This document shows, piece after piece, positions 1-64,000 of a stretch of DNA of 64,000 bases (position 1 is its first letter; every line of letters begins with the position of its first letter). Source of the stretch: Methylophilus sp. 5. Its GTDB lineage: Bacteria > Pseudomonadota > Gammaproteobacteria > Burkholderiales > Methylophilaceae. The stretch covers positions 1,488,001 through 1,552,000 of the forward strand of contig NZ_KI911560.1 of assembly GCF_000515275.1 (NCBI RefSeq), in the 5' to 3' direction. The notes under the pieces were generated by a model. The model saw only the letters and a program-made list of their open reading frames with translations, did not search any database and was not told where the DNA came from. The translations under genes and the position numbers were made by a program.

Positions 1-395
1 TTGTCACTTGCGCCCATCAGCTTGGCAATGACCACTGCACTCACAATAGACACTGTGCTGCCTGCTGTGAGCGCGACCCAAATGTGAAAAATCTTGCCTT
101 GCATGCGCTTAAAGCCATTGTAAATAGGCACGGCCAGCGCCACTGTTGCTGTGCCCAGCAAAAAGTGCACAAATTGCGCACCTTCAAAATATTTTTCATA
201 TGGCATGTCTAGCAGTTCTATGGCCAGGCAGGTCAGTATCACCGAAATCGCTACCGGGTTAACCAGCGGGTTGCGCTTGGCACGCACATAAAGCAGGTAG
301 CCCAGCTGGTAAGTCGCCAGCGTAATAATCAATGCGAACAGCGGGTCGCCAGACAGGTAGACCCAGATCTCTGAAATCGGGATGCGCTTATTCAT
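1..395 (-). CDS. lrgB: LrgB/CidB-like murein hydrolase export protein (3' part outside window)
   Basis: This is an inner-membrane protein of the LrgB/CidB (YohK) family, which works with LrgA in holin-like control of autolysis or metabolite export. Only the N-terminal ~131 residues lie in the window; the gene runs off the left edge. It starts MNKRIPISEIW and is almost entirely hydrophobic. It carries the family-typical NPLVNP stretch at about residues 43-48 and a LLGTATVALAVP stretch further on. The start codon overlaps the end of the upstream lrgA gene by 8 nt (ATGAATAA), which implies translational coupling. Family assignment is from motifs; the actual substrate is not known from sequence. 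Confidence 0.85.
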   Translation of the reverse strand, partial: MNKRIPISEIWVYLSGDPLFALIITLATYQLGYLLYVRAKRNPLVNPVAISVILTCLAIELLDMPYEKYFEGAQFVHFLLGTATVALAVPIYNGFKRMQGKIFHIWVALTAGSTVSIVSAVVIAKLMGASD

Positions 396-756
396 GGCGA
401 TGGCCTTTACTGCGCTTGAGTGAAAAATACCAAAACACTTTAAGTACCAGTGCTGTCACCGCAATGGTGAGAATCACGCTCACGATTAAGGCGGTGCTCA
501 CCGCTAACGCATGTGTTTGCAACTCAGGTAAAAACAGCAATACGCCCACCGACGCAGGCACAAACAGCAAGCCCAGGTGCTGGCGAAAGCTATCTGCCAC
601 CAGTGCCAAGTCGCTATCTACCTGTTTTCTTAAACATAAAAAAGCCAGTAACAACAATAGGCCTAGCACCGGCCCCGGAATGCCGGGTAAAAAGAATTTA
701 CTCAGCAGCTCGCCCAGGCCCTGCCATAAAAAGAGTTGAACCAAACCTGATATCAT
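388..756 (-). CDS. lrgA: LrgA/CidA family holin-like membrane protein
   Basis: This is a 122-residue membrane protein of the LrgA/CidA (YohJ) family, the holin-like partner of LrgB. About four hydrophobic segments can be seen, with the family signature FLPGIPGPVLG near residues 22-32 followed by a charged C-terminal tail (KRSKGHRHE). The length is normal for the family. It is the first gene of a two-gene minus-strand operon and overlaps lrgB by 8 nt. No regulator such as LytR or CidR is adjacent inside the window. Confidence 0.88.
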   Translation of the reverse strand: MISGLVQLFLWQGLGELLSKFFLPGIPGPVLGLLLLLAFLCLRKQVDSDLALVADSFRQHLGLLFVPASVGVLLFLPELQTHALAVSTALIVSVILTIAVTALVLKVFWYFSLKRSKGHRHE

Positions 757-834
757 GCAGTCCCCTCAGATGCCCAGGCGAGCGGTATACCGCCCATATT
801 TGTGCCTGGAATTATTGATACATAGAATGCCGCG

Positions 835-1542
835 ATGTTAATGTCATTTTTCCGATTCAGCCATATTTTTTTGAGCCGTGTTTTGTTCATGTTCGTCCTT
901 GGTGGCTTATCGCAAGCGGTAGCTGACACCGAAGAGGATGGCCGTTACTGGTTTAGTCTCTATACCCAGGGCAAATTGCCCGCCGACAACTTTTACTGGA
1001 GCATGGACACGCATCCGCGCTGGCGCAACGAAGGCCAGCATTTTGACCAGTTGATTTTGCGGCCATCGGTGTTTTACAAGTTCAACCCGAAAACCAGCGT
1101 TTGGTTAGGCTACGACACCATTATCAGCCATCCGCCCAGCCAGTCGTCGCAGCGCGAAAACCGCCTGTGGCAGCAGTTTCAATATCAGTTCGATGAAGTC
1201 GCCAGTGTGACCTTGACCAGCCGCACACGCCTAGAGCAGCGGCGGCGTGAAGACTTTCAGGATGTGGGGCATCGCTTGCGGCAAATGGTGCGTGTGACTA
1301 CGCCATTGCCGGTGCATCCAAAATTATCGCTGGTGATGTTTGATGAGCTGTTTGTTAACCTGAATCAGACCGAGTGGGGCGCACAACGCGGCATCGACCA
1401 AAACCGCTTTTTTATTGGCGCTAATTGGAAATTTAGTGATTTTTCTAATGTAGAAACCGGCTATCTGCACCAGTTTATTAATACGCGCACGGTCGATCGC
1501 GAAAATCATGTGTTGATGACCACGGTACGCTTTAACTTCTAA
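835..1542 (+). CDS. DUF2490 outer-membrane-type protein
   Basis: This is a 235-residue protein with an N-terminal signal peptide: a hydrophobic stretch at about residues 11-28 ending near QAVADTEE. The rest alternates aromatic and polar residues as in a small beta-barrel (YWFSLYTQGK, RPSVFYKFNP, VRFNF at the C-terminus). A terminal Phe (FNF) is typical of outer-membrane barrels. The composition and motifs fit DUF2490, a family of unknown function. It stands alone, divergent from lrgAB and 68 bp upstream of metH. ATG 841 is an alternative start. Confidence 0.75.
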   Translation: MLMSFFRFSHIFLSRVLFMFVLGGLSQAVADTEEDGRYWFSLYTQGKLPADNFYWSMDTHPRWRNEGQHFDQLILRPSVFYKFNPKTSVWLGYDTIISHPPSQSSQRENRLWQQFQYQFDEVASVTLTSRTRLEQRRREDFQDVGHRLRQMVRVTTPLPVHPKLSLVMFDELFVNLNQTEWGAQRGIDQNRFFIGANWKFSDFSNVETGYLHQFINTRTVDRENHVLMTTVRFNF

Positions 1543-1610
1543 CTGCATGCGTTGCCGGGTGGCGGAGTGCCTTGTGATAAAATAACGCTTTTGTTTTCAA
1601 GTTGATACGC

Positions 1611-4600
1611 ATGCCGCAACTGCCCATCTCCGCCACTGAACAATGGTTACGTGAGGCGCTTTCACAGCGCATCCTGATTCTGGATGGCGCGATGGGGACC
1701 ATGATTCAGCAATACAAGCTGACCGAGGCCGATTATCGCGGTGCGCGTTTCAAAGACTTTCAAGGCCCAGCGGGCGAGCGTGAGTTGTTCGTTAAAGGCA
1801 ATAACGAGCTGTTAACGCTCACGCAGCCGCACGTCATTCAAGAAATCCACGAAAAGTATCTGGCAGCAGGCGCTGACCTGATTGAAACCAATACCTTTGG
1901 TGCCACCAGTGTGGCGCAAGACGATTACCACATGGCGCATCTGGTGTATGAGATGAACGTGGAATCGGCCAAACTGGCCAAGGCCGCGTGCGTGAAGTAC
2001 AGCACACCAGACAAGCCGCGCTTTGTCGCGGGCGCCCTCGGCCCGACGCCAAAAACCGCCTCAATTTCGCCCGATGTAAACGACCCGGCGGCGCGTAATG
2101 TGAGCTTTGACCAATTGGTCACCTCTTATTTAGAGCAAATTCGCGGCCTGGTTGATGGTGGCGCTGACATTTTGATGGTGGAAACCATTTTTGATACGCT
2201 CAACTGTAAAGCCGCTTTGTTTGCCATTGAGACTTTCTTCGACGAGCAAGGCAAAACCTGGCCCATCATGATTTCTGGCACGGTGACGGATGCCTCGGGC
2301 CGTATTCTTTCAGGCCAAACCGTGACTGCTTTTTGGCACTCGGTGCGCCATGTTAAACCACTGACGGTTGGCCTCAACTGTGCGCTCGGGGCCACACTCA
2401 TGCGTCCCTATGCTGAAGAGCTCAGCAAAGTCGCTGATACCTTTGTCTGCATTTACCCCAACGCCGGGTTGCCTAACCCTATGTCTGACACCGGCTTTGA
2501 CGAAACGCCAGACGTGACCTCCAGCCTGGTGAAAGAATTCGCCGATAGTGGCTTTATCAATATTGCCGGTGGTTGCTGCGGCACCACGCCCGACCATATC
2601 AACGCCATTTACACCGCAATTAAAGCGCTGCCGCCACGCCAGGTGCCAACTCTGCCGGTCACCACCAAGCTCTCTGGCCTGGAGCCTTTTATCATTGATG
2701 AAAGCTCGCTCTATGTAAACGTGGGTGAGCGCACCAACGTCACCGGCTCTAAAGCGTTTGCGCGCATGATTATCAACGAGCAATACGAAGAAGCGCTGAG
2801 TGTGGCGCGTCAGCAGGTAGAAAACGGCGCGCAGGTCATCGACATCAACATGGACGAAGGCATGCTGGATGCGGTCAAGGCGATGACGCATTTCCTCAAC
2901 CTAGTTGCCTCTGAGCCTGACATCGCTCGCGTGCCTATCATGATCGACTCCTCAAAATGGGCGGTGATTGAGGCCGGGCTAAAGTGCGTGCAAGGCAAGG
3001 CCATTGTTAACTCGATTTCGATGAAAGAGGGCGAAACCGAGTTTTTACGGCAGGCCAAATTGTGCCAACGCTATGGTGCGGCCGTGGTAGTGATGGCGTT
3101 TGACGAAACCGGTCAGGCCGATACCTATGCGCGCAAAACCGAGATTTGCAAACGCGCTTACGATTTGTTGGTGGGGCACGGTTTTCCGCCAGAAGACATT
3201 ATTTTTGACCCCAATATTTTTGCCGTGGCCACCGGCATTGAAGAACACAACAACTACGCGGTGGACTTTATCGAAGCCACGCGCTGGATCAAGCAAAACC
3301 TGCCCTATGCCCGTATTTCCGGCGGGGTGTCCAATGTGAGTTTCAGCTTCCGCGGCAACGAGCCTGCGCGTGAAGCCATTCACACCGTGTTTCTCTACCA
3401 CGCCATTCAGGCCGGCATGACGATGGGTATCGTTAACGCGGGCATGGTCGGCGTCTATGACGATATTGCCCCTGAGTTGCGCGAGCGGGTCGAAGACGTG
3501 GTGCTCAACCGCGTGGTCGACCCGGAAAATCCTTTAGCGGCCACCGAACGCATGATCGAGATTGCCGGAACACTGGTCGCCGGTGGTAAAAAACAGGAAG
3601 CCACCTTGGCTTGGCGCGGCACGCCAGAGGCGCCGGTGCCCCCTGGTAAGCGACTCGAATATGCGCTGGTGCATGGTATTACCGACTTTATTGTGGCCGA
3701 CACCGAAGAGGTGCGTGCTGACATTATGAATAACGGCGGCCGCCCGATTCACGTCATTGAAGGCCCGCTGATGGACGGCATGAACGTGGTCGGTGACCTG
3801 TTTGGCCAGGGCAAGATGTTTTTGCCGCAGGTGGTAAAGTCGGCGCGCGTGATGAAGTCCGCTGTGGCGCACTTGATCCCGTTTATTGAGGAAGAAAAAG
3901 CCGCCGAAGAGCGCCGCACCGGCCTGGTCGCCAAGCCAAAAGGCAAAGTGGTGATCGCCACCGTAAAAGGCGACGTGCATGACATCGGCAAAAACATCGT
4001 GTCGGTGGTGTTGCAGTGCAACAACTTTGAGGTGGTGAATATGGGCGTGATGGTGCCCGCGGCCGAGATTCTGGCCATGGCCAAAGCTGAAAATGCTGAC
4101 ATTATCGGCCTCAGTGGCCTGATTACGCCGTCGCTTGAAGAAATGGCTTATATCGCCAAAGAGATGCAGCGCGACCCGCACTTTGTCGAAAACCAAACGC
4201 CGTTGCTGATTGGTGGCGCCACCACTTCACGCGCGCACACTGCCGTGAAAATTGCGCCTAATTACCAAGGCCCGGTGATTTACGTGCCCGATGCCTCGCG
4301 CTCAGTGAGTGTGATGCAAAACCTGCTCACGCCAGAAACACGCGGGGCTTACCTGGCCGAGATTCAGGCCGATTACGAAAAAGCCCGCCACCAGCATGCC
4401 AATAAAAAAGGCGTGCCCATGCTGAGCCTGGCCGATGCACGCGCCAATGCCGCAAAAGTAGAGTTCACTGGCGATAAAGCGCCGGTGAAGCCTAAGTTTA
4501 TCGGCCGTCGCGTGTTTAAAAATATTGATTTAGCCTTGATCGCGCAATACATAGACTGGGGTCCGTTTTTCCAGACCTGGGACCTGGCCGGTTTTTACCC

Positions 4601-5417
4601 GGCGATTTTAAAAGACGAAGTGGTTGGTGACGCTGCGACCAAAGTGTTTGCCGAAGCGCAGGTGATGCTCAAACGCATGGTGGATGGCCGTTGGTTAAGC
4701 GCCAATGGCGTCATTGCGCTATTGCCCGCCAACCAGGTCAATCAGGATGACATTGAAATCTATACCGACGACACCCGCAGCCAGGTCGCACTCACCTGGT
4801 ACGGCATGCGCCAGCAAACCCAAAAACCGGTGATCGACGGTGTGGCCCGCCCTAACCAGTGCCTGGCTGACTTTATTGCACCAAAAGGGCCATCGAGAAG
4901 TGAAACTATAGATGATTACATCGGCCTGTTTGCCGTCACCGCCGGATTGGGCATGGAAAAACGCCTGGCTGACTTTGAAAAAAATCACGATGACTACAAC
5001 GCCATCATGTTCAAGTCACTGGCGGACCGCCTGGCCGAAGCCTTTGCCGAATACATGCACGAGCGCGTGCGGCAAGACTTATGGGGCTATGCCGCCAGCG
5101 AAGCCTTAGATAAAGATGCGCTGATTAAAGAGCAATATCAGGGTATTCGCCCGGCACCAGGGTATCCGGCTTGCCCCGATCACACGGTGAAAGAGCAGAT
5201 GTTTGAGGTGTTGCAAGCCACCGAAATTGACATGCAGCTCACAGACAGTTACGCCATGCTGCCAGCGGCAGCAGTGAGCGGCTTCTATTTTGCGCATCCT
5301 GAGTCCAGGTATTTTAGTGTGGATAAAATTGGTAATGACCAGTTGGAAGATATGGCGAAACGGCGTGATGTGGAGAAAGATTGGTTGGAGCGCTGGTTAG
5401 CGCCTAACCTGGGTTGA
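1611..5417 (+). CDS. metH: Methionine synthase, cobalamin-dependent
   Basis: MetH transfers the methyl group of 5-methyltetrahydrofolate to homocysteine through methylcobalamin. The 1268-residue protein has the full domain set. The homocysteine domain comes first ([10 protein letters not shown] near the start, zinc site [10 protein letters not shown] near residue 320). The pterin domain follows ([11 protein letters not shown]). Next is the cap and B12 domain with the Co-ligating motif DVHDIG (His ~790), GLSGLITPS and [11 protein letters not shown]. The reactivation domain ends the protein ([12 protein letters not shown]). I chose ATG 1611 because the MPQLPI start lacks the odd residues added by the upstream TTG at 1602. 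No cobalamin riboswitch fits in the 68-bp upstream gap. A rho-independent terminator follows. Confidence 0.97.
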
Positions 5418-5435
5418 TGGGTTTTTGATTGAGTT

Positions 5436-5466
5436 AAAAAGGCGTACTGAGAGGTGCGCCTTTTTT
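5436..5466 (+). terminator. Rho-independent terminator of metH
   Basis: The segment has a stem AAAAAGGCG / CGCCTTTTT around a 12-nt loop and ends in a T-run, 19 bp after the metH stop codon. Confidence 0.75.
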
Positions 5467-5547
5467 GTTTGAGTGATCATGAAGGTAATTGTTTGGAGGT
5501 GTGATATTGGCAGGTTGATTTGACGTATTCTTTCGCTTTTTCAGCGA

Positions 5548-6063
5548 GTTACTTTTCTTTGCTTGCACAAAGAACAAGTAACCAAAAGAAAGTGCACCCC
5601 AGCTTCCGCTTCATCCTTGCGCTACTCGGCTTGTCGGGCGTCCATCGAAACTCAACCTGGCAGCTCACACAAAGCGTGAGCTGCTGCGGGATTCGGACAG
5701 CCGATGGCCGACAACTCCCGCCAATCCTGCGTTGCTCGGCGCGGCAGATGGGGACCCCGAACACCATGCGACTGCAACCGTTAGCGAATTGAATAAAAAG
5801 AATTTCTTTTTCTAACCTTCCAAACTTCGAATCAGCTAGTTAAGTGAGAAGAATCCCATCCCATCACGCTGAGTAGCGGAGACAAAATAAGAGTAGAGGG
5901 AGCGACTGTTTGAGCTCCGCAGCAGCTTGCGGTGTGTGCAAGCTGCTAGGGCGAGTTTCGTGACCGGCTTATTTTGTTGAGCAACGCAAGGGAGCCGAAG
6001 GCCGTGATGGCTGGGTGTCGTCCTCTTTGGTTACTTTCTGGGGGACAAGCACCAGAAAGTGAC
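5548..6063. repeat. Non-coding repeat element with terminal GTTACTTT hairpins
   Basis: The 724-bp gap between metH and waaA carries no convincing gene. Its left end has a hairpin (5548-5582, GTTACTT.TTCTTTG pairing with CAAAGAA.AAGTAAC). Its right end has a second hairpin starting with the same bases (6030-6063, GTTACTTTCTGG pairing with CCAGAAAGTGAC, one G-T pair). Near the middle is a perfect 8-1-8 inverted repeat (5795-5811, AAAAAGAA/TTCTTTTT). Translations of this DNA give the Ser/Tyr/Phe-Ser-Leu-Leu kind of spurious peptide that recurs in proteobacterial intergenic repeats. That resemblance is from memory. I read it as a dispersed intergenic repeat, not a gene; copy number elsewhere is unknown. 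Confidence 0.55.
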
Positions 6064-6141
6064 TCGCCAACAAGGCGAAACAAAATGCCGCAACTGAGCA
6101 AAAACTTGATTGAGTGCTCCAGTGACTGTGCGCTCAAAGAA

Positions 6142-7407
6142 TTACCTTTTCAACAATGGCGCTATCGCTGCCATCAATCTCTCCGTTGTCCCTCTATGCT
6201 GCAATGTAAACCCCTTCGCTGCTTGCGACATCGTTCGCACTTTGCTTCTATCCGCCGCCAAGGTAGCAATCATGCCATGCAGCTCCGCCACATCGCTTAG
6301 TTGCACCGCCGCATCTGCCATCACCGCCGCTTGCGTCACCTGCGCAAAGTTAAACATATGTGGCCCTAATATCGTCGGCACGCCCATGGCCGCCGCTTCA
6401 ATCAGGTTTTGCCCACCCAGCGGCTGCAAACTGCCGCCCATCACGGCAAAGTCACTGGCCGCATAATAGGTGTACATCTCACCCATGCTATTGCCCAGCA
6501 CTACCTGCACGTCTTTATTCAAAGGTTGCACCAGTTCTGTACGCAATACATAACGCAAGCCGCGTGCCTTGAGTAGTGACTCAACCTCGGCAAAGCGTTG
6601 CGGGTGGCGCGGCACTAACAGGGTGAGCACATCCGCGCCTTGCACGGCGTCGAGGATTAATGATTCTTCACCCTCACGCGTACTCGCCGCCATAAACACG
6701 GTGCGTTGTGCGCCTAGCAACTGGCGCAATTCAGCGCCTTTGGCAGCGCTATCCGCTGGCGGCGTGACATCAAACTTGAGGTTGCCGCAGATGATGGGGT
6801 GTTGTGCCCCCAGTGCTTGCAGGCGCTCGGCATCGGCGGCCGTTTGTGCGGCGACCAGTGACAGTTGTTGCAAGCCGGTGCGGGTCAGGCTGCCCAGTTT
6901 GGTATAGCCTGCGGCTGACTTTGCTGACAGGCGCGCGCTGAGCAGTGCCATGGGGATACTCAGCCGCGTGGCCTGGTTAATTAAATGAAACCACAGCTCG
7001 GTTTCCATTAACAAGCCTAACTCTGGTTTAAAGTGAGTGAGAAAGCGCTTGGCCGCGCCTGGCGTGTCTACGGGTAAATAGGCTTGCAGTACACGACCAC
7101 TGGCAATTTTTGGCTGAAACAACTGGCTGCTGGTATCGCGACCCGTCGGGGTGCCGTGTGTAATCAGCAGTTGGCGGCTGGGGTAGTGCGCCAGTAAGGC
7201 TTGTATTAACGGCTGTGTGGCGCGCGTTTCACCTACCGAGACGCAGTGTATCCAGATGACGGGCGCTTTAACAACTTGCGTATAAAAACCATAGCGCTCA
7301 CCCACATGCTGGCGGTATTCGGGTTGCTTGAGGCCGCGCCAGAATAGCTTGAGTGGCAGCAGGGCGGCCACGGCAAACATCAGCAGCGAATAAACGAATT
7401 TTGGCAT
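6142..7407 (-). CDS. waaA: 3-deoxy-D-manno-octulosonic acid (Kdo) transferase
   Basis: WaaA (KdtA) adds Kdo from CMP-Kdo to lipid IVA at the inner leaflet of the inner membrane, an early step of LPS core synthesis. The 421-residue protein starts MPKFVYSLLMF with a membrane anchor. It carries the family motif CVSVGETRA containing the catalytic Glu, TGRD, the METELWF segment, and a C-terminal GT-B nucleotide-sugar site (GGSLQPLGGQNLIEA). The ATG at 7407 is preferred; an upstream ATG at 7473 would add 22 residues unlike the family. Its 3' end abuts the repeat element. Confidence 0.95.
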   Translation of the reverse strand: MPKFVYSLLMFAVAALLPLKLFWRGLKQPEYRQHVGERYGFYTQVVKAPVIWIHCVSVGETRATQPLIQALLAHYPSRQLLITHGTPTGRDTSSQLFQPKIASGRVLQAYLPVDTPGAAKRFLTHFKPELGLLMETELWFHLINQATRLSIPMALLSARLSAKSAAGYTKLGSLTRTGLQQLSLVAAQTAADAERLQALGAQHPIICGNLKFDVTPPADSAAKGAELRQLLGAQRTVFMAASTREGEESLILDAVQGADVLTLLVPRHPQRFAEVESLLKARGLRYVLRTELVQPLNKDVQVVLGNSMGEMYTYYAASDFAVMGGSLQPLGGQNLIEAAAMGVPTILGPHMFNFAQVTQAAVMADAAVQLSDVAELHGMIATLAADRSKVRTMSQAAKGFTLQHRGTTERLMAAIAPLLKR

Positions 7408-7566
7408 GGCGCTATTCTCGCATATTTGCGTGTGATGTCGCCTGAGTGCACCAATCAAATGCATGCAAAACACGAGAGTGATGACTCACCTATGCCAGGG
7501 GCCTTATAGTTAAAGTGATTAACAAAATGCAAGCTACACGCACCAAAAAAAGGCGTAAAAAATCAA

Positions 7567-7595
7567 TTGACGTCAACAAAGTATAGGCATAAATT
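7567..7595 (+). promoter_or_regulatory. Candidate sigma70 promoter of nrdJ
   Basis: TTGACG at 7567-7572 is followed, after a 17-bp spacer, by TAAATT at 7590-7595 (4/6 to TATAAT). It lies in the 374-bp gap between the divergent waaA and nrdJa starts. The predicted start site would fall near 7602, just before the NrdR-like box. The spacer also holds a weak second NrdR-like half match centred about 30 bp upstream of the strong box. Confidence 0.45.
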
Positions 7596-7605
7596 ACTGC
7601 CAGCA

Positions 7606-7621
7606 ACACAAGATGTTGTGT
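7606..7621 (+). promoter_or_regulatory. Candidate NrdR box upstream of nrdJ
   Basis: ACACAAGATGTTGTGT is a perfect palindrome apart from its centre and matches 14 of 16 positions of the NrdR consensus (acaCwAtATaTwGtgt). NrdR is the ATP-cone repressor of ribonucleotide reductase genes. The position, at the presumed transcription start of nrdJa, fits repression. Confidence 0.6.
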
Positions 7622-7781
7622 TTGGCTGAAGCCGCATCTCAATCCATAGCGTGCGGCAACATAAGCGTGCAAACGCTTGTTTCAAGCCAATCTTTGTTCT
7701 AACGCGTTGTCAGCCGCAGGCGTTTTTCCGGTTCACAGCGCGTTATCAATTAATAAGAATCACCAAAGGTGGGAGAACTCG

Positions 7782-9947
7782 ATGCTGAAAGCTGTTGAAC
7801 AAAAGAAAGTCCATTCAGAGGAGGCCGCCGTGGAAATCCCGGTGCAACCTGTTTCACTCGATATCTGGGATAAAAAATATCGCCTGAAAACAAAATCTGG
7901 TGAGCATGTAGACCAGGACATGGACGATTCTTACAGCCGCGTCGCGCGCGCATTGGCTGACGTCGAGACCACCGAGGCCAAAAGAGCCGAATGGCACGAA
8001 AAGTTTTTGTGGGCATTGCGCCGCGGTGCGATTCCGGCCGGCCGCATTACCTCCAACGCCGGTGCGCAAGAGCACAAGCCAGCCACTTCTACCATTAACT
8101 GTACTGTCTCAGGCGTGGTTGAAGACAGCATGGACGATATTTTGGGCAAAGTGCACGAAGCTGGCCTGACCCTCAAAGCCGGTTGCGGTATTGGTTATGA
8201 GTTTTCTACCCTGCGTCCCAAAGGCGCGTTTGTCGCTGGCGCGGGTGCTTACACTTCCGGCCCGCTGTCGTTTATGGATATCTACGACAAAATGTGTTTC
8301 ACCGTCTCGTCTGCCGGTGGCCGTCGCGGCGCACAAATGGCGACGTTTGATATTTCGCATCCAGACGTGACTGACTTTATCAAAGCCAAGCGTGAAAACG
8401 GCCGTTTGCGCCAGTTCAACCTGAGCTGCCTGATTACCAAAGAGTTTATGGAGGCAGTAAAAGCCGATGACGAGTGGCGTTTGGCGTTCCCGGTCACAGA
8501 GAAAGAAGCCATTATTGATGGCCTGAATGTGAATGACGAGTCACAAGTGGTGTGGCGCGACTGGCCGGTTAAGCAAAAATACCTGACCAAGCTCGATGGC
8601 CCAGAAGCCGGTAAAGTGGCTTGCCGTATCTACAAAACCATCAAAGCGCGCCGTCTGTGGGACGTGATCATGTCCTCCACCTACGACTTTGCGGAGCCAG
8701 GCTTTATCCTGATCGACCGCGTCAACGAAATGAACAACAACTGGTTCTGCGAAAACATCCGCGCCACCAACCCTTGCGGCGAGCAACCATTGCCCCCTTA
8801 CGGCGCTTGTTTGCTGGGCTCAGTCAATCTGACCAAGTTTGTGCGTGAGCCATTTACCGATCAAGCCGCTTTTGACTGGGATGAATATCACAAGGTGGTT
8901 GCCGTGTTCACCCGCATGCTGGATAACGTGGTCGAAATTAACGGTTTGCCATTAGAGCAACAACGCCAAGAAATCGCCCGCAAACGCCGTCACGGCATGG
9001 GCTATTTAGGCTTGGGTTCTACACTGACCATGCTCAAAATGAAATACGGTGATGAAGACTCGATCAAATTCACCGAAGAAGTGACCCGCGTCATGGCCGA
9101 AGTGGGCTGGGAAGTCGGCGTGCAACTGGCCGAAGAAAAAGGCCCGGCACCGATCATGGACGAAAAGTTTGAAGTCACCGCTGACATGCTGCGCGTGCGC
9201 CCGGAAATGGCGGCTGATGGCATCAAGGTTGGCCAAAAACTGGCCGGTAAAGTGTTGCTGGGTAAATACAGCCGCTACATGCAGCAGTTCCCAGAAGGCT
9301 TGCGTAACCAGATCGCCACCAAAGGCGTGCGCTTTACCCACCATAGCTCTATCGCGCCAACCGGTACGATTTCACTCAGTCTGGCCAACAACGCCAGCAA
9401 CGGTATCGAGCCGAGCTTTGCCCACCACTATGCGCGTAATGTGATTCGTGAAGGCAAAAAATCTAAAGAGAAAGTCGACGTATTCAGCTACGAGCTGCTG
9501 GCCTACCGTGAGCTGGTGAATGCCAACGCCATGCCTTTCAGCGACAAGCCAGAAGAGCAATTGCCAGACTACTTCCTCGATTCATCCACCATCATGGCCA
9601 AAGCCCACGTGGATATTCAGGCCGCTGCCCAAAAATGGATTGATAGCTCCATCTCCAAAACCATCAATGTGCCGACCGATTACGACTTTGAAGATTTCAA
9701 GAACATTTATCTCTACGCCTATGACAAAGGCCTCAAAGGCTGCACGACCTTCCGTTTCAACCCTGAGGCGTTCCAGGGCGTGTTGGTGACCGAGAAAGAT
9801 TTAGAGAGCACCACCTACAAGTTTACGCTGGAAGATGGCACCGAGATTGAAGCCAAAGGCAACGAAGAGATTGAGTACGACGGTGAGATTCACACGGCGG
9901 CCAATTTATTCGACGCGTTTAAAGAAGGCTACTACGGAAAATTCTAG
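7782..9947 (+). CDS. nrdJ: Class II (adenosylcobalamin-dependent) ribonucleotide reductase, catalytic subunit NrdJa
   Basis: The enzyme reduces ribonucleotides to deoxyribonucleotides using a radical generated from adenosylcobalamin. The 721-residue protein has the class II barrel. It contains the redox cysteine region NCTVSG near residue 104, the catalytic NPCGEQ motif (Asn ~330, Cys ~332, Glu ~334) and a PTGTISL loop. It ends with YYGKF and has no C-terminal CxxC shuttle; that part lies in the separate gene 193 bp downstream, as in the Pseudomonas NrdJa/NrdJb arrangement. The start at 7782 follows GGGAG at a good distance. The gene is probably controlled by NrdR. Confidence 0.93.
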   Translation: MLKAVEQKKVHSEEAAVEIPVQPVSLDIWDKKYRLKTKSGEHVDQDMDDSYSRVARALADVETTEAKRAEWHEKFLWALRRGAIPAGRITSNAGAQEHKPATSTINCTVSGVVEDSMDDILGKVHEAGLTLKAGCGIGYEFSTLRPKGAFVAGAGAYTSGPLSFMDIYDKMCFTVSSAGGRRGAQMATFDISHPDVTDFIKAKRENGRLRQFNLSCLITKEFMEAVKADDEWRLAFPVTEKEAIIDGLNVNDESQVVWRDWPVKQKYLTKLDGPEAGKVACRIYKTIKARRLWDVIMSSTYDFAEPGFILIDRVNEMNNNWFCENIRATNPCGEQPLPPYGACLLGSVNLTKFVREPFTDQAAFDWDEYHKVVAVFTRMLDNVVEINGLPLEQQRQEIARKRRHGMGYLGLGSTLTMLKMKYGDEDSIKFTEEVTRVMAEVGWEVGVQLAEEKGPAPIMDEKFEVTADMLRVRPEMAADGIKVGQKLAGKVLLGKYSRYMQQFPEGLRNQIATKGVRFTHHSSIAPTGTISLSLANNASNGIEPSFAHHYARNVIREGKKSKEKVDVFSYELLAYRELVNANAMPFSDKPEEQLPDYFLDSSTIMAKAHVDIQAAAQKWIDSSISKTINVPTDYDFEDFKNIYLYAYDKGLKGCTTFRFNPEAFQGVLVTEKDLESTTYKFTLEDGTEIEAKGNEEIEYDGEIHTAANLFDAFKEGYYGKF

Positions 9948-9979
9948 TGTTTGCCGACTGCGCTCGCCATTGCGGCGTT

Positions 9980-10038
9980 AAAAAGCAGTTTTAAATCCTC
10001 ATGTACTCGCTTGTACACTTCGGTTTAAAACCGCTTTT
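9980..10038. repeat. Long imperfect inverted repeat between nrdJa and nrdJb
   Basis: The 193-bp gap between the two reductase genes contains a near-perfect hairpin. The outer arms AAAAGCAGTTTTAAA and TTTAAAACCGCTTTT differ by one base, and the inner arms ATGTAC and GTACAC lie around tcgctt. It may be a REP-like element or a structure that tunes nrdJb expression. No other copy is seen in the window. Confidence 0.6.
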
Positions 10039-10140
10039 CACCTGGCACTGGCATCGCTCGTAACGGCAACCATCCAGAATTTTGGATGACGTTAGCATAT
10101 TGAATTTATTGAAAAATTAAGCTCCAATAGGGAGAACAAC

Positions 10141-10833
10141 ATGGCAATCAAAATCGACAAAAAAATCACCGCCTACAAACTGGTGACCGATGAAGACAAA
10201 AAAGCAGCCGAGGCCGCACAAGCGCCTGTCACAAACATTATTCAAATGGGTGAGCCATTGAGCCGCCCAGACATGCTCGTAGGCAACACCTACAAAATCA
10301 AAACGCCGGTGACCGAGCACGCGCTCTACATCACCATCAACGACGTCATTATGAACCAAGGCACGCCACAAGAGCACCGCCGCCCGTTCGAGATCTTCAT
10401 CAACTCCAAAAACATGGAGCACTTCCAGTGGATAGTCGCACTGACCCGCGTCATGTCCGCCGTGTTCCGTAAGGGTGGCGATGTCACCTTTTTGGTGGAG
10501 GAGCTCAAAAGCGTATTCGAGCCTAGCGGCGGCTACTTTAAAAAAGGCGGCAAGTTTGTGCCTAGCTTGGTGGCCGAGATTGGTGAAGTGGTAGAAAAAC
10601 ACCTGCAAGAAATCGGCATGCTGAAAAAACCGGGTTTAGACGAACACCAGCAAAAACTGGTAGAAGAGAAAAAAGCCGAATATCTCGAAAAACACGCCAA
10701 ATCAGGTGACGAATCAAACGACGAGGGCTTTCCAAAAGGCGCGCAGCTTTGTAAAAAGTGTAATACCAAAGCCAGCATCTTAATGGATGGATGTATGACT
10801 TGCTTGAATTGTGGGGATAGTAAGTGCGGCTAA
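10141..10833 (+). CDS. nrdJb: NrdJb, C-terminal subunit of split class II ribonucleotide reductase
   Basis: This 230-residue protein matches the length and layout of Pseudomonas NrdJb: a TSCPD-type domain (residues ~60-150) and a C-terminal Cys-rich tail. The tail has LCKKC, then CMTCLNCGDSKCG at the very end. It is the part that passes electrons from thioredoxin to the active-site disulfide. It needs NrdJa, the upstream gene, to make a complete enzyme. The start follows GGGAGAACAAC. An unrelated restriction-modification operon begins only 19 bp after its stop codon. Confidence 0.85.
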   Translation: MAIKIDKKITAYKLVTDEDKKAAEAAQAPVTNIIQMGEPLSRPDMLVGNTYKIKTPVTEHALYITINDVIMNQGTPQEHRRPFEIFINSKNMEHFQWIVALTRVMSAVFRKGGDVTFLVEELKSVFEPSGGYFKKGGKFVPSLVAEIGEVVEKHLQEIGMLKKPGLDEHQQKLVEEKKAEYLEKHAKSGDESNDEGFPKGAQLCKKCNTKASILMDGCMTCLNCGDSKCG

Positions 10834-10852
10834 TAAGCCTCATAATCCAATA

Positions 10853-12115
10853 ATGGCTTATCAACATAATGAAATATATCAATCTCTAGTTACATCTCTC
10901 TTAAATAACTTTCCAGAGGTTGATACTAGTGAAGTGAATGCGATCGCAACACATTGGTTGCAGTCGCAGTCAACTTCTGTTCCCTTTTTATCACTAGAAA
11001 TCAGAGAGTACTTTCAGAAGATCACTTCTTTTGCTGCTCAAGGTATCACACCGAAAAATGTGATTGAGCAGAAATCTGCACCATACCAATACTCTATCCC
11101 AGTCATTTGGGGAGATATTCCATTTTATAAAAGCGAAATAAATCAAAAATTCACATTTATTGATTTATTTGCTGGTATAGGGGGATTCCGGTTAGCAATG
11201 CAAGCAAGTGGAGGTAAGTGTCTTTTTAGTAGCGAATGGGACTCTTATGCTAAAAGAACTTACGAAGCAAACTTTGGTGAAGTGCCGTTCGGTGATATCA
11301 AAAAAATAGATGAGAAACAGATCCCAGAGCATGATGTCTTATGTGCTGGTTTTCCTTGCCAGCCATTTAGCCTTGCAGGCGTATCAGCTAGGTCATCATT
11401 AAATACTGCACATGGTTTTGCTTGTGAAACACAAGGGACACTTTTTTTTGACATTATTAGAATTGTCAAACAAAAGCGCCCAAAAGTGCTGTTCTTAGAG
11501 AATGTTAAAAATTTAGTAAATCACGATAAAGGAAATACATTTTCGATCATAAAAGAATCAATAGAAGCATTAGGGTATAGCTTTGCTTACAAAGTTTATG
11601 ATGCGAGTCCCCTTGTTCCACAAAAGCGAGAGCGTTGTTACATGGTGTGCTTAAGGGACTCAAAAGAAAAATTTAATTTTCCTGAAATATCAGGACCTAG
11701 CAAGCTTTTAAGGTCCATATTAGATGAAAACGTTGATGATAGCTTCACAATTTCAGATAGATTGTGGCAGGGGCATCAAAGAAGAACCGAAAAGAATTTA
11801 GCTCGAGGAGCTGGCTTTACTGCCTTTTGCGCTGATATTAATAAGCCGTCTAACACATTGGTTGCTAGATATGGGAAAGACGGAAAAGAGTGTTTAATCC
11901 CACAGGAAAATAAAAATCCGAGAATGTTAACTCCAAGAGAGTGCGCAAGGTTACAAGGATTCCCTGAAGAATTTAAGATTGTTGTTGCAAAAACTGCAGC
12001 GTATCGTCAGTTCGGTAACTCTGTGGCTGTGCCAGTAGTAACGAAGATAGCAGAAAAAATAACAGAATATTTGAATGGAACGATGAATGAAGTTTGGGCT
12101 GGCGCAGAGTCGTAA
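10853..12115 (+). CDS. DNA (cytosine-5) methyltransferase of a restriction-modification system
   Basis: The enzyme methylates cytosine at C5 in a specific DNA site and protects the host from the paired nuclease. The 420-residue protein has the family motifs in order: FIDLFAGIGG (AdoMet, residue ~100), GFPCQPFS (catalytic Cys), ENVKNL, PQKRER, a short target-recognition region and FGNSVAVPV. About 95 residues precede motif I, an extension that could be regulatory, as in some methyltransferases that repress their own operon. ATG 10853 is chosen over GTG 10811, which lies inside nrdJb. The coding sequence is clearly richer in AT than its neighbours, suggesting transfer. The recognition site cannot be read from sequence. 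Confidence 0.92.
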   Translation: MAYQHNEIYQSLVTSLLNNFPEVDTSEVNAIATHWLQSQSTSVPFLSLEIREYFQKITSFAAQGITPKNVIEQKSAPYQYSIPVIWGDIPFYKSEINQKFTFIDLFAGIGGFRLAMQASGGKCLFSSEWDSYAKRTYEANFGEVPFGDIKKIDEKQIPEHDVLCAGFPCQPFSLAGVSARSSLNTAHGFACETQGTLFFDIIRIVKQKRPKVLFLENVKNLVNHDKGNTFSIIKESIEALGYSFAYKVYDASPLVPQKRERCYMVCLRDSKEKFNFPEISGPSKLLRSILDENVDDSFTISDRLWQGHQRRTEKNLARGAGFTAFCADINKPSNTLVARYGKDGKECLIPQENKNPRMLTPRECARLQGFPEEFKIVVAKTAAYRQFGNSVAVPVVTKIAEKITEYLNGTMNEVWAGAES

Positions 12116-12923
12116 ATTTGGCACCCTTAAAGGGGCATATTCGTTAGTAACCGAAAGAGAATATTATGACTCCCAAGTAACCTTGACCGATTATGAGGCG
12201 GATTTGATACTGTCTTATTTCGGTGCTGATAACATTCATGTCGGTAATAAGACTTCTGACCCTGTAAAAGCATCGAAGACCTTTAGACTGTTTCCAGAAG
12301 GAAAACCTGTTAATCTGAATTTAGTGTTTCCTAAGCCTCACAAGTCGGAATTGAGGTTGTATCTATCAAAAAAAGCAGGTTTTAAACCAGCTGCTGGTGA
12401 TGTCTGGTTTATTTTTATTAATGATGGTGGTTTATGGTTAGGATCTTTATCCGAGCTTGCGTGGAGATTGGAGTCGTCAGAACTTAAGCAAGATGATTTT
12501 GATGATATTTATCAGGCTTCCGTAAATCAGGGGATTGAAATAAAGACAACAACGCTCAAAGAGCGAGACATATACAAACGAGATAAACGCGTTGCTCTAC
12601 AACGCTTGAACGAGTCAGGCTATATTTGTGAGTTTGATAAGACTCATCAGTTGTTCATCTCAAGATTTTCAAAGAAACCTTATATTGAAATACACCATTT
12701 GATCCCGATGAGTTTGCAAGGGCAATTTAAAACATCCCTGGACACAGTGGAAAATGTATTTTGTTTATGTCCTTACTGTCATAGAGCGGTTCACCATGCT
12801 GAAGATAAGTTGGCTGGTAAAATAGTTGATCAACTCTCCTCTAAAAGAGGTGTCCTGGATAGTTACTCTATTGATAAAAAAGACTTGCTCAGTTACTACG
12901 CATTGGAAGATATTGATAAATAA
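12087..12923 (+). CDS. HNH restriction endonuclease (partner of the C5 methyltransferase)
   Basis: This 278-residue protein ends in an HNH nuclease domain (residues ~195-245): IEIHHLIPM gives the first His, TVENVFCLC the Asn, and CPYCHRAVHH the Cys pair and last His. The N-terminal ~150 residues match no family I recognise, but they contain a region rich in aromatic residues (GDVWFIFINDGGLWLG) that could bind DNA. It overlaps the methyltransferase gene by 29 nt, so the two are co-transcribed. Function as a type II restriction enzyme is inferred from this pairing. Base composition is AT-rich like that of its partner. Confidence 0.82.
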   Translation: MKFGLAQSRKFGTLKGAYSLVTEREYYDSQVTLTDYEADLILSYFGADNIHVGNKTSDPVKASKTFRLFPEGKPVNLNLVFPKPHKSELRLYLSKKAGFKPAAGDVWFIFINDGGLWLGSLSELAWRLESSELKQDDFDDIYQASVNQGIEIKTTTLKERDIYKRDKRVALQRLNESGYICEFDKTHQLFISRFSKKPYIEIHHLIPMSLQGQFKTSLDTVENVFCLCPYCHRAVHHAEDKLAGKIVDQLSSKRGVLDSYSIDKKDLLSYYALEDIDK

Positions 12924-12944
12924 TTGGGGTTAGCAAAGCGTAAA

Positions 12945-13724
12945 TCAATCCTCACAGAAGCCTGACACCAATCCTTGCAAAATCTCCCCCGTTGCCGAGT
13001 TCTGCACAAAAGCTACAACGTTGAGATCACGCTGCTTCCAGCCTGGTTGAAGTTGAATATCATGACTTTCATTTATTTTTCCATCCGCCCCCACCTTAAA
13101 CGGCCCTAACCACTGGCGCACGACATAATCATGGTGCAATAGCTCGCCACGGTTTTCACCTGCATTGACGGTGGATTGCAGGTTGTTTTCTTGTAGCGCG
13201 AGGTAATAGACGAATGGCCCTGCCTCGGCGGTTTTGATGTTTGTGGCTACTTGTACTGACTTAGCTGTTTGTACGTTGACTGTCAGCCGAATCTCGGCTT
13301 TGGCAGGCATGCGATTAATGCTGGCGACTTCACTCTTAAAGCGCGCATCACTTAACCAACTGCGAGTATCCTGACCATTAATCGCGAGTTGCGGGGTATA
13401 CACGCCGCGTGCATGCCCTGTGGTGGCCATTTCACGTTGCCGATTGGCAAATTCTGGGTTGGCAAAGTTGTCTTTCCAGCCGATGTAATCCCAATAATCC
13501 ACATGCAACGCAATCGGCACGATGTTGCCAATGGGTTTACTTTGATTTTTAAGGCGGCTTAACCATTGGTCGGCGGGTGGGCAGCTACTGCAGCCTTCTG
13601 AGGTGTAGAGCTCAACCAAGGCATTGGTTTGCGGGCCACTGACGGCGCTGCATTGCTGTTGTGCGATGGCGTTTGACGCAAACACGATTGCGCACAAAGC
13701 GGTTAGCAGAGATTGTTGTTTCAT
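12945..13724 (-). CDS. DUF1223 secreted thioredoxin-like protein
   Basis: This 259-residue protein has a signal peptide (residues 1-21, ending NAIA-QQ) and the DUF1223 pattern LVELYTSEGCSSCPPADQWL, where CSSC is a thioredoxin-fold redox site. Other family features seen are LHVDYWDYIGW, ARGVYTPQLAINGQ and a C-terminal beta-sandwich part. It is expected in the periplasm. The function is not established; the CxxC site suggests thiol chemistry. It converges on the restriction gene with 21 bp between stops. Confidence 0.85.
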   Translation of the reverse strand: MKQQSLLTALCAIVFASNAIAQQQCSAVSGPQTNALVELYTSEGCSSCPPADQWLSRLKNQSKPIGNIVPIALHVDYWDYIGWKDNFANPEFANRQREMATTGHARGVYTPQLAINGQDTRSWLSDARFKSEVASINRMPAKAEIRLTVNVQTAKSVQVATNIKTAEAGPFVYYLALQENNLQSTVNAGENRGELLHHDYVVRQWLGPFKVGADGKINESHDIQLQPGWKQRDLNVVAFVQNSATGEILQGLVSGFCED

Positions 13725-13833
13725 GACGACACTCCATCAGTTGGCTGGAGTGGATTGGTCGTGGCAGTTGTTGATGCCTTACACGTATTCCTGCTGGTAT
13801 CGAAAGGCGTGAATCACTCGATGCATAACCTAC

Positions 13834-14583
13834 TTAACACCCATGCAATTGGTTGCTTTTACATTGCGCGGCTAATTGGGTAGCAGCGGTCTTTTGTTCC
13901 TCCGTCATTTGCGCCAAAAGATAATTAAGCATTTTGGTATGGCGATTAATAAAGCGTTTGTCTTCGTTTTGCGTCGCCAGCATTAACCACATCGCCGCTT
14001 TCACCGTATCTTGTTCAACGCCTGCGCCTTGTTGGTAGAGTTGGGCCATATAGCCTTGGGCTTCGCTATTGTTGTTGCTCGCGGCCAGGCTTAACCATTG
14101 CACTGCGGCGGGCAGGTCTTGTGCGATCACGTCACCCCTAAAGTACAACATACCTAAATTGAGTTGCGATTTCACATGGCCTTGTTTGGCCGCTTGCTCG
14201 TAATAGGTCACGGCTTGCGGGTAGCTGATACTTTGAATCTGCCGCTGAAACACCAATGCGCCGAGCGTATATTGCGCTTCTTTGTAACCGAGGTCGGCCG
14301 ACTTGGTGTACCACTTGACCGCTTCGTCCAGGTTTTTAGCAACGCCGTCGCCATCTTGGTACATCAGGCCTAAGTTGTAGCAGGCTTTGGCATCGTTTTG
14401 ATTAGCGAGTGATAAATAAATGGCGTGGGCTGCGGCATAGTCTTTTTCGGCGAGTTTTTGCTTGGCTTCTTCTAGCGTGTTTGCTTGCGTCAGGCTCGTT
14501 GATAGCAGGGCGCACAACATCAAACCAGTGAATATCGTTCTGGATACTAAACCAGCCAAACTCATTTTCGCTGCGGGTCTCAT
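13834..14583 (-). CDS. Secreted Sel1-like repeat (TPR) protein
   Basis: This 249-residue protein has a signal peptide (LMLCALLSTSLTQA) and about four Sel1-type repeats. The repeats are marked by AKACYNLGLMYQDGDGVAKN, EAQYTLGALVF, SQLNLGMLYFRGDV and EAQGYMAQLYQQGAGV, each followed by AVKWY/AVQWL/AAMWL helices. Such solenoids mediate protein-protein contacts, often at the envelope. ATG 14583 has AAGGAG five bases upstream and is preferred to the ATG at 14607. The partner is unknown. Confidence 0.82.
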   Translation of the reverse strand: MRPAAKMSLAGLVSRTIFTGLMLCALLSTSLTQANTLEEAKQKLAEKDYAAAHAIYLSLANQNDAKACYNLGLMYQDGDGVAKNLDEAVKWYTKSADLGYKEAQYTLGALVFQRQIQSISYPQAVTYYEQAAKQGHVKSQLNLGMLYFRGDVIAQDLPAAVQWLSLAASNNNSEAQGYMAQLYQQGAGVEQDTVKAAMWLMLATQNEDKRFINRHTKMLNYLLAQMTEEQKTAATQLAAQCKSNQLHGC

Positions 14584-14621
14584 GGCTGCTCCTTGCGAAA
14601 AACGCATATTTTAAAATAAAC

Positions 14622-14644
14622 AAAAGCCGCGATTTGCGGCTTTT
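14622..14644 (-). terminator. Bidirectional rho-independent terminator
   Basis: AAAAGCCGC-gattt-GCGGCTTTT is flanked by T-rich sequence on both strands. It lies just after the stop of the toxin-antitoxin operon and before the start of the Sel1 gene, both minus-strand, so it separates the two units. Confidence 0.8.
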
Positions 14645-14645
14645 T

Positions 14646-14897
14646 TTAGTCCAAAAGTTCATCTCCGGCTTGTGGCGGCAGGCCACCTTGGCGGTTGAGT
14701 AAGTCCAGAGCGGCTTGCACATTGCCATTTTTAGCCCGCTCTACAAAGTATTCAGCTGTTTTCATGGCCGCTAACTTTTCAGCGACAGCGGTGACAATAA
14801 ACTGGTTTATCGAGCTACCATCTTTTTGAGCCACTTGTTCGACTGACTGTTTGAGCGATGTGGGGATGCGCAAAGCGTAATTGCTATTGGTGCCCAT
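14646..14897 (-). CDS. Antitoxin-like protein (ribbon-helix-helix type) of a PIN toxin-antitoxin pair
   Basis: This 83-residue protein contains YALRIPTSLKQSVEQVA and DGSSINQFIVTAVAEKL, the strand and helices expected of an Arc/HicB-like ribbon-helix-helix DNA-binding domain. The C-terminal part (residues ~55-83) would bind the toxin. It overlaps the upstream PIN-domain gene by 14 nt, so toxin precedes antitoxin, the reverse of the more common order. It probably binds the palindrome at the operon start. Family assignment is by motif and context. Confidence 0.75.
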   Translation of the reverse strand: MGTNSNYALRIPTSLKQSVEQVAQKDGSSINQFIVTAVAEKLAAMKTAEYFVERAKNGNVQAALDLLNRQGGLPPQAGDELLD

Positions 14898-15315
14898 GGG
14901 TTAGCTCCTTTAAAAACTGGTTTGGTTGCATGAGTGTGATTTGAAACTTTTGTGGTGCAAGTGCAAAGTCGGCCAAGTTGAAAGTCACAATCGTTTTGGC
15001 ATTTGCATTCATAGCGACCTCTAGCACCATATCATCTGCCGGATCACGCAGCTGTGGCCGCCATAAATAAAAAATCTCTATGGGGTTCATTTTGTCAGCC
15101 AACGTATCCAAAAACTGAATAATTTGTGCTGACGTCAAGCCAATCGCTTTTACTTGCGAGTCTCTCAATAACACTGATTCGTACTCAAGAAATAACGGAA
15201 CGCTCACACAAGGCCGGATTTCGTTACGCAAAACTTTGCGTAAAATTTCAGCTGAAGCGCCGCTTGGGCTGCGTAGCCCTGCAACAATGATATTGGTGTC
15301 CAGAACAAAAGCCAT
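14884..15315 (-). CDS. PIN-domain toxin (putative ribonuclease)
   Basis: This 143-residue PIN-domain protein of the putative toxin-antitoxin type begins MAFVLDTNIIVAGL (first acidic residue). It continues with FLEYESVL (second), DPADDMVLEVAM (third acidic cluster) and AKTIVTFNLADF (last). These acidic residues would bind metal for RNA cleavage. I chose ATG 15315 because it begins directly at the conserved MAFVLDTN. The longer frame from 15354 adds residues not seen in the family. The antitoxin gene follows with a 14-nt overlap. Confidence 0.85.
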   Translation of the reverse strand: MAFVLDTNIIVAGLRSPSGASAEILRKVLRNEIRPCVSVPLFLEYESVLLRDSQVKAIGLTSAQIIQFLDTLADKMNPIEIFYLWRPQLRDPADDMVLEVAMNANAKTIVTFNLADFALAPQKFQITLMQPNQFLKELTHGHQ

Positions 15316-15329
15316 ATTGCATGCAATAT
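15314..15329 (-). promoter_or_regulatory. Perfect 16-bp palindrome at the toxin start, candidate operator
   Basis: ATATTGCATGCAATAT is a perfect 16-bp palindrome overlapping the ATG of the PIN toxin gene. Ribbon-helix-helix antitoxins usually repress their own operon through such sites. Its core TGCATGCA also occurs twice before the second PIN toxin-antitoxin operon. Confidence 0.6.
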
Positions 15330-15393
15330 TACGCCCAAGCCTTTTATATTTCAATGGACTGTGAGAGTAACCTTGAAATGAGACGCTACTAAA

Positions 15394-16263
15394 TCACGCC
15401 AAGCCCATCCATCGCGTTGCGCCACGTGCCGAGGCAAGTACTGCTTGTTGGTAGGTGGCGGTGGCTGGCAGATGGTCGGCAAGCTGGTGTAGCGAGTGAT
15501 AGCCGGGGTCTAAGCGGACATCTTTTTCGCGGAAGATGCTGTGCTCTTGGGCATAGGTTTCCGCCAGCGCTCTGAGTGATTCGGCCAGTGGTTTGCTCGG
15601 GTCGCTAGGGGTAAAGTCACCTAGCAGCCATAGGTGCACATCTTCTTCCTCGGTATAGCCGTTTTTAGGGTCAGCGAGTTGATAGGCATGGGCGATTCTG
15701 GCCTGGTTTTCTACCTGTGCTGGGTCGCCATAGGCTACTTCAAAATATTTCACCGCCTGTGTTAACAACGAGGTCGGGCCATCAATCGGCACGTTGCCAA
15801 CGGCATAATAGCCAGCAATCGCGCGAACGCTTTGCAAATGGTGCTCTTTGCCCACAAAGTGGATGGTTTCACCGCTGGCTTGTAACGCTTTAATGCCAGC
15901 CGCCATGTCTTTAGTGGCGGCGTAAATGAGCGCGGCATAGCTAGGGGCGGAATGGTTGCCAGCATTTTTGCGGGCCAGGCTGTAGTTGATCATGGCCGTG
16001 CCATTGTTATACAACTCCATTGCGCTGGTGGCGGCCACGTCGCCTTGCGCATCCAGCACCACAGAAACCGCCATTTTGGTGCCGTTGTCATTACCGCCCG
16101 CCAACGCTGCAAGCCAGTTTTGCAATTGCTCGGCTGGCCATTCTGGGTATTGTTCTTTAGCCAGTGCAAACACCTGCGGCAACAGCCTAGTTTGTTCTGG
16201 CACGCTGAGATTTTGTAGCCGTGCGGTTGTGTAGGTTGGCGGCAGGGTGAAGTCGTAGGGCAT
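15394..16263 (-). CDS. Hypothetical protein, possibly GNAT-like fold
   Basis: I do not recognise this 289-residue protein. It is acidic and soluble, without a signal peptide or membrane segments. The middle (VSVVLDAQGDVAATSAMELY to HFVGKEHHLQSVRAIAGYYAVG) alternates beta strands and helices in a way that could suit an acetyltransferase-like fold, but no acetyl-CoA loop is clear. It is read alone on the minus strand between the toxin-antitoxin operon and the M48 protease. Codon use and composition look native. Confidence 0.6.
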   Translation of the reverse strand: MPYDFTLPPTYTTARLQNLSVPEQTRLLPQVFALAKEQYPEWPAEQLQNWLAALAGGNDNGTKMAVSVVLDAQGDVAATSAMELYNNGTAMINYSLARKNAGNHSAPSYAALIYAATKDMAAGIKALQASGETIHFVGKEHHLQSVRAIAGYYAVGNVPIDGPTSLLTQAVKYFEVAYGDPAQVENQARIAHAYQLADPKNGYTEEEDVHLWLLGDFTPSDPSKPLAESLRALAETYAQEHSIFREKDVRLDPGYHSLHQLADHLPATATYQQAVLASARGATRWMGLA

Positions 16264-16304
16264 GATGTTGAGTTCAGAGCAGCTTTTGTATTTAAAGCAT
16301 TTGT

Positions 16305-17630
16305 TTAGTTGCTGGCAGCAGATGCCTCAGTTTCTTCAGCAATTCTAATCTCCCCGCATTTATTCATCTTGGCCGTTGCACAGGCGTATTTGTCGGTCTG
16401 AGCTAACTCGCGCGCTTTCGCCATGTACAAATTACCCGCTTGATGATTCTGCATGCCGTATGCGGCTTGGGCCAAATAGTAGTAGGAGAGGTCAAACATG
16501 TAGTTGATGTTAACGACTTTATGCACCAGGCCGCGCCAATCTTGTTTGCTGTGCAGCGCTTTTAAATCACTGGTGTTCATATAAAACTTAAGCCCACAGG
16601 TTTCACATTTCATTTCTAGCGTGCCTGCCTTAAACGCTTCAAAATCGCTGGAATAAAAAGCAATGGCTTTGGCAGAGTCTATGGCTGGTGGATCAACCAG
16701 ACTAGATTTGCTTTCTTCAATCACCCTCACATTAGATGAGTTTTCCAGCCAGTCATTTTTGGTGGTGCGTACATAGTTGTACTTAGGTGTGTAATCGGCA
16801 TACACAGGCAACCGCTGCTCATAAATTTTTAGCATGGGTTCTTGCAGTGTTTTTAAGGCTTCGATGCGGTTGGGTGGTGACGGGTGGGTGCTTAAAAAGT
16901 CGCCTTTGCTTTTATTGCCAGTGGCCTCCATCATTTTTTCCCACAGCGTGACTGAGGCCGCCGGGTTGTAGCCCGCCTGTGCTGCAATCTCAATACCCAA
17001 TTTATCCGCCTCGGTTTCTGCACCGCGGCTGTTTGGCAGCGTGACAAAGGCGCCTCCAGCCAGAATGGCTAACTGATTGGCGGTTTGCACATTGTTATTA
17101 TTTTGTTGTTGCGTGCCGTTGCTTGATGCGGCGACAGCCACGGTGACTGTTGCGACGGCAATTTTGGTCAGAATATCGACCGACATTTTTTCTGCGGTGT
17201 GGTTAGCCAGTGCATGTGCAATTTCGTGGCCCATCACCTGCGCTAGCTCGTCGTCGGTTGGTTTGACCTTCTCAAGCAGGCCGGTATACACCGCCATTTT
17301 GCCGCCAGCCATGCAAAACGCATTAATTTCCTCTGATTCAACCACGTTGACTTGCCATTTCCACTTTTGCGATTCTGGCTTATACAACACCGCACGTTCG
17401 ACCAGCCGGTTGGTGATTTTTTGCACACGCTGATTCGTCTCCGCGTCACCACTCAGCTTTTTTTCTTTATCGTAAGCGTCAATCATCGAGCTATATAACG
17501 ACGAGCTTTTATTGATGGCCGTATCTTCAGAAACAATCATTAATTGCGATCTGCCGGTCATATTGTTAGTGACGCAACCTGATAGCAGCATGGAGCAAGC
17601 AAGAAAACACCCGACTGAAATAGCTTTCAT
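16305..17630 (-). CDS. M48 family metalloprotease, lipoprotein
   Basis: This is a 441-residue zinc metalloprotease of the M48 (BepA/LoiP-like) group, anchored as a lipoprotein by the lipobox LLSGC near residue 19. The catalytic site is HEIAH (residues ~150-154) with the third ligand in the downstream ETEADKLG motif; SSTHPSPPNR-like FLSTHPSPPNRIEAL follows. The C-terminal ~170 residues form an extra region with a CETCGLKF sequence, resembling a zinc or TPR-like appendage. Its likely role is envelope protein quality control. ATG 17630 is chosen because AAGG precedes it and the signal peptide then has normal length. Confidence 0.88.
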   Translation of the reverse strand: MKAISVGCFLACSMLLSGCVTNNMTGRSQLMIVSEDTAINKSSSLYSSMIDAYDKEKKLSGDAETNQRVQKITNRLVERAVLYKPESQKWKWQVNVVESEEINAFCMAGGKMAVYTGLLEKVKPTDDELAQVMGHEIAHALANHTAEKMSVDILTKIAVATVTVAVAASSNGTQQQNNNNVQTANQLAILAGGAFVTLPNSRGAETEADKLGIEIAAQAGYNPAASVTLWEKMMEATGNKSKGDFLSTHPSPPNRIEALKTLQEPMLKIYEQRLPVYADYTPKYNYVRTTKNDWLENSSNVRVIEESKSSLVDPPAIDSAKAIAFYSSDFEAFKAGTLEMKCETCGLKFYMNTSDLKALHSKQDWRGLVHKVVNINYMFDLSYYYLAQAAYGMQNHQAGNLYMAKARELAQTDKYACATAKMNKCGEIRIAEETEASAASN

Positions 17631-17845
17631 TTTTTTAAGCCTTATCAGCATTTTTTTACAACTATAACTAACTCTGATTGAAATTCAATGTATTCAATCA
17701 CCATAAGCGCATGTGACCTGCTTGCAAAAACTTATTTCAAAATAATTAAAAATAATTGTAAGGCGTTTGTATGCCGCCTGACTAAGGGTTGCAGTACACA
17801 TTTATTGATTTATTTTTTTGTTCATTGTTACTTTTAGGAGATGTT

Positions 17846-18115
17846 ATGAAAACGACTAACAAATTAGCTGCCGCTGCGCTTTTGGGCCTTTTTACTGCTT
17901 CTGTGATGACTGCTACACCAGCATTTGCCGGTGAGGATAGTAAATCTAGCTGTAATGGCAAAGATAACGCCAAGATGGAAAAAGCCAATTGCAAAACAGC
18001 AGATGGCAAAGAGAAGCATGCGTGTAAAGGCAAAAACTCTTGCAAAGGCCAGGGTGGCGATGGCAAAAATGCGTGTAAAGGCCATGGTTCTTGCGCCACT
18101 GACGGTAGCAAGTAA
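17846..18115 (+). CDS. bufA: Bufferin-type metallophore precursor (BufA2-like RiPP)
   Basis: This is an 89-residue precursor with a clear signal peptide (cleavage after AFA-28). The mature peptide is rich in Lys, Gly and Cys, with six Cys (36, 49, 60, 66, 77, 83). The block A-C-K-G-x-x-S-C occurs twice (59-66 and 76-83). In bufferins, an MNIO enzyme converts core cysteines into copper-binding heterocycles and the product buffers copper in the periplasm; this rests on published work on related systems. AGGAG lies just upstream of ATG 17846. The 194-bp upstream gap has TGTAAGG at 17757 inside a GGCG/CGCC inverted repeat, which may be an ECF-type promoter element; that is weak. Confidence 0.82.
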   Translation: MKTTNKLAAAALLGLFTASVMTATPAFAGEDSKSSCNGKDNAKMEKANCKTADGKEKHACKGKNSCKGQGGDGKNACKGHGSCATDGSK

Positions 18116-18140
18116 TTTAGAAATTATCATAACCAGACTC

Positions 18141-18170
18141 AAAAAGGCAGGGGCTTTGTCCTGCTTTTTT
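18141..18170 (+). terminator. Terminator-like hairpin between bufA and bufBC (attenuator candidate)
   Basis: AAAAAGGCAGG pairs with CCTGCTTTTTT (one bulged G) around a short loop, with T-run, in the 70-bp gap between precursor and enzyme genes. The enzyme gene has no evident own promoter, so partial readthrough would give much precursor and little enzyme, as is common in RiPP operons. Confidence 0.6.
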
Positions 18171-18185
18171 GATAGGAATTTTTAA

Positions 18186-19847
18186 ATGCGCCTAGATCAC
18201 TTTTCTCTCGATCCATCTCTCGGCTTTGGGCTGGGGCTGCGGCCACAGCACTATCCGTATATTTTTGAACATCAACCCGAGGTTGACTGGTTTGAAATTA
18301 TCTCTGAGAACTTTATGGACACCGACGGTAAGCCTAAACGCAATCTGGCGCGTATTAAAGAGCGGTATCCGGTGGTGATGCATGGGGTGTCCATGTCGAT
18401 AGGCAGTGTGGACCCGTTGAATTCTGAGTATCTTAAAAAGCTAAAAGCCCTCATTGACTGGGTGAATCCAGCCTGGATTTCTGACCATTTGTGCTGGACG
18501 GGTGTGGCGCATAAAAACACGCACGACTTGCTGCCGCTGCCTTATACCGAAGAGTCACTCAAGCATATTGTGCAGCGTATTCGGCAGGTGCAAGACCGCC
18601 TGGGCCGCAGAATTGCGCTGGAGAATCCGTCGACTTACCTGGAGTTTAAGCACTCTACCATTGCCGAGGCGGAGTTTATGGCCGCCATGGCCAACGAGGC
18701 TGACTGCCATTTGTTACTCGATGTGAATAATGTTTATGTGACTTGTTATAACCATAGGCTGGACCCGCAAACCTACCTCGATGCGCTGCCTTTGGACCGG
18801 GTGATACAGGTACATCTGTCAGGGCATAGCAATAAAGGCAACCATATTGTCGATACCCATGATGACCATGTGATTGATGAGGTGTGGAACCTCTACAAAT
18901 ATGTGGTGCACCGGGCCGGGCGTGTGCCGAATACCATGATTGAGTGGGATGACCGCATCCCCGATTTTCCGGTGTTGTTTGCCGAACTGGATAAAGCCAA
19001 GCTGGCGGCGCAGCACGCCAGCGAGTTTACCCTGCCGCAGCTAGCACAGGCAGGCAGCGTGGTGTTGGACACGCCGGGCATGCCACTACTCGCGGCGCAA
19101 ACCCAGATGCAGCAGGCGGTGACGCTGGGCAGCCGGTTTGATAGCGCGCCCGAGCAATGGATACGCGCCAAACATGCGTTTGCGCCACACGAACAGTTGT
19201 CGGTGTATGCCAATGCTTACCGCTACCGTTTGTATGACGTGGTGGCGGAAGATTATCCGGTGTTGCAGCATTACCTGACCGAGCAAACCTTTGCTGACCT
19301 CATATGGGCATTTGTGGCGGAGGTGTTGCCAGACCACTTTAATATTGGCCGCTTTGCGCTCAAGCTCCCGGCGTTTATTCAAAAAGAATTGCCCAACGAT
19401 GCGTTTGCCTATGCGCTGTGTCAGCTAGAAACCACCGTGGCACAAATGACCGATCCGGCAGAAACCGAAGCGCTGAATGAATCACATCTGCAAGGGCTGA
19501 CGGCAGAAAGTATTTTGGATTTAACGCTGTATCCACGGCAGGCGCTGCGCCTGCTGCAGTTCGATTATCAGGTCAATGCCTATTATCAGGCGGTGATGGA
19601 TGACGAAGTTGATGTGGCGCCACGCAAAGAGGCGGTATATCTGGCGGTGTTCCGTCATGAGGATGTGGTCTGGCGCATGTCGCTGGAGGCTCACGAGTTT
19701 GCGTTGTTATCGCGTATTTTTAGCGGCGCGACCATCGGTGAGGTGCTAGCTGACGTCGATGAGTCCGAAAACCACAACATCACGGCCTATTTTTCAAAAT
19801 GGATGCGCAATGGCTTGCTGGCATCCCAACACGACGAATATTTATAA
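18186..19847 (+). CDS. bufB: Fused bufferin maturation enzyme: MNIO (BufB/DUF692) plus BufC (DUF2063)
   Basis: This single 553-residue protein joins two functions that are usually separate. Residues 1-280 are the multinuclear non-heme iron oxidative enzyme (MNIO, DUF692) that modifies precursor cysteines. Likely metal ligands are His66 (HGVSMSIG), Asp100/His101 (SDHLCW), Glu146 (ALENPS), Asp179/Asn181, His210 and His214 (VHLSGH), the HDDH region ~225, and Glu253 (IEWDD). Residues ~285-553 match the DUF2063/BufC partner ([20 protein letters not shown], then [10 protein letters not shown]), thought to present the precursor. The reading frame is continuous. It follows bufA by 70 bp and precedes the DoxX gene by 13 bp. 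Precursor and enzyme pairing is inferred from order. Confidence 0.88.
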
Positions 19848-19860
19848 AAGGGGAGTACAC

Positions 19861-20313
19861 ATGAACGCACTACTGAACATATTGATCTGGTGGCCAAAAC
19901 GCATCGCTGCGCATTTTGCATGGGCGGGCCCTTTGCTCGCGCGCATCGTGGTTGGCTACACGTTTATGCTCACCGGTTGGGGCAAGCTGACGAATTTGCC
20001 TGCCATGATAGAAAACTTTAGAGGCTGGGGCATCCCTTACCCGGAATTGCTAACGCCATTTGTGTCTGGCTGGGAGTTTTTGGGTGGCTTAGGCTTGATA
20101 CTGGGATTGATGACCAGAGTGCTCGGAGGCGGCCTGGCCGTGGTGATGGTCGTTGCCATTGTCTCGGCCAAGCTGGCGGATATTGACTCTTTAGAAACCC
20201 TGCTCGGCTTTGAAGAGGCGACTTATTTTGCCGTGTTCACCTGGCTGGCAATTAGCGGCGCAGGCAAAGCCTCGCTGGATTATTTTCTGGAGCGCCTGGG
20301 CGCTAAAAAGTGA
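19861..20313 (+). CDS. bufD: DoxX family membrane protein (BufD-like)
   Basis: This is a 150-residue membrane protein of the DoxX family with about four hydrophobic segments. Signature parts include ARIVVGYTFMLTGWGKL, an ENFRGWGIPYPELL loop and GWEFLGGLGLILGL. DoxX-type proteins often end bufferin operons and are proposed to pass electrons for the MNIO step. That role is not proven here. AGGGGAGTACAC precedes the start. Only 13 bp separate it from bufBC. A strong hairpin follows the stop. Confidence 0.88.
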   Translation: MNALLNILIWWPKRIAAHFAWAGPLLARIVVGYTFMLTGWGKLTNLPAMIENFRGWGIPYPELLTPFVSGWEFLGGLGLILGLMTRVLGGGLAVVMVVAIVSAKLADIDSLETLLGFEEATYFAVFTWLAISGAGKASLDYFLERLGAKK

Positions 20314-20319
20314 TCGTAC

Positions 20320-20359
20320 CTGGCCTGTGTGGCATGCGGATGCATGCGTGCCAGGCCAG
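20320..20359. terminator. Strong hairpin downstream of the buf operon
   Basis: CTGGCCTG (20320-20327) and CAGGCCAG (20352-20359) enclose GCATGC-ggat-GCATGC. No T-run follows, so it is a possible transcript end or stabilising structure shared with the converging DUF2789 gene. Confidence 0.5.
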
Positions 20360-20376
20360 CCACTGATACGTTATCC

Positions 20377-20613
20377 TTATTTCGCATGTAGCCGCGCATT
20401 GAGCTGATCAATCACCTCTGCCCAATCAGCATCTTTCAAAATTTCTTCACGTAAAAAGGTGGCTTGTGCTGGTGTCCAGTAGGACGCTTCAGCCAGTGAA
20501 ATGTAGCCTGCCAAATGACTATGCGTTTGAATAAAGCTGTCGATCTCGTCATCCCTATTCGGCAAGCCAAGTTGGGCAAATAGATTGTTGAGTGTGTGTA
20601 GTGAAGATTCCAT
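20377..20613 (-). CDS. DUF2789 protein
   Basis: This 78-residue protein starts MESSLHTLNNLFAQLGLPN, the hallmark of DUF2789, a small all-helical family of unknown function. FIQTH and FLREEILKDADWAEVIDQLNA are also typical. The ATG at 20613 matches the family start, so the upstream in-frame ATG at 20658 is not used. It converges with the buf operon. Confidence 0.85.
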   Translation of the reverse strand: MESSLHTLNNLFAQLGLPNRDDEIDSFIQTHSHLAGYISLAEASYWTPAQATFLREEILKDADWAEVIDQLNARLHAK

Positions 20614-20667
20614 CAGGCTGACTCCTAAAGTTGTTATTTCAAATATATTATTCCGCAAGTATTTTGA

Positions 20668-21156
20668 TTAGTCTTCGTACACCGAAAGGTTACCTGTACG
20701 CCAATGATGCCCATCCCAGGATAAAACATCAGGTAAATCTTTGCTCAAAGAGTGTTGCCTAACTCTTGGAGAGCCATCTTTTTTATACCATTGTGAAATT
20801 AAAGTTGTTGGGCGAGGAAGGCGAAATTTTTTTCTATTATTTAAATCAGGCTGCCAGAAATAAACGATTACAGTTTCAGCCACTTCAAGGTGAGTTCTTG
20901 TATGTTCTAAAGGGTACTGAATCTCACCTAACCAAATATTTAGTTCTCGCCATATTTTTGGCAGTTTGTGATGTGTGTTCTCGTTAAGTCTTGTTCTAAA
21001 CTTTCCTTCAGTAATGCCGCAATACTGAATTTCGTTAAGTTGCTTATGCTTTTGTATTCCTGCCAAAAGATATAGACCATTACCGTCCTCAGACTTTAAA
21101 ACCTCTTTATGAGTGAAAGGATCTTTCCAGCGAATAATTATCGTTAAATTTTCCAT
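20668..21156 (-). CDS. GIY-YIG-like hypothetical protein
   Basis: This 162-residue protein has the sequence GNGLYLLAG followed by QYCGITEGKFRTRLN and later AETVIVYFWQPDLN. These resemble the GIY-YIG nuclease layout (strand pair, Arg on the helix, and a catalytic Glu). Its function as a nuclease is tentative. The coding sequence is AT-rich compared with its neighbours, suggesting recent transfer. It neighbours a decayed gene fragment and has no visible partner gene. It may be a solitary defence or mobile-element nuclease. Confidence 0.5.
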   Translation of the reverse strand: MENLTIIIRWKDPFTHKEVLKSEDGNGLYLLAGIQKHKQLNEIQYCGITEGKFRTRLNENTHHKLPKIWRELNIWLGEIQYPLEHTRTHLEVAETVIVYFWQPDLNNRKKFRLPRPTTLISQWYKKDGSPRVRQHSLSKDLPDVLSWDGHHWRTGNLSVYED

Positions 21157-21185
21157 TAATCAACTCAACTTAGTAGCAGAATCAA

Positions 21186-21352
21186 AGTAACTCTTCCACG
21201 CGCTTTTTAATATTGGCGGCCATTTTTGGCGCGGGCAGGTCGTTGGTGCCTGTGCCAAACAGGGCTTCAATTTCTTCGGCAATGAGTGCCAGGCTGGCTA
21301 ATACGTAAAAGATAAGACGACCATCAGAATCATGTCATAGCCGGGGCTGAAC
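21186..21352 (-). pseudogene. Decayed duplicate of the bestrophin 3' end
   Basis: This ~165-bp stretch closely matches the last part of the bestrophin gene at 23019-23185. The shared text includes TTTTTAATATTGGCGGCCAT and the GGGCAGGTCGTTGGTG region. The copy has lost the stop codon (tta cag became tca aag) and contains substitutions and small length changes. No upstream part of the gene is present. It is a relic of a duplication or of a second bestrophin locus. Confidence 0.8.
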
Positions 21353-21437
21353 ACAGCATGATTGCTTTGTGCCGTCATGATTTAGAGTGCGTTGCACGAG
21401 TGTTTAAAGATAACCGGTGTCGCACCGTGAGGTGCTT

Positions 21438-22046
21438 TTAATAAAGCGAATGCGCGATTTTTGTGACATGCGCATCAAACTCTTTTGCTCTCTTGGCTCT
21501 ACTTCTGTACCAATTGACGCAGTAAATAATTAAACCTATATGCATCGCCAATGTGACATAGCCGCTGGTTAAGTTAAGCATCAAGATGTAAATCGCGATG
21601 AATATAGCTATTTTAAACAACATCTTCGTGACTCCCGCAGAGATCGCTTGCTCAGACTCTAAGCAATAATTCACAAATTCGCGGCCTTTAAATAAGTGCC
21701 AGTGTTTTTCTGCCTTATGGTTTAACAGCAGGACAAAGTGTTGCTTTTTTCCGACAAAGCCGCTGGCTAGAAGTGTGATTTTTTGACCTACGGCTAGGGG
21801 AACGTCTATGCCGCGCAGGTTGATTGGGTGTTCTTTTCCTGCGTCATCTCTTATCCAGAATTCATGTACCGTGACTACGGTAGAATGAACTTGGGCTGCG
21901 GCCACATGCCCACCGTATTGACCATCCACATGGCCACCTCCCCCGCTAGAACTCACATGCGTTTCGCTGTATTTGTTATTGCTAAACACCTCGCCAGACA
22001 GCGCTGAAAACTCAAACTCCCGGTCAAACCATTTAAAATTCTCCAC
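21438..22046 (-). CDS. Hypothetical membrane protein with two C-terminal transmembrane segments
   Basis: I do not recognise this 202-residue protein. It begins with GTG (22046), preceded by AAAGGA at a normal distance. Residues ~1-140 are soluble, with a Gly/His-rich loop (SSSGGGGHVDGQYGGHV) and an OB- or SH3-like beta part (HEFWIRDDAGKEHPINLRG, VGQKITLLASG). Residues ~145-180 form two hydrophobic helices. A basic tail follows. It has no clear operon partner. The gly-rich loop and the membrane anchor are the only distinct features. Confidence 0.6.
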   Translation of the reverse strand: MENFKWFDREFEFSALSGEVFSNNKYSETHVSSSGGGGHVDGQYGGHVAAAQVHSTVVTVHEFWIRDDAGKEHPINLRGIDVPLAVGQKITLLASGFVGKKQHFVLLLNHKAEKHWHLFKGREFVNYCLESEQAISAGVTKMLFKIAIFIAIYILMLNLTSGYVTLAMHIGLIIYCVNWYRSRAKRAKEFDAHVTKIAHSLY

Positions 22047-22121
22047 AACATTGTCCTTTAAACGTTAATAAAAATATTAAATAACAAAGCGCATCCGCAC
22101 CAGCGGCTATGCTGATGTTGA

Positions 22122-22682
22122 TTATTGTGGATGCTTGGCAGTCTGCTGGATTTCAGTCACGCGCATTGGATAAACAATTTGTTTGCCATGCAACGCCGCG
22201 TGCATAGGTGTGCCACGTTTGTTAGCAATCTCGATTCTTCCTTGATGGACACTAGCCAGGGCGCGGTAACCATCCACTTTTTCGTTCGTCATGGCAATGT
22301 CGCCACCAAAATAGGCGGTGACTAATACTTTAATCGCTTTGTTGGGTAAAAACTCGACCACATAGGTTTGGCAGCCACCAGACCCACAAAAGTTGCTATC
22401 AGCCCCCATGAGTACTATTTCAGCGCGCCCATCATCATTAAAATCGGCGTTGGCAATGCTGAATCGGCCTTCTACAATCTCAGCCAATGCGGGATATTGA
22501 GAAAGCCCTTTTCGCATTTGTGCAGAGCCATCAGCAAAGGTCAGCGGTTTTTGTGGGGTATAAGTTGGCGTGGGGGCTGCGTGCAATAAAACACTGGGTG
22601 TGAACAACCAAAAGATGGCGAGAGTGCACGCTTGTAGCAGTGAGTGTGTATATGCAACGATATTCGACTGTTTAGTCCTCAT
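22122..22682 (-). CDS. Secreted hypothetical protein with calcium-loop-like motif
   Basis: This 186-residue protein has a signal peptide (LLQACTLAIFWLFTPSVLLHA). It contains ADFNDDGRAEIVLMGADSNFCGSGGC, which resembles an FG-GAP/VCBS calcium-binding loop followed by a disulfide-capable pair. It is probably periplasmic or secreted, with unknown role. ATG 22682 is preferred over 22691 because it has AAGGA eight bases away. Confidence 0.6.
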   Translation of the reverse strand: MRTKQSNIVAYTHSLLQACTLAIFWLFTPSVLLHAAPTPTYTPQKPLTFADGSAQMRKGLSQYPALAEIVEGRFSIANADFNDDGRAEIVLMGADSNFCGSGGCQTYVVEFLPNKAIKVLVTAYFGGDIAMTNEKVDGYRALASVHQGRIEIANKRGTPMHAALHGKQIVYPMRVTEIQQTAKHPQ

Positions 22683-22893
22683 AGCAACCATCCTTGATTA
22701 ATGCGTAAGAACCTAATCTATGAAATTTAGTGCATAAAACATTTATGGCATGGGGCTGAATACAGGGTTGACATTATGTGCTTACGCACTTGCTGTCAAT
22801 CACTCTTTTGCAGGGGATTTAAAAGCAGACCGACATGCCTCTCTGAATTATTTCAAAGCCTCTAAGTGAGTCTATTCAGGCTGGTTTAGCAAG

Positions 22894-22920
22894 ATGGTCG
22901 CCGTGATATTTGGCGACCAT
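22894..22920. other. Isolated 9-bp stem-loop in a 320-bp gap
   Basis: ATGGTCGCC and GGCGACCAT form a perfect 9-bp stem with a 9-nt loop. It lies in the gap 22683-23013, in which I see no other gene or RNA. No T-run follows, so it is not a clear terminator; it could be a protein-binding or processing site. Confidence 0.4.
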
Positions 22921-23013
22921 TTCAGTCATAAGGAGTACTCGAGGGATGCTAAGTCATTGCATCGTCCTGCACGACAGCATCAATATTGTGCACTGTCAGA
23001 AACCTTAAAAAAA

Positions 23014-23877
23014 TTACAGTAACTCTTCGACGTGTTTTTTAATATTGGCGGCCATTTTTGGCGTGGGCAGGTCGTTGGTGTCGGTGCCAAACGGGTCTTC
23101 AATTTCCTCGGCGATGAGTTCTAGGCTGGCGAGTACATAAAAAATAAATACGACCACCGGAATCACGTAATAACCGAGGCTGAACACAAAGCCAAACGGC
23201 AAAGTCATTACATAAAAGAAGATGAATTTTTTGATAAACGCGCTGTATGAATAGGGGATGGGCGTATTTTTAATGCGCTCGCAGACACCGCATACGTCGG
23301 TAAACGACTTGAGTTCTTCGTGAATAATAAAAAACTGGTCGCCAGTGATTTTGCCGCCGGTGTAGAGCTCGTTGGCTTTTTGGAAAATGCGTTGCGCGAT
23401 CTGGTTGGGGTGGTGTTCGTGGTGGTCGATTTCTAAATCGAGGCCGTCAAACAGCATTTTGCTGACGTCTTCGTTCATTAAATGTTTCGACAGCACCGCG
23501 GCATAGGTCGGGATGATTTTTTTAAAGAAATTGCGGTCGCTTTCGTCGGTCAAATAAGCCGATAGTTTAATCGACAGGTTGCGGCTGTTATTAACCAGCG
23601 CGCCCCAGGCTTTGCGACCCTCCCACCAGCGGTCGTAGGCGGTGTTGGTGCGGTAGGCCAGCAATAACGAGAGCACAAAACCAACCGTGGTGTGGATTAA
23701 CGACAGGTTTTTCACATGGCTGCTGTCGGCCAGCTTCCAATACTCAATTTCAAGGTAGGCAATGCCACCGGCATAAGCGCCGATGAGCGCCATCATGGGC
23801 ATGAGTTGGCGGAAGGTATCAGACTCGTGAAAGCGGAAGATAAAGGTGAGCCAGTCTTTGGGATTGTATTGAATCAT
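23014..23877 (-). CDS. Bestrophin family anion channel-like membrane protein
   Basis: This 287-residue bestrophin/UPF0187 protein forms a pentameric channel in known homologues. Features include a DWLTFIFRFHESDTFRQL start, SLLLAYRTNTAYDRWWEGRKAWG (family signature), a SRNLSIKLSAYL helix and a PFGTDTNDLP C-terminal motif. Ion selectivity cannot be deduced. A degraded copy of its 3' end sits 1.7 kb away at 21186. Confidence 0.9.
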   Translation of the reverse strand: MIQYNPKDWLTFIFRFHESDTFRQLMPMMALIGAYAGGIAYLEIEYWKLADSSHVKNLSLIHTTVGFVLSLLLAYRTNTAYDRWWEGRKAWGALVNNSRNLSIKLSAYLTDESDRNFFKKIIPTYAAVLSKHLMNEDVSKMLFDGLDLEIDHHEHHPNQIAQRIFQKANELYTGGKITGDQFFIIHEELKSFTDVCGVCERIKNTPIPYSYSAFIKKFIFFYVMTLPFGFVFSLGYYVIPVVVFIFYVLASLELIAEEIEDPFGTDTNDLPTPKMAANIKKHVEELL

Positions 23878-23965
23878 GGTGTGTTATCTGTTGAAAATCG
23901 CTAGCCAGTTTAACATGGCGGGATGTTACTCCTGCGGGTCAGCTCACAAGCGTGTGTGTGGACAA

Positions 23966-24436
23966 TTAACTGCTTGTTTGCTGCAAGCGTAGCTCAGTGG
24001 CTGGCCCGTTATTCATTGCATAGTCTTGCCATGGGTTGACCACTTGTAGCCCAACGGCCAAAAACGGCGCGGTATCGCGGGTGGCAATGATGTGATGGTT
24101 TGCGACGGCAATGGCGGCGATATAACCATCGGGGACAGGAAAGCCTTTGCCGTGCTGGCGTGCCTGATTAGCCAGTGAAGCGTAGGCTTGGGCGGCAGCG
24201 AGGTCAAACGGCAAAATGCGGTCTTTAAATAGTTGTTGTATGCCGTCAGCCACGGTAGATAACGCTTGTTTTCGTTTGCCATCAGGGAGCGCGGCAATGC
24301 CAAAATGGATTTCTGCCAGGGTGATGCTGGTGAGAAACAAGGTTTCTGCCACTTGAGCGTTAAGCCATTGCATGACTTGCGCGTTGGGCTGAGGGCGCAT
24401 GGTTTCTGAAACAATATTGGTGTCCAGAATAATCAT
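23966..24436 (-). CDS. PIN-domain toxin of VapC/FitB type
   Basis: This 156-residue PIN-domain ribonuclease toxin starts MIILDTNIVSETMRP and has SITLAEIHFGI, FDLAAAQAYASLA, PDGYIAAIAVANHH and ATRDTAPF, which supply the acidic active-site residues typical of FitB. It follows the antitoxin gene by 2 bp on the minus strand, so the order is antitoxin then toxin. The target RNA is not known. Confidence 0.9.
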   Translation of the reverse strand: MIILDTNIVSETMRPQPNAQVMQWLNAQVAETLFLTSITLAEIHFGIAALPDGKRKQALSTVADGIQQLFKDRILPFDLAAAQAYASLANQARQHGKGFPVPDGYIAAIAVANHHIIATRDTAPFLAVGLQVVNPWQDYAMNNGPATELRLQQTSS

Positions 24437-24438
24437 GG

Positions 24439-24693
24439 CTATTCAAACGGCATGGGCTGAGCTGGTGTTTTGGGCTGGTGTTGCAGTATGGCGTCTATCT
24501 CTTGGTCTGTGATGGCTGCGTCACGGCCAAGTTGCAGCATGGCATCCCCGATCAGTAGGCGCGCTTCTGGTTTAACCGCTTGCGCGATGATTTCACGCAC
24601 TTCTGCCTCGGCACTACGGCCGTTTTTAGCAGCTTGCGCCTTGAGTGCCCGATGGATGTCATCGGGTAAATTGCGGACTGTCAGCATGGCCAT
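24439..24693 (-). CDS. FitA-like ribbon-helix-helix antitoxin
   Basis: This 84-residue antitoxin starts MAMLTVRNLPDDIHRALKAQAAKNGRSAEAEVREI, the FitA-type ribbon-helix-helix domain, and ends in a toxin-binding tail (LQHQPKTPAQPMPFE). GGAGG five bases before ATG 24693 decides the start; the ATG at 24723 lacks one. It would neutralise the adjacent VapC-type toxin and repress the operon. Confidence 0.88.
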   Translation of the reverse strand: MAMLTVRNLPDDIHRALKAQAAKNGRSAEAEVREIIAQAVKPEARLLIGDAMLQLGRDAAITDQEIDAILQHQPKTPAQPMPFE

Positions 24694-24718
24694 GATGGCC
24701 TCCATCACAGTAATAGTG

Positions 24719-24745
24719 TGCATGCATTTTATATTTTTGCATGCA
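24719..24745 (-). promoter_or_regulatory. Pair of TGCATGCA palindromes, candidate antitoxin operator
   Basis: Two copies of the palindromic octamer TGCATGCA (24719-24726 and 24738-24745) are separated by an AT-rich 11-bp spacer, just upstream of the antitoxin gene. Two half-site pairs about two helical turns apart suit binding by two ribbon-helix-helix dimers. Confidence 0.6.
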
Positions 24746-24795
24746 TTTTTGCAAGGTGCGCGATTAGCAACGCCTCAGTACATCACCTGCTTCGT

Positions 24796-24975
24796 TTAAG
24801 GAATCCCAATAATCTTCAGGTATTCCTCTAATGTGAGTGTGAGCTGCTGCAATGAGCTGTTCACTTCATCCAGATGTTGGTTGCCGTTTAAATGCAGTTT
24901 TTCGAGTAACTGTTTGTGTTTTTCTACCGCGTCTAAATGGGCTTCGAGTTTGGCGTTTTTGAGTGCTGTGGTCAT
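24796..24975 (-). CDS. Small helical protein (59 aa), unrecognised
   Basis: This short gene begins ATGACCACAGCACTC with GGAGGAAACCCC as ribosome site. The 59-residue product is a helix-rich, highly charged protein (AKLEAHLDAVEKHKQLLEKL, then VNSSLQQLTLTLEEYLKIIG) that looks like a coiled coil. It lies alone between the toxin-antitoxin operon and the next plus-strand gene. Function unknown. Confidence 0.65.
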   Translation of the reverse strand: MTTALKNAKLEAHLDAVEKHKQLLEKLHLNGNQHLDEVNSSLQQLTLTLEEYLKIIGIP

Positions 24976-25172
24976 GGGGTTTCCTCCTTGTAATGATGTT
25001 TACTCTAACAGGCTTTGGGCGCAAGCGTTTAGCTTATATCAAGGCCTTTGCTGTTTGAGTGGTTTGTGCCGGGCAAAGTTTTGACTCGCTTGCGTGAGAA
25101 TTTCCCATTGATTCTGTGTAAGGTCTGCACTAGTCTTGCCTGGCAATATAAACACTAGAAAGGCGGTTTGCC

Positions 25173-25421
25173 ATGTGGGGAAAATACGGGTTGTTTGGTT
25201 TATTCTTGCTGCTGACTAGCGTGAGCGCGATTGCCGCCGATGCGACTAGTGATGGCCGGGTGTTTCAGTATTTGAGTGCCAGTGATATTGAGCGCCTGAG
25301 TGCCGCAGACAAGCTGGCATATGAGGACTGGGCACGTGCGCAAGCGTCAGCGCCGTCGTCGACTTATCAATCCTCTGACGGGCCAAATACTATGGACCTT
25401 TCATCAGACTTTTCGATGTAG
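25173..25421 (+). CDS. Small secreted hypothetical protein
   Basis: This 82-residue protein has a signal peptide (FGLFLLLTSVSAIAA). The mature part is acidic with a helical stretch (YLSASDIERLSAADKLAYEDWARAQ) and a Ser/Thr-rich tail. I recognise no family. No good Shine-Dalgarno sequence precedes it. It lies before the GH13 gene on the same strand, with about 190 bp between them that show no further gene. Confidence 0.5.
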   Translation: MWGKYGLFGLFLLLTSVSAIAADATSDGRVFQYLSASDIERLSAADKLAYEDWARAQASAPSSTYQSSDGPNTMDLSSDFSM

Positions 25422-25614
25422 CGCTACTTATGCACGTGCTGGGCCTCGTGATTCAATCGTGCGTTTGCCAGAAAACGCTTACAAACACATCAGCATAAGT
25501 CGTCTTTTTCCTGCGCGGTGGGTGATATATATTTTCTATCATTGTCTGCCCCTAATTAATAAGCCCCTAATCTGTAAGTGGCTTAACGTTTACTTATTGC
25601 AGGAGGTCGTATTG

Positions 25615-27435
25615 ATGTCGTCTGCCAGTTCGCAATTATCCCCTGATCCAATCATTGATTCACTCCCCGGCATGGGGGCCATTCCACATGCGGATGGCGT
25701 GGCGTTTAGGGTATGGGCGCCCAATGCCGATCAAGTGTCGGTGATTGGGTCATTTAATGACTGGCAGCCCGGCCGTGATGCTTGCGCCAATGAGGGCAAT
25801 GGTTACTGGTATGCAGACCTTGCGCATGCCAAGCCGGGGGACGAATATAAATATCATCTGGTGAATGGCGAGCAGCAATTTGAGCGCATAGACTCTTATG
25901 CCAGGGTGGTGACTAACTCTGCAGGCAATGCGGTGGTGCCCGCGCTGGACTTTTTTGCCGCGCCAGAAACCAGTTTTGAGATGCCTGCCTGGAACACATT
26001 GGTGATTTATGAGTTGCACATTGGCACCTTTAACGCCAAAGATGGCCACGTGGGCACCTTTGACACGGCGATTGAGCGGCTGCCGTACCTGAAGGCGCTC
26101 GGGATTAATGCGGTGGAGGTGATGCCGATTGCAGAGTTTGCCGGGGATTACTCCTGGGGCTATAACCCGGCGCATCCGTTTGCGGTGGAAACTGCTTACG
26201 GCGGGGCCGAGGCCTTTAAACGGTTTGTTGCCGCGGCGCATGAGCAGGGCATCGCGGTGATTGTGGATGTGGTGTACAACCATTTTGGGCCGTCTGACAT
26301 TAGCTTGTGGCAGTTTGATGGCTGGCAGGAAAACGACAAAGGCGGTATTTATTTTTATAACGACTGGCGCTCGACCACGCCGTGGGGTGATACGCGGCCG
26401 GATTATGGTCGCGGTGAGGTGCGGCAGTATATTTTTGACAACGCCATGATGTGGCTGCACGATTATCACGCCGATGGCCTGCGTTATGACATGACTTTGT
26501 ATATACGCAGTGTAGAGGCGAGTGCACAGGCGATGATTGTTGAGGGTTGGAGTTTGCTGCAATGGATTAACAGTGAAGTGGCGGCGCGCTTTCCAGGCAA
26601 AATCACCATTGCCGAAGACTTGCAAAGTAGCGCCGAGCTTACCCTCAAGCATGAAGATGGCGGCGCACACTTTAGCAGCCAATGGGACGCAGGATTCGTG
26701 CATCCGATTCGCGCGGCATTAATTGAAGTAGACGACGCGCATCGCTCTATGGCGGCGGTGCGTGATGCCTTGCTTAAGCAATACAATGACGATGCGTTTC
26801 AGCGCGTGGTGTATACCGAATCGCACGATGAAGTGGCCAACGGCAAACAGCGGCTGGTGTCAGAAATTGACCCCAGCGAACAGCCCGGGCGTTATGCAAT
26901 TAAACGCTCTAGCTTAGGGGCCGCGCTGGTGATGACTGCGCCTGGCATCCCCATGTTATTTCAGGGGCAGGAATTTTTGCGTGACCAATGGTTTCGTGAC
27001 GACCGCCCGATTGACTGGCAGCGCGCGGAGCAATATGTCAGCATCACCACGCTTTACCGCGACTTGATTAACCTGCGCTTAAACCGTGGCGGTGAGTCAG
27101 CAGGCCTGAGCGGGCAACACACGGCTGTGTATCATGTGAACGACAATGACAAAGTGCTTGCCATGCACCGCTGGCAAGCAGGCGGCACCGGTGATGACGT
27201 GATTGTGGTGTTTAATTTTGCCGAGGGCTGCCAGCAAAACTATGTGATTGGCTTGCCACACACAGGCGCGTGGATACTGCGTTTTAATAGCGATGCCACT
27301 TTGTATAACGAGCAACTGGATGAAACTGAATCGACTGACATGACAGCCAATGCCGAGGCGCGCGATGGCTATGATTTTTCAGCGCAGGTGACCATTGGCG
27401 CCTATAGCTGCCTGATTTACTCGCAGCGAAAATAA
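25615..27435 (+). CDS. GH13 alpha-amylase-type enzyme (glycogen branching enzyme-like)
   Basis: This 606-residue enzyme has an N-terminal CBM48 module (AFRVWAPNADQVSVIGSFND), the GH13 barrel and a C-terminal beta domain. GH13 regions are NHFG (region I), GLRYDM (region II, Asp nucleophile), ITIAEDLQ (region III, Glu acid) and TESHDEVANGK (region IV, Asp). SHDEV resembles branching enzymes, but the rest is shorter than GlgB and region II has Tyr-Asp-Met instead of Val-Asp-Ala. The glucan substrate is therefore uncertain. AGGAGG precedes ATG 25615; the longer frame from 25300 would overlap the small upstream gene in another frame. Confidence 0.85.
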   Translation: MSSASSQLSPDPIIDSLPGMGAIPHADGVAFRVWAPNADQVSVIGSFNDWQPGRDACANEGNGYWYADLAHAKPGDEYKYHLVNGEQQFERIDSYARVVTNSAGNAVVPALDFFAAPETSFEMPAWNTLVIYELHIGTFNAKDGHVGTFDTAIERLPYLKALGINAVEVMPIAEFAGDYSWGYNPAHPFAVETAYGGAEAFKRFVAAAHEQGIAVIVDVVYNHFGPSDISLWQFDGWQENDKGGIYFYNDWRSTTPWGDTRPDYGRGEVRQYIFDNAMMWLHDYHADGLRYDMTLYIRSVEASAQAMIVEGWSLLQWINSEVAARFPGKITIAEDLQSSAELTLKHEDGGAHFSSQWDAGFVHPIRAALIEVDDAHRSMAAVRDALLKQYNDDAFQRVVYTESHDEVANGKQRLVSEIDPSEQPGRYAIKRSSLGAALVMTAPGIPMLFQGQEFLRDQWFRDDRPIDWQRAEQYVSITTLYRDLINLRLNRGGESAGLSGQHTAVYHVNDNDKVLAMHRWQAGGTGDDVIVVFNFAEGCQQNYVIGLPHTGAWILRFNSDATLYNEQLDETESTDMTANAEARDGYDFSAQVTIGAYSCLIYSQRK

Positions 27436-27559
27436 CACTATTGATCGTTAATTCACCGGCCAAGCCTTGTGTCAGGCAAGGTGTGCCGCGTTTTATTAAA
27501 CATAAAATTAAAACGATCGGTGGCTTGTTTCAATCTGGTCTGCTGTCTAAAATGGCGGC

Positions 27560-28096
27560 ATGTCTGCAGCCCTGATTCAACAATTTCTCCCTGGTTATCC
27601 GGCCCAATTGCGGGCGCAAATTACGCAGTTGCACGCGCAGGGGCAATTGGGCACTTATATTCAAACGCGCTATCCACAGCCGAGTGATATACAAAGCGAT
27701 AAGGCCTTGTATGATTTTTGCATTGCGCTTAAACAGCGCTATTTAAAAAATGCGCCCCTACTCGATAAAGTGCATTTTGATAACAAGCTGACGATTGAAA
27801 AGCAGACTTTGGGCTTAAACACGGCGATTTCGCGCGTGCAGGGCGGTAAGCTCAAAGCCAAGAAAGAAATCCGCATTTCAGCTTTTTTTAAAACGGCGCC
27901 GCTGGCATTTTTGCAGATGATTGTGGTGCATGAGCTGGCGCACTTAAAGGAGCGCGATCACGGCAAAGCGTTTTATCAGCTGTGTTTGCATATGGAGCCC
28001 AACTATATGCAGTATGAGTTTGATTGCCGCGTGTATTTATTGTGGCTGAGGCTGGATAGGGCCGAGGTGGCGACAGTACTGCCGCCATCAGCGTAA
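27560..28096 (+). CDS. YgjP-like metallopeptidase-domain protein
   Basis: This 178-residue protein contains the zinc site VVHELAHLKERDHGKAFY, found in the YgjP (DUF45) family of M48-like metallopeptidases. It also has a KKEIRISAFF strand before the zinc helix. It is cytosolic, and the substrate is unknown. The start codon ATG 27560 is followed by a coherent helical N-terminus (LIQQFLPGYPAQLRAQI). A bidirectional terminator follows the stop. Confidence 0.85.
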   Translation: MSAALIQQFLPGYPAQLRAQITQLHAQGQLGTYIQTRYPQPSDIQSDKALYDFCIALKQRYLKNAPLLDKVHFDNKLTIEKQTLGLNTAISRVQGGKLKAKKEIRISAFFKTAPLAFLQMIVVHELAHLKERDHGKAFYQLCLHMEPNYMQYEFDCRVYLLWLRLDRAEVATVLPPSA

Positions 28097-28104
28097 GACA
28101 TAAT

Positions 28105-28132
28105 AAAAAAGCCCGAACAAGCGGGCTTTTTT
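28105..28132. terminator. Bidirectional rho-independent terminator
   Basis: AAAAAAGCCCG-aacaa-GCGGGCTTTTTT lies between the converging stops of the YgjP-like gene and the NmrA-like gene. Runs of A and T flank both sides, so it can end transcripts from either strand. Confidence 0.85.
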
Positions 28133-28133
28133 A

Positions 28134-28898
28134 TTATGCAGTGGTGAGTGTGCCGTGTTGTGAAGCAAACCATGATTGAAAGGTTTGTGCGCCTAACCTG
28201 GCGTGTTGCTTGGGATTGAGCGATTGGTCATTCAGCTGTAACCCGAAATACAGGGCTTGGCTATCTGCAACCAGGGTGCGGGTATCCCCTTTTTGTGCCA
28301 GGTAGTCAGCAATAAGTGCCGCCATGCTGACTTTTTCAGGGCCTGCGAGATCAATGATGCCGTTGACCGGCGCAGCGAGAGCAATGTCGACCATGGCAGC
28401 CGCAACATCCTGTGCGGCAATCGGTTGAAATAAGGCCGTTGGTAAGTGAACAGTATTGCCCACCGTGCTGCCACCTGCAATGGCATCCATAAACTCAAAA
28501 AACTGGGTTGCGCGGACGATGGTGTACGGGGTTTTTGCTTGTGAGGCATGCTGCTCCTGCACCAGCTTGGCGCGAAAATAACCACTGTCTTGCAAAGAGT
28601 CTGTGCCCACCACCGATAACATGACATAGTGTTTTACGCCCGCCAACGCTGTGGCTGTTGCCAGGTTGCGCCCGGCATGGTCAAAAAACTGCATGACTGC
28701 GGTGTCTTCAAAAGAGGGCGCATTTGAGACATCAATCACGACTTCTGCGCCGGTGAGTGCCTGCGTCAAGCCTTGCCCTGTGACAATATTCACCCCTGTG
28801 CTGGCCGAGGCGCTCAGCACCTGGTGGCCTTTTGTCTGCAGTAAGTTGACGGTTTTTTTACCGATGAGGCCGGTGCCGCCAATGACAACAATCTTCAT
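28134..28898 (-). CDS. NAD(P)-binding oxidoreductase (NmrA/atypical SDR family)
   Basis: This 254-residue Rossmann-fold protein starts MKIVVIGGTGLIGKKTVNLL with the GGTGLIG nucleotide site. It continues with VIDVSNAP, YVMLSVVGTD, FRAKLVQEQ and TIVRATQFFEF, as in NmrA-like SDRs. AAAGGA precedes its ATG. It is the last gene of a minus-strand group downstream of a MocR regulator and the azoreductase gene; a role in quinone or aldehyde stress is inferred from this company only. Confidence 0.8.
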   Translation of the reverse strand: MKIVVIGGTGLIGKKTVNLLQTKGHQVLSASASTGVNIVTGQGLTQALTGAEVVIDVSNAPSFEDTAVMQFFDHAGRNLATATALAGVKHYVMLSVVGTDSLQDSGYFRAKLVQEQHASQAKTPYTIVRATQFFEFMDAIAGGSTVGNTVHLPTALFQPIAAQDVAAAMVDIALAAPVNGIIDLAGPEKVSMAALIADYLAQKGDTRTLVADSQALYFGLQLNDQSLNPKQHARLGAQTFQSWFASQHGTLTTA

Positions 28899-28934
28899 GA
28901 TTTATCCTTTCAGTTAATGGGTGGCAGTCAGGGC

Positions 28935-29584
28935 TTACTGCGGGTGGCCAAGCTGGGTAGCCCAGGTGCTGGCCACGCTATTGAGGTCGGCATAAGCGCG
29001 GTTAAGTGCGGCTTCTCTAGCCGATTGATCTGAGAACTGTAGCGGTTGTGCATCTACAAACCATGGGGCTTCTACGCCCATAAACGCAAAAGGCGCTTTT
29101 AATGCTGGCGTTAGTGCGTCCATGTGTGACCACGGGCTGAGGCCTGGCCTAAGGTCCGCGCCCCGGCTGGTGATAAAAATGACTTTTTGGCGGGTCAGCG
29201 TGCCTGAGGTGCTGCCATCTGCGTTAAAGGTATACGTAAGGTTGGTGCGCACCAGGTTGTCAATAAAGGCTTTAAAGCTGGAGGGCATGGAGAAGTTGTA
29301 CATAGGCATAGCGAATACCAGCAGGTCAGACATCATGACGCGTGCGCAGAGCTGGTCGGAATAGGCCAGTGTTTCTTTCATTGCAACCGTGCGCTGGTCT
29401 GCGGGCGTGTAAGTGGCCTTGGCAAAATCGCCGCTGATGTGCGGTGGCGTGTTTTCAGACAGGTCCAGGTAATCTACTTCCAGGCCCGTGAGTTGCTGTT
29501 TCAATTGCTCGACAAAATAGGCAGACAGCATTTGGAGTTTGATAACGTGGCTTTTGGGCTGGCATCCACATGCATCAGTCTCAT
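28935..29584 (-). pseudogene. azoR: FMN-dependent NADH-azoreductase with N-terminal frameshift
   Basis: The AzoR-type flavin enzyme is intact from MLSAYFVEQL onward (MPMYNFSMPSSFKAFIDNLVR, TSRGADLRPG, FMGVEAPWFVDAQ). Its true N-terminus, MRLMHVDASPKATLSNSK, is encoded just upstream from ATG 29584 but in a frame shifted by one base, at the AAAT near 29530. One extra A there would restore MRLMHVDASPKATLSNSK-MLSAYF. It is either a real frameshift or a sequence error. Without the first ~18 residues the FMN site would be damaged. It lies 36 bp before the NmrA-like gene. Confidence 0.8.
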
Positions 29585-29656
29585 CGCTTGATCCTTTGGC
29601 TGAGTTAAGATGCTGGCATGTTAGGCGCGATGGCCCAAGGCTGACAGAGCCAAAAA

Positions 29657-29676
29657 TGGTCTATCACACTGGGCCA
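29657..29676 (-). promoter_or_regulatory. Candidate MocR operator upstream of azoR
   Basis: On the minus strand, TGGCCCA and TAGACCA (5 of 7 bases shared) are direct repeats 13 bp apart, about 80 bp upstream of the azoR start. MocR-type regulators commonly bind such direct repeats. Binding by the adjacent regulator is inferred. Confidence 0.4.
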
Positions 29677-29703
29677 TGATGGCCTGGGGAGAGAGGCTGA
29701 TGG

Positions 29704-31125
29704 TTAAAAGCAGGCGCGCAGCTGCGTGGCCGCCCGCTGGGCTGTGGCTGCGGTGGGAATATTGGTAAAGCCGATGATCAGGCCGTTATGGCCAGCAGAC
29801 TGCGCCCAGCGGGACAGGGCATGAATGCCGTAACCATGAAGGTTGAAGGCATCTGCAATCACATGGTCCGTGTGTGGACTGACGATATTGGCGACAAAGT
29901 GCATGCCGTTTTTATGGGCATTAATTTCAAGCTGTGCGCCCAGGTGGTCATGTAATACCTGGCGAGTGATTTCGCGACGCTCGGCATAAAGCGTACGCAT
30001 TTTCTTTAGGTGCCGCGAAAAATGCCCTTCGGCAATAAAGTCGTTGACGACCAGTTGCGGGCCTATGGCTCCGGTGGGAGGAAACAGTTGCGCTTTTTGC
30101 TGACATAACGCCAACAGTGGCTGCGGTAGTACCAGGTAGCCCAGCCGCAATGCCGGGAACAGCGTTTTGCTGAATGTGCCGGCATAAATGACCCGGTCAT
30201 ACTGGTCCAGGCTTTTGAGCGAAGGCAGAGGATAGCCTGAGTAGCGAAACTCTCCGTCGTAATCATCTTCAATCACCCAGGCACCGGCCTGGCCGGCCCA
30301 GTCCAGTAACTGCATTCTGCGTGACCATGACAATGCTATACCCAGCGGGCTTTGATGCGAGGGCGTGACAATCGCTAGTGCGGCATCTGGGGCACGGCGG
30401 ATGCCTTCTGCCACCATCAGGCCTTCGTGATCAACCGGAATGGCGACACGTTGTGCCCCGGCCGCATCAAGCAGGCGTGTGGCAAACAGGTAGCCTGGGT
30501 CCTCCATCCAGACCTTTTGCTGCTGGATGGGCAGGCACTTGAACAAAAAGTCGAGTGCGCCCAGATAGCCATGAGTAATACAAATTTGCTGCGCATCGCA
30601 AACCACCCCTCGGGACAGGCGCAGATAGGCAGCAATGGACTGCCGTAGTGGCAGATAGCCAAACGGGTCACGAAAAGCCAGCTCTGCGGCGGATAAACTG
30701 CGAGCCCGGCGGGCGGCTAGCCTGGACCATATTTTTTTGGGGAAAGCGTCATACGCCGGGCTACCGGGTAAAAATACATGGGATGGGCCTGCGGGCGTAG
30801 CGGGAGTGTGTTGCGTGATAGGGCGTTGTGGCGCCTGCCGTACGGCTGTTGCCTGCATTTGCCGAAATGGCGCATGAATGTAACAACCCGCTTGGCCCCG
30901 CGCAATAAAGATGCCCTCCCCCAGCAACATGGCATAGGCATTTTCTACTGTGCCGCGTGCCACATTCAGTGTGCTGGCCAATACGCGGGTGGAAGGTACT
31001 CTGTCACCATCGTTTAACAGGCCACTTTCAATTGCCTGCTTAAACCGTGTATAGATTTGTACATGTATGGGTTCGCTCCGGGATTTGTCTACACGCATCC
31101 ATTGATCACGGCTTGAAACTGTCAT
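29704..31125 (-). CDS. MocR family transcriptional regulator (GntR HTH plus aminotransferase-like domain)
   Basis: This 473-residue protein starts with a GntR winged helix (residues ~13-80: IHVQIYTRFKQAIESGLL, DRVPSTRVLASTLNVARGTVENAY). It continues with a fold-type I aminotransferase-like domain of ~350 residues. The PLP-lysine region reads VIYAGTFSKTLFPALRLGY, with Lys in TFSKT, and the phosphate and cofactor region is EDDYDGEFRY. It should sense an amino compound through PLP. It lies directly upstream of azoR and the NmrA-like gene, and is divergent from a GNAT gene. The target is inferred from position. Confidence 0.85.
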   Translation of the reverse strand: MTVSSRDQWMRVDKSRSEPIHVQIYTRFKQAIESGLLNDGDRVPSTRVLASTLNVARGTVENAYAMLLGEGIFIARGQAGCYIHAPFRQMQATAVRQAPQRPITQHTPATPAGPSHVFLPGSPAYDAFPKKIWSRLAARRARSLSAAELAFRDPFGYLPLRQSIAAYLRLSRGVVCDAQQICITHGYLGALDFLFKCLPIQQQKVWMEDPGYLFATRLLDAAGAQRVAIPVDHEGLMVAEGIRRAPDAALAIVTPSHQSPLGIALSWSRRMQLLDWAGQAGAWVIEDDYDGEFRYSGYPLPSLKSLDQYDRVIYAGTFSKTLFPALRLGYLVLPQPLLALCQQKAQLFPPTGAIGPQLVVNDFIAEGHFSRHLKKMRTLYAERREITRQVLHDHLGAQLEINAHKNGMHFVANIVSPHTDHVIADAFNLHGYGIHALSRWAQSAGHNGLIIGFTNIPTAATAQRAATQLRACF

Positions 31126-31226
31126 GGCATAGTCGGTTTGGCAGATTATGGTTCTTATTATTATGCCTTGATGTGGCTATATTGGCGACGATGTTGATGT
31201 TTTATTGTTTATTGCCAGGAGGCCTC

Positions 31227-31655
31227 ATGCTGCATGCAGAAATCATGACCACAGACGCACAAATTGTGCACTGCTATTCTTTAATGCGTTTGCTCAGGCC
31301 GTCGCTACTGGACCCGGCAGATTTTTTGAATAAGGTTCGTCAACAGCAGGCGCAAGGGTATCAATTGATGGCTTTGCTAGCTGCCGACACGGTGGTCGCC
31401 CTGGCGGGATACCGTTACCAGCAGAATCTGGTGCATGGGCGTTTTGTGTATGTGGATGATCTGGTGACGGATAGCGGTCGCCGCGGCCAGCAATTAGGCA
31501 GCCAGTTATTAAGTGCCGTCATGCAAGCGGCAAGACTAGAGGCCTGCGACCACCTGATTCTGGATAGCGGGTTGACGAATGTACTGGCGCACCGGTTTTA
31601 TTACCGGCAGGGCTTGCTAGCGCAGGCGCTGCATTTTAGCCTGGCCTTGCGTTGA
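31227..31655 (+). CDS. GNAT family N-acetyltransferase
   Basis: This 142-residue GNAT protein has the family core VYVDDLVTDSGRRGQQLGSQLLSAV, where R-R-G-Q-Q-L-G is the acetyl-CoA-binding loop, and a C-terminal GLTNVLAHRFYYRQGL strand-helix. The substrate is unknown. AGGAGG lies four bases before ATG 31227, which is why the much longer frame starting at 31047, inside the divergent regulator gene, is not used. It is read divergently from the MocR gene. Confidence 0.85.
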   Translation: MLHAEIMTTDAQIVHCYSLMRLLRPSLLDPADFLNKVRQQQAQGYQLMALLAADTVVALAGYRYQQNLVHGRFVYVDDLVTDSGRRGQQLGSQLLSAVMQAARLEACDHLILDSGLTNVLAHRFYYRQGLLAQALHFSLALR

Positions 31656-31669
31656 TGGTGCTCGTCTGC

Positions 31670-31930
31670 CTAGCCGAATAAATCATCCAGCGGATTTTTA
31701 CCGTGAGAGGATGGCTTGCTGGAAACCCGGCTGGCGGTGAATTCTTCTTCGATATTGTCGCGGTAATAGCTCCACGGCGTGCTGGCATTTTTTAAGTTGC
31801 GCCACAGGCTTTCACCCACATTGGCGTACTCCAAAGCGCTACCATCTTCCAGCGCTACCCTTAACACGCGCCGTGGCGTGTCATAACCAATCGCACGTAA
31901 TTTACCGGAGTGGACTTGGATCATCTCCAT
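31670..31930 (-). CDS. KTSC domain protein
   Basis: This 86-residue protein has the KTSC domain layout: IQVHSGKLRAIGYDTPRRVLRV, then LEYANVGESLWRNLKNASTPWSYYRDNI. The domain is small, mixed alpha/beta and of unknown function. The start may be ATG 31930 or ATG 31924. It is separated by 7 bp from the Cys-tailed small gene upstream, so the two are probably co-transcribed. Confidence 0.8.
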   Translation of the reverse strand: MEMIQVHSGKLRAIGYDTPRRVLRVALEDGSALEYANVGESLWRNLKNASTPWSYYRDNIEEEFTASRVSSKPSSHGKNPLDDLFG

Positions 31931-31937
31931 GGTAAGC

Positions 31938-32177
31938 CTAACTGCCACAACCTGTTTTACAGCCGCAGGATTTGCCTGCCGGTTTTAGCCCTTTGTTCTG
32001 CCAGGCTTGCAAAAATGCGGCTTTGCTCATGGGTTGAATATTGAGTGATTGCTGTAATTCGCTGTCGACCACTTGTGACTGGTAGTGCTGAAAGTGCGAC
32101 AGGTATTTGGCATAAGCGCGATCGGCGCCACGCAGCTTTTGCCATTGTGTCCAGATCCATTTTTTCAATGTAAACAT
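31938..32177 (-). CDS. Small Cys-tailed protein, YbdD/YjiX-like
   Basis: This 79-residue protein has LRGADRAYAKYLSHFQHYQ and PMSKAAFLQAW in the pattern of YbdD/YjiX (DUF466) proteins, which associate with CstA-type peptide/pyruvate transporters. It ends in a cysteine-rich tail (CGCKTGCGS). No cstA gene is near it. The assignment is by pattern only. GGAG is five bases upstream of ATG 32177. It is followed by the KTSC gene. Confidence 0.5.
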   Translation of the reverse strand: MFTLKKWIWTQWQKLRGADRAYAKYLSHFQHYQSQVVDSELQQSLNIQPMSKAAFLQAWQNKGLKPAGKSCGCKTGCGS

Positions 32178-32259
32178 ACAAGCTCCTGCCATTTTTGCCA
32201 TGATTTGCAGCATATTAAACTAATTTTGCCGCTGGTTTTAGCCCCATGCTCAGTTGGAG

Positions 32260-34533
32260 TCAGTTTGCCTGGTCGAGTTCATAACGGCTTGCTGCAATGC
32301 GTTTGACCGTGGCGGCAACGTCGCTGGCTGCCACCGGTGGTGAAAATAAAAAGCCTTGTGCGCCATAGCAGCCCAGGCCTATGAGTTGTTGCAAGACGGT
32401 AATCGCATGCACCCCTTCGGCGATGACCTCGATATTCAGGTTTTTTGCCAGCTCTAAGGTCGAGCGTACGATGGCCAGGCTGCAGGCATCCTGGTGCATT
32501 TCGCGGATAAATTGCTGGTCTATTTTAAGGTAGTGCAAAGACAATTGTTGCAGGTAAAGCAACGAGCTGTAACCGGTGCCATAGTCGTCAATGCTGATTT
32601 TAACGCCGAGGGCGATCAGCGCAGACAATAGCTTTTTGACGCGCCTGGGGTCGGCGATTGCGCTGGATTCAGTAATTTCAACTTCTATGCAGCTGGCAGG
32701 CATGGCGTGTTTTTGCAGCGCGTGCTCCATCTCTTTCACCAGGTCAAAGTTCATCAAATCGCGCGCACTCACATTTACCGCAATCGTCAGCTCAAGCTGC
32801 TGTTGGTGCCACTGCTGCCACTGGCGGGTAGATTCATTCAGCACCAGTTTGAACAGGGTGTGAATGAGATCGGTGTTTTCAATGTGCGGCACAAACTCGC
32901 CCGGCATAATCAACCCGCGCACCGGATGTTGCCAGCGTACCAGGGCCTCTACCCCGAACACCGTTTGCGTTTGCAAATGCACTTTTGCCTGGTAGTAGAC
33001 CACAATTTGCCGATGATAAATGGCTTGCCGGAACTCACTGATCACCCAGCTCTTGTCGGTGGTTTTATCGCGCATGGCCTGGTAGCACTCTACTTGCGAC
33101 TGGCTTTCTTTTGCCCATAAGAGTGCGCGCTCACTTTCGCGTTGCATATTGGCAAAGGTATGTTTGGTGAATGAGTCTGCCGTCGAGATGCCGATGCTGC
33201 AGCTGACCTTGGCGGTTAACCCATTGACCACAAATGGTTGCTCAAGCAATTGGTGAATATGCCAGGCTTGTTGTTCTACCATGGCTTTTTCGGGCACATT
33301 GAGCATGAGCAAAATAAACTCGTCACCGTCAACACGGGCAAAGTGGTCGCCGTGGATTTTGCTGTCGTGATAGAGCCGTTTGGCCACCGCTTTTAAAATC
33401 AGGTCCCCTAAGCCAAAGCCAAAAATATTGTTAAAGGCCTTAAAACCGTCTATGTCCATCAGCAACATGGCGTTCAGGCTATGCGGCAGCGGTTTGCGCG
33501 AGGCATAAATGCTCTGTTCAACTACCTGTTCAAGATAGTTGCGGTTAGGCACGCCCGTCAGGTAGTCAGTGCGGTTTTGTTGTTGTAGTTGCTGTTTGAC
33601 CTCGATGATATTGCCCATGGTGGTTCTGAGTTGATACCAGCCGATGATAAACACAATAAAAAAACCAAGCAAAATACCGATGGTGGCCGGATGCAGCGCC
33701 TGAAAGTAGCGCAGCAGCAGTGCCACCGGAAAAAGCAGCGCCAGCGGCAAGAGTAGCGTCAAAATATGGTTGGCATGACGGTCATCTTCGCTGGCGCGTG
33801 GTTGGCCGAGTTGGGCTAAATCGGGGTGCAGGGCGACACTGGCAAAACTCACATAGCCCAACAGCCAAAACATGAGGTTGATGTCATGCGGCACCGCCAG
33901 ACTGTTGCTGGTGCCATGAAAAATGCTTTCACCGATGGCAAAAAACAAGGTGGCCAGGCATAGCTGGATAAAGGCGCGTGAGGCGTAAGCGGCACTGCTG
34001 GTCCATAACCACAGCAGCATGCCTAACTCAATAAACGAGAGTGAGGGGTAGAGCATGCGAAAGATTTGTGGCCGGTCTAGCGAAAACCCGTGATGCACAA
34101 TGGTGGGTAAAAACAGAAACTGCCAACCAATTAACATCAGGCTGGTGGCCAGAATCCAGCCTTGAAAAAAACCATGGCGCGGAAATTGTGGCTGTTGGTG
34201 ACAAGCCAATTGCCACAGGCCGCTCATCAAGGCCAGGTGCCCGGTGAGCAAGCATAGATCTGCCGGTGATAATTGCATGCCAAAGGCGCCACTGGCATCA
34301 GTATTGGCTTCTATCAGCCCGCCCAGGCATTGCGCACTGATGGCGATGGCGAACTTTAACCAGGGTTGAAAAGGTGCTGGGCGCTGTTGCCAAATACCTA
34401 GCCAGGTGACCCCGACACTGAGCAGGGCAATTAAAAAGTACCAGCTATCCCTGAGCCCTAGCTTGCTGAGTAATGGCAGGCAGCCAGTCGCCAGCAGGCC
34501 CAGAAGCCAACAGGTCTTCCAGTCTAACTTCAT
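32260..34533 (-). CDS. Membrane GGDEF/EAL cyclic-di-GMP protein
   Basis: This protein of about 757 residues has an N-terminal region with roughly 7-9 hydrophobic segments (residues ~1-310), then a GGDEF domain and an EAL domain. The GGDEF motif reads DGDEF, first Gly changed. The EAL domain keeps EALVRW, NVSARDL, EITES, IDDYGTGYSSL, LKIDQQFI and GAQGFLFS, so phosphodiesterase activity is plausible; the usual EGVE reads EGVH. Synthase activity is doubtful. ATG 34533 (MKLDWK) is preferred; the frame extends to 34638. Signals are probably sensed in the membrane. Confidence 0.85.
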   Translation of the reverse strand: MKLDWKTCWLLGLLATGCLPLLSKLGLRDSWYFLIALLSVGVTWLGIWQQRPAPFQPWLKFAIAISAQCLGGLIEANTDASGAFGMQLSPADLCLLTGHLALMSGLWQLACHQQPQFPRHGFFQGWILATSLMLIGWQFLFLPTIVHHGFSLDRPQIFRMLYPSLSFIELGMLLWLWTSSAAYASRAFIQLCLATLFFAIGESIFHGTSNSLAVPHDINLMFWLLGYVSFASVALHPDLAQLGQPRASEDDRHANHILTLLLPLALLFPVALLLRYFQALHPATIGILLGFFIVFIIGWYQLRTTMGNIIEVKQQLQQQNRTDYLTGVPNRNYLEQVVEQSIYASRKPLPHSLNAMLLMDIDGFKAFNNIFGFGLGDLILKAVAKRLYHDSKIHGDHFARVDGDEFILLMLNVPEKAMVEQQAWHIHQLLEQPFVVNGLTAKVSCSIGISTADSFTKHTFANMQRESERALLWAKESQSQVECYQAMRDKTTDKSWVISEFRQAIYHRQIVVYYQAKVHLQTQTVFGVEALVRWQHPVRGLIMPGEFVPHIENTDLIHTLFKLVLNESTRQWQQWHQQQLELTIAVNVSARDLMNFDLVKEMEHALQKHAMPASCIEVEITESSAIADPRRVKKLLSALIALGVKISIDDYGTGYSSLLYLQQLSLHYLKIDQQFIREMHQDACSLAIVRSTLELAKNLNIEVIAEGVHAITVLQQLIGLGCYGAQGFLFSPPVAASDVAATVKRIAASRYELDQAN

Positions 34534-34722
34534 GGGTGCAGCCAGCGCAGTAAATACTGAGACATAATGACTCTCGGTGATGGGTGTGCGACACAATAGA
34601 AACCCAGGAGCCGTTATTAAACACTGCTTTGATTGCATATGTAAATATATGTTTTGTGGCGGGCGGTGGATGTTGTTTTCAAGCGCTGCATGACGGGTGT
34701 GGCCATGACTTAAAGCACGCGC

Positions 34723-34736
34723 TAAGCCGCGGCTTA
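34723..34736. promoter_or_regulatory. Perfect 14-bp palindrome between divergent genes
   Basis: TAAGCCGCGGCTTA lies in the gap between the GGDEF/EAL protein and the antiporter, which are divergently read. It may bind a regulator. No such protein is identified. Confidence 0.35.
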
Positions 34737-34891
34737 AACAGCTTTTACGTGTTTTAATGAAACGCCGGCGGATGTTTTCTATTACACTCGTTTAGTGTCA
34801 GCAGGTGACGCCCCGCCGTGGTTTTTCAGTTGTTTTTTGCATGCGAAAGTGTTGTTTGTTGGCTTTGCGCCAATAAGCGCATCCTTAATTT

Positions 34892-36469
34892 ATGCCCAAT
34901 GAGTTTTATTTCAATCTGATTTTATTTTTTTTAGTGGCGATCATTGCGCTGGAGTTTTTGGCGCAAAAGTTACGCTGGCCGCCAGCCGTGGCGCAATTAA
35001 TCGGCGGCGCAGCGATTGCCTTTATTCCTGGCTTGCCAGCGTTTGAGATCGACCCTGCGCTGGTGCTGGTAGTGTTTTTGCCGCCCTTGCTGATGGAAGG
35101 CGCCTATTTCACGGTGTGGCATGAGTTTAGGCGCCACCTGACCGGCATTTTGTTATTGGCGGTGGGTGCGGTGTTATTTACGACACTGTTGGTGGGCCTG
35201 GCCTTGCATGCGTTTAATCCGGGTTTGCCGTGGGCCGCTTGTTTTGCCCTGGGGGCGATTGTGTCGCCACCGGATGCGATTGCAGCCAAGGCAGTACTAC
35301 AGCGTGTGGCCCTGCCACGAAAATTGCTGGTGTTACTTGAAGGCGAAAGCCTGCTCAACGACGCCACCGGCCTGGTGTTGTACAAGTTTTCAATTGTTGC
35401 GTTATTAACCGGCGTGTTCTCGATGGGTGATGCGCTGCAAGCGTTCGCCTGGTTGAGTATCGGTGGCGTGCTGCTGGGCGGCGCGACCGGCTATGTGGTC
35501 TTGAAAACCCTGCGTTATTTGCGCGACACGTCGCTTATGATACTGGCGTCAACCTTGCCTGGCTGGATTTGCTATGTGGTGGGCGAGCATCTGGGCGTGT
35601 CTGGCGTGATTGCCACCGTGACGTACGGCATGATGCTGGGCTGGCATCAGCATGAACTGATGACTGCGACCGCGCGCCGTCGCGGTAGCGCCTTTTGGGA
35701 AATCATGATTTTCATGCTGGAGTCACTGGTGTTTATTTTAATCGGGCTCTCATTGCGCGGCGTGTGGGATCGTATTGCCGAGGGGCAGAAATCTATCACC
35801 GATTACAGCATGGAGGTATTGTTGGTGCTGGCGGTGGTCATTGTGTCACGCTTTGTATGGGTGTTTGCAGTGGATGGCCTGGCCAAGCTTGTGAGCAAAC
35901 GGGCCTCGCCTATACAAAGCAACTGGCGTGAGTCGTTTGTGAAAAGCTGGGCCGGGATGCGCGGTGTGGTCACGCTGGCCGCTGCGCTGGCTGTGCCAGC
36001 TGAAGTGCCGGGGCGTGACCTGATGCTGCTGTGTGCGTTTGCCGTGATTCTGGTGACGGTATTGTTTCAGGGCACAACCATCGGCTGGATTATCCGCGTA
36101 CTCCAATTAAAAGCCACGGCACATGAGCGGGTTTACTTAAATGAGCCGCAAACCTGGGCGCGTATAGAGCAGGCGCAATATGCGGTGGTGAACAAACTGG
36201 CTTACAACGAACAAGGCGTGCTGCAGCACCCGCGGTTGCTGGAGCAATATGGCTATCGGCAAAGTTTGTCAGACAAGCATAAAAATGATGCCATGCTGCC
36301 AGAGGATGTGCGCAAAGCGCATTTTAATGTCGTGCTGGCCGCTGTGGCCGCCGGGCGCGAAGAGTTGCTTAAGTTACATCGCTCGGGCCAGATTCACGAT
36401 GAATTGCTGCATGTGATGGAGCGCGATCTGGATATTCAGGAAATTGCAGCTTTACATAGCCGTGGCTAG
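34892..36469 (+). CDS. Na+/H+ antiporter (CPA1 family)
   Basis: This 525-residue cation/proton antiporter has about 11-12 transmembrane segments. Signatures include FLPPLLMEGAYF, GAIVSPPDAIAAKAVL (helix-break and Asp region), LEGESLLNDATGLVLY and SWAGMRGVVTLAAALAVP, as in NhaP/YjcE-type CPA1 proteins. The C-terminal ~110 residues are soluble and helical. It should exchange Na+ or K+ for protons at the inner membrane. It is read divergently from the GGDEF/EAL gene. Confidence 0.92.
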   Translation: MPNEFYFNLILFFLVAIIALEFLAQKLRWPPAVAQLIGGAAIAFIPGLPAFEIDPALVLVVFLPPLLMEGAYFTVWHEFRRHLTGILLLAVGAVLFTTLLVGLALHAFNPGLPWAACFALGAIVSPPDAIAAKAVLQRVALPRKLLVLLEGESLLNDATGLVLYKFSIVALLTGVFSMGDALQAFAWLSIGGVLLGGATGYVVLKTLRYLRDTSLMILASTLPGWICYVVGEHLGVSGVIATVTYGMMLGWHQHELMTATARRRGSAFWEIMIFMLESLVFILIGLSLRGVWDRIAEGQKSITDYSMEVLLVLAVVIVSRFVWVFAVDGLAKLVSKRASPIQSNWRESFVKSWAGMRGVVTLAAALAVPAEVPGRDLMLLCAFAVILVTVLFQGTTIGWIIRVLQLKATAHERVYLNEPQTWARIEQAQYAVVNKLAYNEQGVLQHPRLLEQYGYRQSLSDKHKNDAMLPEDVRKAHFNVVLAAVAAGREELLKLHRSGQIHDELLHVMERDLDIQEIAALHSRG

Positions 36470-36686
36470 GTGTGCGCTGTCCACATTTTTTGTGGATAAC
36501 TTTTTGGATGTGTTGTGGGTGAGTGATTTAACTATATGATTTTATGATTAAAAATGGGGGTGATTAAAATCTGCACGCTCAAATTATTTTCAAAAAATCC
36601 TTGCTGAACCCGTTTTTGTGTGTATTGCCAGCCTGCGGTCGCAGGCGTAGCATAGGCTGGTAGTGTCGCAACCAGAGGAGGCCATG

Positions 36687-36908
36687 ATGAAACAACTGTT
36701 CTATATTGATTATCCGCAAGAGCATTTTGAAGGACAGGCGCATCGTTATCGTTGTGCACTTTGCAAAGAGGAAACAACCAAAATCAATGGCCGCCTCGAA
36801 GGGCATCTGCCCGCGTGTGATTATCGCGTGGCGCTAGAGAAAGCAGGCTTTGAGTGTAACCGTAACTCCCCCACGCCACATGAAGACATGGCGGATGAGG
36901 TCGATTAG
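36687..36908 (+). CDS. Small zinc-ribbon-like protein
   Basis: This 73-residue protein contains YRCALCKEETTKINGRLEGHLPACDYR, with Cys-x2-Cys, His and Cys as possible zinc ligands. No family is recognised. GAGGAG precedes the adjacent ATGs at 36684 and 36687. It lies 38 bp before the YeeE/YedE genes, probably in their operon. The 217-bp region before it holds a single DnaA-box-like sequence and no gene. Confidence 0.6.
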   Translation: MKQLFYIDYPQEHFEGQAHRYRCALCKEETTKINGRLEGHLPACDYRVALEKAGFECNRNSPTPHEDMADEVD

Positions 36909-36946
36909 CCTGCATTTAATCATCAACGCTTAAAACTGAGTCCCGC

Positions 36947-37384
36947 ATGACCACGTTTACACCTTTGTCATCATTAATCGGCGGCTTGCTGATTGGTTTT
37001 TCGGCCTTGCTGCTGATCCGCTGGCTGGGCCAGATTGCCGGTATCAGCGGCATTGTTGGCCAGTTATGGTCAGCCGGTACTGGCGACCGTGCCTGGCGCT
37101 GGGCTTTTGTGGCGGGCTTAATGTTTGCGCCCTTGCTGTATGCGCTGTTCGCACCTTTACCTGTCATGCAAATGACTGCCAGTGTGCCTTTGCTGATGGT
37201 CTCTGGCGTGCTTGTTGGCTTTGGCAGTCGCCTGGGCTCCGGCTGCACCAGTGGTCATGGCGTATGCGGGTTGTCGCGGTTATCGCTGCGCTCACTGGTG
37301 GCTACGCTGAGTTTTATGCTGGTGGCGATGCTGGTGGTGTGGCTGGTGGTGTGGCTGGTGCGCCATGTGCTGGTCGCTGGATAG
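36947..37384 (+). CDS. YeeE/YedE half-transporter (first subunit)
   Basis: This 145-residue membrane protein is the N-terminal-type half of a YeeE/YedE (DUF395) sulfur transporter. It has four to five hydrophobic segments and the signature [20 protein letters not shown], whose cysteines transfer thiosulfate or a persulfide in known homologues. It is followed 11 bp later by the second half. Half-size pairs of this type (PmpA/PmpB-like) form a two-subunit carrier. The substrate is inferred. Confidence 0.85.
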
Positions 37385-37395
37385 GGGGCGGTCGT

Positions 37396-37815
37396 ATGAT
37401 TGTATTTATCGCGTTGATAGCTGGGGTGGTGTTTGGTCTGGGGCTGATTGTGGGTGGCATGACTAATCCAGCCAAGGTATTGGCATTTTTAGACATCACT
37501 GGCGATTGGGATCCTTCATTGGCATTTGTCATGATGGGCGCGATTGCGATCGGGTTTTTTGCATTTAAGCTGGCCGCCAGGCAATCGCGCAGCTTATTGG
37601 GCCTGCCCATGCAGTTGCCAACGACCACGTTGATTGATCGAAAACTGGTGATTGGCGCGCTGTTGTTTGGCGCTGGTTGGGGCTTGGTCGGTTTTTGCCC
37701 GGGCCCGGCGGTGACATCACTCTTGGTTGGCGGCAGTAGCGTGTGGCTGTTTGTCGCCAGTATGATCGCAGGCATGGCCTTGCATACGCTGGCCGTGCGC
37801 CGCGGTTGGTTTTAA
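37396..37815 (+). CDS. YeeE/YedE half-transporter (second subunit)
   Basis: This 139-residue membrane protein is the partner half. It has GGMTNPAKVLAFLDI and GLVGFCPGPAVTSLL, which carry the second conserved Cys and Pro-rich motif, and four hydrophobic segments. It follows the first half by 11 bp. The true start is ATG 37396; the longer frame from 37066 is out of phase with the first half and overlaps it. It works with the MBL enzyme downstream in sulfur handling, by context. Confidence 0.85.
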   Translation: MIVFIALIAGVVFGLGLIVGGMTNPAKVLAFLDITGDWDPSLAFVMMGAIAIGFFAFKLAARQSRSLLGLPMQLPTTTLIDRKLVIGALLFGAGWGLVGFCPGPAVTSLLVGGSSVWLFVASMIAGMALHTLAVRRGWF

Positions 37816-37974
37816 TCTTTTTCTTGTCGCCATCGCGCGCACAACTTATGCCTGGTCTTTTGGCCAGTCAATCACTGGCCTGCCTCGTTTCTGTTGATCG
37901 TCTTTAAACATGTCTGCTTTAAACACGGCCTGGCATCACGATCTCTCAAGAAACTATTTCTTAGGAGCTGACAC

Positions 37975-38679
37975 ATGATTTTTCAACAGTTTTTTGAAGC
38001 AGAAAGCCACACCTATAGCTATCTGCTGGCCTGCGAGCAAAGCCGGCAGGCCGTGTTGATTGACCCGGTTGAGAGTGAGGTCGCGCACTATATTGACGCC
38101 TTGAATAGCCAGGGGCTAACGCTGGCCTATACGTTAGAAACCCATGTGCATGCCGACCATGTGACAGCGGCAGATGCACTACGTCAGCGTTTGGGTAGCC
38201 AAAGCGTGATCCACCGTGATGCGGGTGTGCTGTGTGGTGACTTGCTGGTGACTGATGGCATGCATTTAAAGGTGGGTTCACTGGATATTGAAGTGCGCTA
38301 CACGCCCGGTCACACCAATGGTTGCGTGAGTTACTGCCTGGGTGACCGTATTTTTACCGGCGATGCCTTGCTCATCAATGGCTGTGGCCGGACTGACTTT
38401 CAGCAGGGCGATGCTGGTCAGCTATACGACAGTGTGCATCGTCAAATTTTCAGTCTGCCCGATGCAACCCTGGTTTATCCTGGCCATGATTATCACGGCC
38501 ATACGGTATCGACCGTGGGTAAAGAAAAACGTGATAATCCGCGGCTGGGTGGCCAAATTTCACGTGCGGCGTTTGTGCAGCTCATGGCTAACCTCAAACT
38601 GGCGCCGCCAATACAGATGGCTGTGGCGCTGCCAGCCAACCAGTCGTGCGGCCGGCAGGTGGTAAATCAGTCGTCATGA
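37975..38679 (+). CDS. Persulfide-dioxygenase-like MBL-fold hydrolase (ETHE1/Blh type)
   Basis: This 234-residue metallo-beta-lactamase-fold protein has THVHADHVTAAD (metal motif), TPGHTNGCVSY, FTGDALLINGCGRTDFQQGD and YPGHDYHG. These match ETHE1-type persulfide dioxygenases, which oxidise glutathione persulfide to sulfite. The family binds a single iron. AGGAG precedes ATG 37975. The 159-bp gap before it holds a perfect 7-bp hairpin (37862-37880). Together with the two YeeE/YedE subunits it forms a sulfur module. Confidence 0.88.
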   Translation: MIFQQFFEAESHTYSYLLACEQSRQAVLIDPVESEVAHYIDALNSQGLTLAYTLETHVHADHVTAADALRQRLGSQSVIHRDAGVLCGDLLVTDGMHLKVGSLDIEVRYTPGHTNGCVSYCLGDRIFTGDALLINGCGRTDFQQGDAGQLYDSVHRQIFSLPDATLVYPGHDYHGHTVSTVGKEKRDNPRLGGQISRAAFVQLMANLKLAPPIQMAVALPANQSCGRQVVNQSS

Positions 38680-38743
38680 GTTTTTGGCTATACACAGAGC
38701 GTGGTGCTGTCAGCTTCTGTAGCAAGCTAAAACAGGTGAAACA

Positions 38744-39751
38744 TTAAATCTGCAGGCAGATTTTGCCAAAGTGCTGGTTGGTTTCCTGGTATTGAAACGC
38801 CTGCACCATTTCTTCTACGGCAAATACTTTATCCACCACCGGCTGCATGCCGTTAGCGTTAATTGCTTTCACCATGGCTTGTTGCTGTTCACGATTGCCT
38901 ACCAGCACGCCCTGCAAGCGCAATTGCTTGATTAAGGCTGTCACCAGTGGAAAATCACCCGCCAGGCCAGTCAAGATACCAATCACCGATATATGGCCGC
39001 CGACACGCGCTGCGAGCATGGATTGCTCTAAGGTGGCCGGGCCGCCGACTTCCACAATATGGTCGACGCCGCGACCGCCAGACATCTCATGCGCTAGGGT
39101 GCCCCATTGCGGTGTGCTTTTGTAATTGATGACGTGGTCTGCGCCTAAGGCGCTGAGTTTCTCCAGTTTGGCGTCACTCGAGGAGGTTGCAATCACGGTA
39201 GCTCCAGCCAGTTTGGCAAATTGCAGCGCAAAAATAGACACGCCGCCTGTGCCTTGCACCAGCACCGTATCGCCTGCTTTAAGGTGGTCATCTGCCATCA
39301 GTGATCGCCAGGCCGTGAGGGCTGCGGTGGTGAGAGTAGAGGAGGCAAGATGACCCCAGCCTTTGGGTGCCAGGGTAAACGACGCCACGCTGGCGGTCAC
39401 CAGTTCACGTGCGTAACCGTCTATGCCATCGCCAGGCACGGTGGCAAAGCCTTCCACGTGCGGTACGCCAGATTGCCAGGTGGGGAAAAAGGTGCTGACG
39501 ACGGCATCGCCGACTTTAAATTCGCTGACGCCTGCGCCGACAGCAACCACTTCACCAGCACCGTCTGCCATGGGGATTCGTGGCTCGGTTGGTCCCCACA
39601 TGCCGCTCACCACGGCAAAGTCATGGTAGTTGAGTGAGTTGGCATGCAGCCTGACCGTGATTTCACCAGCTTTGGGCGCGGCCGCTTCACGGCTGCCTAT
39701 GGTCACGTTTTGATACCCGCCACCGGGTTGCACAATGATGGCTTTACTCAT
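38744..39751 (-). CDS. Zinc-type alcohol dehydrogenase/quinone oxidoreductase family protein
   Basis: This 335-residue MDR-superfamily oxidoreductase has ANSLNYHDFAVVSG, PMADGAGEVVAVGAGV, the NADPH site VLVQGTGGVSIFALQFAKLAG and VGGPATLEQS. The usual structural zinc Cys cluster is absent, so it may be a zinc-independent quinone reductase or aldehyde reductase. It is transcribed away from the iorAB genes; an inverted repeat lies just upstream. Confidence 0.82.
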   Translation of the reverse strand: MSKAIIVQPGGGYQNVTIGSREAAAPKAGEITVRLHANSLNYHDFAVVSGMWGPTEPRIPMADGAGEVVAVGAGVSEFKVGDAVVSTFFPTWQSGVPHVEGFATVPGDGIDGYARELVTASVASFTLAPKGWGHLASSTLTTAALTAWRSLMADDHLKAGDTVLVQGTGGVSIFALQFAKLAGATVIATSSSDAKLEKLSALGADHVINYKSTPQWGTLAHEMSGGRGVDHIVEVGGPATLEQSMLAARVGGHISVIGILTGLAGDFPLVTALIKQLRLQGVLVGNREQQQAMVKAINANGMQPVVDKVFAVEEMVQAFQYQETNQHFGKICLQI

Positions 39752-39776
39752 TTAACTCTCCTTAAAACAGATTGTT

Positions 39777-39791
39777 CACAATCATATTGTG
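39777..39791 (-). promoter_or_regulatory. Perfect inverted repeat upstream of the dehydrogenase gene
   Basis: CACAAT-cat-ATTGTG is a perfect 6-3-6 inverted repeat about 25 bp before the ATG of the dehydrogenase gene. It may be an operator for an unidentified regulator. Confidence 0.45.
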
Positions 39792-39932
39792 TATGCGATA
39801 TTTGGATTGTGCCGTGTTGTCGGCGGGCTGTAAATTATCTGAGTCTATCGTTATATACAGATAGATATAGCGAGGCTGTGTACACAATTTAACAGTGTTA
39901 AATTTCATATTTGCTATGCCATAAACGCACAT

Positions 39933-39959
39933 ACATACAAGTGTGTATGTTAGTATAAT
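39933..39959 (+). promoter_or_regulatory. Operator-like inverted repeat with adjacent -10 element, before iorAB
   Basis: ACATACA-agtg-TGTATGT (39933-39950) is a perfect 7-4-7 inverted repeat lying directly upstream of TATAAT (39954-39959). It covers the expected -35 and spacer region of a promoter for the iorA-iorB-xdhC operon. Repressor identity is unknown. Confidence 0.5.
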
Positions 39960-40027
39960 TTCACGATAGCCAACTTTAGATTGGTTCTGCCAACAGGCAT
40001 AACAGATTTACTCAAGGAACCCGCCCA

Positions 40028-40483
40028 ATGAAACTAACAATCAACGGCAAAGAAGCCGAGCTCAATGTCAGTGACGACATGCCTATTCTTTGGGCGATCC
40101 GCGATGTGGCTGGCATGACTGGCACCAAGTTTGGCTGTGGCATGGCGCAATGTGGCGCCTGTACCGTGCATCTGGATGGCCAGGCCATTCGCTCCTGTGT
40201 CACGCCGGTGAGTGCGGCGGTTGGCAAAAACATCACGACGATTGAAGCCATGCACGAAGACAAAGTCGGCCAGGCCGTGCAGGCTGCCTGGCAGCAAATT
40301 GATGTGGTGCAATGCGGGTACTGTCAGTCGGGCCAGATTATGTCGGCTACCTCGTTGCTCAAACAAAATCCTAAACCCAGTGATGCCGATATTGATGCCG
40401 CCATGAGCGGCAATATCTGTCGTTGTGGCACGTATCAACGTATCCGCACAGCGATTCACGAAGCTGCTGCCAAGCTGGCTTAA
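40028..40483 (+). CDS. iorA: IorA-like [2Fe-2S] subunit of a molybdenum hydroxylase
   Basis: This 151-residue electron-transfer subunit has eight cysteines for two [2Fe-2S] clusters: CGMAQCGAC plus SC in the N-terminal plant-ferredoxin-like part, and CGYCQSGQ with [12 protein letters not shown] in the C-terminal helical part. It has the length and order typical of isoquinoline 1-oxidoreductase alpha subunits. It carries electrons from the molybdenum subunit encoded by the next gene, 11 bp away. AAGGA is eight bases before the ATG. Confidence 0.92.
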
Positions 40484-40494
40484 GGAGAGACGCA

Positions 40495-42657
40495 ATGAAC
40501 GATATGATTAATCTCTCGCGCCGTAGTTTTATTAAAAGTACTGCGTTGGTGGCAGGTGGCTTGGTGGTGGCTTTTAGTATTCCGCAGGCCAAGCGTTTTA
40601 TGAGTGTAGCCAATGCGGCAGAAGCCATGCCATTACCGGCACCCAATGCATTTTTGCGCATAGGCGCGGATGACAGCATTACCGTGATGCTGGCGCATAG
40701 CGAAATGGGGCAGGGCGTATGGACGACTTTGCCGATGCTGATTGCCGATGAACTGGATGCAGACTGGAGCAAAGTGAAGGTCGAGCACGCGCCTGCTGCA
40801 CCTGCTTATATTCACACTGCGTATGGCATTCAGATTACAGGTGGTTCTTCTACTACCTGGTCAGAATTTGACCGTTACCGTCAGGCCGGCGCGCTGACGC
40901 GTACTCTGTTAATACAGGCCGCCGCCAAGCAGTGGAATGTGCCGGTCGATGGTTTGCGCACTGAAAACGGGGCGGTGATTAACGGCACACAAAAGTTGCG
41001 TTACGGCCAATTGGTAGAAACGGCCAGTCAGCTAGCCACGCCAACCAGCGTCACTTTGAAAAAACCCGAACAATGGAAGCTGATTGGCAAAGCGACCAAA
41101 CGCCTGGACAGTGCAGAAAAAATCAACGGCACTGCCAAGTTTGGCCAGGACGTGCAATTTGAGGGCCTGAAGGTGGCCATGGTGGCGCGTGCGCCAGTGT
41201 TTGGCACCAAGTTGAAAAGCGTAGACGACAGCGCTGCACGCCAAGTGCCGGGTGTGATTAAAGTGGTGACTGTGCCGACTGGCGTCGCGGTGATTGCCGA
41301 GCATTACTGGGCGGCCAAGCAGGGGCGTGAAGCACTCAAATTGGAATGGGACCTGGCTGGGCACGACAAGCCGGATTCTGTTGCCTTATTAAAACAATAT
41401 CAGGCACTGGCACAACAGCCTGGTTTATCTGCCGCCAAGGCGGGCGATGTTGCCGCTGCCAGTAAGCAGGCCAAACAGACCGTGACGGCAGAATATATAT
41501 TGCCTTATTTGTCGCACGCGCCGATGGAGCCGCTCAATTGCGCGGTGAAAATCTCTGAGCAGGGTTGCGACATATGGACCGGGACGCAAATGCAAACCAC
41601 CGACCAGGCCGCGGCGGCTAAGATCCTGGGGCTCAAACCTGAGCAAGTGAGTATTCATACCCAGTTTCTTGGCGGTGGCTTTGGCCGTCGCGCCAACCCA
41701 CGGGCTGACTTTGTGTCTGAGGCGGTAGAGGTGGCTAAAGCCGCCGGTTTGCCGGTGAAAACGGTGTGGAGCCGTGAAGATGATATTAAAGGTGGCTTTT
41801 ACAGACCGATGTTTGTGCACCGCGCCACCGTTGCGCTGGATAAACAAGGCAAGCCACAGGCTTGGCAACATACGTTGGTCGGGCAGTCGATTATCAAAGG
41901 CACACCCTTTGAAGGCTTTATGATTAAAGAAGGCATTGATGCCACCTCGGTGGAAGGGGTGGCCGATTCGCCTTATGTGAAAGGCACGGCGAATCATCAG
42001 GTGCAATTGCATTCAGTACAAAGTGATGTGCCGGTATTGTGGTGGCGCTCGGTTGGGCATAGCCATTCAGGCTTTGTCATGGAAAGCCTGGTAGACGAGC
42101 TGGCGCATGCAGACAAGCAAGACCCGCTGGCCTATCGACGTCAATTACTCAAAGACCATCCGCGCCATTTGGCAGCACTCAACCTGGCCGCCGATAAAGC
42201 AGGTTGGGGCAAACCATTGCCTAAAGGCGTGTTCCGCGGCATTGCTGTGCACGAGTCATTTGGTAGCTATGTGGCACAAGTGGCTGAAGTCTCGGTCAAA
42301 GAGGGCGAGGTCAAGGTGCACCGCGTGGTGGTGGCGATTGATTGCGGCCTGGCGGTGAACCCGGATGGCGTTAAAGCGCAAATGGAGTCTTCAGTTGCGT
42401 ATGCCTTGGGCGCGGCGCTCAGCAGCGAAATCAGCTTTAAAGAGGGCCAGGTAGTGCAGTCCAACTTTCATGATTACCAGGTGCTGCGCATGAAAGACAT
42501 GCCCAAGGTAGACGTGCATATTGTGGCGAGCACCGAAAAAATGGGCGGTGTGGGCGAGCCTGGCGTGCCGCCGTTGGCACCAGCTGTGGCAAATGCCGTG
42601 TTTGCGGCCACCGGTAAACGTATTCGTCGTTTGCCGATTGGCGATCAACTGGCTTGA
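40495..42657 (+). CDS. iorB: IorB-like molybdopterin-binding subunit, Tat-exported
   Basis: This 720-residue molybdenum subunit belongs to the xanthine oxidase family, IorB/aldehyde dehydrogenase type. The N-terminal SRRSFIKST followed by a hydrophobic stretch and ANAAEA is a twin-arginine signal, so the enzyme is periplasmic. Cofactor-binding sites include GGGFGRRANPR, and the catalytic Glu is in GVGEPGVPP near the C-terminus. It hydroxylates N-heterocycles or oxidises aldehydes; the actual substrate is unknown. The FAD subunit of other family members is absent, as usual for Ior types. AGGAGAG precedes ATG 40495. Confidence 0.9.
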   Translation: MNDMINLSRRSFIKSTALVAGGLVVAFSIPQAKRFMSVANAAEAMPLPAPNAFLRIGADDSITVMLAHSEMGQGVWTTLPMLIADELDADWSKVKVEHAPAAPAYIHTAYGIQITGGSSTTWSEFDRYRQAGALTRTLLIQAAAKQWNVPVDGLRTENGAVINGTQKLRYGQLVETASQLATPTSVTLKKPEQWKLIGKATKRLDSAEKINGTAKFGQDVQFEGLKVAMVARAPVFGTKLKSVDDSAARQVPGVIKVVTVPTGVAVIAEHYWAAKQGREALKLEWDLAGHDKPDSVALLKQYQALAQQPGLSAAKAGDVAAASKQAKQTVTAEYILPYLSHAPMEPLNCAVKISEQGCDIWTGTQMQTTDQAAAAKILGLKPEQVSIHTQFLGGGFGRRANPRADFVSEAVEVAKAAGLPVKTVWSREDDIKGGFYRPMFVHRATVALDKQGKPQAWQHTLVGQSIIKGTPFEGFMIKEGIDATSVEGVADSPYVKGTANHQVQLHSVQSDVPVLWWRSVGHSHSGFVMESLVDELAHADKQDPLAYRRQLLKDHPRHLAALNLAADKAGWGKPLPKGVFRGIAVHESFGSYVAQVAEVSVKEGEVKVHRVVVAIDCGLAVNPDGVKAQMESSVAYALGAALSSEISFKEGQVVQSNFHDYQVLRMKDMPKVDVHIVASTEKMGGVGEPGVPPLAPAVANAVFAATGKRIRRLPIGDQLA

Positions 42658-42662
42658 GTGTA

Positions 42663-43646
42663 ATGCAATCGTCAGATTGGGAAGTGCTGCAACGTGCCAG
42701 CGATTGGCTGCAACAAGGTCATCGCGCGCACCTGTTTACCGTGATCCAGACCTGGGGTTCGGCACCGCGTTTGCCGGGCGCTATTTTGGTGGTGCGTGAT
42801 GATGGCCATCTGGTTGGCTCGGTGTCGGGCGGTTGTATTGAGGATGACCTGGCAGATAAAGCCAAACATCAGCAGTTACCCACACAGCCCGCTATTCTCG
42901 AATACGGCATTCATCAGGATGAAGCGCAACGTTTTGGTATTCCGTGTGGCGGGCAGCTTAAGATTTTTGCCGAGCCATTAACGCATGCCACACAACTGGC
43001 ACCGATGCTTGAGAGTTTGTCGCAGCGGCGCTTGTTAAAGCGCTCGGTTCACTTGCATAGCGGTGAAGTGCGCCAGCAGCCCGTATTGCCAGAAGGCTTG
43101 CCTTACCTGGATAACGACTGGTTCCACAGCTATTTTGGCCCGCAATGGCGCTTGCTCATCATCGGCGCCAACCAGTTAGGGTCGGTGTTGGCGGCCATGG
43201 CGCAAGCGCTGGATTTCCACGTCATGATTTGCGACCCACGTGAAGACATGCGTGCCGAATGGCATGTGGAAGGCGCGGACTGGTTGCCCGGCATGCCGGA
43301 CGATGTGGTGCTCGACATTGCGCCTGATCCGCACACGGCGATTGTGGCGGTGACGCATGACCCTAAACTGGATGACATGGCTTTGCTTGAGGCGCTCAAA
43401 TCAGAGGCGTTTTATATCGGTGCGCTGGGCTCGGTGAAAAACCAGGAAAAACGCAAACAGCGTTTGCGCAGCTTTGATTTAAGTGAGCAGGAAGTGAATC
43501 GCCTGCATGGCCCGGTGGGTTTACGTATTGGTAGCCGCACCCCGGCTGAAATTGCGGTATCTATTCTGGCAGAGCTGATTCAGGCACGGGCACAGTTGCA
43601 ACAGGTCGGGTTGTCGCAAAGCAGTGCAAATCTTGTTGCGGCTTGA
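42663..43646 (+). CDS. xdhC: XdhC/CoxI family maturation factor
   Basis: This protein of about 327 residues has the XdhC layout: N-terminal SAPRLPGAILVVRDDGHLVGSVSGGCIEDDL and a C-terminal Rossmann part (LLIIGANQLGSVLAAMAQALDF, YIGALGSVKNQEKR, LRIGSRTPAEIAVSILAE). XdhC proteins bind and sulfurate the molybdenum cofactor and insert it into hydroxylases. It follows iorB by 5 bp (ATG 42663), or by overlap if TTG 42654 is used, so it matures IorAB. Confidence 0.9.
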   Translation: MQSSDWEVLQRASDWLQQGHRAHLFTVIQTWGSAPRLPGAILVVRDDGHLVGSVSGGCIEDDLADKAKHQQLPTQPAILEYGIHQDEAQRFGIPCGGQLKIFAEPLTHATQLAPMLESLSQRRLLKRSVHLHSGEVRQQPVLPEGLPYLDNDWFHSYFGPQWRLLIIGANQLGSVLAAMAQALDFHVMICDPREDMRAEWHVEGADWLPGMPDDVVLDIAPDPHTAIVAVTHDPKLDDMALLEALKSEAFYIGALGSVKNQEKRKQRLRSFDLSEQEVNRLHGPVGLRIGSRTPAEIAVSILAELIQARAQLQQVGLSQSSANLVAA

Positions 43647-43656
43647 CCAGCATGGG

Positions 43657-44256
43657 TCAAATCATGTCTGCAGGTGTATCAATATCCTTTAAGATGCCCG
43701 CATCCTGGCATTCGAATCGTAAAATCTCGGCCTGATGCGCGCGCAAGACTGCCCGCGCGCCTTGGTCCCCTTCGACCAACAGTAATTCCGGAATCAGGTC
43801 GCGGCAAAATCCAACCGGGTGCCCGGGCTGGTTCTTATACATTGGTTGCACAATAGTTGCCTGCGTGAGTTGTTGTGCGACGCGCGCAATTGTGGCGGTC
43901 TGAATGTATGGCATATCTGCCAGCGCAATCACCAGTCCAGGCATGTGTGGAAAGTGTGTTTGTGCCGTCACAACACCTAATCTCAGGCTGTCCGACATCT
44001 GTTGATGTTGTTCTTCACATGTCACCACCTTAAACCCAAGTGACATGAGCTGGCTAGCGAGTGGCGACTCACTGCCACGTATCACCGCAATGCTGTTCGG
44101 CAGCGCCTGAATCAAGGTTTGCGCAGCACTCAGCGCCATCAATTGCCCATCAGCGAGTGGTTGTAGCAGTTTGTTCTGCGCGCCAAAGCGGCGCGAAAAG
44201 CCACCTGCCAGCAATAAGCCGACGACAGGTCGTTGTGCGGGGTCAGTAGGTGTCAT
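43657..44256 (-). CDS. mocA: MocA-like molybdenum cofactor cytidylyltransferase
   Basis: This 199-residue nucleotidyltransferase has the N-terminal GLLLAGGFSRRFGAQNKLLQPL nucleotide site and IALADMPYI, then NQPGHPVGF and GDQGARAVLR as in MobA/MocA-type proteins. MocA forms the cytosine dinucleotide form of the cofactor used by xanthine-oxidase-family enzymes, so this gene suits IorAB. It is convergent with xdhC (10 bp between stops). Confidence 0.88.
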   Translation of the reverse strand: MTPTDPAQRPVVGLLLAGGFSRRFGAQNKLLQPLADGQLMALSAAQTLIQALPNSIAVIRGSESPLASQLMSLGFKVVTCEEQHQQMSDSLRLGVVTAQTHFPHMPGLVIALADMPYIQTATIARVAQQLTQATIVQPMYKNQPGHPVGFCRDLIPELLLVEGDQGARAVLRAHQAEILRFECQDAGILKDIDTPADMI

Positions 44257-44350
44257 ATGTCTGTTATTGCATCGGTTGAACTTACGTGGTCAACAACTCA
44301 CTTCACTGGCGCGTTCATGTATGCTTGCCATACGCTTGTCTGGAGCAGCG

Positions 44351-45256
44351 ATGACTTTGCCTAAGCGTTTATATTACAGTGTGTTGCTGGGTTTTCTGAC
44401 TTTTCCTGCGTTGGTGTGGGCCGGTCTTGCGGCAGGCGACTATGAATTTGCTGTGACCGTGAACGGAGACCAGCGCCCCTATCTGGTCCATGTCCCCAAG
44501 CAGGCACAGGCTGGTCAAGCGTTGCCTATGGTGCTGGTGTTGCATGGCGGCCTGGGCAATAGGCAGGTGCAGGCAACCGAGCGCTTTTATCATCAGGTGT
44601 CAGCCGCAGAACAATATGGGTATATCGTGGTGTTCCCCAATGGCTACAGCCGTTTGCCGGGCGGCAAGTTTGCCACCTGGAACGCAGGCAGTTGTTGCGG
44701 CCCAGCGGTTAAAAAGCAAAGTGATGATGTGGCGGTGATTCGCCGCACGATTCAAGACATGCAGCAACGGGCCAACGTTGATGCCAACCGTATTTTTGTT
44801 GATGGCATGTCTAATGGCGGCATGATGGCCTACCGCTTGGCGTGTGAACTCTCTGACACAGTGAGTGCCATTGCCGCGGTTGCAGGCACAGACAATACCC
44901 AGCGTTGCCAGCCGACCAAGCCGGTGGCGATTTTGCATATTCATGCGCAAGATGATGATCATGTGCCGTTTAGTGGTGGCAAAGGCCAGCAGTCCATGGT
45001 CGATGTGAGCTTTGTGTCAGTGCCAGCGACGATACAAAAGTGGGTGCAGCTCAACCAAGCCAGTGCACAGGCGGAGCGCACCCTGGATGTCGTTGGCGCT
45101 TATTGTGAAGTCCATCGTGGCGGGTTGGCGCCAGTGCAACTGTGTGTGACCGAGACTGGAGGCCACTCCTGGCCGGGTGGCGGCAGTGCAGGCTCAGAGG
45201 CTATTGTCGCCAACGAGATGATCTGGCAATTTTTTGATGCCAATGGCCGCCACTAA
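44351..45256 (+). CDS. Secreted polyhydroxybutyrate-depolymerase-like esterase (LpqC family)
   Basis: This 301-residue alpha/beta-hydrolase has a signal peptide (YYSVLLGFLTFPALVWA). The nucleophile motif is VDGMSNGGMMAY (Ser in GMSNG); VLVLHGGLGN forms the oxyanion region, CCGPA a disulfide-like motif and TGGHSWPG the catalytic His. Homologues include PHB depolymerases and feruloyl esterases; the substrate is uncertain. ATG 44351 gives a normal signal peptide. Confidence 0.85.
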   Translation: MTLPKRLYYSVLLGFLTFPALVWAGLAAGDYEFAVTVNGDQRPYLVHVPKQAQAGQALPMVLVLHGGLGNRQVQATERFYHQVSAAEQYGYIVVFPNGYSRLPGGKFATWNAGSCCGPAVKKQSDDVAVIRRTIQDMQQRANVDANRIFVDGMSNGGMMAYRLACELSDTVSAIAAVAGTDNTQRCQPTKPVAILHIHAQDDDHVPFSGGKGQQSMVDVSFVSVPATIQKWVQLNQASAQAERTLDVVGAYCEVHRGGLAPVQLCVTETGGHSWPGGGSAGSEAIVANEMIWQFFDANGRH

Positions 45257-45274
45257 CGGCCACTGCCAACTTGG

Positions 45275-46066
45275 CTAAAAAGGAATGCTGTAGCCGACAT
45301 AGGCCATCGGCTGGATTCTGGTTTCGGTAATCGGGCTGTCATTTTGCTCTTTGCTCAGGCGGGTGATAAACGCGCCAAATAGCAATGAGTGGTCTTTAAA
45401 TGCAGGCATCATGCCGTTCACCCCAGCCTGCCATTCAACGCCGGAGCCTGCGCGATAAAAGGGGCGGTTGGCCGTCACTTCGCTCGTGCGCACACCAAAG
45501 TAGTAGTCGTTAAATTTTTGGCTGTTCCAGGTGGCGCCTACCACGCCATTTAAGCGTAGTTGTGGTGCGCGAATCAGGCTTTTAATGTATTGCAGCTGAA
45601 CTTGCTGGCCGTTACTGTTGCCGCTGGCGTCAGTCGTCCATTGTGCATTGATGGTGCCATAGTCGGTTTGCCAGCGTAGCAGCGGGCCGACAAAAATTGA
45701 AAAATCCCTGTCATGCATGCCACGGGTGCGGTCGCCTTTGCTGGCATCCCAGCCAAATTTGGCTTCGGCAGAGAGTCCAAAACGCAAGCGCTGGTCATCA
45801 CTGTCTAACAGCCAGGCACCTGCCTGCAAGGCATTGACAAAAAAACGGTCACCATAGTTGGCATTAACAATTGGCAACACCAGTGCCCGGTATTCGTCTG
45901 AGCCTGAGGTTCTGGGCAATACGCCTACGCCAATACCGTATAAGTTTTGTGCTCTGGGCACCGCTGTTTCGGTTTGGCGATCAACGCGTGACTCCGCGGC
46001 CACGGCTGCGCTAAATAATGAAATTGCAAGGCTGGCTGCCGTGCGGGAGAGAGTGTGCGTGATCAT
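45275..46066 (-). CDS. MipA/OmpV family outer-membrane protein
   Basis: This 263-residue barrel has a signal peptide (AISLFSAAVAAESRV). It carries the MipA/OmpV pattern: YGIGVGVLPRTSGSDEYRALVLPIVNANYGDRFF, a central GPLLRWQTDYG region and C-terminal YVGYSIPF ending in Phe. Such proteins scaffold murein machinery or act as small channels. The role here is unknown. It converges on the esterase gene with an 18-bp gap. Confidence 0.88.
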   Translation of the reverse strand: MITHTLSRTAASLAISLFSAAVAAESRVDRQTETAVPRAQNLYGIGVGVLPRTSGSDEYRALVLPIVNANYGDRFFVNALQAGAWLLDSDDQRLRFGLSAEAKFGWDASKGDRTRGMHDRDFSIFVGPLLRWQTDYGTINAQWTTDASGNSNGQQVQLQYIKSLIRAPQLRLNGVVGATWNSQKFNDYYFGVRTSEVTANRPFYRAGSGVEWQAGVNGMMPAFKDHSLLFGAFITRLSKEQNDSPITETRIQPMAYVGYSIPF

Positions 46067-46167
46067 GCGTGTGTATCCGTGATTATTATATGTTGTGATG
46101 CTTGGGCGGTGAGGGGCTTGATTAGTTCCGGCCGCCGAAGCGTAACATGCTTGGCGGCACCCTGTGG

Positions 46168-47184
46168 CTAGCTGCCCTGTTTTAATTTGAGAATCTGTTG
46201 TGTGACTTGTTCGCCCTGGTCTTTATCAATCGCACTGATGGCGGGCTGCAGTGATTGCAAGGTTGGCAGGTCTTTTTGCGTAAACGCCACGCGTGACAAT
46301 GCCAGCATGGCATCATAGTCACGCTGGTTCAGGTCATAAGCATGTTTTAGGTCTTGCTCGGCTTGCGCAAACTGTTGCAAGCCTTCTTCTGCCAGCCCTA
46401 AAAAATACCAGGCATCGGCCGAGGCCGGTTCCTGGCGTGCCCATTGGTCAGCAATCGTTTTGAGTGCTGGCCAGTCAGCGTTTTGATACGGAATCACCAC
46501 TTGCATAAAGTAGGGGCGCTGCTCCAGCGGCAACGCCCAAAATGGCACCTCATTGGTTTTGAGCGAGATCACTTCAGGCGCGTCCATCAACTCTTTGATC
46601 CACTCCACTGGCAGGCTGTAATAAAACGCCTGGTGCCCAGGGCTTTTGAAGGTAGTGAGTCCGATCAGGTTAAAGTGCTGGTCAAACAGTGCGCCACCGC
46701 TGGATCCCATTAAAAAAGCCGCATTCGTGCGCACGATCATGCTGCCATCATAAGGATAAATGCCCTTGATATTGCCATAAGACAGTTGCGGCACGGGCGC
46801 CGCCGCCGGAAAGCTCAAACTAAACACTTCTTCTTCGTATTGCAGCGTTTTGCTGTCGCGCATGGGGATGGGTTTAAATGGCAACGGATCAAACTTGAGC
46901 AAACAGACATCGCGTTTCCAGTTGGCTTTGAGGGCGATGGGTTGATAACCATCGCGAAACTTGGCGATATTGGCGCCGTTGCTATTGGCCACCACATGGC
47001 AATTGGTCGCCACATATTCGGGGCTCACCACCACGCCAGAGCCGCGGCCATTAGAGCCGCCAGGCATGTCGGTGGTCACCATCACAATCGAGTGACCGAG
47101 TTCCAGCGTCTCTACAATGCTAGGCTGCGCACGCACATGACTCACCCCCAACAAGATGATCGGCAATAGTAATAACTGTTTCAT
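46168..47184 (-). CDS. Secreted trypsin-like serine protease with C-terminal TPR-like region
   Basis: This 338-residue protein has a signal peptide (LLLLPIILLGVSHVRA) and a trypsin-fold domain: SGVVVSPEYVATNCHVVA (His), KRDVCLLKFD (Asp) and FLMGSSGGALFD (Ser). The C-terminal ~110 residues are helical, with TPR-like repeats (ADAWYFLGLAEEGLQQFAQAEQDLKHAYDL). It should cut periplasmic proteins. GGGAG precedes ATG 47184; the frame continues to 47304 without a fitting start. Confidence 0.85.
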   Translation of the reverse strand: MKQLLLLPIILLGVSHVRAQPSIVETLELGHSIVMVTTDMPGGSNGRGSGVVVSPEYVATNCHVVANSNGANIAKFRDGYQPIALKANWKRDVCLLKFDPLPFKPIPMRDSKTLQYEEEVFSLSFPAAAPVPQLSYGNIKGIYPYDGSMIVRTNAAFLMGSSGGALFDQHFNLIGLTTFKSPGHQAFYYSLPVEWIKELMDAPEVISLKTNEVPFWALPLEQRPYFMQVVIPYQNADWPALKTIADQWARQEPASADAWYFLGLAEEGLQQFAQAEQDLKHAYDLNQRDYDAMLALSRVAFTQKDLPTLQSLQPAISAIDKDQGEQVTQQILKLKQGS

Positions 47185-47392
47185 ACAGGCTCCCATGTTG
47201 ATAGGCCAGCGGCATCTTATTGATGCACGACTCAAGTTGTCTTCTGACCATCGTATCGCGTAAATGTTTTCTGTGATAGTTAATTTGTAGGCATTGTCTG
47301 ACAAGCGAATCGGCGCCTGCCTACTTATTTAGTCCGGCCTAACCCTCTATCATCACGGCTGAGATAGCCTGAGACGAAACTGAGTATTAAAT

Positions 47393-47761
47393 ATGCAACG
47401 AACCAAGTCCTATATGTTACCCAAGCTGATTTTTCTAAACATGCTTGCCCTGATGATGATTACCTTTGAGCACCAAGCCCCGGCTGACAATAATCCGTTG
47501 CTGAGCGCGGTACAGTCTGGTGAGGCGATGGCAGCAAAGCCTGACGCCACGCTGGCGGCTGTTGCCAGCGATTCACAGCCGCCAGCGGTTAAAGTCGCGG
47601 CGGCGGATGAAGAGAAACCGGTGACCATGAAAAAACCAGCGGTATATAAAAAACACGTGCCACAAAAGCACTCGGCGAGTAGGCCGCATGCCATCATGCT
47701 TAAAGCCAATTACACTGCCAATACGCCGCTGGGATGTTGCTTCCGCGGCAACCGCATCTAG
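47393..47761 (+). CDS. Small exported hypothetical protein
   Basis: This 122-residue protein has one hydrophobic stretch (PKLIFLNMLALMMITF) and then an Ala/Pro/Lys-rich low-complexity region (EEKPVTMKKPAVYKKHVPQKHS) ending in GCCFRGNRI. I recognise no family. A terminator follows, supporting an expressed gene. Function unknown. Confidence 0.5.
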   Translation: MQRTKSYMLPKLIFLNMLALMMITFEHQAPADNNPLLSAVQSGEAMAAKPDATLAAVASDSQPPAVKVAAADEEKPVTMKKPAVYKKHVPQKHSASRPHAIMLKANYTANTPLGCCFRGNRI

Positions 47762-47786
47762 TTGCAAGCGTTGTCACTTAAACATA

Positions 47787-47810
47787 AAGCCTCCTTGTGG
47801 AGGCTTTTTT
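47787..47810 (+). terminator. Rho-independent terminator
   Basis: AAGCCTCC-ttgt-GGAGGCTT followed by a T-run lies 26 bp after the preceding small gene and before the SbmA-like gene. Confidence 0.85.
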
Positions 47811-47893
47811 GTTGCAGGTCTTTTCAAGAGCCAATACACTGGCAGAAAATTGTCCTAAAAACCATCTAAAGAAAAATAGTCAAAGAAAGCGCT

Positions 47894-49120
47894 ATGTTTA
47901 AATCCTTTTTTCCTGATTCCCGCTGGTTCTGGCCTTCCGTCATTGTTTGGGCGGCTATTTGCTGCGGCGTCTGGTTTGAGTATTCAACGGCGATCGGTGC
48001 CATGGTTGGCTTATCTATGGCAGAAGAGCAGCCGGTGATCGGCCTCGGCCATTTTGTCACCGACTCATTCAAACTGTTTTATGGCTATTACGCCGTCAGT
48101 GTCGCCTTGTTTGCATTTGCCTGGTTTAAGCTCAAACCTAGCCGCTGGCAATGGTGGTCTATTGTCGGCTCGGCATTTATCCTGTTTTCTACTTATTACT
48201 CGGTGCAGGTATCTGTGGCGATTAATAACTGGCGCCGACCGTTCTTTGACGGCGTACAGGCTGCCTTGTCACCTAACTCCAAAGTGACCACTGCCGAGTT
48301 GTACACCTTGATGTTGCAGTTTGCCGAAATTGCTTTCGTGGCGATTTTTATTTACGTGATTACGCGCTTTTTTGTCAGCCATTATATTTTTCGCTGGCGT
48401 ACGGCCATGAACGATTTTTACACCAGCCAATGGCCACAGGTGCGCCGGATTGAAGGTGCCTCGCAACGGGTGCAGGAAGATACCATGCGCTTTGCCACCA
48501 TTATGGAAGGCTTGGGCGTGTCTATGGTGGAGGCGATTATGACACTGTTTGCATTCTTGCCTGTGCTGTGGAGTTTATCGGCTTATGTGAGTGAGTTGCC
48601 GCTGTTTGGTGCCGTGCCTGCGCCATTGTTTACCTCGGCGATTGCCTGGTCTATATTCGGGACTTTATTGCTGGCGTCAGTGGGGATTAAATTGCCGGGG
48701 CTGGAATTTAGAAATCAGCGCGTAGAAGCGGCTTACCGTAAAGAGCTGGTCTATGGCGAAGATAATGTCGAGCGCGCACAACCGGCAACGCTCAAGTCAC
48801 TGTTTATGGATGTACGTAAAAACTACTTCCGCCTTTATTTTCACTATATGTATTTCAACGTGGCGCGCAGCCTGTATTTGCAGGCAGATAATATTTTCGC
48901 CTACCTGATTCTGGTGCCGACCATTGCCGCCGGTCGCATTACTTTTGGTATTTTGCAGCAGATTCTGACCGCGTTTTCACAGGTGAGTAACTCGTTTCAA
49001 TATCTGGTGAACTCCTGGACCACCATTGTTGAACTGCTCTCGGTGTACAAACGGTTGACCGCATTTGAAGCGGCGATCAAAAATGAAGCCTTGCCAGAGA
49101 TCGAACAAACGGCTGCCTGA
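47894..49120 (+). CDS. sbmA: SbmA/BacA-like peptide transporter
   Basis: This 408-residue inner-membrane protein with about seven hydrophobic segments resembles SbmA/BacA: NNWRRPFFDGVQAAL, VITRFFVSHYIFRWRTAMNDFYTSQW, EGASQRVQEDTMRFA, and FQYLVNSWTTIVELLSVYKRL at the C-terminus. SbmA imports peptide antibiotics and BacA supports very-long-chain lipid and peptide uptake. No ATP-binding domain is present, so it belongs to the proton-driven SbmA branch, not the BacA/ABCD ABC type. The start is ATG 47894. Confidence 0.9.
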   Translation: MFKSFFPDSRWFWPSVIVWAAICCGVWFEYSTAIGAMVGLSMAEEQPVIGLGHFVTDSFKLFYGYYAVSVALFAFAWFKLKPSRWQWWSIVGSAFILFSTYYSVQVSVAINNWRRPFFDGVQAALSPNSKVTTAELYTLMLQFAEIAFVAIFIYVITRFFVSHYIFRWRTAMNDFYTSQWPQVRRIEGASQRVQEDTMRFATIMEGLGVSMVEAIMTLFAFLPVLWSLSAYVSELPLFGAVPAPLFTSAIAWSIFGTLLLASVGIKLPGLEFRNQRVEAAYRKELVYGEDNVERAQPATLKSLFMDVRKNYFRLYFHYMYFNVARSLYLQADNIFAYLILVPTIAAGRITFGILQQILTAFSQVSNSFQYLVNSWTTIVELLSVYKRLTAFEAAIKNEALPEIEQTAA

Positions 49121-49152
49121 TCAGCCACTTGCTAAAGCAACGGTGGCCAGCG

Positions 49153-51315
49153 TTATCTGGCCACCTGCTGAAAATGATCGAACTTGGGCTGCTGCTCCCG
49201 CATAAACTCAGCCAATGCCTCGTCCGACAACGGTCGGCTGTAATAGTATCCCTGCCCGACATCACAACCACTATGCAGTAAAAACCGATGCTGGTATTCG
49301 GTTTCTATGCCCTCGGCTGTGACTGACTTATGCAAACTTTTGCCCAGGTTAATCAGCGCCAGCAAAATGTTGCCGTTAGTGACGCTCTGCTCCAGGTCTT
49401 GCACAAAGGCCTTGTCGATTTTTAGTTCATCAATCGGGTAGTTTTTGAGGTAGGCCATGTTGGAGTAGCCAATGCCAAAGTCATCAATGGCAATGCATAC
49501 GCCCAGTCGCTTTAGTTGTTCCAGCGTGCGTGTGAACATCACTTCGTCTTTAAAGCGCGCATTTTCGGTGACTTCCAGCGTGATTAAATGTGGGGGCACC
49601 CGCTCTTGCCGTAATACACGCTGCACAGTTTCAACCAGGTTGCCACGCAAAAACTGAATCGGTGACACATTGACTGCAATCGGCACCATGTAGCCCCACT
49701 CGGTTTGCATGGATTTGATTTTTTGGCAGGCGGTTTGCAACACCCATTCACCAATCGCAAAAATGTGGCCGGTTTCTTCGGCCACCGGAATAAACTGGTC
49801 GGGCGGGATGAGCCCGCGCTCAGGGTGCTGCCAGCGGATGAGTGCTTCCAGCGCGCTGATATTGCCATGCTGCATATTGATTTGTGGCTGGTAATACAGC
49901 ATGAGCTCTTGCCGTTGCAGGGCATGGCCCAGGCCGTATTCAATTTCATTGCGCTCGCCCAGTTGCTGCGCCAAGGCGCCGCTAAACATTTGCACCTTGT
50001 TTTTGCCGGCATTTTTGGCACTGTAAAGCGCCGAGTCGGCGCAACTGAGCAGGGCATCTATTTCTTGGGCGTGGTCGGGGTAAATGCTGACGCCGACACT
50101 GCAGGTCATGTTAAACACATAATCACCAATCGCAATCGGCTGTGAAATAGCCTCCATCACGCGCGCCAGCAATGGCTCGGCATCTTCTGCCACCCGTAGC
50201 CCCGGGTAGAGCATGACAAACTCGTCGCCACCAAAGCGTACAATCGCATCAGTCGGCCGCGTACTCTGGATCAGCCGTTGTGCGACATTTTCCAGCAGTT
50301 TATCCCCGGCACGGTGGCCCAGCGTATCGTTAATCAGCTTAAAGTGGTCAAGGTCGATAAAGGCAATCGCAATCTTGTTTTGCGTTTTATCAGCCTCGGC
50401 AATCAGGCTCGCCAGTTTGCCACTAAACGCATGGCGGTTAAGCAGGCCGGTGAGGTTATCGGTGACGGCCAGTTGGCGAATCTGCAACTCATGATTTTTG
50501 CGGTCGGTAATATCTTCTACCGTGCCTTCGTAGTAAAGAATCTGGCCTTGCGGGTCAAACACGGCGTGGGCGTTTTCAGAGATCCAGATAGTTTCACCAT
50601 TGAGCCTGTACACCTCAGACTCAAAGTTAAGTACCCGGCCCTGTGCACGGATGGCAGTGGTAAATTCGCCACGCCTGCTTTCAGCCACATAGAGTTGGGT
50701 GCTGATATTGTTAAGGTCGCTAATCAGGGCTTCTGGCGACACATAGCCGTACAGTTTGGCCAACGCCGGGTTGGCATTGAGGTAGGTGCCAGACTCGGTG
50801 GTCTGAAACATGCCCAAGGTTGAATTTTCGAACATGGAGCGATATTTTTGCTCGGTGCTAAATAGCTCGTGCTCTATGCGTTTGCGGCAGCTGATGTCCT
50901 GGATAATGCCTTCCAGTGCAACTGGTTTGCCATCATGATCAAGCACAGCGCTGCCACGCTCAGCCACCCAGGTGATGTCGCCATTAGCACGCACAATACG
51001 ATACTCGAGCTCAAAGCGTTCGCCTTTGTGAATGGCGGCATCAATCATGGTGCGTGCTTTTTCTCTATCATCCGGGTGCGTAATGGTTTCGTAAGAGGTG
51101 GTTTTGTTGAGCAGCAAGTCTGGCGCCGGGTAGCCGGTGAGGGCTTCGCAACCCTTGCTCACATAAATCATGGTCCAGTTGCTGTCATACAGGCAGCGGT
51201 AAATCATGCCATCCAGATTATCCAGCAGCGTATCCAGCAATCGCTGTTGCTGTGCGGTGAGTAAGGAGTCCATGATGTCATTTTGCATGATGTCGAGCAT
51301 CGTCTGACTATTCAT
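49153..51315 (-). CDS. PAS-GGDEF-EAL cyclic-di-GMP protein
   Basis: This 720-residue protein has two PAS modules (residues ~25-155 and ~155-285; NWTMIYVSKGCEALTGYPAP and TTESGTYLNANPALAKLYGY), a canonical GGDEF (VRFGGDEFVMLY) and a canonical EAL (EALIRWQHP, NVSPIQF, EVTENARF, DDFGIGYSNM, LKIDKAF, TAEGIETE). It may both make and break c-di-GMP. Its ATG (51315) shares a base with the TGA of the upstream CheW-domain gene (TGATG), so it is translationally coupled to it. Confidence 0.92.
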   Translation of the reverse strand: MNSQTMLDIMQNDIMDSLLTAQQQRLLDTLLDNLDGMIYRCLYDSNWTMIYVSKGCEALTGYPAPDLLLNKTTSYETITHPDDREKARTMIDAAIHKGERFELEYRIVRANGDITWVAERGSAVLDHDGKPVALEGIIQDISCRKRIEHELFSTEQKYRSMFENSTLGMFQTTESGTYLNANPALAKLYGYVSPEALISDLNNISTQLYVAESRRGEFTTAIRAQGRVLNFESEVYRLNGETIWISENAHAVFDPQGQILYYEGTVEDITDRKNHELQIRQLAVTDNLTGLLNRHAFSGKLASLIAEADKTQNKIAIAFIDLDHFKLINDTLGHRAGDKLLENVAQRLIQSTRPTDAIVRFGGDEFVMLYPGLRVAEDAEPLLARVMEAISQPIAIGDYVFNMTCSVGVSIYPDHAQEIDALLSCADSALYSAKNAGKNKVQMFSGALAQQLGERNEIEYGLGHALQRQELMLYYQPQINMQHGNISALEALIRWQHPERGLIPPDQFIPVAEETGHIFAIGEWVLQTACQKIKSMQTEWGYMVPIAVNVSPIQFLRGNLVETVQRVLRQERVPPHLITLEVTENARFKDEVMFTRTLEQLKRLGVCIAIDDFGIGYSNMAYLKNYPIDELKIDKAFVQDLEQSVTNGNILLALINLGKSLHKSVTAEGIETEYQHRFLLHSGCDVGQGYYYSRPLSDEALAEFMREQQPKFDHFQQVAR

Positions 51316-53897
51316 CAGGCGTACACCTGTTCTGCTGGTTGTGAGCGCACGGCGAGTACCTTTTCCCATAAACTGGTTGCGGTGATCAGAGTCAGCATAC
51401 TGTTCTGGGCCAGGTTGGCAATTGCAATGCCGGGGTTGTGGCTGGCCCCTCTAAAAAAGCTGCTCATGGCTTGAATCTGGTTCGGGGCTAAATAGGGGAT
51501 TTCACCCAGTGCCGACACAAACACGCCAAACTTGAGTGCAGCTGCTTTGTCTTCAATCACGATGATCTGCCGATAGTCAGTGAAGTAGTGCGGATGCCCC
51601 AGCATGCGCGCCAGGTCTATCACCGGAATCACTTCGCCCTGATAGGTGTGCATGCCCGCAATAAATGGCGCCGACTCAGGCAGGGTGCGTAACTGGTGTT
51701 CATCAATCGCCTCGCGCACAAAGCGCGCCTCTATGCCCATCCATGAGTCGCCCACATAAAAAGTGGCATACTCCTGGCAGTCCTGTCCGGATTGTACAAA
51801 CAGGTTGGGGTTGAATTTGTTATGAATCACCTGCGCTTCGGCATGAATGCGCTGGTTAATTTCGTCGACCTTGCCCAGCGGTGTAAAAATCAACGCGACG
51901 ACTTTGTTACGATAGTTGTCCTGTTCGCTTTTAAACTCACGGTAACCATAGGCTGCACGTGCGCCCACTGCATAGTAGGTGTTTTGGTAAATAGCAATGT
52001 CAAACAGCTGTTCACCTTCTTTTAACTTGCTAATCGCGGGCATCAGCTCAAATGGCTCACCCATGGCAAAGTCTTTATGTGTGCTTGCAATCACACTGAG
52101 CTGCTCATTCACAAACAAGGTAAAACTGCCATTAACTGGCGTATCTGTTTTATCCCGTGGGATCACATCGCGTAGCATGGCCTGAAACTGCGGCGTACTA
52201 TCGAACACAATGGCAATGCCGCCGACGATGCTGTTGCCATCGAGGTGGCGAATCGGTGCTGCATAAATATAAGTGTGTTTGTCGTTGTAGAGCGGGGTGG
52301 GTTCAAACGGGGAGACCACGTAGTCCTGGGTTGAGCTGCAACTGCGCGTTCGGCCGACCCATTCGTCTGCCAACTGTGTGCCCAGCAGGTGTTCGTGCTG
52401 GCGGTTAGACACCGCCATCACTTCACCCTTGCGGTCAAACACAATCAGGTTGTCATACACGGTATACAGGCTGTTGATATAACGCAGTACCTCCGTCATT
52501 TTGCCTTTGTCTTCAGCCAGCAAGCTGGGCTTGGCCAAAAACTCTCTAAACACATGCGTCAGCGCCCACCAACGCACATCGTTGGCGCGTTCATACAGGT
52601 TGCGGTCCATGATTTCTACCGCCAGTTGCGCGTAAAAACTGGAGTTTTCCAGCATCACCGACACCACTGTCTGGTAAAGCTCAGACACCATGTTTTCAAT
52701 AATTTTCTGCGTTTTATGGCCAGTATGGCTGATTTCAGAAAGCAGGCTTTTGGAAAAGTTTTTTTGCTGGGTGTTTACGTCATTGCTTTGCCTGATGTTG
52801 CCGTTCCACACCGACTGGTTCAGTTTGCTCTGGATATTGGCGGCCTGTTTGGGGATATTTAGCAGGCTTTCAGAAAAAATCAGCGGGCTACGCATGACTT
52901 TACGCAAAATTTCCGCATCAATATTGCTCCCCATAGGGTGGATGCTCTGGTTAAACGCATGCTCGATCGGGATCATGGCCTGGCCCAACCAGCCTGGCCC
53001 CAAATAGCCTTGGTAGCCTTCAGATTGTTTCGTCACGCAAAGGTATTCGCGGCCGTTAAAGCGCGTGATAAACCAGTCTGTATCGGTGTCTACGCAAAGT
53101 GAAATGCCGAGTGGAATTTGATACGGGTCGCTGGAGGCAATCACATGGCGCTCTTCATCCAGCAACACGCCTATGGTCCAGTCGTTGTGCGAAATCAGGT
53201 TGCTAAAAATAGTGTCCAGCTCGTTCACAAACTTAAAACACAGGCAAATCACACCCAATGCCTGTAGGCCATCTTTACTGCGTATTTCGTGCGCGTAAAC
53301 CAGCGATTTATGTAGCTTGCCGCCGATATCAGTTTCATAAAAACGCTCTACATACGGCTCGGTCGACTGCTGCGCCAGCGCAACAATCGGATGATAGTGA
53401 AACAAAGTGGTTTGCGTATCGTCCAGTTGATGCAATAACTGGCCTTCGGCATCAAACAGCACGATGTTGTCGTAGACGGTATATTTCTTCTGATACTCCT
53501 GAAAGCGAAACTCAATGCTGCGTTGGTCCTCTGTCTCCAGGGTATCCGCCGCATGTTGATCCAGATAGTCGCGCACATCGTTATCGGTGGCAAAAAAGCC
53601 AATGTCTGCCGTGCGCTCAAACAGGTTGCGTATCAGCAGGTTAATGATCTCAAACGCTTTTGAAGACAATTGCGCGGCCGTTTTGTGCAGGGTTTCTTGT
53701 GATAAATGCCGCAGCACATCATTAGAAATCGTATTAAAGGCACTGCGCGTTTCTTCCATTTCGGAGCCGGTGCCAGAGAGTTGTGCCATCAATGCCAGGC
53801 TGTCCCAGGCATGTTGGAGTTGGTAGATGTGTGAGCGAAAGTCATTGACCTTTTTAAAGTGGTTAGCCAGATCCTCGGTTAACGGTTGCGGGTGCAT
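51315..53897 (-). CDS. CheW-domain protein with two N-terminal sensor-like repeats
   Basis: This 860-residue protein ends in a CheW-like domain (residues ~720-850: EYATFYVGDSWMGIEARFVREAI, FIAGMHTYQGEVIPVIDLARML). Before it are two related segments, each with YTVYDNIVLFD or YTVYDNLIVFD and a long helix with RNLFERTADI or RNLYERANDV, so an internal duplication of a cache/PAS-like sensor is likely. There is no membrane segment. It is the first gene of a two-gene operon. The start follows AGAGG (ATG 53897). Confidence 0.85.
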   Translation of the reverse strand: MHPQPLTEDLANHFKKVNDFRSHIYQLQHAWDSLALMAQLSGTGSEMEETRSAFNTISNDVLRHLSQETLHKTAAQLSSKAFEIINLLIRNLFERTADIGFFATDNDVRDYLDQHAADTLETEDQRSIEFRFQEYQKKYTVYDNIVLFDAEGQLLHQLDDTQTTLFHYHPIVALAQQSTEPYVERFYETDIGGKLHKSLVYAHEIRSKDGLQALGVICLCFKFVNELDTIFSNLISHNDWTIGVLLDEERHVIASSDPYQIPLGISLCVDTDTDWFITRFNGREYLCVTKQSEGYQGYLGPGWLGQAMIPIEHAFNQSIHPMGSNIDAEILRKVMRSPLIFSESLLNIPKQAANIQSKLNQSVWNGNIRQSNDVNTQQKNFSKSLLSEISHTGHKTQKIIENMVSELYQTVVSVMLENSSFYAQLAVEIMDRNLYERANDVRWWALTHVFREFLAKPSLLAEDKGKMTEVLRYINSLYTVYDNLIVFDRKGEVMAVSNRQHEHLLGTQLADEWVGRTRSCSSTQDYVVSPFEPTPLYNDKHTYIYAAPIRHLDGNSIVGGIAIVFDSTPQFQAMLRDVIPRDKTDTPVNGSFTLFVNEQLSVIASTHKDFAMGEPFELMPAISKLKEGEQLFDIAIYQNTYYAVGARAAYGYREFKSEQDNYRNKVVALIFTPLGKVDEINQRIHAEAQVIHNKFNPNLFVQSGQDCQEYATFYVGDSWMGIEARFVREAIDEHQLRTLPESAPFIAGMHTYQGEVIPVIDLARMLGHPHYFTDYRQIIVIEDKAAALKFGVFVSALGEIPYLAPNQIQAMSSFFRGASHNPGIAIANLAQNSMLTLITATSLWEKVLAVRSQPAEQVYA

Positions 53898-54192
53898 CTT
53901 GTTGCCTCTTTCCCTATCCATATTGATTGTTGCCAGGCTTGAGTAGAGCAAAAATGGGTCCCGTTTGAGCGGTTTGAATTGAAAAACAATGGCAAGAAAA
54001 ATGCTTTTATTGCAATATTAAGGCTCTAAATATACTAAACATGGCGTAAAAATCGCTTATCAACCGCTAAACTAGCCATTAAACCCGCTCTTTTTCACAG
54101 AATTGATTCCTCCATGCTTTTTTCTAGTGCGTCAATAACCAAAATAGTGCGGTTTTGGTGCCTAATGACCTTCTTTGAGCATTATTAAGCCT

Positions 54193-54648
54193 ATGATTAA
54201 TACCATGATTGAAATTCACAGCGTGTCTGAAGCCATCCGCGATGCGGTGGCGCCGGTATTTTTGTTGACCGGTATCGGCTCGATTTTAGGCGTGCTGATT
54301 GGCCGCTTGGGGCGTTCGATAGACCGCGCCCGTTTTTTGACCGATGCGCCTGATGAGAAGCGTGAGCGCTTTAAAGATGAGCTGAGGATTATTGTGCGCC
54401 GCACCAAATGGTTGCGGCGGGCGATTGCTGCGGCCACTTTTGCCGCCTTGTGTATCTGTGTTTCGATTGCCAGTATGTTTTTGTCAGTAGAGACCGGCTT
54501 GCGATTGCCGCACCTGGTGATGGTGTCTTTTATTATTTCTATGGCTTCGCTGATTTTTGGACTGTTGTGTTTTTTGCGTGAAATCGTCCTCGCCTCGCGC
54601 GAAGTGATTGTGCCGTTTCAGCAGCGCGAAAAACCTGTCAAACGTTAA
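54193..54648 (+). CDS. DUF2721 membrane protein
   Basis: This 151-residue protein has three hydrophobic segments (AVAPVFLLTGIGSILGVLIG, then two more) and the DUF2721 motif LGRSIDRARFL. ATG 54193 is used; TTG 54175 would extend it. It ends 4 nt inside the converging HPP/CBS gene. The 295-bp gap before it shows no further gene. Function unknown. Confidence 0.8.
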   Translation: MINTMIEIHSVSEAIRDAVAPVFLLTGIGSILGVLIGRLGRSIDRARFLTDAPDEKRERFKDELRIIVRRTKWLRRAIAAATFAALCICVSIASMFLSVETGLRLPHLVMVSFIISMASLIFGLLCFLREIVLASREVIVPFQQREKPVKR

Positions 54649-55787
54649 CGATACAGGGCGCGAATCACATCGGTTTGCGTCAAAATACCGACCAGTTTGT
54701 TAGAGGCATCAACCACCGGTAGCAATTGCAAATGATGGCTGGTCATCAGTGGAATGGTATGCATCAGGTGCATGTTGTCGGTAATGGTGATTGCCGGGGT
54801 GGTCATGATCTGGCCAACCACTTCTGGCTTGTCGCTGTGTGTGGTCGGTGACCAGCGGATCAGGCGCTTTAAGGCAGGCGCCACTTCACGGTAGCTTTCT
54901 GCTTTGGCATGACGCATAAAGTCAGACATACTCAGCAAGCCGATCACCAGTTGTGCTTTATTCACCACCGGAATGGCTGGTTCTGTTTGTTTGAGGATGG
55001 TTTGCCAGGCAGTTTCCAACGGGTCGCCAAACTCAAGCATGGTTGGCACCGGGCGCATGATTTCCCGGCATTGAATCGCCTCTAGTTTACGTTTGTAGGC
55101 GATGAGCTCGGTTTTTTCAAGCAAGCTTTGTAGCTGCTCCGGGTGTATGTCCAGCACTTCATGAAACTGCCCTAGCGCAGTCTGCAAGTCTTCTGTTTTA
55201 AAGCCAAACTGGTAGTGCATATGCGTAGGCGAATTGGGCGCATGCTCATGATGCGCAGCCGGATAGCGGTAGCCGGTCAGGGTGTGGTAAAGCCAGGCAG
55301 TGAGTACCAGTAATACGCTGTTTGCCAGCACTGGCCACCAGACAAAGCTGTAACCCAGGCTGTGAATGGCGTCACCACCCAACACGGCAGTCAAGGCGAC
55401 CGCGCCGCTGGGCGGGTGCAGGCAACGCAGGGCAAACATGAGTGCGATCGCGCTTAACATGGCGAGCGCAGCGGCAAACACCAGTTGATGCGGTAATAGT
55501 TGGGTGAATAACACGCCCGCCAAGGCGGCCACGGTATTGCCGGCCAGGATGGCCCAAGGTTGCGCCAGCGGGCTAGACGGCAGGCAAAATAGAATGACGG
55601 CCGATGCGCCCATAGGTGCAATTAAAAACACGGCGCTATGCCAGTCTCCTGGCACCACACTCAGGGCAAGCAGCCCGGTAGACAAAATACCCAGTCCGGC
55701 GCCAATGGCAGCCCGCGCATAGTCGCGCAGTGTGCCTGTCATTCGTCGTGGCCAGTAGGGCTTCAAAAAAGACGGTAACGCTGTCAT
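54645..55787 (-). CDS. HPP family membrane protein with CBS domains
   Basis: This 380-residue protein has an HPP membrane part with about four to five hydrophobic segments and the motif LRCLHPPSGAVALTAVLGG that names the family. Two CBS domains follow (CREIMRPVPTMLEF and GQIMTTPAITI). CBS pairs bind adenine nucleotides; some HPP proteins move nitrite. The role here is uncertain. ATG 55787 (MTALPSF) is preferred to the ATG at 55904. It overlaps the DUF2721 gene by 4 nt at convergent 3' ends. Confidence 0.85.
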   Translation of the reverse strand: MTALPSFLKPYWPRRMTGTLRDYARAAIGAGLGILSTGLLALSVVPGDWHSAVFLIAPMGASAVILFCLPSSPLAQPWAILAGNTVAALAGVLFTQLLPHQLVFAAALAMLSAIALMFALRCLHPPSGAVALTAVLGGDAIHSLGYSFVWWPVLANSVLLVLTAWLYHTLTGYRYPAAHHEHAPNSPTHMHYQFGFKTEDLQTALGQFHEVLDIHPEQLQSLLEKTELIAYKRKLEAIQCREIMRPVPTMLEFGDPLETAWQTILKQTEPAIPVVNKAQLVIGLLSMSDFMRHAKAESYREVAPALKRLIRWSPTTHSDKPEVVGQIMTTPAITITDNMHLMHTIPLMTSHHLQLLPVVDASNKLVGILTQTDVIRALYR

Positions 55788-55911
55788 TGCTTGAGTCAAA
55801 AAACAAAGAGTGTGAAGTGTATCACGATCAATGCATTTTCCCTTTTCTGCCACAGCGCAGGCAGTGCCGGTGGGTGCTGGCTTGCCTGATACATCAAGAT
55901 ACAAAAACAGT

Positions 55912-55940
55912 GAAACTTCGGCACGTTTTTACTGCTCATA
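55912..55940 (+). promoter_or_regulatory. Weak sigmaE-like promoter before degQ
   Basis: GAAACTT (55912-55918) and TCATA (55936-55940), 17 bp apart, resemble the envelope-stress sigmaE pattern (GGAACTT, TCTGA). It lies 65 bp before the Do-type protease start. The match is partial. Confidence 0.3.
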
Positions 55941-56004
55941 TGCGCAGAGACTCTTAAATGTTGAATAAGAGCCCATATTAAAAAGAGCAAGAAAGGACGT
56001 TGTC

Positions 56005-57465
56005 ATGCAATCGTTTTTACAATCAAGACTCACGCACTGGGTCACTGTCCCCTTGGCTGTGGCCGCTTTGTTCGGCGCAGGCTACTGGATTAAAGGCAAC
56101 ACGCTGGTTAATCATGCGCAAGCCACGGCACCCGTCTCGGCCAAAACAATGACGGCACCGAGTGCTTATATTACCTTGCCTAATTTTGCCAGCATTGCGT
56201 CTAGCCAGGGTGGGGCGGTGGTCAATATCAGCGTGACCGGCACGGTGAAAACGGCAGGGATTCCCGGCGTGGACCCGAATGACCCCATGTTTGAACTGTT
56301 TCGTCGTTTTCAACCCAACCTGCCACAAACCGAAACCCCTATGAGCGGCCTGGGTTCTGGCTTTATCGTTAAGTCTGATGGCGTGATTCTGACCAATGCC
56401 CATGTGGTCGACAAAGCGGACGTGGTGACGGTGAAGCTCTCAGACAAGCGTGAGTTTCAGGCCAAGGTGATCGGCGTCGATAAACTGACCGATGTTGCCG
56501 TGCTTAAAATTGAGGCCAAAGATTTACCGACGGTGCACATTGGTAGTACTAAAAACAGCAATGTTGGCGACTGGGTGGTGGCCATCGGCTCGCCATTCGG
56601 TTTTGATAATACGGTGACCGCAGGCATTATTTCTGCCAAATCGCGCGCCTTGCCAGATGAAGGCTATGTGCCGTTTTTGCAAACAGACGTGGCCATTAAC
56701 CCTGGCAACTCAGGAGGCCCGTTGTTTAACCTGAATGGTGAGGTCATCGGCATTAACTCACAAATTTATAGCCGTAGTGGTGGCTATCAGGGCTTGTCAT
56801 TTGCTATTCCGATTGATGTGGCCATGGGCATTGAGCAGCAGTTGCTTGAGAAGGGTAAAGTCAGCCGTGGCCGTTTGGGTATCGGCGTGCAATCCATTAA
56901 TCAGGATCTGGCCAGTTCGTTTGGCTTGCAGTCGCCTAATGGTGCGCTGGTGAGCAATGTGGAAAAAAATGGTCCGGCGGATAAAGCGGGCCTGGAGCCA
57001 GGCGATGTGATCGTCAAATTTAATGGTCAAAGTATAGACCGTTCCAGCGATTTGCCGCCGATGGTGGCCAGCGTGAAGCCGGGCAGTACCGCCAGCATCG
57101 AAGTCTGGCGCAACAAGCAATTGAAAAAACTGTCTGTGCGTATTGATGAAATGCAAACGGCGCAAGCCGGCCCTGCCACGGTGCCAGACAGCCAGCAATC
57201 TAAACTGGGGGTGAGCTTGCGCCCACTGACCTCGCAAGAGTTGGCACAAACGCAACTCAAGCAAGGCTTGCTGGTTGAAGAGGTGGCTAAAGGGCCTGCA
57301 GCCACCGCAGGCATTCAGCCGGGGGATGTGATTTTGGCCGTGAATGGTGACCAGGTTAAAAATGTGGCGCAACTGCAGGACAAGTTGTCGCAAAACGTAA
57401 AGAACGTTGCCTTGCTGGTGATGCGTGGTGACAGCAAAATTTACGTGCCGGTTAAAATGAGTTGA
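56005..57465 (+). CDS. degQ: Do/DegQ family periplasmic serine protease
   Basis: This 486-residue periplasmic protease-chaperone has a signal or anchor (VTVPLAVAALFGAGYWI), a trypsin domain with His (LTNAHVVDKADVV), Asp (LTDVAVLKI) and Ser (NPGNSGGPLFN), and two PDZ domains (RGRLGIGVQSINQDL, and ...TAGIQPGDVILAVNGD). It removes misfolded envelope proteins. A terminator follows. The neighbours are unrelated; a weak sigmaE-like promoter is upstream. Confidence 0.94.
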   Translation: MQSFLQSRLTHWVTVPLAVAALFGAGYWIKGNTLVNHAQATAPVSAKTMTAPSAYITLPNFASIASSQGGAVVNISVTGTVKTAGIPGVDPNDPMFELFRRFQPNLPQTETPMSGLGSGFIVKSDGVILTNAHVVDKADVVTVKLSDKREFQAKVIGVDKLTDVAVLKIEAKDLPTVHIGSTKNSNVGDWVVAIGSPFGFDNTVTAGIISAKSRALPDEGYVPFLQTDVAINPGNSGGPLFNLNGEVIGINSQIYSRSGGYQGLSFAIPIDVAMGIEQQLLEKGKVSRGRLGIGVQSINQDLASSFGLQSPNGALVSNVEKNGPADKAGLEPGDVIVKFNGQSIDRSSDLPPMVASVKPGSTASIEVWRNKQLKKLSVRIDEMQTAQAGPATVPDSQQSKLGVSLRPLTSQELAQTQLKQGLLVEEVAKGPAATAGIQPGDVILAVNGDQVKNVAQLQDKLSQNVKNVALLVMRGDSKIYVPVKMS

Positions 57466-57491
57466 TTTTTGCGTGTGATCCTTAGAGCCCT

Positions 57492-57515
57492 GCCCCGCGT
57501 TTGCGGGGCTTTTTT
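57492..57515 (+). terminator. Rho-independent terminator of degQ
   Basis: GCCCCGC-gttt-GCGGGGC followed by TTTTTT lies 26 bp after the protease stop and separates it from the cob genes. Confidence 0.88.
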
Positions 57516-57589
57516 ATGGTCAGGAAAATGCAAGCCAGGCATTGCATAATTCTGCTACGCTTTGGTTTTTGCTCGGTAAAATAACAACT

Positions 57590-58636
57590 ATGCAGACATT
57601 TCACATTGCGCCTACCCAGAACGAGCCTTTGCAAGCCGCGCTGGTGCGGCAAATTAACCAAAAAACCAAACCACTGGGCGCATTGGGGCGCCTGGAAGCG
57701 CTGGCTTTGCAGCTGGGCTTGGTACAAAACACCGAGCAGCCAACCTTGCAACAGCCCACCATGCTGGTGTTTGCCGGCGACCATGGCATTGTGGCAGAAG
57801 GCGTTAGTCCTTATCCGCAGGCGGTGACGGCGCAAATGGTACTCAATTTTCTTAATGGCGGCGCGGCAATCAATGTGTTCGCGCGCCAGCATGGCTTTGA
57901 TTTGCACGTGGTCGATAGCGGTGTGAATGCGGTGTTTCAACCGCACCCACTGCTCGTGGATGCCAAGCTGGGCATGGGCACTGAGAATTTTCGCCATCTG
58001 CCTGCCATGACCACAGATCAGTGTACGCAAGCCGTCACACGCGGCGCACAAATTGCGCGTGATGCCATTGCGCAGGGCTGTAACGTGCTCGCACTGGGTG
58101 AAATGGGCATAGGTAACACCTCTAGCGCCAGTTGCCTGATGAGTGTGCTGTGCGGCTTGCCTATGCATCAGTGCGTTGGCCGTGGCACCGGGTTAAGCGA
58201 TAAAGGTTTGCAGCATAAATTATCGGTGCTGACGTCAGCCCTGCAAACTCATCATGTGTCTGCTGACGACCCACTGCAAGCCTTGGCCGTATTTGGCGGG
58301 TTTGAAATTGCCATGATGGTTGGCGCCTTGCTGGCGGCGGCAGAAGCCAGGGCCACCTTGCTGATTGACGGTTTTATTGCTACCTCTGCTTTATTGGTGG
58401 CCGCTAAACTGTATCCGCAAGTGATCGATTATTGTGTGTTTGCCCATTGCTCGGATGAAAGCGGGCATAGCATGATGCTGTCGCACCTCAAGGCACAGCC
58501 CTTATTGCACTTGTCGCTACGCTTGGGCGAAGGCACAGGGGCGGTGCTGGCTTATCCTTTGTTGCAATCGGCGGTGGCTTTTCTCAATGAAATGGCCAGT
58601 TTTGACAGTGCTGGTGTCAGCGGGCAACTAGAGTGA
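57590..58636 (+). CDS. cobT: Nicotinate-nucleotide--dimethylbenzimidazole phosphoribosyltransferase
   Basis: CobT activates the lower ligand of cobalamin, making alpha-ribazole-5'-phosphate from dimethylbenzimidazole and nicotinate mononucleotide. The 348-residue protein has [53 protein letters not shown] and the catalytic Glu region [11 protein letters not shown] near the C-terminus. ATG 57590 is preferred over the frame start at 57542. It overlaps cobS by 4 nt. No cobalamin riboswitch is seen in the 124-bp region before it. Confidence 0.96.
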
Positions 58637-59439
58637 AGGTCATTGCAGTGAAGCTGCAATGGCGGTATTTCGTCCTGGCGGTCGGCTTTTTCACGCGGTT
58701 GCCAGTGCCGACGGTGTCAGACTTTCACGAGTCTGATCTCAACCATGCCGCGCGATATTTTCCGCTGGTTGGATTACTCATAGGCCTGCTGGCCGCCATT
58801 GTCTGGTGGCTGGCGAGTTGGCTGTTGCCGCCTGCATTGGCCGTATTGTGCAGCATGGCCATCACAATTTACCTCACCGGCGCGTTTCATGAAGATGGCC
58901 TGGCTGACAGCGCCGATGGCCTGGGCGGCGGCATGGATCGCGCCCGTAAACTTGAAATCATGCAGGATTCACGCTTGGGCAGTTATGGCGCCATTGCGCT
59001 GGTGGGTATGTTGCTGTTCAAATTTCAGGCCTTGTCTGCACTCACGCCAGCCATTCTGCCGTTTGCCTTGATTGCCGCCCATGCCCTGAGCCGTCTGGCT
59101 GCGGTGGTCATTATGGCGACGGCCAGCTATGTCCGCTTCGCCGGTAAGTCCAAGCCTTTGGCCACCACGCTTACAAGGCAGGATATTGTGTGCGCCAGTG
59201 TATTTGGCTTAGTCTGCTGGCTGGGTTTTGGCCTGATGTTAGCGGTAAATCATTCTGCCATCGCTGCCATCCGCTTTTTGCTTATCACCAGTTTGCCAGT
59301 GCTTGTGATCTGGGGGTGGTGGCGTCGCCTGATTTTGCGCCATTTGCAGGGCTATACCGGTGATACATTAGGCGCGACACAACAATTAACTGAGCTGGCC
59401 TTTTACTTAGGGGTATTGGCCTGGGAACATTTAACATGA
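58633..59439 (+). CDS. cobS: Adenosylcobinamide-GDP ribazoletransferase (cobalamin synthase)
   Basis: CobS joins adenosylcobinamide-GDP with alpha-ribazole(-phosphate) in the membrane. The 268-residue protein has the [12 protein letters not shown] start, [35 protein letters not shown], the metal-binding Asp-rich family motif, and about six hydrophobic segments. It starts at GTG 58633 inside the end of cobT (overlap GTGA), or at GTG 58648. It overlaps cobC by 4 nt (ATGA). Confidence 0.95.
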
Positions 59440-60002
59440 AACTCACCTTAGTACGGCATACCAGTTTGCAAATCGCTGAGGGCATTTGCTATGGCCAGAC
59501 CGATATTGATGTTTCAGTCAACTTTGCCAGCGAATTGTCGCAGCTTAAACAGAAGCTGACTCATGAACAGATTGATGCCGTGTATGCCAGCCCGCTACAG
59601 CGTTGCAGCAAGTTGGCGCATGCGCTGGGGTTTGACAGCATCGTGCACGATGAGCGCCTGCAAGAGTTGCATTTTGGCGATTGGGAAATGCAGTCGTGGA
59701 ACGATATTCCACGTGAGTTGTTTGATGTGTGGGCGCAAAACTATGCCGACATGGCGCCGCCTAACGGTGAAACATTTGCTGATTTGCAACGGCGCGGGGT
59801 GGCGTTTTTGCAAGAAGCACACACCCGCCATGCCGGGCAGCATGTGCTGGTGGTCACGCACGGCGGCATGATACGCGCCTTGATTGCGCATGCGCTCAAT
59901 ATGCATCTTAAGGGGTTGTTTAGGTTTCATGTCGCTTACGCAAGCCTCACACGTTTGGACCTGTCGGGCTCGATTCCTAAAGTGGAGTTTGTGAATCGCT
60001 AA
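59436..60002 (+). CDS. cobC: Alpha-ribazole phosphatase (histidine phosphatase family)
   Basis: CobC removes phosphate from the nucleotide loop in cobalamin assembly. The 188-residue protein has the phosphoglycerate-mutase-type motif TLVRHTS with catalytic His, YASPLQRC, an FGDWEM region and VVTHGGMIR near the C-terminus. Membership of the cobTSC operon (4-nt overlap with cobS) supports this role over a general phosphatase. Confidence 0.92.
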   Translation: MKLTLVRHTSLQIAEGICYGQTDIDVSVNFASELSQLKQKLTHEQIDAVYASPLQRCSKLAHALGFDSIVHDERLQELHFGDWEMQSWNDIPRELFDVWAQNYADMAPPNGETFADLQRRGVAFLQEAHTRHAGQHVLVVTHGGMIRALIAHALNMHLKGLFRFHVAYASLTRLDLSGSIPKVEFVNR

Positions 60003-60019
60003 GGTGTTTCCTAAGGTAT

Positions 60020-61438
60020 TTATTGGCGGCTAGCTTTTCGCAGTAGCGCAAATACCTTGTCGTCGTCACAATGCGCCACATTAAAGCGCAGCCACGACGA
60101 AGGTTCCTGGTAAGGCCTGAACAGGTTGCCCGGCGCCAGCATGATATTCATCTTCGATGCTTCGCTGGCAATTTCTGCAGCGTTTTGGTCGTGAGCCAGT
60201 TTAGCCCAGACAAACATGCCGCCTGCAGGTTCGGCGTGGATGCTTAAGCCACATTCTTCCAGTGCGCGTATTACTTGTGCTCTTTTCACCTCCAGCCGCG
60301 TGCGTACTTTCTCCATGTGCTTGCGGTACCTGCCTTCGACCAGAATCTGGTACATCACGCGTTGGTTGATTTCTGAGCTGGTGAGGCCGGTGAGTAATTT
60401 GAGGTCTAGCAGGCGGCTGGCCAGTTCGGCCTGGCAGGCAATAAAACCCACGCGCAAGCTGGCAGAAATGGTTTTGGAATAGCTGCTGACATAAATGACG
60501 CGGTTAAGCTGATCCAGTGCCGCCAGGCGCGGTGCATTCTGCGGATGAAAGTCGCCGTAAATATCATCTTCCACAATATATAAGCTGTGTTTTTCGGCCA
60601 GTTGTAATATCTGGTGTGCCACCGCCAGACTGGTGCTGGTGCCTGTGGGGTTGTGCAACACGGTGTTGGTAAAAAATAATTTGGGTTTATATGTTTGCAG
60701 CAATTGCTGCAAGGCACTGACGTCAGGGCCATTGAATAGCCGAGGTACGCCCATGATGCGCGCGCCCATGGATTTTAAAAAACCAAATAAGGTGTAATAG
60801 CCTGGGTCGTCCACCAACACCACATCACCGGGTTTGATCAATAATCGCGCGACTAAATCCAGGCCATGCGAAGCACCGTTGGTCATCAGGATGTGTTGCG
60901 CTTCGGCGTGGATGCCAATGTCGGCCAGGTTCTTTTGTGCAAGCTGTTGCCGCAATGGTAAGTACCCACTTACATCGCCATAGCCGGTTAAAAAATCCCC
61001 CGATTTTCGTGACAATTCATTCAGGCTTTTTTGAATGACTTTTTCATCCAGCCAGTCTTTGGGCAACCAGCCACAGCCCGGCCTAAGTGCATCTGGCACG
61101 TCCCTGAAAGTGTTATGCAGAAGCCATAACACATCGTCGGCCCTATCCAGGTAAGAGGTGCTTGAAACGCTTTCTTCAGGCTTGTTGAGCGGTGCCACAT
61201 AAAAACCTGAGCCGCGCCGCGACAGTAAATAACCTAATGCCACCAGGCGGTCATAGGCGTCGACCACGGTAAAGCGGCTAATGTGGTGTTGTACCGCAAA
61301 GTCGCGGATAGAGGGCAAGCGCGTGCCCGTGCGTAACAGACGTTGCTCTATTTGCTGTTTGACGCCGGTGACAATCTGCTCGACCAGCGGCACCGGGTCT
61401 TGCGGGTTTAGGGTGATCAATGGCTGCGTGACTGGCAT
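60020..61438 (-). CDS. MocR/PdxR-like PLP-dependent transcriptional regulator
   Basis: This 472-residue regulator has a GntR winged helix (residues ~15-85: VPLVEQIVTGVKQQIEQRL, LPSIRDFAVQHHISRFTVVDAYDRL) and an aminotransferase-like domain (NPTGTS, VEDDIYGDFHPQN, and the PLP-lysine region VSSYSKTISASLRVGF). It is read away from the DJ-1/PaiB group and converges with cobC (gap 17 bp). Direct TGTACA repeats lie before it. Its target may be the PfpI-PaiB pair. Confidence 0.88.
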   Translation of the reverse strand: MPVTQPLITLNPQDPVPLVEQIVTGVKQQIEQRLLRTGTRLPSIRDFAVQHHISRFTVVDAYDRLVALGYLLSRRGSGFYVAPLNKPEESVSSTSYLDRADDVLWLLHNTFRDVPDALRPGCGWLPKDWLDEKVIQKSLNELSRKSGDFLTGYGDVSGYLPLRQQLAQKNLADIGIHAEAQHILMTNGASHGLDLVARLLIKPGDVVLVDDPGYYTLFGFLKSMGARIMGVPRLFNGPDVSALQQLLQTYKPKLFFTNTVLHNPTGTSTSLAVAHQILQLAEKHSLYIVEDDIYGDFHPQNAPRLAALDQLNRVIYVSSYSKTISASLRVGFIACQAELASRLLDLKLLTGLTSSEINQRVMYQILVEGRYRKHMEKVRTRLEVKRAQVIRALEECGLSIHAEPAGGMFVWAKLAHDQNAAEIASEASKMNIMLAPGNLFRPYQEPSSWLRFNVAHCDDDKVFALLRKASRQ

Positions 61439-61450
61439 GGTGTATGGACC

Positions 61451-61496
61451 TGTACAGTGTCTAAAATTGATATTTAAATTGTATATGTAGTGTACA
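61451..61496 (-). promoter_or_regulatory. Direct repeat TGTACA, candidate MocR operator
   Basis: TGTACA occurs at 61451-61456 and 61491-61496, 40 bp apart, in the 106-bp gap between the divergent regulator gene and a small plus-strand gene. MocR proteins bind direct repeats spaced by whole helical turns. The intervening DNA is AT-rich and would hold the promoters. Confidence 0.45.
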
Positions 61497-61544
61497 TGTG
61501 TGGGGCGATAGTATGTGATTAAACTTATTAGGGAATAAAGACTG

Positions 61545-61751
61545 ATGATGCGAGTCGTGGTGATGGTGTTGCTGGTTGTGGTTGTTCTGCCTTATGCATA
61601 CGGCCACTATGGTCATCTTGCAGATGCTGGTCAGCAGGATGCCGGGCGGGTGTGTGTCAGTAACCTGCGGGCGGGGGCTGTGTGTGAGCCTGCCGATGAT
61701 GCGCAGCAGGTGATGGTGTTCGTTAGAGGGCAGTTGCTGCCTGTGCGCTAG
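61545..61751 (+). CDS. Small secreted hypothetical protein
   Basis: This 68-residue protein has a signal-peptide-like hydrophobic start (VVVMVLLVVVVLPYAYG) and a short acidic part with two Cys (VCVSNLRAGAVCEPADD). I recognise no family. It is the first gene of a plus-strand group with the DJ-1/PfpI and PaiB genes, 11 bp before the former. Confidence 0.5.
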   Translation: MMRVVVMVLLVVVVLPYAYGHYGHLADAGQQDAGRVCVSNLRAGAVCEPADDAQQVMVFVRGQLLPVR

Positions 61752-61762
61752 AAAGGACGACC

Positions 61763-62374
61763 ATGCATATTGCTATCCTGACTTTTGATGGATTTAATGA
61801 GCTGGATTCCATCGTGGCACTGGGCATCCTCAATCGTGTGCAGCGGCCTGGCTGGCGGGTCTCTATTGCCAGCCCTACTGCCACCGTCACCTCCATGAAT
61901 GGCGTAGTGATAGCGTCACATATTTCTTTAGAAGAGAGTGCGGCTGCCGATGCCGTCATTATCGGTAGTGGTATTTATACCCGGGAAGTTGCAGAGAGTG
62001 CAGTACTTGAAACTGTGCGTTTAGACCCGGAAAGGCAATTGATCGCTGCGCAATGTTCAGGTGCATTGATTTTGGCCAGGCTAGGGCTGCTCAATGAGAT
62101 GCCTGTGTGCACTGACCTGGTGACTAAAGCCTGGGTGCAAGCCTTGGGCTGCAATGTATTGGATCAGCCGTTTTTTGCACAAGGTAATCTGGCTACCGCA
62201 GGGGGCTGCCTGGCTTCACAATATCTGGCGTTTTGGCTGATTGTCCGTAGTGCAGGCCTTGAGGCCGCCGAGCGTGCATTGCATTATGTCGCTCCGGTCG
62301 GCGAAAAAGAACTTTATGTGCAGCGTGCGGTAGGCCATGTCAGGCCGTATTTGCCCGCAGACGTGTTTATTTGA
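61763..62374 (+). CDS. DJ-1/PfpI family protein
   Basis: This 203-residue protein has the DJ-1/PfpI fold: HIAILTFDGFNELDSIVALG, then AVIIGSGIYTREV and AAQCSGALILARLGLL, where Cys in AAQCSGA is the nucleophile-elbow cysteine. Such proteins act in stress handling or as amidases; the role here is not known. GAAAGGACG precedes the ATG. It lies 6 bp before paiB, probably in one operon regulated by the divergent MocR gene. Confidence 0.85.
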   Translation: MHIAILTFDGFNELDSIVALGILNRVQRPGWRVSIASPTATVTSMNGVVIASHISLEESAAADAVIIGSGIYTREVAESAVLETVRLDPERQLIAAQCSGALILARLGLLNEMPVCTDLVTKAWVQALGCNVLDQPFFAQGNLATAGGCLASQYLAFWLIVRSAGLEAAERALHYVAPVGEKELYVQRAVGHVRPYLPADVFI

Positions 62375-62380
62375 TCGCGT

Positions 62381-63067
62381 ATGTATACCCCCAAACATTT
62401 TTCTGCCCCCGGTGAGGCGGCGCTACACGAACTGATACGGACATATCCATTTGCCACCTTGATCATGACCACAGGCGATGGTGTCGAGGTCAACCATTTG
62501 CCACTGTATTTAGATGCTGAGGGTGTGTTGAGCGGTCACCTGGCGCGTGCAAATCCCTTATGGCAAGCTGAGCAGGCTGAGCAGGCTGAGCAGGCTGAGC
62601 AGGCTGAGCAGGCTGAGCAGGCTGAGCAGGCTGAGCAACCCGTGATGGCGGTTTTTCATGGGCCGCATGCTTATGTGACGCCATCTTGGTACGCCAGTAA
62701 AGCGCAAACCGGCATGGTGGTGCCAACCTGGAACTATGTGGTGGCGCATGTGCGAGGCACGCTGCGGGTGATCGAAGATGCCCACTGGTTAGGCGCCCAT
62801 CTGGCAGCGCTAACTGCGCAACAGGAAACGGCATTTGAACAGCCTTGGCAGTTGGAAGATGCACCAACGGGCTTTATCGATCAACTGATGCAGGCAGTGG
62901 TGGGCATTGAAATTGAAATCACGCAACTGACGGGCAAATGGAAGGTAAGCCAGAACCAGCCACTGGCGAATCAACTGGGTGTACTACAGGGCTTAAGTGC
63001 GAGTGAGGCTGCGCATGGCAAAGCCATGGCTGAGATTGTCCGGGCAGTTAACCACTTATCGACTTAG
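62381..63067 (+). CDS. PaiB-like FMN-binding negative regulator with (AEQ)8 insertion
   Basis: This 228-residue protein is of the PaiB/FMN-binding split-barrel family: MYTPKHFSAPGEAALHEL start, HGPHAYVTPSWYASK, VVPTWNYVVAHVRG. Between HLARANPLWQ and PVMAVFHGP the typical connecting loop is replaced by eight Ala-Glu-Gln repeats (residues ~63-86). This insertion is encoded by a perfect 9-bp repeat. The repeat region is a loop and probably does not break the fold. It overlaps the 3' end of cobD by 20 nt, convergently. Confidence 0.85.
   Translation: MYTPKHFSAPGEAALHELIRTYPFATLIMTTGDGVEVNHLPLYLDAEGVLSGHLARANPLWQAEQAEQAEQAEQAEQAEQAEQAEQPVMAVFHGPHAYVTPSWYASKAQTGMVVPTWNYVVAHVRGTLRVIEDAHWLGAHLAALTAQQETAFEQPWQLEDAPTGFIDQLMQAVVGIEIEITQLTGKWKVSQNQPLANQLGVLQGLSASEAAHGKAMAEIVRAVNHLST
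62567..62638 (+). repeat. Eight tandem 9-bp repeats (gctgagcag) within paiB
   Basis: The unit GCTGAGCAG occurs eight times in a row (last copy ends caa), encoding Ala-Glu-Gln each time. The unit length keeps frame, so repeat number could change by slippage without destroying the protein. Confidence 0.95.
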
Positions 63068-64000
63068 AGGCCTTGTCTAGCGCTTGTGCCAGGCGTGACC
63101 AGGCGGTGGTCAGCGGTAAACCAAACCGCAGTGCTTGCGGCGCTGCAAAATAACGCGTCCATACGCCTTGCTCGGCCAATGCCTGCTGCAACGCGCGGCT
63201 CGCAGGGTGCAACACATATTGAAATAAATCTGTGCTGCCCGCGGGTGCGAGCCCATGCTGGCTAAGTAGTTGTGCTAACTGCCTGGATTGCGCAGGTAAC
63301 TGTTCGCGCATCTGTTGTTGCCAGTCGCGGTCGGCCAGTGCCTGACTGGCGATAAATTGACTCGGCCCGGTGATGGTCCATGGGCCGAGTAACGATTCAA
63401 GCTGTGCCAGCGCTTGTGGTTCGCCAAGCAAGAAGCCCACGCGTAGCCCGGCCAGGCCAAAAAACTTACCCAGCGATCGTAACACCCATAAACCTGCTTG
63501 CCCGCTATGGCTGGCGAGGCTATGTTGTGGTGTGGTGTCCATAAACGCTTCGTCTACCACCAGCCAGCCGCCGCGTGCGGCCAGTCGCGTATGCCAGTCT
63601 AATAGCGTATCGGTTGGGTATAAGTAGCCGGTGGGATTATTGGGATTACATACCAGCAATACGTCCGTATTCTGTAACAGATGGTCATCTGGCATCTGGT
63701 CGAAAAATTGCACCTGATGCCCGGCACGTTGCCAGGCGTGTGCGTGCTCTTGATACATGGTACGTGGCATGGCGACACGGCATGGTGCGCGTAAGCTGGG
63801 TAATGCTTGCAGGGCTGCCTGTGAACCTGCGCAGGCTAATACGTGCTGGCAACTGTAATAAGCACGAGCCGCAGCCTGCAGCGCATCGGGCGCGGGCGGC
63901 AAGCGTTGAAACAGCGAGGCTGATAATGCCGGGATCGGGTAATGCTCTGGATGAATGCCGGTGGAGATATCCAGCCAGTCTGCCAGTGGCCTGCCGTATT
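63048..64000 (-). CDS. cobD: Threonine-phosphate decarboxylase / CobD-like aminotransferase (N-terminus outside window)
   Basis: This PLP enzyme makes aminopropanol phosphate, the linker of cobalamin, from threonine phosphate. The visible 317 residues include WLDISTGIHPEHYPIPALSA at the right edge, VLLVCNPNNPTGYL, VVDEAFMD and LRSLGKFFGLAGLRVGF, where the Lys of SLGKFF is the PLP ligand. The reading frame continues beyond position 64000, so the TTG at 63902 is not the start. It is convergent with paiB. It suits the nearby cobTSC group. Confidence 0.9.
   Translation of the reverse strand, partial: YGRPLADWLDISTGIHPEHYPIPALSASLFQRLPPAPDALQAAARAYYSCQHVLACAGSQAALQALPSLRAPCRVAMPRTMYQEHAHAWQRAGHQVQFFDQMPDDHLLQNTDVLLVCNPNNPTGYLYPTDTLLDWHTRLAARGGWLVVDEAFMDTTPQHSLASHSGQAGLWVLRSLGKFFGLAGLRVGFLLGEPQALAQLESLLGPWTITGPSQFIASQALADRDWQQQMREQLPAQSRQLAQLLSQHGLAPAGSTDLFQYVLHPASRALQQALAEQGVWTRYFAAPQALRFGLPLTTAWSRLAQALDKASKSISG

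Follow-up and report, generated by a model that had tools for sequence, protein, structure and literature searches.

A bufferin-type operon of Methylophilus in which the MNIO maturase and its DUF2063 partner are naturally fused

We describe an operon of Methylophilus sp. 5 in which an MNIO (DUF692) enzyme and its PME1 partner of the DUF2063 type are a single protein, a natural fusion that is conserved at the sequence level, retained by selection, rare, and found mainly in one clade. The operon lies in a 64,000-nucleotide stretch of the genome, hereafter the window (contig NZ_KI911560.1, positions 1,488,001 to 1,552,000), from a genome assembled as a single contig of 3,033,021 bases with 99.99% completeness. 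Our reading-frame check of the window places the genes for the precursor, the MNIO–DUF2063 fusion and a DoxX protein on the plus strand as one unit (Table 1), with coordinates and frames matching the description in a first-pass annotation of this DNA. Taken as a whole, these genes are probably a bufferin (captophorin) operon, with the MNIO maturase and its obligatory PME1 partner united in one polypeptide. The same annotation had called the unit a bufferin operon with fused BufB and BufC; that claim is upheld by the family models, the ligand positions, the compared folds and the pairing of fusion with precursor, with the precursor narrowed to a BufA2-like peptide of the Cys-Lys type, which scores below the cut-off of the formal NCBIfam BufA2 family (NF050166; 32.4 versus 60 bits).

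Table 1. Features of the fused operon and related motif sites, in window coordinates
Feature	Position	Strand	Details
bufA-like precursor gene	17846..18115	+	89 aa, 6 Cys
bufBC (fused MNIO BufB and PME1 partner BufC)	18186..19847	+	553 aa
MNIO domain, TIM barrel	18213..19025	+	about residues 10-280
Linker	19026..19085	+	about residues 281-300
PME1 partner	19086..19826	+	residues 301-547
DoxX-family membrane protein gene	19861..20313	+	PF07681
Promoter-like motif TGTAAG-N17-GACTAA, 5' of the precursor gene	17757..17785	+	
Terminator-like hairpin with T-run, precursor/maturase gap	18139..18172	+	
Second promoter-like motif copy, ~30 bases before the DUF1223 gene	13755..13783	-	
DUF1223 gene, product secreted	12945-13724	-	

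Both domains of the fused frame exceed their Pfam cut-offs, as expected from its first description as one 553-residue MNIO–DUF2063 protein: residues 14-273 match PF05114 (365.8 bits; cut-off 25) and residues 305-398 match PF09836/DUF2063 (43.4 bits; cut-off 27.2). The fusion further passes the NCBIfam BufB equivalog model (NF050167; 375.5 bits versus a cut-off of 310), and the adjacent DoxX protein matches PF07681 (71.1 bits; cut-off 23.6) and falls short of the NCBIfam HvfX model (NF050144; 59.9 bits versus a cut-off of 80). The metal ligands are intact, as had been proposed, in that the ligand-type His, Asp, Glu and Asn residues are identical in all 20 unique fused loci; the invariant positions are H66, H101, E146, D179, N181, N182, H210, D223, H225, E253 and D255, which, beyond those matched to residues of established role, we take to be the MNIO iron ligands. 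The established roles are those of ligands N175, D242 and H244 (PMC13419390), which were matched to the residues of the fusion by eye.

The structure model of the fusion (pLDDT 91.2, pTM 0.88) is of lower confidence in the linker (pLDDT blocks of 86 at residues 281-290 and 68 at 291-300). Its MNIO half resembles 3bww, TglH and MbnB in fold comparison, and its partner half consists of the DUF2063 helices followed by an RRE-like domain with three strands, a helix between the first two of these, and then three helices. In the model, the partner is a DUF2063 domain plus a predicted RRE-type domain, the composition of a PME1 partner. This half resembles NGO1945, a tie to solved structures that we draw from fold comparison, since a sequence search returned no match to such structures up to E 1. 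At the site of Phe250 of FonB, matched by eye, the fusion has an Asp (D256), a residue that has been linked to Cys-Lys substrates (PMC13097082). We dropped this residue as proof of specificity because it discriminates weakly, being found in 18/20 fused enzymes yet also in 78/154 unfused ones.

The first-pass annotation had named a sequencing error joining two genes as the observation that would undo its claim. In most of the unfused loci that we read, the MNIO and partner genes are adjacent or overlapping, so that one indel could join them, in sequencing or in assembly; nevertheless, the evidence leaves such an artefact exceedingly improbable. One open full-length frame of 547-583 residues is found in 10 of the 22 genomes of the genus, the same architecture recurs on many metagenome contigs, and the length of the linker differs by whole codons. 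A database search passed 6,555 proteins, and both Pfam domains are present in each of the 120 listed homologues covered by the domain check. When the window gene is compared with each of the nine other Methylophilus copies, the MNIO half has a dN/dS of 0.04-0.07 and the partner half one of 0.09-0.29, values read against a dS of 0.5-2.2, which is often above 1 and hence often saturated. Raised dN is seen at residues 276-304 in eight of these nine comparisons, with changes that are always in frame. Both halves are under purifying selection, with a fast-evolving linker between them. The rapid evolution and lower model confidence of this linker would also suit a protein that ends up as separate BufB and BufC, through processing or internal re-initiation, making the fusion a mere expression device. 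We regard this as very unlikely: by eye, the ten aligned Methylophilus linkers share no Met codon at a fixed position, and none of the linker Met codons in the window is seen to follow a ribosome site.

A search for DUF692–DUF2063 fusions across genomes, a check proposed along with the original claim, found them to be rare and mainly of one clade. An MNIO is encoded by 113 of the 187 family genomes and, among the matches listed, a frame of more than 500 residues occurs only in the same 10 Methylophilus genomes. In a sample of 398 genomes from the phylum, 145 have a match and, again among the matches listed, a whole-length match free of stops is found only in the genome of the window itself. 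Of 385 genomes from a different class within the phylum, 88 have a match, four of them fused; we take this class to be Alphaproteobacteria, since its genes group in the tree with those of named Alphaproteobacteria MAGs. The orders to which these four genomes belong have the fusion in 1/1, 3/33, 1/4 and 1/10 genomes. Finally, a scan of genome contigs recovered at least 80 loci; of the 80 kept, six are fused (two from Methylophilus, three from Alphaproteobacteria MAGs and one, L068, from a Deltaproteobacteria MAG). The total set holds 20 unique fused loci.

To place these fusions we used a tree of the MNIO domain with 83 rows, of which 38 are fused (the 20 loci and 18 hand-picked from the 120 listed database fusions) and 45 unfused (drawn from the best-scoring of 155, with four unfused rows of a first tree dropped). 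In this tree, 37 of the fused rows lie together on the same side of a branch (support 90/79.7, without a star, with the bootstrap not settled), and all ten rows from Methylophilus make up a starred set that is nested in a larger one, also starred, of 34 fused rows. A constraint that joins the Methylophilus fusions to the four unfused family genes in the tree, chosen after the first tree had been seen, is rejected (p-AU 1e-8). The rejection of this family grouping suggests that Methylophilus likely gained the fusion horizontally. A tree of the partner half (85 rows, made by a quick method) unites the same number of fused rows, 37, at 95.8 and likewise rejects the family grouping (p-AU 0.0003); the agreement of the MNIO and partner trees indicates that the two halves travelled as one gene. 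The remaining fused row, L068, stands apart on a long branch of the MNIO tree. A single origin of all fusions including L068 is not the best tree, yet it is not rejected (p-AU 0.205); L068 is possibly a fusion of independent origin. It is a divergent MNIO–DUF2063 protein accompanied by a Buf2-like precursor with six Cys.

The 89-residue precursor begins with a Sec-like signal (about residues 1-28, ending in AFA, by eye) and has Cys at positions 36, 49, 60, 66, 77 and 83, with Cys-Lys (CK) motifs at 49, 60, 66 and 77. In an alignment of 121 sequences (the query and 120 listed of 227 homologues), Cys 60, 66, 77 and 83 are kept in 118, Cys 49 in 95 and Cys 36 in 85. By motif, it is a predicted member of the Cys-Lys captophorin group described in PMC13097082 and not a formal BufA2. 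Precursor and fusion co-occur: of the 22 genus genomes, the 10 with the fusion have the precursor and the 12 without the fusion lack it, and 23 longest-contig values are common to the database lists, each of 120 entries, of fusions and of precursors. A related precursor is also found at four of the six fused loci of the presumed alphaproteobacterial genomes (L197, L198, L212 and L213), with none recognised at the other two (L196 and L199), and the fused loci of the Alphaproteobacteria MAGs (L054-L056) have more distant Cys-rich precursors. Among Alphaproteobacteria MAGs, the unfused MNIOs closest to the fusions (L063 and L064, for example) are associated with DUF2282-like precursors with four Cys. 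We considered a switch of precursor as the cause of the fusion, or a substrate specific to it, and dropped the idea because precursors very like that of the window occur in Acidobacteriota beside unfused MNIOs; hence, the fusion is not needed for this type of substrate. At one of the fused MAG loci, L054, two Cys-rich precursors with 8 and 12 Cys occur in tandem. The genome of the window also has a second, unfused MNIO operon (L002; contig positions 1782552-1786358), with a sigma-factor-like gene upstream (by eye), a precursor with KEGSC repeats instead of EGKCG, and an MNIO with Ser where Lys-Cys MNIOs have Phe.

By analogy with characterised relatives, we advance the following mechanism for the bufferin operon. 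The precursor would be made with its Sec signal and, in the cytoplasm, the C-terminal DUF2063–RRE half of the fusion would dock on the MNIO barrel and hold it. The iron site would then oxidise Cys residues, most likely those of the Cys-Lys motifs (49, 60, 66 and 77), to 5-thiooxazoles, and the product would be exported to bind Cu(I) in the periplasm, with the DoxX protein possibly assisting. The fusion would fix enzyme and partner at a ratio of 1:1. In the related Lys-Cys system, HvfB needs HvfC for its active mixed-valent iron state, the two bind each other weakly, and an artificial HvfB–HvfC fusion has higher activity than the two proteins co-expressed (PMC13419390). On this analogy, the natural fusion would act as the artificial HvfBC does. 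The two share the joining of the MNIO C-terminus to the partner N-terminus and the same domain order; whereas HvfBC is a laboratory construct without a linker from an EGKCG (Lys-Cys) system (PMC13419390), the present proteins form a clade in nature, have a linker of about 20 residues and go with a Cys-Lys precursor. Given that HvfBC was made artificially in order to study the need of HvfB for its weakly bound partner (PMC13419390), a natural fusion under selection offers an enzyme of fixed stoichiometry, whose natural linkers can be compared, for probing the role of the partner, and lets a Cys-Lys-type system be contrasted with the Lys-Cys one. If our reading is true, it would be the natural counterpart of the engineered fusion.

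The system is otherwise close to Bufferin 2 type operons (BufA2-BufB2-BufC2-DoxX; Cys-Lys captophorins), with which it has in common a Cys-rich Cys-Lys precursor with a putative signal, a BufB-type MNIO, a DUF2063–RRE partner and DoxX. It differs in that MNIO and partner are one protein and in that the precursor scores below the BufA2 cut-off; moreover, the window precursor ends in GSCATDGSK, without the C-terminal Cys...GGK block of many unfused Buf2-like loci. As to precedent, Das et al. (2009; PMC2954202) noted that one of the 216 DUF2063 proteins then in Pfam had an N-terminal DUF692, the same domain order as here, mentioned as an architecture only, its accessible text assigning the fusion no function, lineage or operon. 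A 2025 landscape paper (PMC12452194) lists MNIO–nitroreductase and bufferin fusions, MNIO–DUF2063 not being among those in its accessible text, and the open-access literature that we searched yielded no study of a natural MNIO–PME1 fusion. The architecture has been known in passing since 2009 (PMC2954202), and the natural fusion is a variant of known bufferin-type systems.

Upstream of the precursor, TGTAAG-N17-GACYAA is found with the same spacing in 10/10 fused Methylophilus operons, and it also occurs at 16 of 22 unfused MNIO loci retrieved from the family, each time before a Cys-rich frame. The window has two exact sites where 0.01 are expected, and the 22 genus genomes together have 85 sites versus 23 for the reversed pattern; the window's own genome taken alone shows no enrichment (4 sites versus 3 reversed, two of the four inside reading frames). 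We regard the motif as a putative ECF promoter, since its layout resembles that of Caulobacter sigma-F promoters (PMC3511200). There, two DUF2282-DUF692-DUF2063 operons, of which one includes DoxX, are driven by sigma-F under chromate stress (PMC3511200); the promoter layout before them is similar, but letters and spacing differ (GTAACC-N16-CGAA in Caulobacter versus GTAAGG-N15-CGAC as the commonest form here). On this analogy, the operon probably relies for its transcription on an ECF-type sigma factor that also serves the other buf operons of the family. The exact motif is absent from the loci fetched from other fused genomes (L054-L056, L068, L174-L177, L196-L199, L205, L206, L212 and L213). 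We give about even chances to a scenario in which the fusion constitutes a separate maturase lineage with essentially one origin, outside Methylophilus, from which it entered that genus by horizontal transfer along with its own precursor and came under the family's native ECF-like promoter, the tethered partner keeping the MNIO iron site permanently activated.

The genes downstream of the motif in 30 motif-hit loci are DUF1223-like in six, DoxX-like in four, EF-hand-like in two and bufA in four; nine further sites lie inside a sigma-factor-like frame and five are other. A Pfam check covered a single gene of each of the DUF1223, EF-hand and DoxX types, the other identities being assigned by eye. 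In other Methylophilus genomes, DUF1223-like genes in five further hit loci carry the motif, as do EF-hand-like genes (L226, L234, L169) and DoxX-like genes (L233, L235, L242, L244); the genes ahead of the motif in L235 are presumably MsrP/MsrQ-like. Sites in EGSC-type loci (L002 and its like) were rejected as promoters and read as a coding coincidence inside the sigma-factor-like frame, and L002 has no other motif site; a match at L223, inside a CutA-like frame, was also set aside. If true, the motif would mark an undescribed metal/sulfur-stress regulon of Methylophilaceae comprising bufferin, DUF1223, DoxX and EF-hand proteins.

Such associations bear on the function of the peptide, which, once modified, could instead serve in gold, chromium, oxidative or sulfur stress. 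No copper genes were recognised at the DUF1223-, DoxX- and EF-hand-like genes that follow the motif, nor beside the operon among the window ORFs, a minority of which were scanned with profiles. Caulobacter sigma-F operons respond to chromate (PMC3511200), gold and oxidative stress likewise elicit a response from MNIO–PME1 operons (PMC13097082), and the mmr MNIO genes of Microbulbifer were undetected under copper (PMC12538549). However, thiooxazole products generally bind copper (PMC13097082) and bufferins improve growth under copper stress (PMC12452194); we thus consider this alternative to copper buffering rather unlikely.

The hairpin between the precursor and maturase genes is kept in 9/10 Methylophilus loci, with its T-run in 7/10, and both elements occur at three of the four other fused loci tested. 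A 70-nucleotide fold at the window hairpin has a z-score of -3.7, and, by eye, the alignment shows base changes in the stem that leave its pairing intact. Our terminator-like call is based on this conservation and folding, as a plain consensus terminator scan of the region did no better than chance (4 found, 3.1 expected). By analogy with characterised relatives, such a hairpin 3' of the precursor gene probably lowers transcription of the maturase relative to the precursor. The wider region is flanked by two gene pairs on the minus strand (window 14646-15354 and 23966-24723), which we take to be PIN-domain toxin–antitoxin-like, and the plus-strand genes at 10811-12923, which we take to encode a DNA cytosine methyltransferase and then an HNH-type protein, are probably a restriction–modification pair.
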